Shown here: positions 1-34,167 of the stretch, one piece after another
Numbering within the stretch: position 1 is the stretch's first letter
Layout of the letters: each line of letters opens with the position of its first letter
Source of the DNA: Candidatus Zixiibacteriota bacterium
GTDB taxonomy: Bacteria > JAAXHH01
Length of the DNA stretch: 34,167 nucleotides
Direction: 5' to 3'
Assembly (NCBI GenBank): GCA_016867335.1
Contig: VGJU01000012.1
Location: 1 to 34,167 of the forward strand
Made by a program: the position numbers and the translations under genes
The notes under the pieces: model-generated
The model's input: only the letters and a program-made list of their open reading frames with translations
Told to the model about the DNA's origin: nothing
Database searches by the model: none

Positions 1-1258
1 CTGTCATATTGCGCTCTTCCGCCATAAGACGAGTCAGATCCGCCGGAAACCCATAGGTGTCATACAGTTTGAAGGTCTCCACTCCCGTAAGATGCCGCCG
101 GCTTTCTCCTGCGGCGATGGAGACGATGCTTTCGAAATGTTCCAACCCCCGGTCCAGTGTTCTGCCGAATGCGACTTCCTCCGACTGGATTACCCGGCTT
201 ACGTGGTCGCGGTTCTGCCGGATCTCCGGATAGGCGTCTCCCATCTTATCGACGACGACGGGCACCAGCCGATGCATAAAAGGCTCGGTTTGACCGAGCG
301 TCCGGCTGTAACGAGCGGCGCGCCGCAGGATGCGGCGCAACACATACCCCCGCCCCTCGTTCGAAGGCAACGCACCGTCGGCAATGGCAAAGGTAAGCGC
401 GCGTATGTGATCCGCCACCACGCGAAAGGCGAGCGCCATTTCCTCTTCCGAATAGGAGCGTCCGGAAAGTTCGCCGATACGGTCTATCAGAGGGCGGAAA
501 ATATCCGTGTCGTAATTGGACGACACCCCACTCAACGTGCTGACTATCCGCTCGAAACCCATGCCGGTGTCCACGTGTTTGGCGGGCAACACCGAGAGTC
601 TTCCGCTGGCGTCTCGGTTGTATTGGATAAAAACGAGATTCCATATTTCCAGATATCGTCCGCAGTCGCCGTTGACTTCGCATCGGTGCGGGGTGTCCTG
701 CATCCGGCACTGTTCGGGACCAAGGTCGATATGGATTTCGGAGCAGGGACCGCAAGGCCCCGTCTCACCCATTTCCCAGAAATTATCTTTTTCGCCGAAC
801 CGCATGATCCGGTCGCGACCTATATCCGTCTGGGTCGCCCAGAGTTCCTCGGCTTCGTCGTCTTCACGGAACACGCTCGCCCACAATCGGTTTTTGGGCA
901 GATTCCACACCTCGGTGAGCAGTTCCCATCCCCAGACGATCGCCTCGCGCTTGTAATAATCTCCAAACGACCAGTTGCCCAGCATTTCGAAGAAGGTCTG
1001 ATGCGAGGGCGATTTTCCGACATCTTCGAGGTCGTTGTGTTTTCCTCCTGCGCGTATGCACTTCTGGGCGTTGACGGCACGGGTGTAAGACCGCGTTCCG
1101 GTTCCGAGAAAGACGTCTTTGAACTGGTTCATCCCTGCGTTGGTAAACAGCAAAGTAGGGTCGTCCCAAGGTATGACGCTCGAACTCGGTACAAACGTAT
1201 GCCCGTGCCGTTGTACAAAAAAGTCGATAAACGACCGACGAATTTCCTGACTGTTCAA
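1..1258 (-). CDS. alaS: Alanyl-tRNA synthetase, N-terminal part (cut by window edge)
   Basis: Class II aminoacyl-tRNA synthetase that charges tRNA-Ala in the cytoplasm. About 419 N-terminal residues are visible; the editing and C-terminal domains lie beyond the left edge. The translated start ([13 protein letters not shown], then [13 protein letters not shown] and [17 protein letters not shown]) and the downstream [15 protein letters not shown] and [10 protein letters not shown] blocks are classic AlaRS catalytic-core sequence. The start is TTG at 1258, overlapping the recX stop by four bases (TTGA). It is supported by AAGGAG eight bases upstream, inside the last codons of recX, and by the expected N-terminal length. 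Translational coupling to recX is therefore likely. The position after recX is conserved in many bacteria. Confidence 0.95.
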
Positions 1259-1908
1259 GGATTCTGCTCCTTCATTTCATTCAGTATCCGCTGGACGACC
1301 GAATAGATGGTTTCTCCGTCGAACCCGCGCCGTTCGAGCAGACCGGCCATGCGCCGTTCTGCGGTACGGGCATCGAGATCCTCATAGCGCCGATGGCGGC
1401 GTGACAGCAGTTCGTATGCCCGTACCGGTTCGTCGTCTTTGTCTTCGCCTTCTTGAAGCGCAGCTTCTATAAGTTCCGCTTCGACGCCCTTTCGGCGCAG
1501 TTCGCGGCGGATCAATGTCGCGCCAGCCAGTCTAAGTCGCCGTTGTTCTTCCGCATAGAGACGCGCATAACGGGCGTCGTCGATCCATTCACCCTCGATC
1601 AGGCGTTGCACGACGTGGGCGACGATTGTGGCATCCCATCCGTTTCGCATCAGCCGTTGCTCGATTTCCCGGCGGGTGCGTGGTCTGTGGTCAAGCAGGC
1701 GCAACGCTTGCTCTCTGGCGCGTGTTACCCGGTCCGACGTTTCGATTTCGCGGAGCCGATCCGTGTTTAACATCTGACCGACGCGAAGACCGACACGTAG
1801 AAACGTCTCTTCCGTTATCGTGAGCGCAATTTCTCCATCCACATACACGACCCGCTCGCGTCGGCGTTTTACCCGTTCCGTGCGTATGTCGGTAACGACG
1901 GCCATCAC
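1255..1908 (-). CDS. recX: RecX family regulatory protein
   Basis: 217-residue RecX-type protein, a modulator that inhibits RecA filament extension. The N-terminal ~60 residues are a basic extension, followed by the three-helix repeats typical of the family, seen as [19 protein letters not shown] and [19 protein letters not shown]. The start is GTG at 1908, which overlaps the thpR stop by four bases; an ATG at 1905 is equally possible because the junction reads GTGATG. The 3' end overlaps alaS and carries its ribosome binding site. In many bacteria recA sits directly before recX; here thpR takes that place and recA is absent from the window. Confidence 0.88.
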
Positions 1909-2474
1909 GCCAGTTCCACATGATCCAAAATCGTATATACCGGGCCGGACGGTCGAAGTTCGCTTTTGACGATCGCGATCCGAGTTACGGAAAAGGAGGG
2001 CGTCTGAAACGCCATGGCGCGCACCTGCTCGGATAGAAGCCCCACGCCTTTGGGAGAACGCACCCGGCCTATCGTCAGGTGAGGAGAGAAAGGCCGCTCC
2101 TCCCGCACGAAACGCCGATCAAACAGAGCCGTCTCCACCCGCTGCTGAAGCGCAATCAGCACGTCGCGTCCCTCTTGGATATCGACCCAGAAAACACGCG
2201 GACGTTCCAGATTGGGAAACGCTCCAATACGGCAAAGATTTATCGAAAAAGCGGAACAGGCCGATACGGCCTCGCGCACGCCTTCCCGGACCGTTTTCAG
2301 TCGATCGGGCGCGGTATCGCCCAAAAATTTGAGCGTAATGTGCATCTGGCGGGTCGAGACCCAGTTTACATCCGCGCGGCTTTGTCTGAGTTCGGTTTCT
2401 ACCGCATCCACACAGGTCTTGACCGTTTCCGGAATTTCGATGGCGATAAAGGTTCGGATCGGTTCGTTGTTCAT
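1905..2474 (-). CDS. thpR: RNA 2',3'-cyclic phosphodiesterase (2'-5' RNA ligase family)
   Basis: Member of the 2H phosphoesterase / LigT-ThpR family, which opens 2',3'-cyclic phosphates on RNA ends. Both H-x-T motifs are visible: HITLKFLG in the N-terminal half and HLTIGRV in the C-terminal half. The N-terminus RTFIAIEIPETV is the usual family start. I chose ATG 2474; a TTG six codons upstream (2492) is possible, but neither has a clear Shine-Dalgarno. Length (189 aa) is normal. It lies between cinA and recX, overlapping the latter, so co-transcription with both is likely. Confidence 0.88.
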   Translation of the reverse strand: MNNEPIRTFIAIEIPETVKTCVDAVETELRQSRADVNWVSTRQMHITLKFLGDTAPDRLKTVREGVREAVSACSAFSINLCRIGAFPNLERPRVFWVDIQEGRDVLIALQQRVETALFDRRFVREERPFSPHLTIGRVRSPKGVGLLSEQVRAMAFQTPSFSVTRIAIVKSELRPSGPVYTILDHVELA

Positions 2475-2504
2475 GGTCTTAATGTAAGACAACCGGAGGT
2501 CAGT

Positions 2505-3767
2505 TCAAATCCCTTTCTCGATATGAGCCGGATCGACCAGATACAGACGCAGCAGGTTCATAGCGGCCGTGGCGGCGCGCACCTTGTTGATTCTGCGTTC
2601 GGTTCCGAGCCGGAGTTCTCTCACGATAACGCCTTCGGGGTGTGCCAGCGCGATATAGACCAGTCCGACAGGTTTTTCGGGTGTTGCTCCCGATGGTCCT
2701 GCAATACCCGTAGTGGACAGCCCGAATGTGGTTCCGCTTATCCGGCGGACGCCTTCGGCCATGGCAGCGGCGGTCTGTGCGCTTACCGCGCCGAAAGCGC
2801 GTAGCGTTTCGTCGGAAACACCGAGAAGTTGTTTTTTGGTTTCGTTGCTATAGGCGACGACGCCGCGTTCTACATAAGCCGAACTGCCCGGTGTATCGGT
2901 AAGCCGGTCGCAGACCAAACCGCCTGTGCAGGACTCCGCCAGCGCAACGGTGACCTCTGCGTCCGTCAGCAGCCGTCCGAGCGTCTGTTCCATCGTCTCG
3001 CCGTCTGTGCCGTAGATAAAGGAGCCTGCCCGTGCGCGAAGCGCGGTTTCGAGTACGGCGATGCGTTGCCGGGCCTCCTCTCCGGTCGCCGCGCTGACGG
3101 TAAGCCGCAAATTAATCCCCGCTTCCTGCGGCAACGAAGCCACACGGACGTCTTTTGCCGATTCGATAAGGTCTTTGATTGTTTCAAACAGCGACGACTC
3201 CCCGATGCCGGCTGTCTTGAGCACACGGTGCAGGATCACACGCCCGCCGGCGTGTCCCTGAAGCCGGGGTGCAACCTGTTCGGCCATCATTTTTTTCATT
3301 TCGCGTGGAACGCCGGGCATGACAAAGACATCGGCCTCGCCGTGACGGAGCATAAACCCCGGAGCGGTTCCCACCGGGTTGTCCAAAACAACGGCTCGTT
3401 CCGGCATAAACGCCTGTATCCGATTCGACTCCGGCATGGCAAGCCCTCGACGCACAAACATCTCCTCGATTTGGTCGAGTAGATAGGGATGAAAAACAAG
3501 TCGGTCACCGGTCGCCTCCGCCAGTACGGTTTTAGTGACGTCGTCGTGCGTCGGTCCTAACCCACCGGTAATCAACACGATATCGGCAAGTGAGACGCAA
3601 AGATCCAACGCATGACGTATACGTGCGGCGTCGTCTCCTACGGTCAGCGTCCACACCGGTTCGATACCGAGTTCGGTAAGACACTGTCCCAAATGCGCGG
3701 CGTTTGTATCGACGATGGAGCCGATCAGCAGTTCGTCGCCTATCGTCAGAATGGCGGCTTTTTTCAT
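2505..3767 (-). CDS. cinA: CinA family protein (MoCF domain plus NMN amidohydrolase domain)
   Basis: 420-residue two-domain CinA. Residues about 1-170 form the MoaB/MogA-like domain (ILTIGDELLIG at the start, then ITGGLGPTHDD and MPGVPREM). Residues about 255-415 form the CinA C-terminal domain (ALAESCTGGL, GVVAYSNETK, GIAGPSGATPEKPVG). In well-studied homologues the C-terminal domain deamidates nicotinamide mononucleotide (PncC activity) and the N-terminal domain hydrolyses ADP-ribose. The ATG start at 3767 has GAGG seven bases upstream. It follows pgpA after a 13-base gap and precedes thpR. Confidence 0.94.
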   Translation of the reverse strand: MKKAAILTIGDELLIGSIVDTNAAHLGQCLTELGIEPVWTLTVGDDAARIRHALDLCVSLADIVLITGGLGPTHDDVTKTVLAEATGDRLVFHPYLLDQIEEMFVRRGLAMPESNRIQAFMPERAVVLDNPVGTAPGFMLRHGEADVFVMPGVPREMKKMMAEQVAPRLQGHAGGRVILHRVLKTAGIGESSLFETIKDLIESAKDVRVASLPQEAGINLRLTVSAATGEEARQRIAVLETALRARAGSFIYGTDGETMEQTLGRLLTDAEVTVALAESCTGGLVCDRLTDTPGSSAYVERGVVAYSNETKKQLLGVSDETLRAFGAVSAQTAAAMAEGVRRISGTTFGLSTTGIAGPSGATPEKPVGLVYIALAHPEGVIVRELRLGTERRINKVRAATAAMNLLRLYLVDPAHIEKGI

Positions 3768-3780
3768 GGTTGATCCTCGT

Positions 3781-4245
3781 TTACGTTTCAGAGACCGGGC
3801 CGATTAACAGCATAAGGGTAAAACGGACGAGAAAGTGCGCGTACAGCGCGGCTACGAGGTCGTCGGCTACGACGCCAATCCCCCCCGGCAGTTTTTGCGC
3901 CCAGTTGGCCGGAAAAATTTTTATAATGTCCATGGCTCGAAAAAAAACAAAGCCGAGCAAAAAGGAAAGCCAACTCGACGGCAAAAAAGCCATGGTGACA
4001 ACCATCCCTATGATCTCATCGATCACGATCTGACGTCCGTCGTGTCCGAAACGTTTTTCTGCTGCGCCGGATACGTAGATCGCCGTCGCCACGCCGAAAA
4101 TCGCCACAATCGCGTAGACCGGCCAAGACAAAAAGGTAAGCACGTAAGCCAATGCTACCCCGACCAGACTACCAACGGTTCCCGGTGCTTTAGGAGCATA
4201 TCCGGCGTAACATCCGGTGGCAAGAAAAACAGCGACGGTGTTCAT
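3781..4245 (-). CDS. pgpA: Phosphatidylglycerophosphatase A
   Basis: 154-residue integral membrane enzyme that dephosphorylates phosphatidylglycerophosphate to phosphatidylglycerol, the step after PgsA. Family hallmarks are PKAPGTVGSLVG near the N-terminus, DEIIGM in the middle, and RAMDIIKIFP followed by GGIGVVADD near the C-terminus. Several hydrophobic segments span the protein. A reading frame open further upstream is only antisense-like extension through pgsA; the true start is ATG 4245, two bases after the pgsA stop. Having pgsA and pgpA adjacent and almost overlapping makes a two-step phospholipid module. Confidence 0.92.
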   Translation of the reverse strand: MNTVAVFLATGCYAGYAPKAPGTVGSLVGVALAYVLTFLSWPVYAIVAIFGVATAIYVSGAAEKRFGHDGRQIVIDEIIGMVVTMAFLPSSWLSFLLGFVFFRAMDIIKIFPANWAQKLPGGIGVVADDLVAALYAHFLVRFTLMLLIGPVSET

Positions 4246-4247
4246 GC

Positions 4248-4832
4248 TCACTTTAGCAAGCTGGTCAGAATGGAGCGATTTTTGATCAGATAGTCCATTC
4301 CGGAACTGACGGTGAGTACCATCGAAACAAATACCATCGCGTTGAGTATGAGAAACGCAGGTCGGTCGATGGATGGGGCCCACTGGCCATAGGTCAGATA
4401 CGTGGTGCGGATGTTGATGTAGAGCAAGATGAGTACGATGACCACCATTTGAGAGGCTGTTTTCCATTTGGCGACTTGTGTCGGCAGGATGAGCAGTCCG
4501 CGATAGGCGGCTACGCTACGCAACCCGGTGACAATAAAGTCGCGTGCGATGATGGTGACCACCATCCAGGTTTGCACGTATCCGAGCGAAGCGAATGAGA
4601 TGAGGGCGATCGAGGTGAGAATCTTGTCGGCCAGCGGGTCCATGAATTTGCCAAAACTGGTGATGACACCGGTTTTTCGTGCAAGGTATCCGTCGTATAG
4701 ATCGGTCAGCGAGGCGGCGGAGAAGATAATGGTAGCTAAGTACCGGGTATAGAGATTGTCGATCAGAAAAAAGATCATAAAAAACGGGCTGAGGATAATG
4801 CGGGCGATCGTCAGCTTATTGGGCAGGTTCAT
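4248..4832 (-). CDS. pgsA: CDP-diacylglycerol--glycerol-3-phosphate 3-phosphatidyltransferase
   Basis: 194-residue membrane protein of the CDP-alcohol phosphotransferase family, making phosphatidylglycerophosphate from CDP-diacylglycerol and glycerol-3-phosphate. The complete signature D-x2-D-G-x2-A-R-x8-G-x3-D-x3-D is present, starting at DLYDGYLAR and ending at FMDPLAD. The N-terminus NLPNKLTIARI is the typical start of PgsA. ATG 4832 has AGGGA about ten bases upstream. Four to five hydrophobic helices are visible. It is followed at once by pgpA, the next enzyme in the pathway. Confidence 0.94.
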   Translation of the reverse strand: MNLPNKLTIARIILSPFFMIFFLIDNLYTRYLATIIFSAASLTDLYDGYLARKTGVITSFGKFMDPLADKILTSIALISFASLGYVQTWMVVTIIARDFIVTGLRSVAAYRGLLILPTQVAKWKTASQMVVIVLILLYINIRTTYLTYGQWAPSIDRPAFLILNAMVFVSMVLTVSSGMDYLIKNRSILTSLLK

Positions 4833-4882
4833 GGAAAAAGCATCCCTGGGGTTGAGCGGCGGATGGGATATGCCGTTGTCGT

Positions 4883-5485
4883 CTACAGTTCGGTTCGGCC
4901 TTCGAGGGCGCGCGCCAGCGTTACATCGTCCGCGTATTCGAGATCGCCGCCCATAGGAAGTCCACGCGCGAGTCGTGTCACTCTGACGCCGATCGGTTTG
5001 ATAAGACGCGCGAGGTACATGGCGGTGGCGTCCCCTTCGATATTGGGGTTGGTGGCAATGATAACTTCTCGGACGGTGTCATGAAGTCTAAGCACCAGTT
5101 CACGCGCCCGGATATCGTCCGGGCTTACGCGGTCCAGCGGTGAGATGGCTCCGTGCAGCACATGATACAGTCCGCGAAATTCGCCTGTGCGCTCCATGGT
5201 TACAATGTCCTTGGGTTCTTCCACCACACAGATTAGCGAAGGGTCTCGTTTTGCATCGTGACAGATATCGCATACCTCCGACTCGGTGATATTCCAGCAG
5301 GCGGTGCAGTAGCGCACTTTTTCCTTTACGGCCCGTATGGCATCCGAAAGACCGAGCGCCCGTTCCGTAGGGGCTTTGAGGATATGAAATGCCAGACGCT
5401 GCGCCGTTACTTTTCCGATACCCGGCAGACGGCGCAATTCGTCAATAAGAATGGCGATGGCTTGCGAACTGAACTGTTGCGACAC
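4883..5485 (-). CDS. recR: Recombination mediator protein RecR
   Basis: 200-residue RecR, which with RecO (encoded at 16875-17672) loads RecA onto SSB-coated single-stranded DNA at gaps. Visible are the helix-hairpin-helix [18 protein letters not shown] at the N-terminus, a four-cysteine zinc finger (CTACWN ... CDIC), and the Toprim domain with VVEEPKDI and the [16 protein letters not shown] block. The start is GTG at 5485 with AAAGGGAG about seven bases upstream. It follows ybaB after 19 bases, the widely conserved dnaX-ybaB-recR order. Confidence 0.95.
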
Positions 5486-5504
5486 GCGCCGCTCCCTTTG
5501 ACCG

Positions 5505-5822
5505 CTACAGAGAAAGACCGGGAATCTGAAGACCGCCTGTGATCTGTCCCATTTCGCTGTTCATCATTTCCTGCGCTCGCTGTTGCGCCTGATGGATAGC
5601 GGCGAGGATCAGGTCTTCGAGCATTTCCACGTCTTGCGGGTTGACGACATCCGGATGAATCTTGATCTCAAGGATGTCTTGGCGACCGTTGGCGACGACG
5701 GTTACCATACCGCCCCCGGCGCTTCCTTCTACACGTTGTTGTTCGAGTTGTTCCTGCAACTCGGACATTTTTTTCTGCATTTTCTGGACCTGTTTGAGCA
5801 TACCGCTTAGGCCTTTGGCCAT
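5505..5822 (-). CDS. ybaB: YbaB/EbfC family nucleoid-associated protein
   Basis: 105-residue small DNA-binding protein. It has the family pattern of an N-terminal glutamine-rich helix ([20 protein letters not shown]) followed by a beta-sheet core ([23 protein letters not shown]) and a C-terminal helix. Homologues bind DNA as tweezers-shaped dimers. ATG 5822 has AAAGGA six bases upstream. It lies 26 bases after the dnaX stop and 19 bases before recR. Confidence 0.94.
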
Positions 5823-5848
5823 TGTCGTTCCTTTCTCTGAAGTTCGGT

Positions 5849-7639
5849 CTATCCGCCGACGATCTGTCCGTCGAAGGCATCCAAAAGGCGTTTGACGGTC
5901 GGATCCCGTTTTGCCATGGTAAAACTGTTGACTGCCTGCAGGGGTTCGGCGGGCAGGAGGGGGGGAGGACTGTCTTCGGGCGGCGTGTCGGTGACGATAT
6001 AAGAAAGACGAACCGCTCGCCCGATACGTTCGGAAAATATCTCCTGAACAAGCTGGCCGTTTTCCTTTTTTTCCGCTTGTTGTTTGTGAAATTCATGTTG
6101 TGTGGCAAACGCAAGCGTGATGGTATCCTCCTGATAACCTGCGATCATGGCGGCGGCAAGAAAATTGCCGAGCGCAATCCGTCGTCCCTTGATCGTTTCG
6201 AGAATCGAAGGCCAGTCCTGTATAAGTCGTTGCAGCGTGATCTCGGTTGTCGGCAGTGGTTTTTCGGTGGGTCTCGGTTCGGTTGTTACGGCGCTGACGG
6301 ACGGGCCGAGAGAAGAGGTTTTCGGCTTGGGTTCGGAGGTTTTTGGCGGCACCACAGGTCGTTCGGGGGCCGTCGGCACGGGCGACGGAATAGATGTGCT
6401 GACGATTTTTTCGACCAAGGGCACGGAAACTGTTGCCGGTTCGACCGTAGCGCGCGCAATGGGTTCATTCTCGCCCAATTTCTCCGGTATCTCGATACGT
6501 TGTGCCAGCTCCGAAAGTCGGGTCAGTACGTCGGTCAACAATACGGACGACTCCATCCGGATCATGCGAACCACACCCGTTTCCAGTTGGATCCGGGGAA
6601 GCGCGCTGGTTCGGATCGCCTCTTCGGTTTGGGTAGCAATTTGGCTGAGACGCAACAGGTCGTCTATCTGAAATTGTGCTGCCTGCCGACGGTAGCGCTC
6701 CAGATCGAGGGCGTCTTCTTCGAGGAGGTCTTGCGCGTCAGGCGCGGCTTTGATCATGAGCAGATTACGCAGGTGTTCGAGGATACCGAGCGCCACTTCG
6801 TCAAGGTTGTAGCCTTCGTGGATGATTCGGTGGATGAGCCGAATCCCCTGTCCTGTGTCTCGGCACGCAACGGCGTCCATAAGTTCGAAATAGATATCTT
6901 GTTCCACCATTCCTAACAGGCTGGCCACTTCGTGGGCGGACAGACGACCTCCTCCGAATGCGGTCACCTGATCGAAAAGGCTTTCGGCGTCTCTCATGCT
7001 TCCGTCGGCGCGGCGGGAAATGACAGCAAGTGCTTCCCGATCTATCGAATACCCGCTTTTTTCGCCGATCATGGCAAGATGGTCTACGATGGTTTTCCCG
7101 GGGATGCGTCTGAAGTCGAATCGCTGACACCGGGAGAGGATGGTGGGCAACACCTTTTGCGGGTCGGTCGTAGCAAAGATAAAGTACACATGTGCCGGCG
7201 GTTCTTCGAGTGTCTTTAGGAGCGCGTTGAAGGCTTCCCGCGTCAGCATGTGAACTTCGTCGATGATATAGATTTTATGTCTGCCCTGACTGGGGGTATA
7301 CTTGACGCTTTCCAGCAGTTGGGAACGTATCTGTTCGACTTTGTTGTTGGATGCGCCGTCGATTTCAAGCACATCGACACTGCGTCCTGCGGAGATTTCG
7401 CGGCAGAACGAACAGGTGTTGCAAGGGGTGATCGTAGGGCCGTTGACGCAGTTGAGGGCTTTGGCGAGGATACGGGCGGTGGTGGTTTTGCCTACGCCGC
7501 GCGGACCGGCAAAAAGATAGGCGTGTGCAATCTGACCGGTCTGTATGGCGTTTTTTAAGGTAGTGGTAACGTGTTCCTGACCGATAACCCGGTCAAATTC
7601 CTGAGGACGCCATCGGCGTGCAGTAACTTCGTAGGCCAT
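5849..7639 (-). CDS. dnaX: DNA polymerase III subunit gamma/tau
   Basis: 596-residue clamp-loader ATPase. Walker A is [11 protein letters not shown] at about residue 45, the zinc-binding cysteines are at 64, 73, 76 and 79, Walker B is IIDEVHML, and the sensor-1/SRC region reads [11 protein letters not shown]. Residues ~220-360 carry the clamp-loader lid and collar; ~390-450 is a Pro/Ser/Thr-rich linker; ~460-596 is the tau-type C-terminal domain. ATG 7639 has AGGG about nine bases upstream. Codons 523-525 contain the exact A AAA AAG slippery heptamer, but much later than in E. coli dnaX. The gene follows the SRP RNA and precedes ybaB-recR. Confidence 0.95.
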
Positions 7640-7679
7640 GACACATTGCCCTGGAGGACATACGGAAAGCCATCCTCAC

Positions 7680-7693
7680 AAAAAAGGTCGTGC
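7680..7693 (-). terminator. U-tract directly after the SRP RNA closing helix
   Basis: The 3' strand of the SRP RNA terminal helix (GCACGACC, minus strand 7693 to 7686) is followed at once by six T residues. A stable helix followed by a U-run looks like an intrinsic terminator that also defines the RNA 3' end. Some read-through or a weak separate promoter would be needed for dnaX, which begins only 41 bases downstream. Confidence 0.5.
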
Positions 7694-7959
7694 ACCCACC
7701 TTCGAATGTCCTCGCGTCTGGAGTATCCAAGCCGACAGCTCCGGCCAGGTGGCCCCACGGCACACGAGAGGGGTCGCTTACCGCTGCTACCTTCCGGTCC
7801 TGACGGGGTTCGGCGATCTCACGTTGCGCAGGACCTGACTCTCAACACTGCGGCTGTAAGATACCGACAGCGCAAGATCAACCCTCGGAATGGGAATTCA
7901 ACCCCGCTGTAGCGGATTGCGGGTTACAGGGCACCGCTAACTCCCCGTCTAGCACGACC
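7686..7959 (-). ncRNA. ffs: Signal recognition particle RNA, bacterial large type
   Basis: About 274-nt SRP RNA that pairs with Ffh to target nascent membrane and secreted proteins. The domain IV signature GTCAGGACCGGAAGGTAGCA, with the conserved GGAA loop and AGCAGCGG, lies near 7780-7806 on the minus strand. The 5' half carries an Alu-type domain (AGACGGGGAGTTAGCGGTGC and a CCGCT/AGCGG hairpin). The ends are set by a perfect 8-bp closing helix, GGTCGTGC (7959-7952) with GCACGACC (7693-7686). An inner CAGGT/ACCTG pairing (7837-7833 with 7750-7746) closes the domain equivalent to 4.5S RNA. The tadA - SRP RNA - dnaX order is known from many bacteria. Confidence 0.92.
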
Positions 7960-7969
7960 AAAGACGCAG

Positions 7970-7987
7970 GGTCCGTCGGGTCGGACC
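7970..7987 (-). other. Hairpin between tRNA-Ala and SRP RNA
   Basis: Perfect 6-bp inverted repeat GGTCCG / CGGACC around a six-base loop, in the 34-base spacer between tRNA-Ala and the SRP RNA. There is no strong U-tract after it on the minus strand (CTGCGTCTTT). It may be a processing hairpin or weak terminator separating the two RNAs. Function is inference. Confidence 0.35.
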
Positions 7988-7993
7988 TTAAAA

Positions 7994-8066
7994 TGGAGCA
8001 GAGCGGGATCGAACCGCTGACCTCCAGAGTGCGATTCTGGCGCTCTCCCAACTGAGCTACTGCCCC
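7994..8066 (-). tRNA. tRNA-Ala(CGC)
   Basis: 73-nt cloverleaf. The anticodon stem-loop CCAGA-ATCGCAC-TCTGG gives anticodon CGC, which reads GCG (Ala). The acceptor stem GGGGCAG/CTGCTCC contains the G3-U70 wobble pair, the alanine identity element. The discriminator is A73. The CCA end is not encoded. It lies 19 bases after tRNA-Ser(GGA). Confidence 0.97.
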
Positions 8067-8085
8067 GATCTCATATAACCATTAA

Positions 8086-8173
8086 CGGAGAGGGTGGGAT
8101 TCGAACCCACGGTCCACTTTAGGTAGACACACGCTCTCCAGGCGTGCCGATTCAACCGCTCTCGCACCTCTCC
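8086..8173 (-). tRNA. tRNA-Ser(GGA)
   Basis: 88-nt class II tRNA. Anticodon stem-loop CACGC-CTGGAGA-GCGTG gives GGA, reading UCC/UCU. A long variable arm (GTCTAC/GTGGAC stem) marks it as Ser type, and the discriminator is G73. CCA is not encoded. It shares acceptor, D-arm and T-arm sequence with the upstream tRNA-Ser(CGA), so the pair arose by duplication. Confidence 0.96.
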
Positions 8174-8195
8174 GTGTTTCTATGAAACCTTCCAG

Positions 8196-8280
8196 CGGAG
8201 AGGGTGGGATTCGAACCCACGGTGCCCGTAGGCACAACGGTTTTCGAGACCGTCCGATTCAACCGCTCTCGCACCTCTCC
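8196..8280 (-). tRNA. tRNA-Ser(CGA)
   Basis: 85-nt class II tRNA. Anticodon stem-loop ACGGT-CTCGAAA-ACCGT gives CGA, reading UCG. The variable arm stem is GTGCC/GGCAC and the discriminator is G73. CCA is not encoded. Its first 22 bases overlap the end of tadA: the tadA TGA stop lies in the D-arm region. Maturation of the tRNA 5' end would cut the tadA message. Confidence 0.96.
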
Positions 8281-8756
8281 GTTTCTTCGGATTTGTGGCG
8301 CACCTCCCGGAAAAACACACGCAACATTTCCGCACACTCGGGCTGCAACACGCCTCGTACTACCTTAACCCGGTGGTTAAGACGGGCATCCTGCACGATA
8401 TTTCGCAGAGAACCGCAGGCGCCCGTTTTGGCGTCGTCCGCTCCGTAGACCAAACAGCCTATGCGGGCAAGTACGATCGCTCCGGCGCACATGGCGCAAG
8501 GCTCAAGGGTCGCGTACAACGTCGCACCGGTCAGTCGCTCATAGCCGAGCGTTTGGGTGGCGGCACGTATCGCCAACATCTCCGCGTGCGCCGTAGGATC
8601 GCGCTGACGTAATACCCGGTTCTGATCACGCCCTAACATCCGACCGTCACAGACGATCACCGCTCCTACAGGCACTTCGCCCTTTGCAGCAGCGGCTTGC
8701 GCCTCTTCAATCGCCAAACGCATCCACCGTTCATGCCCATCGGGGTCGGTTGTCAT
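8259..8756 (-). CDS. tadA: tRNA-specific adenosine deaminase (A34 to inosine)
   Basis: 165-residue cytidine/deoxycytidylate-deaminase-fold enzyme that converts A34 of tRNA-Arg(ACG) to inosine. The zinc and catalytic motifs are HAEMLAI (His ligand and proton-shuttling Glu) and PCAMCAGA (two Cys ligands), and the N-terminal half has [10 protein letters not shown]. Length is normal. ATG 8756 has GAGG six bases upstream. The last residues (ETERCESG) are encoded by the 5' end of tRNA-Ser(CGA), a 22-base overlap. The gene begins 11 bases after tRNA-Arg(ACG), its expected substrate. Confidence 0.96.
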
Positions 8757-8767
8757 ACACGCCTCAA

Positions 8768-8841
8768 TACGCCCGGAGGGAGTCGAACCCCCAACCTCCT
8801 GATCCGTAGTCAGGTGCTCTATCCAATTGAGCTACAGGCGC
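8768..8841 (-). tRNA. tRNA-Arg(ACG)
   Basis: 74-nt cloverleaf. Anticodon stem-loop CCTGA-CTACGGA-TCAGG gives anticodon ACG, whose A34 is the TadA editing site. Acceptor GCGCCTG pairs with CGGGCGT, leaving a G1-U72 wobble at the end; the discriminator is A73. CCA is not encoded. It is the first gene after the promoter at 8869-8897 and heads the tRNA/tadA/SRP RNA cluster. Confidence 0.96.
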
Positions 8842-8868
8842 ACGATCCCATGACGCAAAGAACACCCT

Positions 8869-8897
8869 AACCTACATGTTCGTACCTGGCATGTCAA
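8869..8897 (-). promoter_or_regulatory. Sigma70-type promoter for the tRNA-Arg/tadA/tRNA-Ser cluster
   Basis: On the minus strand a perfect -35 box TTGACA (8897-8892) is followed by exactly 17 bases and the -10-like TAGGTT (8874-8869). Transcription would start some 20-25 bases before tRNA-Arg. The -10 box is a weak match, but the -35 box, spacing and position are good. It lies in the 106-base gap between the carbonic-anhydrase-like gene and tRNA-Arg. Confidence 0.6.
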
Positions 8898-8947
8898 GCG
8901 AATTTTGGGAAGAGTAAACCGGACAGACGGGTTGTCCTTTCGACGTT

Positions 8948-9472
8948 TCATCTCTTCCATTTTGCCCGCTCCGCGTACACCCGACCCCGCTCTATGTAAC
9001 CCTGCGCCGTCTGGTGAATCCGCTCGATCTGTGCCTCAGTCACCGTTTTGACGATGCGTCCGGGAACGCCGAGAACAAGCGAATTCGGAGGCACTTCCAT
9101 CCCTTCGGTCACCAGAGCGCCCGCGCCGATGATCGCGTGTTCGCCGATACGCGCTCCGCTTAATAGGATCGCACCCATGGAAACCATGACGTGATCGGCG
9201 ATCTGCGCTCCGTGTACGATAGCCTTGTGCCCCACCGTAACGAATTTTCCCAACGTCGTCGGACAACCCGGATCGATGTGCAATATGCTTCCATCCTGCA
9301 CATTGCTTCCCTCGCCGATCGTAATGGGTTCGTCATCGGCGCGCATGACCACCTGAAACCATACGCTGGCGTCTTTGTGAATCGTGACGGCTCCGATCAA
9401 ATCGGCGCTAAGCGCAACAAAAGCCGAAGGATCGATTCGGGGCTGCACGTCTATATACTGGTTCGAACCCAT
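8948..9472 (-). CDS. Gamma-carbonic anhydrase-like hexapeptide-repeat protein (YrdA/PaaY group)
   Basis: 174-residue left-handed beta-helix protein with repeated [IVL]-G-x4 hexapeptides through residues ~15-140. Putative metal-ligand histidines appear in SILHIDPG and GHKAIVHG, matching the three-His pattern of gamma-carbonic anhydrases. Members of the YrdA/PaaY group are often described as carbonic anhydrases or thioesterase partners; the substrate cannot be told from sequence. ATG 9472 has AGAGGA five bases upstream. It is 28 bases after the larA-like gene and probably the last gene of the long eno-to-here run. Confidence 0.85.
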   Translation of the reverse strand: MGSNQYIDVQPRIDPSAFVALSADLIGAVTIHKDASVWFQVVMRADDEPITIGEGSNVQDGSILHIDPGCPTTLGKFVTVGHKAIVHGAQIADHVMVSMGAILLSGARIGEHAIIGAGALVTEGMEVPPNSLVLGVPGRIVKTVTEAQIERIHQTAQGYIERGRVYAERAKWKR

Positions 9473-9500
9473 GATTTCCTCTCGACAGGCCCGGAGGGCA

Positions 9501-10793
9501 TCATCCTGCCGCCTCGCGCCCCTCGCGTATGCAGGGCATGACGTAAGGGCCTTTGGGAATGACGGCTAGCGTGGCCTGTGGACCGCATCGTTCGAGCGCG
9601 CAGGCGATGCCCTCTTCGACCGAGGTCACAGGCGCTACCAGATAGGAACGGATGTCTTCCGGAGACAACCCTTCCGTATACAAGTAAATATGCGCTTTTT
9701 TGAGCGCCTTGACCAACTCTTCCACCTCCCATTGGTCGATGGTAAAGACACCCGGTTGCTGTATGGAAGCGATAAAAGTGTCAATGTCGGTCGTTTCTCG
9801 CAGAATCCGCTCGAATTCCTTACTGCCTACCCCCTCGGCGCAACCGGAGGCGATCACAATACAACCACCGTCCTTGAGAATGTCCAGCGCCCCCACCATC
9901 CCCTTGACCGTCTGGTAATAGGTCGTATCGAGCGGATAGCCTGCCGAAGAGGTGACCACCACGTCTACGGGTTCTTCCACGTACGCCCGGACCATCTCCC
10001 GGACCTGCGCCACGCCGGCACGGTGGGCGGCATCGAGTTCGCCCGCAAAGATGCCCGTCACCCTCCGCTGTTCGTCCATCGAGGTGTTGACGATAAAATC
10101 GGCCCCTGCCATGCGTGCGATTTCGAGAATGGCCTCATGCACCGGGTTGCCGTCCAGTATCCCCGACGATGCCTTGGGATGCTCCAACAGTCCCGGACCG
10201 TGGAGATATCGGATGGTTTCGACACCGACCAGTCCGGGCGCAACAAGTTTTCTGCCTCCCGAATACCCCGCCATAAAATGCGCTTCGATCAGTCCGGTAA
10301 GGATTTTGAGGTCGCTTTCCACGTATTGTCGATCCACATATACCGGGATTCCGCCCGACGTCATGCCCAAGTAGGCTTGTTCATCGGTGTTTCGAGCGAC
10401 ATGGTTGATCACGCGGTAACGGTCCACTACGGCGGACGTGAGCGTCTCGCGCAACTGTGTTTCGTTCATCGGTCCGTGCAGACCGGTAGCCACGAGTATC
10501 ATGATGGCGTCGGCGGGTAGGCCGCTTTGTTCAAGCGTCTGCAGAATAGGCGGCAAAATGACGGCATGGGGGACTGGGCGAGTGATGTCCGAAACGACGA
10601 CGCAAGCGTTCCGGCGTGCCCGTGCCAGCTTGGCAAGCGGCGGACTGGCCACGGGACGACACAGCGCCTCCCACGTAGCCTGTTGCGGGTTTTCGAGCGG
10701 CGTCGCCTGTCGCATGGAAAGAACGGCTACAAGATTCTGGTCCGGAATTTCGACATCGAGACCTGTTTTATGATAATCCAGTTTAATTTTCAT
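9501..10793 (-). CDS. larA: LarA-family nickel-pincer racemase/epimerase
   Basis: 430-residue member of the lactate racemase LarA family (DUF2088). The key residues of the founding enzyme line up with a constant two-residue offset: His106 in ATGLHGP, His172 in EAHFMAGYSGG, Lys182 in GGRK and His198 in RYLHGPG. SDITRPVPH is also typical. The Lys carries the nickel-pincer cofactor in characterised LarA. The substrate may be a hydroxy acid other than lactate. Start ATG 10793 overlaps the upstream kinase stop by four bases; an open frame further upstream is only an extension through that gene. The cofactor genes larB, larC and larE are not in the window. Confidence 0.88.
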   Translation of the reverse strand: MKIKLDYHKTGLDVEIPDQNLVAVLSMRQATPLENPQQATWEALCRPVASPPLAKLARARRNACVVVSDITRPVPHAVILPPILQTLEQSGLPADAIMILVATGLHGPMNETQLRETLTSAVVDRYRVINHVARNTDEQAYLGMTSGGIPVYVDRQYVESDLKILTGLIEAHFMAGYSGGRKLVAPGLVGVETIRYLHGPGLLEHPKASSGILDGNPVHEAILEIARMAGADFIVNTSMDEQRRVTGIFAGELDAAHRAGVAQVREMVRAYVEEPVDVVVTSSAGYPLDTTYYQTVKGMVGALDILKDGGCIVIASGCAEGVGSKEFERILRETTDIDTFIASIQQPGVFTIDQWEVEELVKALKKAHIYLYTEGLSPEDIRSYLVAPVTSVEEGIACALERCGPQATLAVIPKGPYVMPCIREGREAAG

Positions 10794-11782
10794 GATTGTT
10801 CCTCGACGGATGCGACTTCGAGTCCGGTTCGGGGTGAAGGGGTGAGAATGTCCACCGCTCCGGTGGTCCGCGCGGCGGCGATCAGCGAGTCCGGTTCGGG
10901 ATGAAGCACGATGACCGCGCCGCCGCTTCCTCCCAATTTGGCACCCCATGCGCCGTGTTCGAGCGCCAGCGTGACAAAGCGGTCGTCTTCCGGACTGGAA
11001 CCGCCAAGCGACCGGGAAATTCGGTGGTTTTCGTTCATAAGCCGTCCCAATTCTTTCAGATCGCCGTGCAACAGCGCTTTTTTGCCGGCACGCGCCAACT
11101 GACCGACGGTTTTGTACGCTTCCACCACTTCGGTGTCCCCTTCGACCCAACGTTGCCGGATCGGTCTATGTATCGTACCGGAGATGCGCTGTGTCCCGGT
11201 AATGATCAAAAGAAGCGGCAAACCCGGAAGACGATCGGCAAGCGGCTCGATCGTCGCATACGGGTCGGTTTCAAAAGCGCGATGAAATTCCTTTTCCCGG
11301 AAATCCATATAGTTCAGTCCGCCAAACGTACACATATAGGCGTCCTGATAACCACAGAACACCTTGAGGTGGGTATATTCGATCATCCGGGCCAGTTCGG
11401 CGTGTTCGTAAGCAGACCGGACCGCGTTCCGCAGTGTCTGCACCGCGCCCAGCATGGCGACGATCAGTGCAGTCGATCCCGAAAGCCCGGCGCGAAAAGG
11501 AATGTCCGTCGTCCAGCAAAGATGTGCTTTCAGATCGCTTGCCCCGGCGCCGGTGAGCACCGCTCGTGCAATGTCGAAGTAGTCTCCCTGCAAAACCAGA
11601 TCGTCGGGTTTTTCCACGATGCGTCGTTCGCCGCCGGTTTCGAGAACAAGGCCCTCGCAAGGATAAAACGTTACGACTGCGCGCTGAGCGATAGAGCAGG
11701 AGATTACACTGCCACCGTACATATCCGTCGGATTGCCGATAATCCCTGCGCGTCCGGGCGCGCTGCATCGAAAGACGTTCAT
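10790..11782 (-). CDS. GHMP-family sugar kinase, glucuronokinase-like
   Basis: 330-residue GHMP kinase. The N-terminus CSAPGRAGIIGNPTDMYGG (residues 6-24) resembles the glucuronokinase/galactokinase substrate-binding start. The ATP-binding GHMP loop is PFRAGLSGSTALI at ~95-107, and a C-terminal glycine-rich GAWGAKLGGSGGA motif is near 280. Similarity to plant-type glucuronokinases (GNP[ST]D motif) suggests phosphorylation of a uronic acid at C1, but other sugars are possible. ATG 11782 overlaps the kinase/regulator stop by four bases. A nucleotidyltransferase (galU) lies two genes upstream, so the pair could make an NDP-sugar. Confidence 0.75.
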   Translation of the reverse strand: MNVFRCSAPGRAGIIGNPTDMYGGSVISCSIAQRAVVTFYPCEGLVLETGGERRIVEKPDDLVLQGDYFDIARAVLTGAGASDLKAHLCWTTDIPFRAGLSGSTALIVAMLGAVQTLRNAVRSAYEHAELARMIEYTHLKVFCGYQDAYMCTFGGLNYMDFREKEFHRAFETDPYATIEPLADRLPGLPLLLIITGTQRISGTIHRPIRQRWVEGDTEVVEAYKTVGQLARAGKKALLHGDLKELGRLMNENHRISRSLGGSSPEDDRFVTLALEHGAWGAKLGGSGGAVIVLHPEPDSLIAAARTTGAVDILTPSPRTGLEVASVEEQS

Positions 11783-13472
11783 GCCGAACTTCCTTTGTCG
11801 ATCAGATCGGCGACCATCAACCGGAGTCTTTCGATATCGAAGGGTTTGGTCAGACACGGATTTCCGGTCTGCCGGACAAAATCCAACGTATCTTGGCTGA
11901 CCGTATCGCCGGTGATGAAAATGATGCGTTTTTCGAGTTCGGGCCGACGCGCGATGATCTCCCGGTACAACTGTTTTCCATCCGAATCCGGCAGGCGGAT
12001 GTCGAGCAAGGCAAGATCGTACTGCGTCCGGTCGATATGGGCCATGCCGTCGCTCCCGCTCAACACGGCGTCCACCGTATAGCCGTTTTGACGAAACGTG
12101 CTGGTCAGAAAATCCAAAATGGCGGGTTCGTCGTCTATGATCAGAATACGGAAGGAAGGCTGTACATTCGGAGATTCGGAGGAAGAGGTGGGTTCTTGGG
12201 ATTTGTTCGAACGGGACGGCGGAAGGAGTATGGTAAAAGTTGCGCCTCCGCCCTCGGTGTGTGTAACCCGGATATCGCCCTGATGTTCTTTTATGATGCC
12301 GTAACAGATGCTCAACCCCAACCCGATCCCCTTGCCGAACTCCTTGGTGGTAAAAAACGGTTCGAACAACCGGGCGATATGTTCGTCGTCGATACCCGGC
12401 CCGTTGTCGATAAGGTCAATGATCACTTGATCGTCTTGCAGGCGGGTGGCGATACGGATGTCCCGATCCGAGGCATTTCGGGTCAGTAACGCTTCCTGCG
12501 CGTTGTTGATCAGGCTCAACAACACCTGCTGTAACTGTTGAAAGTCCGCATAGACGGTCATGGGGCGGGCGTCGAGTGTCGTGCTTACCCGGATCTGATT
12601 GGCACGCAACTGATCCTCACGGATGTCGAGTACACTGTACAGTACATCGTTTACATTGACCGGACGTTTGTCCACTTTTTGTTTTTGGGCAAAAACCGTA
12701 AGATGCTGTACGATCCGCTGACAACGCTGGGCCGCTTCTTCCAATTTTCGGAGACATTCCTGAATACGCGGGGTCGTATCCGACATTCGGAGCATGAGTT
12801 GCGAGTAGCCGAGTATGATCGCCAACGGGTTGTTGAGTTCGTGGGCGACACCGGCCACAAGTTGGCCTACGGCGGAAAGCCGTTCCGACTGAACCAGAAA
12901 GGTCTGTGTGTCGCGCAGATCCGACAGGCTCCTCTGAAGTTCGGCCTCGTGGCGTTTTGCATCCCTGAGCAACCGGACGTGCTGCTCCATTACGGCTTCG
13001 AGTTCTACCACTTTGTCTTCAAGCGCCTGAGTGAGTCGGTTGATATGTTCTTTGAGATAGTATTTTTCGTCTACGTCCACCGAGGAAGCCATATGCGTTG
13101 TCTGTTGCGCGGCCAGCATTTCCTCGACGGTGTCGAGAAGGGTCTGTGTCTGAAAAGGACGCCGCATAAAACGGTTGGCCCCTATCTTGAGCGCAAATCT
13201 TTCGTCGTCCTCGCTTACGTACGCACCGCTCAGAAAGAGAAAGGGAATCCGGGCGAGTTCCGGCGTATTGCGCACCGAATGACAAAACTCGAACCCGTCC
13301 ATATTGGGCATGAGAATATCGGAGATGATAAGATCAGGGTGATGAAGTTGCGCCTGCTGTAACCCCTGTTTCCCGTCCATCGCCGCAATGGACCGATAAC
13401 CGGCGCTTTCGAGAATATCCTCCACAGCATGATGTTGTCGGGGCGGTCGTCTACGATCAATATGTTATGCAT
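11779..13472 (-). CDS. Hybrid sensor histidine kinase (REC-HisKA-HATPase-REC), frameshifted near the N-terminus
   Basis: With one base restored this is a ~564-residue soluble hybrid kinase. The N-terminal receiver begins HNILIVDDRPDNIML from ATG 13472, but the frame then breaks at 13425. The rest (VEDILESAGY onward) continues in another frame as a 548-residue ORF. CTGTGGAG replaces an expected CTGGTGGAG, a one-G loss. Receiver 1 has acceptor Asp in SDILMPNMDG (~52). A coiled coil leads to the H-box AVGQLVAGVAHELNNP (His ~211), N-box LLSLINNAQEAL, G1 DNGPGID and G2 GKGIGLGLS. Receiver 2 has IIDDEP, LLDIRLPDSDG and TKPFD. No membrane segment is seen. It could be a sequencing error or a genuine lesion. 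Confidence 0.85.
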
Positions 13473-13525
13473 GATGGGCCTACTGTGGTTGCAAGGTGAA
13501 GAACGTAAGCAGAGCCGCCGAGAAT

Positions 13526-14404
13526 TTACCCAATACAAAATCTTTTGCGAAGATAATCACGAAACGCAGCACCATCAAGGGCGTCGTCGAGCGCAAAGTC
13601 GGCACACGCCTCCCAGTAGCTTTTCGGGTTTCCTATATCGTAGCGTTTGCCGTCGTTGCCAAGACGGACGCACCAGACGGGTTTTCCTTGCGACAGCAGC
13701 GTCTGTATGGCGTCCACCAGCCATAGTTCGCCGCCACGTCCGGGCGGGGTGCGGTCAAGCGCCCCGACGATATCCGGATTGCAGACATAGCGCGCCGAAA
13801 CGGCGTACCGGCTTGGCGCGGACGCCGTATCCGGTTTTTCGACGAGATAGTCGATGGGAAAGGCGTCTCCTGCTTCGCCTACGGGACGGACGATGCCATA
13901 CCGGGATACTTTCTCTTCTGGCACTTCCTCTACCGCGATAGTACAGCAGGCCTGCCGAGTCTGGTGTGTTTCGATCATGCGATGGACGACGTTGCGTCCC
14001 GGTGGACAACGGACGATCGCATCGCCCCACGCGACGACCACGGGATCGTCGCCGATAAAGGAACGGGCGAGTCGGACCGCGTCGCCGTTGCCGGCGGGTC
14101 TGCCCTGACGCATGATCGTAAATTCGATATCCGGAACCCGGATCGCCTCTATGAGATCGGTTTTCCCGGAGGCGTCGAGATGTGCGGTCAGTTCGCGGTC
14201 TTCGTCGAAATAGTTTTCTATGGCTTGTTTGTGCCGTGAGGTAATCAGCAGAATACGGTCTATACCCGCCTCCGCCAGTTCGTCCACGACGTGGTGGATC
14301 GCAGGTTTGCGTCCTACGGGCAGCATCTCTTTGGGCAACGATTTGGTAAGCGGCAAAAGCCGGGTCCCCAACCCCGCTACCGGAACGACCGCTTTACGTA
14401 TCAT
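13526..14404 (-). CDS. galU: UTP--glucose-1-phosphate uridylyltransferase
   Basis: 292-residue GalU-type nucleotidyltransferase forming UDP-glucose from glucose-1-phosphate and UTP. The N-terminus KAVVPVAGLGTRLLPLTKSL with KEMLPVGRKP is diagnostic, and VEKPD, the GGELWLVDAI block and RYDIGNP follow as in the family. ATG 14404 overlaps the eda stop by four bases (ATGA). Together with the downstream GHMP kinase and the upstream eda it forms a sugar/uronate metabolism segment. Confidence 0.93.
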   Translation of the reverse strand: MIRKAVVPVAGLGTRLLPLTKSLPKEMLPVGRKPAIHHVVDELAEAGIDRILLITSRHKQAIENYFDEDRELTAHLDASGKTDLIEAIRVPDIEFTIMRQGRPAGNGDAVRLARSFIGDDPVVVAWGDAIVRCPPGRNVVHRMIETHQTRQACCTIAVEEVPEEKVSRYGIVRPVGEAGDAFPIDYLVEKPDTASAPSRYAVSARYVCNPDIVGALDRTPPGRGGELWLVDAIQTLLSQGKPVWCVRLGNDGKRYDIGNPKSYWEACADFALDDALDGAAFRDYLRKRFCIG

Positions 14405-15057
14405 GGTTTTTCCTGTCGCGCTTGCCGGACGGCGTCCACATACTTTTGCGCTGTTTCGGAGATCACCGTCCAATCGCCTCGTGTCACCGCCGCTCTGTCG
14501 ATGAGGTTACCCCCTACGGCGACGGCGCTTGCGCCGGCACGAATAAATTCACCCGCATTTTCCAGACTGACGCCGCCGGTCGGTATCAGGTCGATCTGGG
14601 GCAGGGGGCCTTTCAGATCGCGGAAATAGCGTGGACCGAGCGCCGTTGCCGGAAAGACCTTTACCAAATCCGCCCCGCACTCCCATGCGGCGAGTACTTC
14701 CGTGGGGGTAAAGGCGCCGGGGATGGCGATTTTGCTGTAACGCCGACACATTTTGACGACGGCCGGGTCGAGCGTCGGAGCTACCAGATATTCCGCACCT
14801 GCAAGAATGGCCGCGCGTGCCGTTTCGGTGTCGAGTATGGTTCCCGCACCGATAAGCGCCTGTCCACGAAATCGTTCCGCGCAGGTCCGGATCACGTCGA
14901 GCGCGCCGGGAGTGGTCAGGGTGATTTCGATGGCGCGGATACCGCCTTCGCTGAGCGCCTGTACCACGCGGACCAGTTCGTCGGGACGATCGGCGCGTAC
15001 GACCGCCACCACCCCTCCCTCCAGCAAAAACCGAAGAGACTCGTCTTTTGAAGACAT
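14401..15057 (-). CDS. eda: 2-dehydro-3-deoxy-phosphogluconate (KDPG) aldolase
   Basis: 218-residue class I aldolase cleaving KDPG to pyruvate and glyceraldehyde-3-phosphate. Catalytic Glu44 is in IEITLTTPGA and the Schiff-base Lys133 in DLVKVFPA, the same positions as in the E. coli enzyme. IGAGTIL, IPGAFTPTE and PTGGVSLENA are also conserved. ATG 15057 has GGAG eight bases upstream. The gene follows a PfkB-family gene by 14 bases, the usual kdgK-eda arrangement, although that kinase looks degenerate here. Confidence 0.93.
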   Translation of the reverse strand: MSSKDESLRFLLEGGVVAVVRADRPDELVRVVQALSEGGIRAIEITLTTPGALDVIRTCAERFRGQALIGAGTILDTETARAAILAGAEYLVAPTLDPAVVKMCRRYSKIAIPGAFTPTEVLAAWECGADLVKVFPATALGPRYFRDLKGPLPQIDLIPTGGVSLENAGEFIRAGASAVAVGGNLIDRAAVTRGDWTVISETAQKYVDAVRQARQEKP

Positions 15058-15071
15058 AATTTTCGCTCCGA

Positions 15072-16061
15072 TCAGCGTTGCAGTTTTGTGCCGATGCCTT
15101 CTGTTTGCGCGTGTAGGTCTTCGAGGGTAAACCAACTCAGATGTCCCGGAGCCGAATGCATGAGCGCCGCACCGGCGTTGGCCTGTCGCAGAGCGGTTTC
15201 CGGACCATGGTCCAGTCCGTGAAGAAAGACGGCGGAAAAAACGCTGAAAGCGCCGCCTGCGTCAATGATTTCGAGCGTGTATGCGCGATCTTGGTACGTC
15301 GTTTCGGCAAACGCCGCAGCTCGCCACATACCGGCGCGAGGGGTATGACAAGCGTCGTCAGTTACAGCCACGATTTCGCCTCGGTAACGGGATTTCAGTT
15401 TTTCCGCTGCCTTTTCCGGGGTTTCCGCGTCGCCGGAGAGTGTTTGGGCTGAGCGCAACGTGACCGTCAGCACGGAGGCTTGTTCCAGAAAGGGCGCGAG
15501 ACGCGCAAGGGTTTCCGGAGAAAAGGCGGTATCCGCCGGTTCGTCCACCGCGACGACGATATGGCGATTCGCCTCTTTGGCTACACGCAGTCCGTATTCC
15601 AGCGTTTCAAGTGCGCCGGGTCGTGTTTCCTGCGGTGTAAGAAAGAAAAGACAGTGCTTCGCGTGTGCCAACACGGACCAGCAAAGCGCATCGGGCGCGG
15701 TTTCTCGAAACACCGTATGTTCGGCATCGTAGAAATAGCGCGTGGGGCGCGGTGCGCTGCCCGGTTCCGCGAAACAAAGCCCGGTGCGCCCTTCCGGAAT
15801 CCGGACGATGCCGGATACGTCCACTCCGTGCTCGCGCGCCTTGTTGACGACTTTGCGGCCAAGCGGGGTGTCGCCTGCTGCCGACAGCCACGCGCACCGC
15901 CATCCAAGACGGCTGGCGGCGACCGCCGTCTCTACACCGGCACCTATGACGTGAACGTCGAAATGGACGGCTTGTTCCAGCCGTTCGTAGCGTGCCGGGG
16001 ACAGCCTAAGAAAGCCTTCGCCTAACGTGACAAGATCGTACGGGGGATCGAAAACGGGCAT
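15072..16061 (-). CDS. PfkB-family sugar kinase homologue (KDG kinase-like) with degenerate active site
   Basis: 329-residue ribokinase-fold protein. The start (DLVTLGEGFLRLSP) and RTGLCFAEPGSAPRPTRYFYD resemble 2-keto-3-deoxygluconate kinases, and eda follows immediately. The canonical motifs are damaged. The GAGD anion-hole/catalytic motif reads DAGGAF at 267-272, so the catalytic Asp position is Gly. The N-terminal G-G-x-x-x-N-x-A motif reads GAGVETAVA without Asn, and the P-N-x-x-E motif reads TLRSAQ. The frame is intact, so this may be a pseudokinase, a regulatory or binding protein, or an enzyme with altered chemistry. No clear Shine-Dalgarno precedes ATG 16061. Confidence 0.75.
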   Translation of the reverse strand: MPVFDPPYDLVTLGEGFLRLSPARYERLEQAVHFDVHVIGAGVETAVAASRLGWRCAWLSAAGDTPLGRKVVNKAREHGVDVSGIVRIPEGRTGLCFAEPGSAPRPTRYFYDAEHTVFRETAPDALCWSVLAHAKHCLFFLTPQETRPGALETLEYGLRVAKEANRHIVVAVDEPADTAFSPETLARLAPFLEQASVLTVTLRSAQTLSGDAETPEKAAEKLKSRYRGEIVAVTDDACHTPRAGMWRAAAFAETTYQDRAYTLEIIDAGGAFSVFSAVFLHGLDHGPETALRQANAGAALMHSAPGHLSWFTLEDLHAQTEGIGTKLQR

Positions 16062-16065
16062 CGGG

Positions 16066-16833
16066 TTATTTTACCATACGTTCGGCGGTGGAGGTCAATT
16101 TCTGTATTTCGTTTTCGTTTAGTCTGCCGTCCGACTGGGCGTCGATAAAAAGATTGAACAACGTTTCTACTTCGTTGGCGTCCATTTTTCCCTGTATGGC
16201 CGCTTTGGTAATTTCGCGTGCGGTCTCACGGGTCTGGGTCTGGTCGTACCCCGGTGGCAGCATCGCGGTGATGCGGCCCGGCAGATCGGAGGCTTTGACG
16301 CGCGTGAGCAGCGAGATCATTTTCCGACCGCCCATACCGCCCTGTGTCTGCGCTTCCCTTACCTGACGCGCCAAGTCTTTTAGTTCGCCTTCCAGTGTAG
16401 CTCCCGGTAAAGGGTTTCTTGAAGACGGTGTCGCCGCAGGTTCCAGAAATTTGTCGATCACGGCATCCATAACGCCCGCCCGTTCGGCTATTTCGACGAG
16501 ACGACCCATTTCCGCGTCGTCTACGACACCATCGTCACGCGCTTTGTAATAGAACTGGCCGAGATCGTATAGGTCTCCCGCGCCGGCCTTGCCCGATTTT
16601 ACCGCATCGAAGGCGGCCTCGGAGAGCAGACGTGCGGCTTCGACGTCTTCGTTCCATGTCTCCTGTGCGATCGGTCCTTCCTCCTCTTCCCAAAAGATCA
16701 AGTTGCCGTAGGCCCAGTTCCGCGTGGAAATCCACGCCTCTTCCACGTCTACCAGCGCGAGAGCGAGCGTGGCAACTCCCAAGCCGATAAACACGATGAA
16801 AAGAACGAAAAAGCCTCGGATTTTGCCGATCAT
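16066..16833 (-). CDS. Membrane-anchored protein with a duplicated EF-hand-like module, unknown function
   Basis: 255-residue protein not recognised as a named family. One N-terminal transmembrane segment (residues ~8-29) anchors a soluble, acidic domain. Two related stretches of about 46 residues, at ~75-120 and ~209-254, share the pattern G-K ... L/V-x2-L ... [YF]-x2-A-x2-D-G ... E-[MI]-x-[RK]-L-x3-A-E-R. Each contains a D-x-D-G or S-D-G loop reminiscent of an EF-hand (ARDDGVVDDAEM, AQSDGRLNENEI). A Gly-rich linker lies near 164-170. ATG 16833 has AGGAAA seven bases upstream. It sits between recO and the PfkB gene. Confidence 0.75.
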   Translation of the reverse strand: MIGKIRGFFVLFIVFIGLGVATLALALVDVEEAWISTRNWAYGNLIFWEEEEGPIAQETWNEDVEAARLLSEAAFDAVKSGKAGAGDLYDLGQFYYKARDDGVVDDAEMGRLVEIAERAGVMDAVIDKFLEPAATPSSRNPLPGATLEGELKDLARQVREAQTQGGMGGRKMISLLTRVKASDLPGRITAMLPPGYDQTQTRETAREITKAAIQGKMDANEVETLFNLFIDAQSDGRLNENEIQKLTSTAERMVK

Positions 16834-16874
16834 GCGCGTTTCCTACTTGATAAGACAGTTTGTGGTGAGGCGCG

Positions 16875-17672
16875 TCAGGACGGAGCGGTGGGAGGAACCG
16901 CCGTCTGGTCTTCTTCCATGTATTGGAGAAATTTGAGTGCTTTCAGTTCTCTGGCATCTTCCAGATGATACAGAAAAAACGAGCGAATGACGCGCACGAT
17001 TTCCTGTCTGGCCGTTCTGGACGGTTTCAGGCGCGACAGCAGATCGACCGGCATGGCGGCGACGCCGTTCAGGAGTTTGACCGCGCCGGGGGTGACAAGA
17101 AACGCGCCGGCGTCCTGTGTGACGCAACGCTCGCACAGGACGCCGCCAAGCGCCGGGCTGAAATGTGGGTTTGTCTCTTCGAGTTCCCGTGCGCAACCCG
17201 TACAACGGACAAATTGAATCGCGTATCCGAACGAAGCGGCGAAACGTAGTTGAAACCTCCAGAAAATAGCTTCTCCGGCTTCGGGGGGCTGTGTATTAAG
17301 CGCATGAAGCGTATGGCGGATCAACTCGAAAAGGTCGTGGCTTGGCTCTTCGCCGATGACAAGTCGGTTGACCAGTTCCGTTACTGCGCTGGCATAGGCC
17401 ATGCGGGTAAGGTCTTCGCTCAGACGCCGAAATACCGTCAGCACGTCCGCCTGATTGAGTGTTTGGAGTTCCTGATGTTCTTTGCGGCGGAAGGTTGCCG
17501 AAACGATCATAAAGGGCTGAAGAGCGGGCCCCGACTTGCTGTTGGCTTTTCGCGCGCCGCGCGCCACCGTCTTTATTTTGCCGAAATCACGTGTATATAA
17601 CGTCACCAATAGGCTGGAATCGCCCATGAGGGTGCGGTTGAGGACAATGGCGTCGGTGGCGCAGACGGACAT
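16875..17672 (-). CDS. recO: DNA repair protein RecO
   Basis: 265-residue recombination mediator acting with RecR in RecF-pathway gap repair. The N-terminal OB-fold (TDAIVLNRTLMGDSSLLVTL, GKIKTVARGARK) and the central helical domain with a zinc site (CTGC ... CERC, residues ~156-178) are both present. The C-terminal FFLYHLEDARELKALKFL matches the family end. ATG 17672 is the only sensible start but lacks a Shine-Dalgarno; a GGCGCGACGCGCC palindrome lies just upstream. The ftsB-like gene ends 72 bases before it. Confidence 0.93.
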   Translation of the reverse strand: MSVCATDAIVLNRTLMGDSSLLVTLYTRDFGKIKTVARGARKANSKSGPALQPFMIVSATFRRKEHQELQTLNQADVLTVFRRLSEDLTRMAYASAVTELVNRLVIGEEPSHDLFELIRHTLHALNTQPPEAGEAIFWRFQLRFAASFGYAIQFVRCTGCARELEETNPHFSPALGGVLCERCVTQDAGAFLVTPGAVKLLNGVAAMPVDLLSRLKPSRTARQEIVRVIRSFFLYHLEDARELKALKFLQYMEEDQTAVPPTAPS

Positions 17673-17744
17673 AGGAGAAATGATGAAAGGGCGCGTCGCG
17701 CCAAAGTTCGAAAAATAAAAACCGCAGAGTCGGATACGGACCGA

Positions 17745-18152
17745 TCAGGGTTTTTTGTCGGCCTCGTCCGTCGGTACGGTTTTTTCCGGATGAAATCGGT
17801 AGATAAGTTCGTCTTTACGGACCATGCCGTGTTTCTCTCGTGCGATGCGTTCCATCTCGAAACGCAGACGGGCGTTTTCTTCGGGATTGCCCTTGAGCAG
17901 TTCGAGATCGCTCTTGAGGTCCAACCGGCGTGCTTCCATCTCGCTTACTTCTTTTTCGAGCATCGTTTTTTCCCGCTGGAAGCCACGGATGGCAAGCCAT
18001 CCGTTACCACCTCCGATAAAGACGTAGGCCAGACCGCCGAGCGTTGCAAGCGCCACAGCCCAGAAGACGGGCCGCCGGAGCAGGTTGCCCCGCGCCCGTC
18101 GGACCGATGAGAAGGTACGCAACGGAGATTGGAACGGATTATGAACCTTCAT
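17745..18152 (-). CDS. ftsB: Septum formation initiator family protein (FtsB/DivIC-like)
   Basis: 135-residue bitopic divisome protein. A basic cytoplasmic N-terminus of ~30 residues is followed by one transmembrane helix (FWAVALATLGGLAYVFI), a coiled coil of ~50 residues (REKTMLEKEVSEMEARRL onward) and the family motif IAREKHGMVRKDELIYRF. This is the FtsB/DivIC layout, which bridges FtsL and FtsQ at the septum. I chose ATG 18152 over GTG 18155; GGAA lies upstream. It follows eno after 15 bases, the same eno-ftsB order as in proteobacteria, which supports the call. Confidence 0.86.
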   Translation of the reverse strand: MKVHNPFQSPLRTFSSVRRARGNLLRRPVFWAVALATLGGLAYVFIGGGNGWLAIRGFQREKTMLEKEVSEMEARRLDLKSDLELLKGNPEENARLRFEMERIAREKHGMVRKDELIYRFHPEKTVPTDEADKKP

Positions 18153-18167
18153 CACGCTTTCTTTCCG

Positions 18168-19496
<1,329 letters not shown>

Positions 19497-19523
19497 TTAG
19501 AAACAGCAAGGTTTACTGCCTGC

Positions 19524-19551
19524 AATATAGGACTTTGCCATTGGGCGTCAA
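19524..19551 (-). promoter_or_regulatory. Sigma70-type promoter for eno and the downstream run
   Basis: Minus strand: -35 TTGACG (19551-19546), a 16-base spacer and -10 TATATT (19529-19524). Each box matches the consensus at five of six positions. It lies in the divergent gap between eno and the E1-alpha gene, leaving a leader of about 60 bases before the eno ATG. Confidence 0.65.
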
Positions 19552-19605
19552 GCGACAACTCCAAACGATACATCGGCGTACGGGGCCACCCGTCACCGAT
19601 CTCTC

Positions 19606-19634
19606 TTGCCTTTGTTTGTTTGTCGGCATAGCTT
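19606..19634 (+). promoter_or_regulatory. Possible promoter for the plus-strand E1-alpha gene
   Basis: TTGCCT (19606-19611), 17 bases, then TAGCTT (19629-19634), in the divergent intergenic region. Both boxes match poorly, so this is offered mainly on position and spacing. Confidence 0.3.
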
Positions 19635-19691
19635 ATAGCCGTCCGAACACCGTGATACGGTCCCATTTTGGCTCTTTTCCGGAAAGATCCC

Positions 19692-20705
19692 ATGACACCC
19701 TCTGATTCCGTTTTGCTTTCCTCTGCGCGGTCGTTTGTCGATGTGGGCCTGACAAGAGACGATGCGCTCAAGATATACTACTATATGCGTTTGGCACGCG
19801 AGATCGACAACCGATCCATTGCGTTGTACCGACAAGGGCGGCTTTCCGGCGCGCTGTACACGGGTGTCGGCAATGAGGCAACCGCAGTCGCCAGTGCGTA
19901 TGCGCTCGAAGACGGAGACGCCATTTGCCCGATGCACCGTGATCTCGGCGCACAACTGGTGCGCGGCACATCTCCGCAAGAAGTCTTTGCCAACTACATG
20001 GGCAAGGCCGACACTTCCAGTCGAGGCAAGGACAGCAGTTTGCATATAGGCAGTGTCGAACGCCGTGTGTTTTCGCTGATCTCGCATCTTGGCTCCATGA
20101 TTCCCCTGACGGTCGGTGCGGCGCTTGCCAGCCAACTCACCGACCGGAACTACGTAGCCATGACCTATGTCGGCGATGGGGCGACCAGTATCGGGGATTT
20201 TCACGAAGGACTCAACTTTGCAGCGGTGCGCCGTCTTCCTTTTGTGCTGATCATCGAAAACAACCAGTATGCCTATTCGACACCCACCTCGCTTCAGTTT
20301 GCCTGCGAAAAGCTCTCTTCTCGCGCAAAAGGGTACGGTATTCCGGGGGAACAGGTAGACGGGACCGATGCGGTCGCGGTGTATGCCGCGGCCCGTCGCG
20401 CCGTGCAGCGTGCCCGCGCCGGAGAGGGAGCCTCCTTGATCGAAACCGTGACCATGCGCATGAGAGGTCATTCGGAGCATGACAAAGCCGAATACGTGCC
20501 GCCTGAGTTGCTGGAGGCATGGGCAAAAAAAGACCCCATACACCGCATGGAGACGTTGTTGACCGAGACCGGCTGGTGGAGCGGAGAAGAGAGGACCGCT
20601 ATGGAAAACCGCATTTTCCAAGAAATAGACGAAGCGCTCGTCGCCGCCGAGAACAGTCCCATGCCCGCCCCAGAAAAAGCCTTGACGGATGTCTACGCCG
20701 ATTGA
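19692..20705 (+). CDS. Thiamine-pyrophosphate-dependent dehydrogenase E1 component, alpha subunit
   Basis: 337-residue E1-alpha of the pyruvate / branched-chain 2-oxoacid / acetoin dehydrogenase group. The thiamine-diphosphate motif begins GDGATSIGDFHEGLNFA and ends ENNQYAYSTP; the phosphorylation-loop-like region RMRGHSEHDKAEYV is typical. ATG 19692 follows GGAAAG by five bases; a TTG eight codons upstream is also open. The usual partners (E1-beta, E2, E3) do not follow; instead the stop overlaps the next gene by 17 bases. The 2-oxoacid used cannot be told from sequence. Confidence 0.87.
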   Translation: MTPSDSVLLSSARSFVDVGLTRDDALKIYYYMRLAREIDNRSIALYRQGRLSGALYTGVGNEATAVASAYALEDGDAICPMHRDLGAQLVRGTSPQEVFANYMGKADTSSRGKDSSLHIGSVERRVFSLISHLGSMIPLTVGAALASQLTDRNYVAMTYVGDGATSIGDFHEGLNFAAVRRLPFVLIIENNQYAYSTPTSLQFACEKLSSRAKGYGIPGEQVDGTDAVAVYAAARRAVQRARAGEGASLIETVTMRMRGHSEHDKAEYVPPELLEAWAKKDPIHRMETLLTETGWWSGEERTAMENRIFQEIDEALVAAENSPMPAPEKALTDVYAD

Positions 20706-22986
20706 TCTGTTCTCGTTTCTCCAAGCATCGGGGCTGGACGAACCGTTGATTCGGGATCATTTTGCCCGGATGCCGGAAGGATATTTTCTGCGATATCCGG
20801 CCGAAGCGGTCCGGGATCATATCGCCATGATCGCGCGACTGGATACCGGCAATCTCGTAGAAGTCCGCACCGAGGCCCTCGGCATCCGCGAATGGCGGGT
20901 AACGGTCGTAGGGTTCGACTACATGGCCGAGATGTCCATCATTTCGGGTCTCATGGCGGCCGGTGGGCTTTCCATCGTAGACGGCGACGTCTTTACCTAT
21001 CGAGAAGCCACCGTTGCCGTTGCTCAACCCGAAACGTTGCGGCGACCGATGGGTTTTCATCGTCGTCCACGCCGCACACCCACGTCTGCAACGGGTCCAA
21101 ACGCTCCGGTTTCGCTAAACCGCCGCAAGATCGTAGACCTGTTCCACGTCCGCGCCGTCACACCGCAACCGCCCGATTGGACTCTTTTCGAGCAAGAGTT
21201 GGAAAACGCGATCCGTTTTCTCAGCATGGATCGGGTCGAAGAAGCGCGGACCCGTATCAACCTTCGGGTGGTGGACTATCTGCGCCAAACGGGGCAAGGC
21301 GGTACGCAACCCTTGTTTCCCATCCACATCGCCATCGACAACACGGTTACACCCGATGCGACACTGCTACGCATCGAAGGACAGGATACGCCCGCATTTC
21401 TCTACGCGCTGTCCACCGCGCTTGCGCTCCGCGGAATCAATATCGTTCGGATACACATCGAAACCCAAGGAGAAGACGTACGGGACACGCTGGAAGTGAC
21501 CGACCGGACCGGACACCCTATCTCCGATCCGGGGCGTATTGCGGAGCTAAGGTTCGTCATCGCGTTGATCAAACAGTTTACCCACTTGCTGACCCAGGCC
21601 CCCAACCCGGCTCAGGCGCTGGATCATTTCAACCATCTGATCGATCAGGTGCTGGCCAATGTCCGGTCGGAGCGTGAACTGGAGGCGACTTTCAGACACC
21701 TGGAAAAACAGCGGGTGGCCGGTGCCATGGCCAGGTTGTTCGGAACAAGCGATTTTCTGTGGGAAGACTTTCTTAGGATGCAGCACAAAAATCTTTTTCC
21801 CGTGCTTCAAGACATAGACGCCGTGGGGATTCGCAAAAGCCGCGAGCGTATGGCCGCGGAACTCAGGGCGAGACTGACCCGCGTAAGCGGCTACGAACGA
21901 CGGAAAGGAATGATCAACCGGTACAAGGATCGGGAAATGTTTCGGATCGACATGCGCGAGATTTTGTCGGATCAGGAAAATTTCCGGGTCTTTTCCCAGC
22001 AGCTTACCGATCTTGCCGAAATCGTTCTCAACGCCGTGTTCGAGGTGTGCGACGAAGAACTCAAGAAAAAATACGGCCAGCCTGTTCGCGCCGACGGCGC
22101 TCCGTGCGGGTTCTGTCTCTGTGCGCTCGGCAAATGCGGGGGCCGGGAGATGGGCTGGGCTTCCGATATCGAGATGATGTTTGTCTACGAAGAACAAGGG
22201 GTAACGCCCGGCCCGCATCGGGTGGAACACTCCGAGTACTTCGAGCGTCTTGCGCGTGTGATCTGCGACACCGTTGTAGCACGTAGGGCGGGTATATTCG
22301 AAATCGATTTGCGTTTGCGTCCTTATGGCGACAAGGGGGCACTGGCTTCTTCGCTCGAAATGTTCGTCAGATATTTCAACGAGCAGGGTGGCGCGTTGCC
22401 CTACGAGCGACAGGCGCTGATCAAACTTCGGGTAATCGGTGGGGACGAGACGCTCGGACGAAAAATAGAGGCGTCGCGCGATGCGTTTGTCTTTAGCGCC
22501 GTGCCGTTGGACCTGACGGCGCTGGCTCGATTGCGCGAACGCCAAAACGACGAATTGGTCGGTCCGGGCGCGATTAACGTGAAATACAGCTATGGCGGCG
22601 TGATCGATATCGAATACTATGTACAGGAACTTCAGATTCTCTACGGAAAAAACGCATCGGCGGTGCGCAGTCCGAATACGCTGGATGCCTTAGCTGCGCT
22701 TTACCAGATCGGACGGCTGTCCGAAACCGACTATCGGATGCTATCGGAAGCCTATACGTTTTTGCGGCGTCTGATCAATGCCCTTCGCATCGTACGGGGC
22801 AATGCCAAAGACCTCGTGTTGCCGGAGCGCGACTCACAGGCGTTCCGGTTTCTCGCGCGACGTCTCGGTTATCGGGAATCGCCGGACCACGACCCCTCCG
22901 AATCGCTCTGGCACGACATTCGCCGGTACATGGAACAGGCAGCACAGACACATCGTACCCGGTTTGGCTCGGACCGTCCGGCGTAA
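20689..22986 (+). CDS. Fusion of GlnD-type ACT domains with a GlnE-type adenylyltransferase half
   Basis: 765 residues. Residues ~28-118 resemble the GlnD C-terminus: EGYFLRYPAEAVRDHIAMI, then a first ACT domain. Residues ~209-285 are a second ACT domain (LLRIEGQDTPAFLYALSTAL, GINIVRIHIETQGEDVRDTL). Residues ~405-765 match one GlnE half: the nucleotidyltransferase motif GKCGGREMGWASDIEM (481-496), FEIDLRLRPYGDKG (~537), LPYERQALIKLRVIGG and the helical domain with GGVIDIEYYVQELQ. By my reading this is closer to the N-terminal (adenylyl-removing) half of E. coli GlnE. It probably adjusts glutamine synthetase, with ACT domains sensing glutamine or another amino acid. That role is inference. Confidence 0.82.
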   Translation: MSTPIDLFSFLQASGLDEPLIRDHFARMPEGYFLRYPAEAVRDHIAMIARLDTGNLVEVRTEALGIREWRVTVVGFDYMAEMSIISGLMAAGGLSIVDGDVFTYREATVAVAQPETLRRPMGFHRRPRRTPTSATGPNAPVSLNRRKIVDLFHVRAVTPQPPDWTLFEQELENAIRFLSMDRVEEARTRINLRVVDYLRQTGQGGTQPLFPIHIAIDNTVTPDATLLRIEGQDTPAFLYALSTALALRGINIVRIHIETQGEDVRDTLEVTDRTGHPISDPGRIAELRFVIALIKQFTHLLTQAPNPAQALDHFNHLIDQVLANVRSERELEATFRHLEKQRVAGAMARLFGTSDFLWEDFLRMQHKNLFPVLQDIDAVGIRKSRERMAAELRARLTRVSGYERRKGMINRYKDREMFRIDMREILSDQENFRVFSQQLTDLAEIVLNAVFEVCDEELKKKYGQPVRADGAPCGFCLCALGKCGGREMGWASDIEMMFVYEEQGVTPGPHRVEHSEYFERLARVICDTVVARRAGIFEIDLRLRPYGDKGALASSLEMFVRYFNEQGGALPYERQALIKLRVIGGDETLGRKIEASRDAFVFSAVPLDLTALARLRERQNDELVGPGAINVKYSYGGVIDIEYYVQELQILYGKNASAVRSPNTLDALAALYQIGRLSETDYRMLSEAYTFLRRLINALRIVRGNAKDLVLPERDSQAFRFLARRLGYRESPDHDPSESLWHDIRRYMEQAAQTHRTRFGSDRPA

Positions 22987-23144
22987 GCCTTCCCCTTGTT
23001 TCTTCCGCCTTTTATCTCTATATTCTGAAATATAAAATCTATGGAGACTTATCGGCGTTTTCGCAACCTGACGGAGCGTTCCGACGTTTTATCAGGGAAG
23101 GGCGATATACAAAACCTGTCTCTGACGCAGAAGGTTTTACGACG

Positions 23145-26100
23145 ATGATACGTATGTTCAAATGGGTAGCAGGCGTATGCGGTGCGGGGCTGGTGCTCCT
23201 GTGCGCTACAGCTTTTGTGCTGTTTATGACTGCTTACGGCAGAGACGAGGTCCGGCGTTTTATCGAATGGCAGGCCGGAAAAAAGATCAACGGTCGTCTT
23301 TCCGTAGGTAAGGTGGCCGGCAGTCCGTGGGAGTACGTCTATCTCCAGGACGTATCGATCACCCTGCCCGGTTATCTTGGCGGCGCAGAAGTCGTCGGAG
23401 CCGACGAAATAAGCATAGGGGTGAGCGGCTGGGACTATCTGCGCTACGGACGCCCCGTTTCAGTGGTCAGAATAGACGGTCTTCGCATTGCCTATCTCCA
23501 AGACGTAGACGGAAAAGGGATGGACGCCATCACGGCGCTGACCGCCGGACGCACCGAAACCCCGGATACTTCCGTTACATCCGGGTTCAAACCCCCGTTT
23601 TCGATCCCGGAAATCCATATCGCCAGAGGTAGGTTTCTGTATTTCGATCCCCGTGATTCTACGGCGCTCGATGCCAAAAACTTCTTCTTGCGCGGCTCGA
23701 TGTGGAAATCGGGGCGGATCAAGGCCATCATCGGTACACACTCCTCCACGTTTACCCTCGACGGTTATACGGACAATCTGTCCACGATTTTTGCAAACGT
23801 AGAACTCCACGGCGATACGCTCAAGGTCAACGATCTTACCCTCGAAGCCACTGCCGCGCCACCGCTTGCTTTTCATGTGGAGGGTGTCGTTTCTTCCATC
23901 CGTAGCCGAACCGCCGATCTGACCGTAAAAGCCACCGGAAGCGTCGGCTCTATCACCCGCATTCTTGGGATGGGTACGCCAATAGAAGGACGGTTCAGTT
24001 TTTCGGCCTTTTTGCGCCATACCTTGACCGACCCGGATATCGAGGCCCATCTCGAATCTCCGATATTCGACACGGACATAGGGTCTTTCAAGCTGGTCTC
24101 CCTCGACTTGCGCTATGCGAGAAACGTTCTTGCTATCGATCGGTTCCGGGGGCGGCATGAGACAGGTACGCTTTCCGGACGGGCGCTGCTGGACATGTCG
24201 GCGCCGGAGTATCGGTACGAGTTGGTCGTCGCCCCTGCCGAGTTGGCGCTCGAAGCACTACCTTTCTCGCTTATCGGAGAAACATTTCCTGTGGTCGGCA
24301 AGGCCACGGTGGGGGCTGAATTGCATGGAATCGGGTTTGACGCGCTGCCCACACTGGCCCGTCTCGATATACAGGCCCCAACGCTTTGGATCGGGGGCAA
24401 AAGAGTGGACCGCATACAGGGAGAAGCCCGATATCGAAACGGCGATCTGCGTCTTTCCGTGCGCAATCCGGCGGCGCAAGTCGCCGTTTCAGGTACGATT
24501 CAAACAGGCGGAGTCGTTCATCTCGATGTAGAAGCGAAAGCGCCGGATATAAAAGCCGTCACCGATCTGCTGGGCATGACTCCCGTACAAGGGGCCGCCG
24601 ATCTTTCCGCTACGCTTGACGGGTCGATAGACCGCCCTGACATCCGGTTTAGCGGTCAGGCGCAAAAACTGCGTGTCGCCGAGGTGCCGCTAGGTCATCT
24701 GGAGGTCGCCGGTTTTTACGGGGCGGATCGAATGGTTCGTTTCGACGCACGGCTGGATACCACCCGGGCCGTGCTTTCCGGAGAGGTAGAATGGACCGGC
24801 GACTATCCGCTTACCGGCATGCTCAGAACCCAGAATCTCCGGTTGAAAGACTATATCGTCTCCGATCCGGGCATCGGGCTGGACGCACTGCTGAAAATCG
24901 AAGGAGAACTGGAGGGAACCCTCGCAAATCCGCTATTTCGAGGCAACGGGCTGGTACAGGACCTGACGCTGCGCGGGGCCGACTTGGGCAACGCCAGTGT
25001 GGCGATCAAACTGAGGAATCCGGATCTTACCTTTACCATCGTCAAACCCGACCTTTCGGTTATAGCGGACGGATTGGTCAGCCTTACCGACGGTTATCCG
25101 TACGATCTGCGGGTCAACATCAAACGGGCCAATCTGTCGCCTGCGCTCGGCGTCATTGCCCGACGACCCATCGAAAGACGAACCGGGTGGGTGACCGGTC
25201 GCATCGAGGCAAAGGGGTTGGCTTCTTATCCGGACCAATCCACAGTGGTGATCGGTCTCGACTCGTTGGCTATGATCATGGACGATCGGAATCTCCACTT
25301 TTCGGCTCCCTCCACCATAAAACTCGACAAACAGTTGCTTACGATCGACCATTTTGAACTGGTTGGGGATATCGGCCATATCCTCGTCAACGGGATCGCC
25401 AGCCTTACACCCGGCGGCATCGTCAATCTCGAAGCGTTCCTCGAAGGCGTCCATTTGGATTTCGTATCTCCCTTCATGGTCTCTCAGGGGGCGCTCGACG
25501 GTACGCTCGACGGTCTTTTTTCACTTAACGGTTCACCCGACGCACCCACCTTGAACGGAACGTTGTATTCTGCCGATGTGTTCTACTCCGTAGACCGGCG
25601 TGTAAACCAGATCGGATCGATCTCCGCATCGGTACTCTATGAAGATCGAATGCTCAGAATGCCTGCGCTAAACATCCGCACGCCCATGGGATCGTCGATG
25701 GCCAGCGTCGAGTATCCTATCGATCTTCGCTGGGCAGGCGGAGATACGCTTCCGCTTGATACTCGGTATACCGCGTCCGCGGTGATGGAAAATCTTTCCA
25801 TCGCGCCGTTGCGCGAATTGGTGTCGGGTTTTATGCAGGGACTGGACGGTCTAATTCATGGCCGCATCGAACTTGTCGGCTCCACCATCAACCCGGAAGA
25901 ACTGACCGGAACCGTAGCCATCGACGCGCTCCGTCTTACCGGGCTTCAAAACGAGTTGGTCAACACCGATTCGATCCTGATTGCATTTAGCAGAGGCTAT
26001 GCGGACGTGAAAACCTTCGATGTCGTTATCCGCCCGCTCCATGATGCCGCCGTCTTGCTTGGCCGCATCTCCGCAAAGGGACGGCTGGCGTACGGGACCG

Positions 26101-27797
26101 GTCTGAAACAGCCGGTCGAATCCGACTTTCAGGCATCGTTCGACCATGTAGCCATCGATGCCGCGCTGTCGCTTACCGATATCGACGTCCCGCTGAGCGG
26201 TTTGGTGGACGGTCGTATTACCGTTTCCGGACCGCCTTCCGAAACTTCCATAGACACCCGGTTTTCCGCGGGTCAGATTCGATACAACGACGCCCTGATG
26301 GACAGCATAACCGGTCGGATCGTCTACGGACACGATCAGCTTGTTCTCCATGATCTCTCTTTTCTAATAAAAGGGAACCTGCTTGCTGCATACGGCAATA
26401 TACCGCTTTCTCCCGATACCGGCGGTATGGCGATTACGATCGAGGGAACCGCGATCGATCTTTCCTTTCTCAACGGTGGTCTGTACGAACTGGAAAGGGT
26501 GGGAGGAACGGCGGATATTCGACTGGCTGTGGGCGGAACGCCGACGGCGCCGCGATCCCAAGGCGAAATCTATATCCGAAACGCTGACATTCAGATACGG
26601 GACGTCAACCCCCCGCTCAGAGCGCCGGAGATGCGTTTTCGGGTCGAAGAAAATCGTATCGTCCTTCGACCAGTCGAGTTCAAGACGGGCAAAGGAAAGA
26701 TAAGTCTATCCGGGCGGGCGACCTTCGACCGATCCGGTATAGACGATTTCGAAACCCAACTGGCGCTGAGCCGCTCCGAAATCGAAATGGTCGGAACGGC
26801 GCGTGTGGTCGTCAACGGAACGCTCTCGGTAACGGGAAATCGGAAACGGTCTCAGGCGATCAGTGTCAACGCACCGATTTCACTGGCCGGATCCATTATC
26901 TATCCGCTCGACCTAAGCGATCTTGTGCTGGGAACGGGAGCCGTTATACGCCCACCCAAAGCGCCGGATCCTTTTCTGGAAAACATGCAGCTCGACGTCG
27001 AGCTGGACGTTCCTTCCCTGCGGGTGAAAAACGATCTGGCGGATATGGAATTGGAGGGCGGACTGGCGTTTTCCGGTACGGCCCAAAATCCTATCGTCAC
27101 TGGTTATGCCACGGCAAAAGAGGGTGGAAATATCGTCTATATAGACACGCGGTTTGCTGTGGAGACAGGACGCATCGAATTTATTCTCCGGAATCCGCTG
27201 GAAAGCTTCGTAGCGCTGATCGACGATCCTATCCAGCAACTCGATCCGCAGATTACACTGATAGCGCGCGCCCCCCGCGTGCGGGACATCTATGGAGCCG
27301 AATACGAGGTCGTTCTTGGGTTAAACGGACGCACGCTACAGCTAAGCCCTCAACTTACCGCCGCCCCGATCGACAACGTAGGATCGAACGCTCCGCAGTC
27401 CAATCTGGTAGATCAGGAGGTCGTGTCGTTGCTTACCTTCGGTTTGCCGGGCATTACCACCGAGGGGGCGACCGACGCGGTGGCGGGGCTTGGGCAGCGC
27501 GCACTGCTCATGGCCACGGGAAGTTCGGCGCAGCGTGTCCTGAAACTCGACGAATTTCGTATCGAAGGCGATGTCTTCAACAACCGAGAAACCAGAACCC
27601 CGGCGCAGATTACCATCAGCAAGCGGATCAACCAGCGGGCACAGGTGACGTTTACCCGGCTGTTCGACTCGTCGGACTACAAACTCCGCGTGGGTTATCA
27701 GTTGACAAACTATCTGTTTATCGAGACATTTACCGACCAACTGAGCGAGCACCCGCAAAACGGTCTTGACCTCAAAGTAAAATTCCGATTCCGATGA
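23145..27797 (+). CDS. tamB: Translocation and assembly module / AsmA-like protein TamB
   Basis: 1550-residue envelope protein of the TamB (DUF490) / AsmA-like group, which bridges the inner and outer membranes and is linked to phospholipid transport and outer-membrane protein assembly. An N-terminal transmembrane anchor (VAGVCGAGLVLLCATAFVLF) is followed by a very long run of beta-rich repeats. The C-terminal ~400 residues carry the conserved TamB domain, ending KRINQRAQVTFTRLFDSSDY and the YQLTNYLFIETFTDQ block. ATG 23145 has GAAGG ten bases upstream. The stop overlaps the Omp85 gene by four bases, the known tamA/bamA-tamB partnership with gene order reversed. Confidence 0.88.
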   Translation: MIRMFKWVAGVCGAGLVLLCATAFVLFMTAYGRDEVRRFIEWQAGKKINGRLSVGKVAGSPWEYVYLQDVSITLPGYLGGAEVVGADEISIGVSGWDYLRYGRPVSVVRIDGLRIAYLQDVDGKGMDAITALTAGRTETPDTSVTSGFKPPFSIPEIHIARGRFLYFDPRDSTALDAKNFFLRGSMWKSGRIKAIIGTHSSTFTLDGYTDNLSTIFANVELHGDTLKVNDLTLEATAAPPLAFHVEGVVSSIRSRTADLTVKATGSVGSITRILGMGTPIEGRFSFSAFLRHTLTDPDIEAHLESPIFDTDIGSFKLVSLDLRYARNVLAIDRFRGRHETGTLSGRALLDMSAPEYRYELVVAPAELALEALPFSLIGETFPVVGKATVGAELHGIGFDALPTLARLDIQAPTLWIGGKRVDRIQGEARYRNGDLRLSVRNPAAQVAVSGTIQTGGVVHLDVEAKAPDIKAVTDLLGMTPVQGAADLSATLDGSIDRPDIRFSGQAQKLRVAEVPLGHLEVAGFYGADRMVRFDARLDTTRAVLSGEVEWTGDYPLTGMLRTQNLRLKDYIVSDPGIGLDALLKIEGELEGTLANPLFRGNGLVQDLTLRGADLGNASVAIKLRNPDLTFTIVKPDLSVIADGLVSLTDGYPYDLRVNIKRANLSPALGVIARRPIERRTGWVTGRIEAKGLASYPDQSTVVIGLDSLAMIMDDRNLHFSAPSTIKLDKQLLTIDHFELVGDIGHILVNGIASLTPGGIVNLEAFLEGVHLDFVSPFMVSQGALDGTLDGLFSLNGSPDAPTLNGTLYSADVFYSVDRRVNQIGSISASVLYEDRMLRMPALNIRTPMGSSMASVEYPIDLRWAGGDTLPLDTRYTASAVMENLSIAPLRELVSGFMQGLDGLIHGRIELVGSTINPEELTGTVAIDALRLTGLQNELVNTDSILIAFSRGYADVKTFDVVIRPLHDAAVLLGRISAKGRLAYGTGLKQPVESDFQASFDHVAIDAALSLTDIDVPLSGLVDGRITVSGPPSETSIDTRFSAGQIRYNDALMDSITGRIVYGHDQLVLHDLSFLIKGNLLAAYGNIPLSPDTGGMAITIEGTAIDLSFLNGGLYELERVGGTADIRLAVGGTPTAPRSQGEIYIRNADIQIRDVNPPLRAPEMRFRVEENRIVLRPVEFKTGKGKISLSGRATFDRSGIDDFETQLALSRSEIEMVGTARVVVNGTLSVTGNRKRSQAISVNAPISLAGSIIYPLDLSDLVLGTGAVIRPPKAPDPFLENMQLDVELDVPSLRVKNDLADMELEGGLAFSGTAQNPIVTGYATAKEGGNIVYIDTRFAVETGRIEFILRNPLESFVALIDDPIQQLDPQITLIARAPRVRDIYGAEYEVVLGLNGRTLQLSPQLTAAPIDNVGSNAPQSNLVDQEVVSLLTFGLPGITTEGATDAVAGLGQRALLMATGSSAQRVLKLDEFRIEGDVFNNRETRTPAQITISKRINQRAQVTFTRLFDSSDYKLRVGYQLTNYLFIETFTDQLSEHPQNGLDLKVKFRFR

Positions 27798-29662
27798 GGG
27801 TATCTTCTACAGACTCCATGCCCTTGACCGCTTTCTCCGTCTTTTCCGCGTCTGCCGTTTTCCGGCATTTTTTTCCGGCATTTTTTTCCCTGTTGCTGTT
27901 TGTCGTCCGTCCGTGTCTTGGCCAGACGCAATCACCTGTCATCGACCGTATCGTCGTGGAAGGAAACACTTTTATCAACGAGGATCGTATCAAGGACCTC
28001 ATGATTACCAAGACGGGCGGATTGTTTCGCAAAAAACAGCTCAATCAGGCGCTTTTGCGTGCAGACGTAAATGCGATAGAGAATTTCTATCGAAACAGTG
28101 GGTTCCTGAGCGTCCGGGTGCGTTCCACACGCGATGCTTTGCGCGAAAACCGGGTAGTCGTACGTATCGCGATCGACGAGGGACCTCGGTATCGGGTGCG
28201 GACAGTGGCTATCGTCGGCAACCGCTATCTTGCGGAGGACGATATCAGAAAAAATCTGCTGACCAAGGCAGGTCTGCCGTACTATCAACTTTTTGCCGCT
28301 GCCGACAAAAGAGCCATCGCCGCGCTTGCCGAGCGTCATGCGTTGCTGGATGCCGAAACGCGACTCGAACAAACGCTGAGCGAGGCCGATACCAGCATCA
28401 CCGTTACTTTTTTTATCGATGAAGGCGAGCCGAGCCGAGTGGGTGAAATTCGAGTACGGGGGCTTCAGAAGACCCACCCGTTTGTCGTGTTGCGCGAACT
28501 CGAACTCCGCAAGGGCGATCTATATGACAACAGCAAGATGGCCCGGAGCCAGACCCGGCTGTTTCAGACCGGTCTGTTTCGTAGCGTCCGTATGGAACCG
28601 GCCCGTTCCGATTCGGCTACTCATGCGCGTGACTTGTTGGTCAGCGTGATCGAACTGCCCGGCGGTGAGTTTAGCTTTGGCGGGGGCTTTGCCTCGGTAG
28701 AGCGGTTCCGGGGTAGCTTTAGCATCGCCCACCGAAATTTTCTGGGCCGGGCCATCACCATAGGAACCAACGCCCAAGCCAGTCTGCTCGTCCAGCAGGT
28801 CGATGCAGGCATCACCCAGCCTTGGCTTTTCAAAACCCGCACCACGGGAACCCTGCGCGGGTTTTTTACCCGACAGGACCGCAGAAGCCATATACAGCGC
28901 GAATTCGGCGCATCGATCATCGGCGTCCGTGAACTTTCCCGCGCACTTCGCTCGCAGACCACCTATACTATCAAAAACGTACGGGTTACCTCTCTTAGCG
29001 ACTCGCTTACGGCTATCCTGCAAGGAAGCAGTGTGGCCGACAGTCTGCGATCGCGCCGTGAGGGCAGTCTGACGCAACTCGTTCTCTACGACACGCGAGA
29101 CGACCTGCTCAACCCGACCCAAGGCATGTTTTCGCAAGTACAGGCCAATCTGGCCAGCCCTTGGCTCGGCAGTTCCTCCGCCAACCAGAACTCCACGCTG
29201 ACCCTGAACGGCGTGTTGAGAAAATATATCCCGCTCGGCAGATTTCCCGACATCGCCACGTCCGTATCGTTCGGTTATGTGCGCGCCCTCAGCAAAGGCG
29301 TCATCCCCCTCGACAAACGGCTGTTGCTCGGTGGCGACAAGTCGGTCCGAGGATACGCCATTCACCAGATCGGTCAGCCGGACGGCGGTGTCGTCGCCTT
29401 TAGTTCGCAAAACGAGATACGAATACCCGTCGGGTCTCTGCTGTTTGCCGGCTTTGTCGATCTGGGTGGAACGGGAAAAACGCTTGCGTCCTTCGTATTG
29501 AATGACATACAGATTGGATACGGCGGCGGACTGCGTATAGGGACTCCTATCGGCATGATCCGGGGAGACATCGGTTTTCATCCCAAAGGAGACATAGATC
29601 CTCCAACCGCGGGGCTGTACGAACGAACGTACTTCTATTTCGGTCTGGGGCAGGCGTTTTGA
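27794..29662 (+). CDS. Omp85-family outer-membrane protein (BamA/TamA-like)
   Basis: 622 residues. A long hydrophobic signal region ends near CLGQTQ. POTRA domains follow: VIDRIVVEGNTFINEDRIKD, then YRVRTVAIVGNRYLAEDDIR and SRVGEIRVRGLQ. A 16-strand-type barrel occupies ~300-622, with the GGDKSVRGYAI motif (the VRGY/F lid-lock signature) and a C-terminal Phe typical of outer-membrane barrels. ATG 27794 overlaps tamB by four bases; Met at 27818 is an alternative that shortens the signal peptide. Three or so POTRAs and coupling to tamB favour a TamA-like role over the essential BamA. Confidence 0.88.
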   Translation: MRVSSTDSMPLTAFSVFSASAVFRHFFPAFFSLLLFVVRPCLGQTQSPVIDRIVVEGNTFINEDRIKDLMITKTGGLFRKKQLNQALLRADVNAIENFYRNSGFLSVRVRSTRDALRENRVVVRIAIDEGPRYRVRTVAIVGNRYLAEDDIRKNLLTKAGLPYYQLFAAADKRAIAALAERHALLDAETRLEQTLSEADTSITVTFFIDEGEPSRVGEIRVRGLQKTHPFVVLRELELRKGDLYDNSKMARSQTRLFQTGLFRSVRMEPARSDSATHARDLLVSVIELPGGEFSFGGGFASVERFRGSFSIAHRNFLGRAITIGTNAQASLLVQQVDAGITQPWLFKTRTTGTLRGFFTRQDRRSHIQREFGASIIGVRELSRALRSQTTYTIKNVRVTSLSDSLTAILQGSSVADSLRSRREGSLTQLVLYDTRDDLLNPTQGMFSQVQANLASPWLGSSSANQNSTLTLNGVLRKYIPLGRFPDIATSVSFGYVRALSKGVIPLDKRLLLGGDKSVRGYAIHQIGQPDGGVVAFSSQNEIRIPVGSLLFAGFVDLGGTGKTLASFVLNDIQIGYGGGLRIGTPIGMIRGDIGFHPKGDIDPPTAGLYERTYFYFGLGQAF

Positions 29663-29738
29663 AGAAATTCGAAGGGGAGGTTTGAACATCAGATCGCTTA
29701 CAACCTTCTTCACCTTTTACCCTTCAGAGGAGGTCTTC

Positions 29739-30026
29739 ATGATCCAGTTGCACATCTATCTCGACGTCGAACCGGGCAAGGAAAAAGCGCTCGAAGAAAC
29801 CTACCGCAACGCCTACGTGCCCGCTATTGTCGTGCAGGACGGCTATGTAAGCACGGCGCTTATCAAGTCGATGAACGGCATGCGCCGATATCAGATCGAT
29901 ATCGCGTTCGAAACCGAGGAAAAACGTCTCCACTGGGTAGCCTCCAAAGAACACCAAGAGGCATGGCCTTCCATCGACGCCCTGTGTCACACTATTACGT
30001 GGCAAGGGTTTGACGTGATCGCCTGA
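29739..30026 (+). CDS. Small ABM-like (antibiotic biosynthesis monooxygenase fold) protein
   Basis: 95 residues with the start IQLHIYLDVEPGKEKALEET and a following VQDGYVSTALIKS, a pattern seen in the dimeric alpha/beta ABM / ferredoxin-like family. The reaction is unknown, and such proteins range from haem-degrading to structural. ATG 29739 has an excellent AGAGGAGG six bases upstream, so an upstream in-frame ATG at 29682 is not the start. It lies 13 bases before the selenoprotein gene and may share its transcript. Confidence 0.7.
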   Translation: MIQLHIYLDVEPGKEKALEETYRNAYVPAIVVQDGYVSTALIKSMNGMRRYQIDIAFETEEKRLHWVASKEHQEAWPSIDALCHTITWQGFDVIA

Positions 30027-30039
30027 ACGGAGTTTTTGC

Positions 30040-31353
30040 ATGAATCTGTTGCGTGTTCGGGACGGATTTGCCGTCGCCATGCTGGCCGTCGCTGTCGCAT
30101 GGGTGGCGCAGGCGGCGGGCAAGCCTTCCCTGACCGTTCTTTATACCGGCAATACCAACGGGCAACTCGAAGTCTGCACGTGACCGGGGAATCCCTTCGG
30201 CGGTCTGCCGAGGCGAGCTACCCTGTTGCGTGAACTCGGAGTGGGACAAGCGCATACCCTGACCGTGGATGCCGGGGACCTGCTAGGCTGGCGACCGGAT
30301 GTCCGCAGACACGAGACGCTGCTCGACGGCATCCGGCAGATCGGCTATGACGTCATCGGGCTGGGCGACAACGATTTTGTAGACGGCGCCCCCTTTTTGT
30401 CGGATGCGATTCGGATGCGGAAACTGCCCGTCGTAGCCGCCAATATCGCCATGACGGCAAACAGCGGCGAGATCGCGCCCCCGTACCGGATCGTGAAAAA
30501 AGGCGGACTCCGCATCGGTGTCATCGGACTTGTTTCCGTAGAGAGTTTTCGCACCATGCCACCGTCTCGAATGAAAGAAATCGCGCCTACCGATCCGGCG
30601 GAGACGCTGCGCCGTTTATTGCCCGACGTCCGCAAAAAGTCGGATATCGTGATACTGCTCTCTCATGGCGGCGTGATGCGAGACCGAGAACTGGCGCGGC
30701 AGTTTCCCGGTATCGCCGTCATCGTCGGCAGCCATGACCGCCATATCCTGCACACGCCGATCCGGGAGGGTGAAACGCTGATCGTTCAGGCCGGTCCGAA
30801 CGGCGCATACACAGGTGAACTCATTCTGGAAATCGACCGCAACAAACGGATACGCGATTACCGGGGACGGTTGATTCCGATAGACGAACACATCACGCCG
30901 GACCTTGCGCTCCAGCGTCGAATCGACGCTTACTACGAAACCCCGACCGGGCTGGTGCGCCAAGGCGCGTTACATACGCCCGACCGCACACCGTTTCAGG
31001 GCGCCAAATCCTGCCAACCTTGCCACCAAGACGCCTACCTCCAGTGGAAGGCTTCTCGCCATGCGCACGCATTCGAAACGCTTGTGCTCGAAAACAAAAA
31101 CACCCACCCGGAGTGCCTCGGTTGTCATACGACAGGATTCGGCCAGCCTTCCGGATACCGTGACACCGCCTCAACCCCGCATCTGTCGGACGTACAGTGC
31201 GAAGCGTGTCATCGCATGACCGCCGGACACGATTTTCCCTTGCCACGCAACCCCGTTCCACCCGTCACCCCTGAAGTCTGCACAGGGTGTCATACCCCCT
31301 CGCAGAGCCCGGGATTTCGATACGAAGAAGCATTGTCTCACGTAAAACACTGA
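30040..31353 (+). CDS. Selenoprotein: periplasmic metallophosphoesterase-like domain fused to a tetrahaem cytochrome c
   Basis: Read through the in-frame TGA at 30181, this is 437 residues with Sec48. A signal peptide (DGFAVAMLAVAVAWVAQAAG) precedes TGNTNGQLEVCT-Sec-PGNPFGGLPRRA, where Sec stands at the second Cys of a C-x-C-P-like motif. A 5'-nucleotidase/SoxB-like phosphoesterase fold follows (VDAGDLLG, GLGDNDF, LSHGG, GSHDRH), but the first metal motif D-x-H reads N-T-N. Four CxxCH haem sites stand at 325, 359, 387 and 414, as in c554-type domains. Coding signal, in-frame signal peptide and the SECIS hairpin at 30194-30213 argue against a pseudogene. ATG 30040 has GGAG seven bases upstream. 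Conventional calling starts at 30226 and loses all of this. Likely periplasmic redox protein; substrate unknown. Confidence 0.85.
30181..30213 (+). promoter_or_regulatory. UGA (Sec) codon and bacterial SECIS element
   Basis: UGA at 30181-30183 is followed by a stem CCU-(U)-CGGC / GCCG-AGG (30194-30201 with 30207-30213) with a bulged U at 30197 and apical loop GGUCU (30202-30206). Counting the U of UGA as 1, the bulged U is 17 and loop G-U are 23-24, the same numbering and same loop sequence that I recall for E. coli fdhF, where those bases contact SelB. Sequence directly seen; SelB recognition is inferred. Confidence 0.85.
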
Positions 31354-31367
31354 CTACGGGATCGTTT

Positions 31368-32966
31368 ATGTTCTCAAAACCACAGTATCGTACATTTGCC
31401 TTTTACCGTTTTCCGGACGACCCCGGCCAGCGAGAGCAAAACCTCGACGGATGCGCAGCAAACGGTTTCAGCCACCTCATCCTGACTCGGAATATGGACC
31501 TCAAAGCCGTACTCGGCACCGAAGACGGAAAACGTCAACTCGTCTCTTTTCTGGATGCCGCCGCCGCGCGGCAGATGGGATGCGTCCTGCCCATCGGCAA
31601 TCCCAGAGAACTGTATCTATTGCCGGACGTGAGAAAATGGCGGATGGACTATATCCGTCATGTGGCCGAATCGCTCGGCGCGCATCCGGCGGTCTATGCG
31701 CTGATGCTGGAAGACGCTCCGACAGGCGGTGCGCAGTTTGGCTTGGACCGTTGGAAAACCGTCACTACCGAGTTGGAAGGCCGAATGGAAGGACAACTAC
31801 TGACCGAAGCGGGGTATCAACACACCGTAACCACTTGGCAGATGGAACAGTATACCGCCTATGTCAAAGAAATGACGGAGACCGTCAAAAAGGTTCGCTC
31901 GCGTCTGAAAACCACGATTTGTTTTCATTGGGACGCCCTTTTCCCCGCCCGGACGCTGGTACATTTCCAAGATGTCGCGGCCTGTCTCGACTTTGTCGTC
32001 ATCGAGGCCGGTTCCGAGTCTGTCTACCACCCGATCCGAATGCGTTATCTGCCTCGGAGCGTCGTCGGTGCTGCCGCGACGCTGACCGACCGCGAGGTAT
32101 GGATGACAGTGGACGGACACGTTCCCTTCGGCGTGTACGGCCCTGTGCCAAAAGAAGTTCGAGAATGGACGCTTCAGGTCCGCGAGCAAGGCGTCCGGAC
32201 ATTTGGATGGCGTGAGGGCGCAAGCACCGAGCCCGATGCTCGTTCGGCGTTTTCGAGCGCGTACCGGGCGTCGGTTCTGAAGATCGCCCGCGGCATGGCG
32301 GAGCAGGAGGCGGACCGCAATGCCGCATCCGCAAACGCCTGTCTGGTGTCCATCGACTCGTTTGCCGCCCGGTTGCCATGGCTCGACTGCGCGACGGTCG
32401 GCATGGTCCTCGGTGCACACGCCGAAATGGGGCTTCGGTATGTGACCGACACGCAACTGCGTAGAGGGGAAAAACTCCAGAAAGTCCGCATGTTGGTTAC
32501 GACGCCTTGTCCGGTTTATCGAGCGGACTTGATCGAAAAGCTGGTCCGGTTTATGGAACAGGGTGGATGGATCGTAGCTTCGGGGAACGATTTTACGATG
32601 GACGAGCAACAGCGTTTCGCGCCGGCGCATGACCGACTGTTCGGGCTTCAGAAAGCGGAAGAATCGGAAAACGAAGACCACATTCTTCTTGCCGTTTCGT
32701 TGCCCTGGCTGGCCGAAGGAACCCTGCTGGAAACCGCGTGTCGCCGTGTGCGCGCGACCGGTGTAGACGGGCAGACGCGCGTACTGGGCCGCTGGGGAGA
32801 CGGAACCCCGGCCATGTTGCTGAAACGACACGGGAAAGGAGGTGGCCTCTATATCGGCACCGACCCGTATCAGGCGGCGCTCTTATCCGGAAATCCGTCC
32901 GACTGGGGGCGACTGTTTCGGTCCATCGCCGACCCGGACTGGCTCAAAACATGGAGTGAGGGATAA
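31368..32966 (+). CDS. Glycoside-hydrolase-like protein (TIM barrel plus GATase-like domain)
   Basis: 532 residues, not assigned to a numbered family. Residues ~1-310 look like a TIM barrel (FYRFPDDPGQREQNLDGC, SHLILTRN, VYALMLEDAP, TTICFHWD, VRTFGWREG). Residues ~345-460 resemble the GATase-like trimerisation domain of GH42-type enzymes (RMLVTTPCPVYRADLIEKLV, FMEQGGWIVAS). No signal peptide is obvious, so it is probably cytoplasmic. An upstream open extension overlaps the selenoprotein; ATG 31368 with GGGAT upstream is preferred, 14 bases after the preceding stop. Substrate unknown; Glu in LEDAP could be catalytic. Confidence 0.6.
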   Translation: MFSKPQYRTFAFYRFPDDPGQREQNLDGCAANGFSHLILTRNMDLKAVLGTEDGKRQLVSFLDAAAARQMGCVLPIGNPRELYLLPDVRKWRMDYIRHVAESLGAHPAVYALMLEDAPTGGAQFGLDRWKTVTTELEGRMEGQLLTEAGYQHTVTTWQMEQYTAYVKEMTETVKKVRSRLKTTICFHWDALFPARTLVHFQDVAACLDFVVIEAGSESVYHPIRMRYLPRSVVGAAATLTDREVWMTVDGHVPFGVYGPVPKEVREWTLQVREQGVRTFGWREGASTEPDARSAFSSAYRASVLKIARGMAEQEADRNAASANACLVSIDSFAARLPWLDCATVGMVLGAHAEMGLRYVTDTQLRRGEKLQKVRMLVTTPCPVYRADLIEKLVRFMEQGGWIVASGNDFTMDEQQRFAPAHDRLFGLQKAEESENEDHILLAVSLPWLAEGTLLETACRRVRATGVDGQTRVLGRWGDGTPAMLLKRHGKGGGLYIGTDPYQAALLSGNPSDWGRLFRSIADPDWLKTWSEG

Positions 32967-32980
32967 AACGGAGAGGTGAC

Positions 32981-33943
32981 ATGGCTTACCCTACGTTTGA
33001 CAGAAGCAAGCTGGTATTGCGACCGCTCGCCGAGCGAAAACACGATATGGGACTCGACTACGTGTTGCCGCTCGACGTGGAAACCCCGGTTTTCGATCAT
33101 CCTCATATACACACGGTGGCGGAGCGGATCGTATCCGCGCGCCGCAACGACCGGGCCGTCATCTTGCTCATGGGGGCGCACGTCATCAAGATGGGGGTAT
33201 CGCGGCATATCATCGACTTGATGGAACGCGGATGGATCACCCATATCGGGATGAACGGGGCCGGTCCGATCCATGATTACGAACTGGCTCTTATCGGGGC
33301 CACCACGGAGAGCGTGGCAAATTACATACGCACCGGTGAATTCGGGTTGTGGGAAGAAACGGGTCGGATCAACGATATCGTTCGGGAAGCGGCGCGGGAG
33401 GGCATCGGCATGGGGGAGGCAATAGGCCGCGCCATTGCCGAGGGGGATTTTCCTCACGGCGAGGTAAGTATCTTTGCCGCCGGATACCGACTGGGTATTC
33501 CGGTTACGGTGCATGTCGGCGTGGGGTACGACATCATCCATGAGCATCCGTCGTGCGACGGTGCGGCGCTGGGGGCGGCTTCGTATACGGACTTTCTGGT
33601 GCTGGCGCGCTCCGTGGATCGCTTGGAAGGGGGCGTCATGCTCAACGTGGGTTCGGCGGTCATGGGGCCGGAGGTCTATCTTAAGGCGCTCTCGATGGTG
33701 CGCAATGTCGCGCACCGTGAAGGGCGTCAGGTGGCGCATTTTACCACAGCCGTGTTCGATTTGCTGGAACTGGGAGACTACGGTTCGGAAGCGGCGAAAT
33801 CCGACCCCAGATACTATTACAGACCGTTCAAGACGATTCTGGTACGTACGGTACGAGACGGCGGAGAAAGCTACTATCTACAAGGCGACCACCGCGTTAC
33901 GCTACCGGACTTGCGTCGTCGGCTATGCGTCCTGCCGATCTGA
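32981..33943 (+). CDS. Deoxyhypusine synthase-like protein (bacterial family)
   Basis: 320 residues with strong likeness to the deoxyhypusine/homospermidine synthase superfamily: HVIKMGVSRHIIDLMERGWI, HIGMNGAGPIHDYELALIGA, the FGLWEETGRINDIV block, SIFAAGYRLGIPVTVHVGVG, DGAALGAASYTDF and VMLNVGSAVMGPEVYLKALS. Bacteria lack the eIF5A substrate, so the enzyme probably acts on another amine or is a homospermidine-synthase-like transferase. ATG 32981 has GAGAGG four bases upstream. The gene follows the glycoside-hydrolase-like gene by 14 bases and is the last plus-strand gene in the window. Confidence 0.82.
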   Translation: MAYPTFDRSKLVLRPLAERKHDMGLDYVLPLDVETPVFDHPHIHTVAERIVSARRNDRAVILLMGAHVIKMGVSRHIIDLMERGWITHIGMNGAGPIHDYELALIGATTESVANYIRTGEFGLWEETGRINDIVREAAREGIGMGEAIGRAIAEGDFPHGEVSIFAAGYRLGIPVTVHVGVGYDIIHEHPSCDGAALGAASYTDFLVLARSVDRLEGGVMLNVGSAVMGPEVYLKALSMVRNVAHREGRQVAHFTTAVFDLLELGDYGSEAAKSDPRYYYRPFKTILVRTVRDGGESYYLQGDHRVTLPDLRRRLCVLPI

Positions 33944-33993
33944 TCCCGTCGACAACGGCAAGGATCGGAGAGGGAGCGTTTTCCGGAATGGCT

Positions 33994-34167
33994 TTACCGA
34001 GTCAGTACGATGCGGGTAAGCGAATGCGGGGGGAGGTGACAGGGCAGCAGACCGTCCGAAAGATGAACGGACTGCATATGAAGCCGGACCCGGTTTGGGG
34101 TATCCCACGCATTGATGGCCATAAACGTGTCGCCTGCAAGCGTGGAGGCGGTTCCTGGGGCTTGTCG
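33994..34167 (-). CDS. C-terminal end of a carbohydrate-active-enzyme-like protein (cut by window edge)
   Basis: The last 57 codons of a minus-strand gene entering from the right edge, ending at TAA 33996-33994. The peptide AWDTPNRVRLHMQSVHLSDG followed by LPPHSLTRIVLTR resembles the C-terminal beta-sandwich of glycoside hydrolases, where a terminal HS[LIV]T motif is common. It is convergent with the deoxyhypusine-synthase-like gene, with a 50-base gap that shows no convincing terminator. Too short for a family call. Confidence 0.5.
   Translation of the reverse strand, partial: RQAPGTASTLAGDTFMAINAWDTPNRVRLHMQSVHLSDGLLPCHLPPHSLTRIVLTR

What the first reader, a model, noticed from the sequence alone, without database searches (positions are those of the whole stretch)
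30040..31353. Candidate selenoprotein: phosphoesterase-tetrahaem cytochrome with in-frame UGA
The frame from ATG 30040 has a signal peptide, then runs through one TGA (30181) into a 390-residue C-terminal part with phosphoesterase motifs and four CxxCH sites. The UGA replaces a Cys in a C-x-C-P-like motif just before a GGLPRRA block. A nonsense mutation would not be expected to bring a SECIS hairpin with it. A fused phosphoesterase/cytochrome c selenoprotein of this layout is not one I recognise as characterised, so it could be a new or little-known family with a selenol next to haems in the periplasm.
Basis: partly seen in the sequence, partly recalled or inferred. Interest (0 to 1): 0.93.

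Follow-up and report, generated by a model that had tools for sequence, protein, structure and literature searches.

The report
UshA-like selenoprotein with four haems
This is very probably a genuine selenocysteine-containing protein, a phosphatase-like domain joined to a four-haem electron carrier, but it belongs to a family already listed in databases and reviews whose chemical job is still unknown.

Summary
One frame from ATG 30040 passes a single UGA (30181-30183) and ends at TGA 31351-31353. It encodes a signal peptide, a 5'-nucleotidase-like domain with a Cys-x-Sec motif (C46-T-U48) and four CxxCH sites. The selenoprotein reading is well supported. Three homologues in the phylum carry UGA at the same codon. 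Cys replaces Sec in relatives elsewhere. A hairpin with an E. coli fdhF-like GGUCU loop, 18 nt after the UGA, is conserved against synonymous-codon nulls. The genome has selB and selD. Its selA is truncated and tRNA-Sec is missing, but selB runs off its contig end just where relatives carry tRNA-Sec. It is not a new family: CxU UshA-like selenoproteins have been in print since at least 2008, and NCBIfam NF041198 covers both halves, haem part included. The window protein scores 264 against a cut-off of 275; its nearest relative scores 281. What is worth keeping is mechanistic: the residues that bind metals and catalyse phosphate hydrolysis in 5'-nucleotidases are scrambled across the family, while Cys-x-Sec/Cys is nearly invariant. 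The most likely role is a selenol-based periplasmic redox enzyme wired to haems on a retired phosphatase scaffold. Substrate unknown; no biochemistry was done.

The parts
30040..31353 (+). UshA-like selenoprotein gene (437 aa with Sec, plus stop)
30029..30032 (+). GGAG, likely ribosome-binding site
   Evidence: read from sequence
30040..30117 (+). probable signal peptide (residues 1-26)
   Evidence: hydrophobic N-terminus, model helix 3-25; inferred
30121..30939 (+). 5'-nucleotidase/calcineurin-like domain, residues about 28-300
   Evidence: PDB profile match, structure match to 3ivd, Z 34.6, rmsd 2.4 over 283 residues
30175..30177 (+). Cys46 of the Cys-x-Sec motif
   Evidence: 31 of 33 aligned homologues have Cys
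30181..30183 (+). UGA read as selenocysteine (residue 48)
30195..30213 (+). bacterial SECIS-type hairpin: stem 30195-30201/30207-30213, loop GGUCU 30202-30206, loop begins after 18 nt from UGA
31012..31026 (+). CxxCH haem site 1 (C325-H329)
31114..31128 (+). CxxCH haem site 2 (C359-H363)
31198..31212 (+). CxxCH haem site 3 (C387-H391)
31279..31293 (+). CxxCH haem site 4 (C414-H418)

Best explanation
The gene encodes a divergent member of the UshA-like (COG0737, CxU) selenoprotein family in a Latescibacterota genome. SelB recognises the GGUCU hairpin just after the UGA and delivers Sec-tRNA, so residue 48 is selenocysteine. The protein is exported and receives four c-type haems. The phosphatase scaffold has lost most of the conserved metal and acid-base residues, and the Cys46-x-Sec48 pair, next to the loop that normally carries the first metal ligands, is the new active centre. 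It most likely exchanges electrons between a small substrate (perhaps a sulfur or related oxyanion or persulfide) and the haems. Supported here by comparative sequence evidence: selenoprotein, family, architecture, loss of canonical ligands. Inferred: export, haem attachment, redox activity, direction of electron flow, substrate.
For: UGA at the same codon in homologues L025, L026, L027, with invariant residues on both sides. In a second phylum-wide sample, 139 of 297 genomes match the family at E<=1e-30 and most listed hits that cover the N-terminus contain one TGA. Cys at the Sec site: Armatimonadota L052 CGCPGNPFGG, and L137 and L138 ELCGC. SECIS: Gly codon +7 is GGT in 29 of 33 Sec genes against 15.6% elsewhere in the same genes, binomial p 9e-20; hairpin stem 5.64 of 6 pairs against 4.13 under synonymous codon choice, 0 of 400 shuffles as good, 22 of 33 perfect against 4.8%; same 18-nt spacing and GGTCTG as E. 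coli fdhF. selB 381 bits, over cut-off; selD 289 bits, over cut-off. tRNA-Sec (TCA) lies about 40-170 nt downstream of selB in the relatives compared by place, and selB in this genome runs off the contig end. Redox role: the residues aligned with CD73 H38 and dyad H118 are His in 2/33 and 0/33, while Cys46 and Sec/Cys48 are kept in 31/33 and 32/33. Neighbours in 4 of the loci from the phylum of G020 are nonahaem proteins with a cytochrome b561-like part and, in 3 of them, 16-haem NrfH-like proteins.
Against: tRNA-Sec is not in the assembly and selA is only an 85-aa fragment at a contig edge. The window protein scores 264.3 against the NF041198 cut-off 275. In the Latescibacterota members some ligand positions survive (D80, H209, mostly H232), so residual metal binding is possible. 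Free-energy z-scores of the 54-nt region are weak on average, mean -0.37. No partner gene that names a substrate lies in the window; its neighbours are tamB/tamA-like and an unclassified gene.
Confidence: 0.7

Rival explanations
1. It is a selenoprotein but still a metal-dependent phosphoesterase, in which Sec or Cys is a substituted metal ligand or a structural pair, and the haems serve a separate role.
For: Fold match to 5'-nucleotidases is strong. D80, H209 and H232 are kept in the window protein. Sec48 aligns by profile with a Cys of the venom 5'-nucleotidase 5h7w.
Against: The first-metal Asp and His are both Asn here, the dyad His is Asn, and ligands drift freely in the family. The nucleotide-binding C-terminal domain of UshA is replaced by cytochrome.
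Confidence: 0.2
2. The UGA is a nonsense mutation or sequencing error in a normal Cys gene, or the real gene starts at TTG 30226.
For: A 375-aa ORF exists after the UGA.
Against: UGA at the same codon in three other genomes and across many in another group; hairpin conserved; a start at 30226 would drop the signal peptide and the most conserved block.
Confidence: 0.02
3. It is a SoxB-like thiosulfohydrolase variant acting on a sulfur carrier, with Sec attacking the persulfide.
For: SoxB model matches at E 6e-27; SoxB structures align over model residues 28-437 at Z 32.
Against: 94 bits against the SoxB cut-off 550; Z is no better than for 5'-nucleotidases; no SoxYZ was sought, and none was noticed next to it in the window.
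Confidence: 0.08

Closest known systems
NCBIfam NF041198 UshA-like (seleno)protein (UshA_like_PCGU), the UshA-like CxU family of PMC2398784, PMC9312934 and PMC13188914
   Same: CxU motif, COG0737-type domain, C-terminal tetrahaem part aligned to model positions 348-519, UGA in most members
   Different: Scores just under the cut-off (264.3 of 275); motif is CTUPGNPFGG rather than PCGU; shorter stretch between the two parts (model positions about 273-347 unmatched); Latescibacterota host
NCBIfam NF049981 UshA-like selenoprotein family 2
   Same: Related N-terminal domain
   Different: 47 bits against a cut-off of 140; reported motif CxxU (PMC13188914); the 262-position model is too short to include the haem part
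UshA / CD73 5'-nucleotidase
   Same: N-terminal fold, Z 32-34
   Different: Metal ligands and dyad His largely lost; C-terminal nucleotide-binding domain absent; Sec and haems added
SoxB thiosulfohydrolase
   Same: Same fold
   Different: Far under the family cut-off; SoxB has no haems (own knowledge)
Cytochrome c554 (PF13435)
   Same: C-terminal haem part passes the Pfam cut-off
   Different: Fused to a Sec domain

Membership tests
UshA-like (seleno)protein NF041198 | Score at or above the curated cut-off of 275 | tested here: not met
   264.3 bits, summed over both parts, with C in place of U; nearest homologue L025 reaches 281.2. So the curated label is not claimed for the window protein; it is filed with the published CxU family.
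UshA-like selenoprotein, COG0737 CxU, as published | Cys-x-Sec/Cys motif in a 5'-nucleotidase-type domain | tested here: met
UshA-like (seleno)protein NF041198 | Both model halves matched in one protein, haem part included | tested here: met
   44-252 and 348-519 of 519
Bacterial selenoprotein | In-frame UGA conserved or exchanged with Cys in homologues | tested here: met
Bacterial selenoprotein | SECIS hairpin at the right distance after UGA | tested here: met
   computed, not shown by experiment
Bacterial selenoprotein | selB and selD in the genome | tested here: met
Bacterial selenoprotein | selA and tRNA-Sec in the genome | tested here: inconclusive
   selA C-terminal fragment at a contig edge; tRNA-Sec not found, selB cut at the contig end where relatives have it
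Bacterial selenoprotein | Selenium in the protein | not testable with these tools
   needs mass spectrometry or 75Se labelling
5'-nucleotidase (UshA/CD73) | Conserved metal ligands and catalytic His | tested here: not met
   N38, N40, D110, N111 in place of D, H, N, H
SoxB thiosulfohydrolase TIGR04486 | Score over cut-off 550 | tested here: not met
   94.1 bits
Cytochrome c554 PF13435 | Score over gathering cut-off 20.8 | tested here: met
   60.7 bits

The most novel reading that the evidence does not exclude
The whole UshA-like Sec family is a pseudo-phosphatase: a hydrolase scaffold whose metal centre has been replaced by a Cys-x-Sec redox centre feeding or drawing electrons through a fused tetrahaem module, a new class of periplasmic respiratory selenoenzyme.
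Probability: 0.45. Interest if true: 0.6.

Novelty: new member of a known kind. Interest (0 to 1): 0.33.

Why it matters
The find itself supports selenocysteine use in a candidate phylum (Latescibacterota); my one search of the held library found no paper about it there. The broader value is a testable statement about an orphan family that is common in the second sampled group (139 of 297 genomes matched, 57 over the cut-off): the phosphatase name is probably misleading and the conserved chemistry is the selenol-haem pair.

Tried and rejected
Viral contigs: no relative. Rfam on the SECIS region: nothing relevant. A tRNA-Sec pattern in the own genome: none; the places hit by the tRNA-Sec model that I scanned with ARAGORN were ordinary tRNA genes such as tRNA-Ser, -Leu, -Trp and -Tyr. 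Minimum-free-energy z-scores of the 54-nt region were too weak on average to argue with, so position-specific tests were used instead; these were chosen after seeing the hairpin. A fixed single stem register also looked poor because the loop length varies from 5 to 7; lets the register vary, in the data and in the null alike. The genome-contig scan used a pattern with Cys codons at the Sec site, so it undersamples Sec forms. Neighbour families of most loci in the phylum of G020 that I identified were housekeeping or unrelated (MgsA/RarA-type ATPase, pyrophosphatase, GlnE, aldehyde ferredoxin oxidoreductase) and gave no substrate. Considered and rejected: genome-wide UGA reassignment, nonsense mutation.

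Full report
Observation. The frame from 30040 is as described: signal-like N-terminus, LTVLYTGNTNGQLEVCT-UGA-PGNPFGGLPRRA, then 389 codons with four CxxCH and a TGA stop at 31351. The gene lies after an ABM-domain gene (29739-30026) and tamB/tamA-like genes (my reading of 23145-29662), and before an unclassified 532-aa gene. The order tamB-like, BamA/TamA-like, this gene, 532-aa gene is kept in L042 and L044, so the locus belongs to its genome despite about 5% estimated contamination.

Is UGA read as Sec? Four lines agree. (1) All three full homologues found in the 16 held genomes of the phylum have one TGA at this codon, in a block that is nearly invariant on both sides. Record titles of two of these contigs name Candidatus Latescibacterota (the contigs are the same by coordinates). 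(2) The site exchanges with Cys: L052 (Armatimonadota) reads CGCPGNPFGG, and L137 and L138 read ELCGC. One member, L067, has lost both residues (PSGR). (3) Hairpin. In 33 Sec genes (32 distinct stretches) the codon for the second Gly of GGL is GGT in 29, against 15.6% for other Gly codons of the same genes. In five non-Sec genes with the same spacing (L043, L052, L067, L137, L138) it is GGC or GGG; of six others read, whose spacing or motif differs, three have GGT (L139, L142, L147), so this small control is only suggestive. The six-pair stem that ends 18 nt after the UGA is far better paired than synonymous codon choice gives. The sequences are related and not independent, so these p-values overstate the case. 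E. coli fdhF has the same spacing and GGTCTG. (4) Machinery: selB (639 aa, open at the contig end), selD (fused behind an NADH dehydrogenase-like part), a selA fragment. tRNA-Sec is missing, but in G004, G006, G009 and G015 it starts about 40-170 nt after selB, on the same contig and strand; ARAGORN names it tRNA-SeC (TCA) in the four loci scanned. Here the contig stops near the end of selB.

What is it? NCBIfam NF041198, UshA-like (seleno)protein, matches both halves. The window protein falls just below the cut-off and its nearest relative just above. PMC2398784 (2008) already lists UshA-like CxU sequences; PMC9312934 and PMC13188914 (2026) list the family, the latter with NF041198. In the phylum of G020 (a record titled Deltaproteobacteria), 57 of 297 genomes have a match over the cut-off. 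So the kind is known; its function was not described in the passages I read.

How might it work? AlphaFold gives mean pLDDT 86; the N-terminal part has the 5'-nucleotidase fold. Reading the CD73 ligand positions (numbering from my own knowledge, placed by the profile alignment) through 33 homologues shows D36 kept in 19, H38 in 2, D85 in 14, N117 in 0, the dyad His118 in 0, H220 in 11, H243 in 12. Alignment in the drifting parts is less sure than in the motif itself. Column 46 is Cys in 31, and column 48 Sec or Cys in 32. One search prints Sec as C; which rows are Sec is. Selection therefore appears to hold the Cys-x-Sec pair and not the metal site. The Sec residue is joined to a tetrahaem module, and among 20 neighbourhoods taken four (L123, L132, L133, L134) have a nonahaem protein with a b561-like part and three (L123, L132, L133) a 16-haem NrfH-like protein. 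A selenol redox centre linked to respiration is the best reading. This step is inference. Haem-free Sec members also exist (L075, L080, L082, L085), so the haem part is not required throughout the wider family.

Verdict. Real selenoprotein (about 0.95), known family, function open. Interest is modest for the find, higher for the apparent family-wide loss of the phosphatase site.

Noticed in passing
L043 3586-7209: Armatimonadota protein of about 1208 aa with two UshA-like modules in tandem, both with Cys instead of Sec.
   Followed up: partly
L067 1-1548: Homologue with PSGR in place of PCGU: both Cys and Sec lost although the four haem sites remain.
   Followed up: no
L075, L080, L082, L085: Sec-containing UshA-like proteins of 333-379 aa without CxxCH sites.
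   Followed up: no
window 31368-32966: 532-aa protein without Pfam or NCBIfam match, conserved next to the selenoprotein in L042 and L044.
   Followed up: partly
window 32981-33943: GSU2086-family protein, 400.9 bits over a cut-off of 250.
   Followed up: no
L023 1292-3418: selD fused behind an NADH dehydrogenase-like domain, open at the contig end.
   Followed up: no
L123, L132, L133, L134: Nonahaem protein with a cytochrome b561-like part (all four) and a 16-haem NrfH-like protein (the first three) near the selenoprotein.
   Followed up: partly

Follow-up and report, generated by a model that had tools for sequence, protein, structure and literature searches.

The locus examined here raises the question of whether an in-frame UGA ends a gene or is decoded as selenocysteine (Sec), and what part the hairpin behind it plays. 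The window, meaning the entire stretch of DNA that was analyzed, comprises 34,167 nucleotides of a contig (VGJU01000012.1) from a Candidatus Zixiibacteriota bacterium. The UGA occupies positions 30181-30183 on the forward strand. Once it is read through, an open reading frame extends on the same strand from 30040 to 31353, encodes 437 residues with Sec at residue 48 (C46-T-U48), and ends with its own stop codon, TGA 31351-31353. The read-through product begins with a hydrophobic N-terminus, followed by the stretch YTGNTNGQLEVCT-U-PGNPFGGLPRRA; a domain resembling nucleotidases comes next, and then a cytochrome c554 domain. Reading frame, homology, motif conservation, hairpin, selB and selD, and fold were all obtained by computation. 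We are highly confident that this UGA is decoded as Sec with the aid of the hairpin, giving what is probably an exported redox protein; the insertion of Sec, the export, and the redox role are what we infer.

The best NCBIfam match of the product is NF041198, UshA-like (seleno)protein, with 264.4 bits. Because this score is below the curated cut-off of 275, we file the selenoprotein beside this family and not under it. The protein from genome G002, which is 51% identical, scores above the cut-off (281.2 bits, summed). The selenoprotein resembles the family in having CxU at the same place, a 5'-nucleotidase-like domain, a C-terminal cytochrome part, and an alternation between Sec and Cys. It differs in its motif (V-C-T-U-PGNPFGG versus P-C-G-U) and in being shorter (437 amino acids versus 519 profile positions).

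The TGA takes the place of the second Cys in a C-x-C motif that is invariant among the aligned homologs; with U written as C, no variation is seen at residues 46 and 48 across 21 aligned proteins. The closest orthologs, from other genera, have TGA at the same codon (L031, L032, and L033, with 51%, 44%, and 41% identity). A search of 59 genomes gave a match in 46, and the nearest full-length proteins (from G002, G015, and G014) each contain one TGA. Within the phylum, 13 of 16 genomes matched; four of these, including the source genome, encode a protein with the TGA, the remaining matches are partial and without stops, and no further close orthologs were found in these 16 genomes. A family search of 384 genomes returned matches in 300, over the cut-off in 29.

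A motif script was used to collect homologs for comparison; from 97 loci examined it extracted 69 places, and 62 sequences were kept, with TGA at the site in 38 and a Cys codon in 24. The seven places left out have neither TGA nor TGC nor TGT. Two of these, L037 and L102, look like genuine homologs in which C-x-C/U is replaced by C-P-T-C; this may be a third state of the motif. Nine of 37 homologous regions fetched are not represented: eight lack the motif (L112, L120, L125, L131, L134, L135, L140, and L143), and L124 was left out as a duplicate of L035. The script missed L034 (the G016 protein, 35% identical, without TGA), and one sequence counted as Sec, L138, lacks the first Cys (PSGU). One further relative from a contig scan was counted once with L031, because the sequence around the codon is identical.

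These comparisons bear on the alternative that the UGA is a true stop or a sequencing error, leaving a pseudogene or a gene split at residue 47. TGA is an ordinary stop in this genome, ending the selenoprotein gene itself, and the assembly did not yield a tRNA-Sec, as this alternative would have it. However, the same TGA recurs in three other genera and also outside the phylum, it always stands where other homologs have Cys, and it is followed by 389 open codons with the heme motifs intact. We regard a stop or an error as extremely improbable, and we give no more credence to the idea that UGA has been reassigned throughout the genome, to Trp or Gly for instance. We saw no evidence for the latter; TGA is the stop codon of the selenoprotein gene and of the two genes preceding it, the homologs have Cys at the site and not Trp or Gly, and selB and selD are present.

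In the source genome (G000), selB was identified with 381.2 bits (cut-off 242.25) and selD with 289.1 bits (cut-off 125). Of selA there is an 85-residue 3' piece only, in the first bases of contig C185 (L017), matching the C-terminal 63 profile positions. The search for tRNA-Sec in the source assembly gave a best score of 45.6 bits, below the threshold of 47, and the eight loci scanned are other tRNAs; a pattern search of the genome gave 23 matches, compared to four in a reversed control, and none of them was assigned to a tRNA-Sec. The selB frame is cut off by the end of contig C27 (L009). In G001, G014, and G002, ARAGORN placed a tRNA-Sec (tca) no more than about 100 bases beyond selB: in L104 at 3832-3929 (end of the selB match 3791), in L106 at 3917-4014 (3834), and in L105 on the opposite strand at 4529-4432 (4624). 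Since selB sits at a contig end here and is followed by tRNA-Sec in three relatives, selC would be expected just beyond the end of C27, and both it and most of selA are probably lost to assembly gaps. An automated tRNA-Sec scan would therefore label this genome Sec-negative.

To describe the hairpin, we number the U of the UGA as 1, so that position n is 30180+n. The minimum-energy fold is a helix of seven continuous base pairs at 30195-30213 on the forward strand (C15-G33, U16.G32, U17-A31, C18-G30, G19-C29, G20-C28, and C21-G27; -10.3 kcal/mol). Its apical loop, GGUCU (30202-30206, forward strand), begins with G and lies 18 nucleotides after the UGA. Folding 30193-30214 gives the hairpin with this loop as the structure of lowest energy (-10.7 kcal/mol, with 8 of 200 dinucleotide shuffles as good), and the hairpin is retained when 30181-30225 is folded (11 of 200 shuffles equally good). 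The general bacterial SECIS model of PMC13188914 (Figure 2A legend there) comprises a loop of 3-9 nucleotides and an upper stem of 4-16 base pairs, a G in the first two loop positions, a distance of 16-37 nucleotides between UGA and loop, and an energy at or below -7.5 kcal/mol. Comparison of the hairpin with this model gave agreement on 4 of 4 counts (loop of 5 nucleotides, stem of 7 base pairs, G first, spacing 18, -10.7 kcal/mol), and we found no differences from the model.

Both strands of the window contain 799 TGAs in total; a SECIS-like hairpin follows 36 of them under lenient settings and two under strict settings. The second strict match, presumably TGA 673 on the forward strand, was rejected, its frames being 14 and 43 codons. 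Among the strong hairpin-TGAs listed, the TGA at 30181 is the only one with long frames on both sides (54 codons before, 389 after). The string TGA-N18-GGTCTGC occurs once in the window, with 0.01 occurrences expected by shuffling.

The first-pass annotation had described the hairpin as matching the geometry of the E. coli fdhF element base for base. The bases that it named, U at 17, G23-U24, and the GGUCU, are present, and positions 22-28 (GGUCUGC, 30202-30208) are identical to the fdhF DNA; the fdhF SECIS also has its loop about 18 nucleotides from the UGA. We take U17, G23, and U24 to be the SelB contacts in fdhF. The pairing, however, is shifted by one. In fdhF, C20-G27 and A21-U26 close a GGUC loop, whereas in the window C21-G27 closes GGUCU; the 3' strand is one base out of register, and the remaining stem bases differ. 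A 7-mer in common with fdhF need not mean a common geometry.

The bulge at U17 that had been proposed is likewise not favored. In the bulged register, CCU (30194-30196, forward strand) would form the 5' side of an alternative lower stem (C14-G33, C15-G32, and U16-A31), with an energy of -8.9 kcal/mol, 1.4 kcal/mol weaker than the unbulged helix, and this register is broken in L032 and L033. In fdhF, the bulged U can be placed in two ways with the same energy, -5.7 kcal/mol; therefore, the bulge is unavoidable in fdhF and avoidable in the window. Binding of SelB could nevertheless bring about a bulge in the window RNA. The hairpin is an ordinary bacterial SECIS and not an exact copy of that from fdhF.

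The helix was compared between the window (L030) and its three closest orthologs. All four share the 5' strand CUUCGGC; the 3' strand reads GCCGAGG in L030 and L031 and GCCGAAG in L032 and L033. All seven pairs are kept in all four close Sec sequences, and the single stem pair that varies changes from U.G to U-A. With G32 replaced by A, the unbulged helix gains U16-A32, and the bulged register loses C15-G32. The loop, GGUCU in the window, reads GGUUU, GGUUU, and GGCCU in the orthologs. Position 24, a U in the window, is variable, with C in L033 and A or G in some other Sec homologs; a conserved G23-U24 is, like the bulge at U17, not supported. The description of the stem bases as differing while keeping their pairing is apt for the distant Sec homologs and less so for the closest four, with their one varying pair. 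Pair exchanges, for which the first-pass annotation had suggested comparing the stem across homologs, are seen in Sec homologs of the GGLP type. In ten such sequences, pair 18-30 is C-G in four and G-C in six, and pair 21-27 is C-G in six, A-U in two (L107 and L114), and unpaired in two; the two A-U exchanges, found in one family of bacteria, may represent one event.

Part of this hairpin is produced by the codons for Gly-Gly-Leu-Pro. The loop Gs at 22 and 23 belong to the invariant second Gly codon, and the GG of Gly pairs with the CC of Pro. Because much of the hairpin arises from the Gly-Gly-Leu codons alone, hairpins of this kind have to be checked against Cys-containing relatives and synonymous recoding. 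The alternative to be weighed against hairpin-aided decoding is that the Gly-Gly-Leu-Pro-Arg-Arg codons give rise to the hairpin as a by-product, the UGA being decoded as Sec through another signal. We consider this very improbable, although G22, G23, and two of the stem pairs do follow from the protein. The third-base pairs 21-27, 18-30, and 15-33, which are least bound by the protein, are kept, with pair exchanges, in 8, 10, and 7 of the ten GGLP-type Sec sequences, compared to 1, 2, and 1 of three Cys sequences.

For the recoding null, synonymous codons were drawn according to the gene's own codon use, with the loop either held at the Gly codon (local) or allowed the full range of the model (relaxed). 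The hairpin in the window has p values of 0.043 (local) and 0.18 (relaxed), the latter as expected of a by-product; the local p values for the orthologs L031, L032, and L033 are 0.005, 0.028, and 0.172. As groups, the Sec genes beat synonymous recoding (Wilcoxon 2.4e-4 local, 1.4e-8 relaxed), whereas the Cys genes do not (0.118 local, 0.126 relaxed), and a local p below 0.05 is reached by 12 of 38 Sec and 2 of 24 Cys sequences, which argues against the by-product. A model-type hairpin at or below -7.5 kcal/mol occurs in 37 of the 38 Sec sequences and in 17 of the 24 Cys sequences (Fisher 0.004). Over all sequences, the mean energies of the model-type hairpins are -14.3 and -10.0 kcal/mol, and the mean z values versus recoding are -0.88 and -0.25, respectively (Mann-Whitney p 0.0026). 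On the local statistic, Sec and Cys sequences do not differ significantly (p 0.052 for the energy, 0.093 for z). All of these group tests ignore relatedness; the Sec/Cys label needs nine changes on the tree, and the independent contrasts on well-supported branches number two, too few to test. The hairpins of both groups are stronger at the site than 99 bases further on, which fits a contribution by the protein sequence itself.

The closest relatives give a direct comparison. The clade containing the window (support 95/88) holds four Sec sequences and six Cys sequences (L035, L126, L108, L119, L099, and L101). At the homologous place, each of the four Sec sequences forms seven continuous pairs, versus 0, 0, 3, 1, 0, and 0 in the Cys sequences; the local hairpin energy is -1.6 kcal/mol in L035 and 0 in the other five. 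The same hairpin in Cys homologs, which the first-pass annotation had named as evidence against function, is thus missing at this site from all six of the nearest relatives with Cys. The central claim of that annotation, a hairpin after the UGA that looks like a functional SECIS, is well supported by the homologs, the Sec machinery genes, and this comparison. In the relaxed search, L099 shows a different hairpin (-14.1 kcal/mol, 9-nucleotide loop, p 0.03).

Five of the 24 Cys homologs have a local hairpin at or below -7.5 kcal/mol (L077, L078, L084 with -16.6, L093, and L110 with -13.4), in line with the by-product alternative. Hairpins in Cys genes as relics of Sec ancestry are described for other families in a passage of PMC1794560, and by analogy some of those seen here could be such relics. 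The best hairpin lies 18-19 nucleotides from the UGA in 20 of the 38 Sec homologs. In 13 of the 38 (L036, L095, L096, L115, L116, L121, L127, L128, L130, L132, L137, L139, and L141), the best model-type hairpin is 28 nucleotides away and has a 3-nucleotide loop (GGC or GGA); SECIS placement may differ within the family, or codon bias at Arg-Arg may make false hairpins.

The fold of the protein was predicted with AlphaFold (mean pLDDT 82). Residues 1-26 (30040-30117, forward strand) are a probable signal peptide, with a hydrophobic N-terminal helix at residues 3-25 of the predicted model. About residues 30-300 (30127-30939, forward strand) form a domain with the 5'-nucleotidase/SoxB fold. In a Foldseek search, the model matched the 5'-nucleotidase 3ivd (E 8.9e-26), and VIA-align superimposed 276 residues on this structure (Z 34.5, rmsd 2.3); the thiosulfohydrolase SoxB also matches (Z about 32), and phmmer identified 2z1a (E 2.2e-20). 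UshA, SoxB, and the selenoprotein have this fold in common (Z about 32-34), and the heme domain is an addition in the selenoprotein. Compared to 2z1a, the 5'-nucleotidase of T. thermophilus, T-N-D-T-H is replaced by T-G-N-T-N and G-N-H-E by G-D-N-D. We assume that TNDTH and GNHE supply the hydrolase residues of 2z1a; hydrolysis by the selenoprotein is doubtful, because the D and H of the former are both replaced by N and the latter has become GDND. The C-terminal domain is of the cytochrome c554 type (31012-31293, forward strand; PF13435, E 1.8e-16), with four CxxCH motifs at residues 325-329, 359-363, 387-391, and 414-418 (tetraheme), all four invariant in 21 aligned sequences.

In the mechanism that we propose, SelB with Sec-tRNA(Sec) would be held by the hairpin at 30195-30213 while the ribosome is at the UGA, and Sec would then be inserted at position 48. 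The resulting Cys46-x-Sec48 pair would lie just after the old D-x-H metal motif, on a degenerate domain of the 5'-nucleotidase/SoxB fold, and the fused tetraheme cytochrome c554 domain would supply or take electrons. The invariant Cys-x-Sec pair together with the four hemes suggests that the protein donates electrons to, or accepts them from, a thiol- or chalcogen-type substrate.

The family is not new, because UshA-like selenoproteins with CxU have been in print since 2008; "COG0737, UshA-like, CxU" is an entry in the GOS selenoproteome table of that year (PMC2398784). UshA-like CxU is also found in a table of PMC9312934 and NF041198 in a table of PMC13188914. The passages on the family in this literature give no function for CxU UshA-like proteins. 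The selenoprotein is an additional, borderline-scoring member of this known family, and its hairpin type is also known; it is a clear case of Sec being used by a phylum about which little is known. A more far-reaching reading, which we offer tentatively and hold to be somewhat less probable than its opposite, joins these elements. In it, this small, little-known phylum would have a branch of its own of CxU UshA-like tetraheme selenoproteins, with a fixed unbulged 7-bp SECIS whose loop is GGYYU, encoded downstream of tamB and bamA in two or more genera. The degenerate nucleotidase would have turned into an envelope selenol/heme oxidoreductase, and SelB would have its own recognition geometry.

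The selenoprotein gene lies downstream of tamB and bamA in the window (23145-31353). Positions 1-4296 of L029 show the order tamB, bamA, UshA-like selenoprotein, and a similar 540-residue protein, as judged by comparing translations by eye. The order tamB, bamA, selenoprotein, and protein of 530-540 amino acids thus appears to be common to two genera; a small ABM-domain gene between bamA and the selenoprotein gene is found in the window only, versus L029. Elsewhere in the window, a bacterial large SRP RNA is located beside four tRNA genes (Ala, Ser, Ser, and Arg) at 7688-8842; the Rfam scan of the window returned this RNA and the four ordinary tRNAs only. The gene at 31368-32966 encodes a 532-amino-acid protein, for which there was no Pfam match at E 0.001; the protein beside the L029 selenoprotein is similar to it. 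The gene at 32981-33943 encodes a GSU2086 family protein (NF052581, 400.9 bits) that weakly resembles an ArgZ-like C-terminal Rossmann domain.
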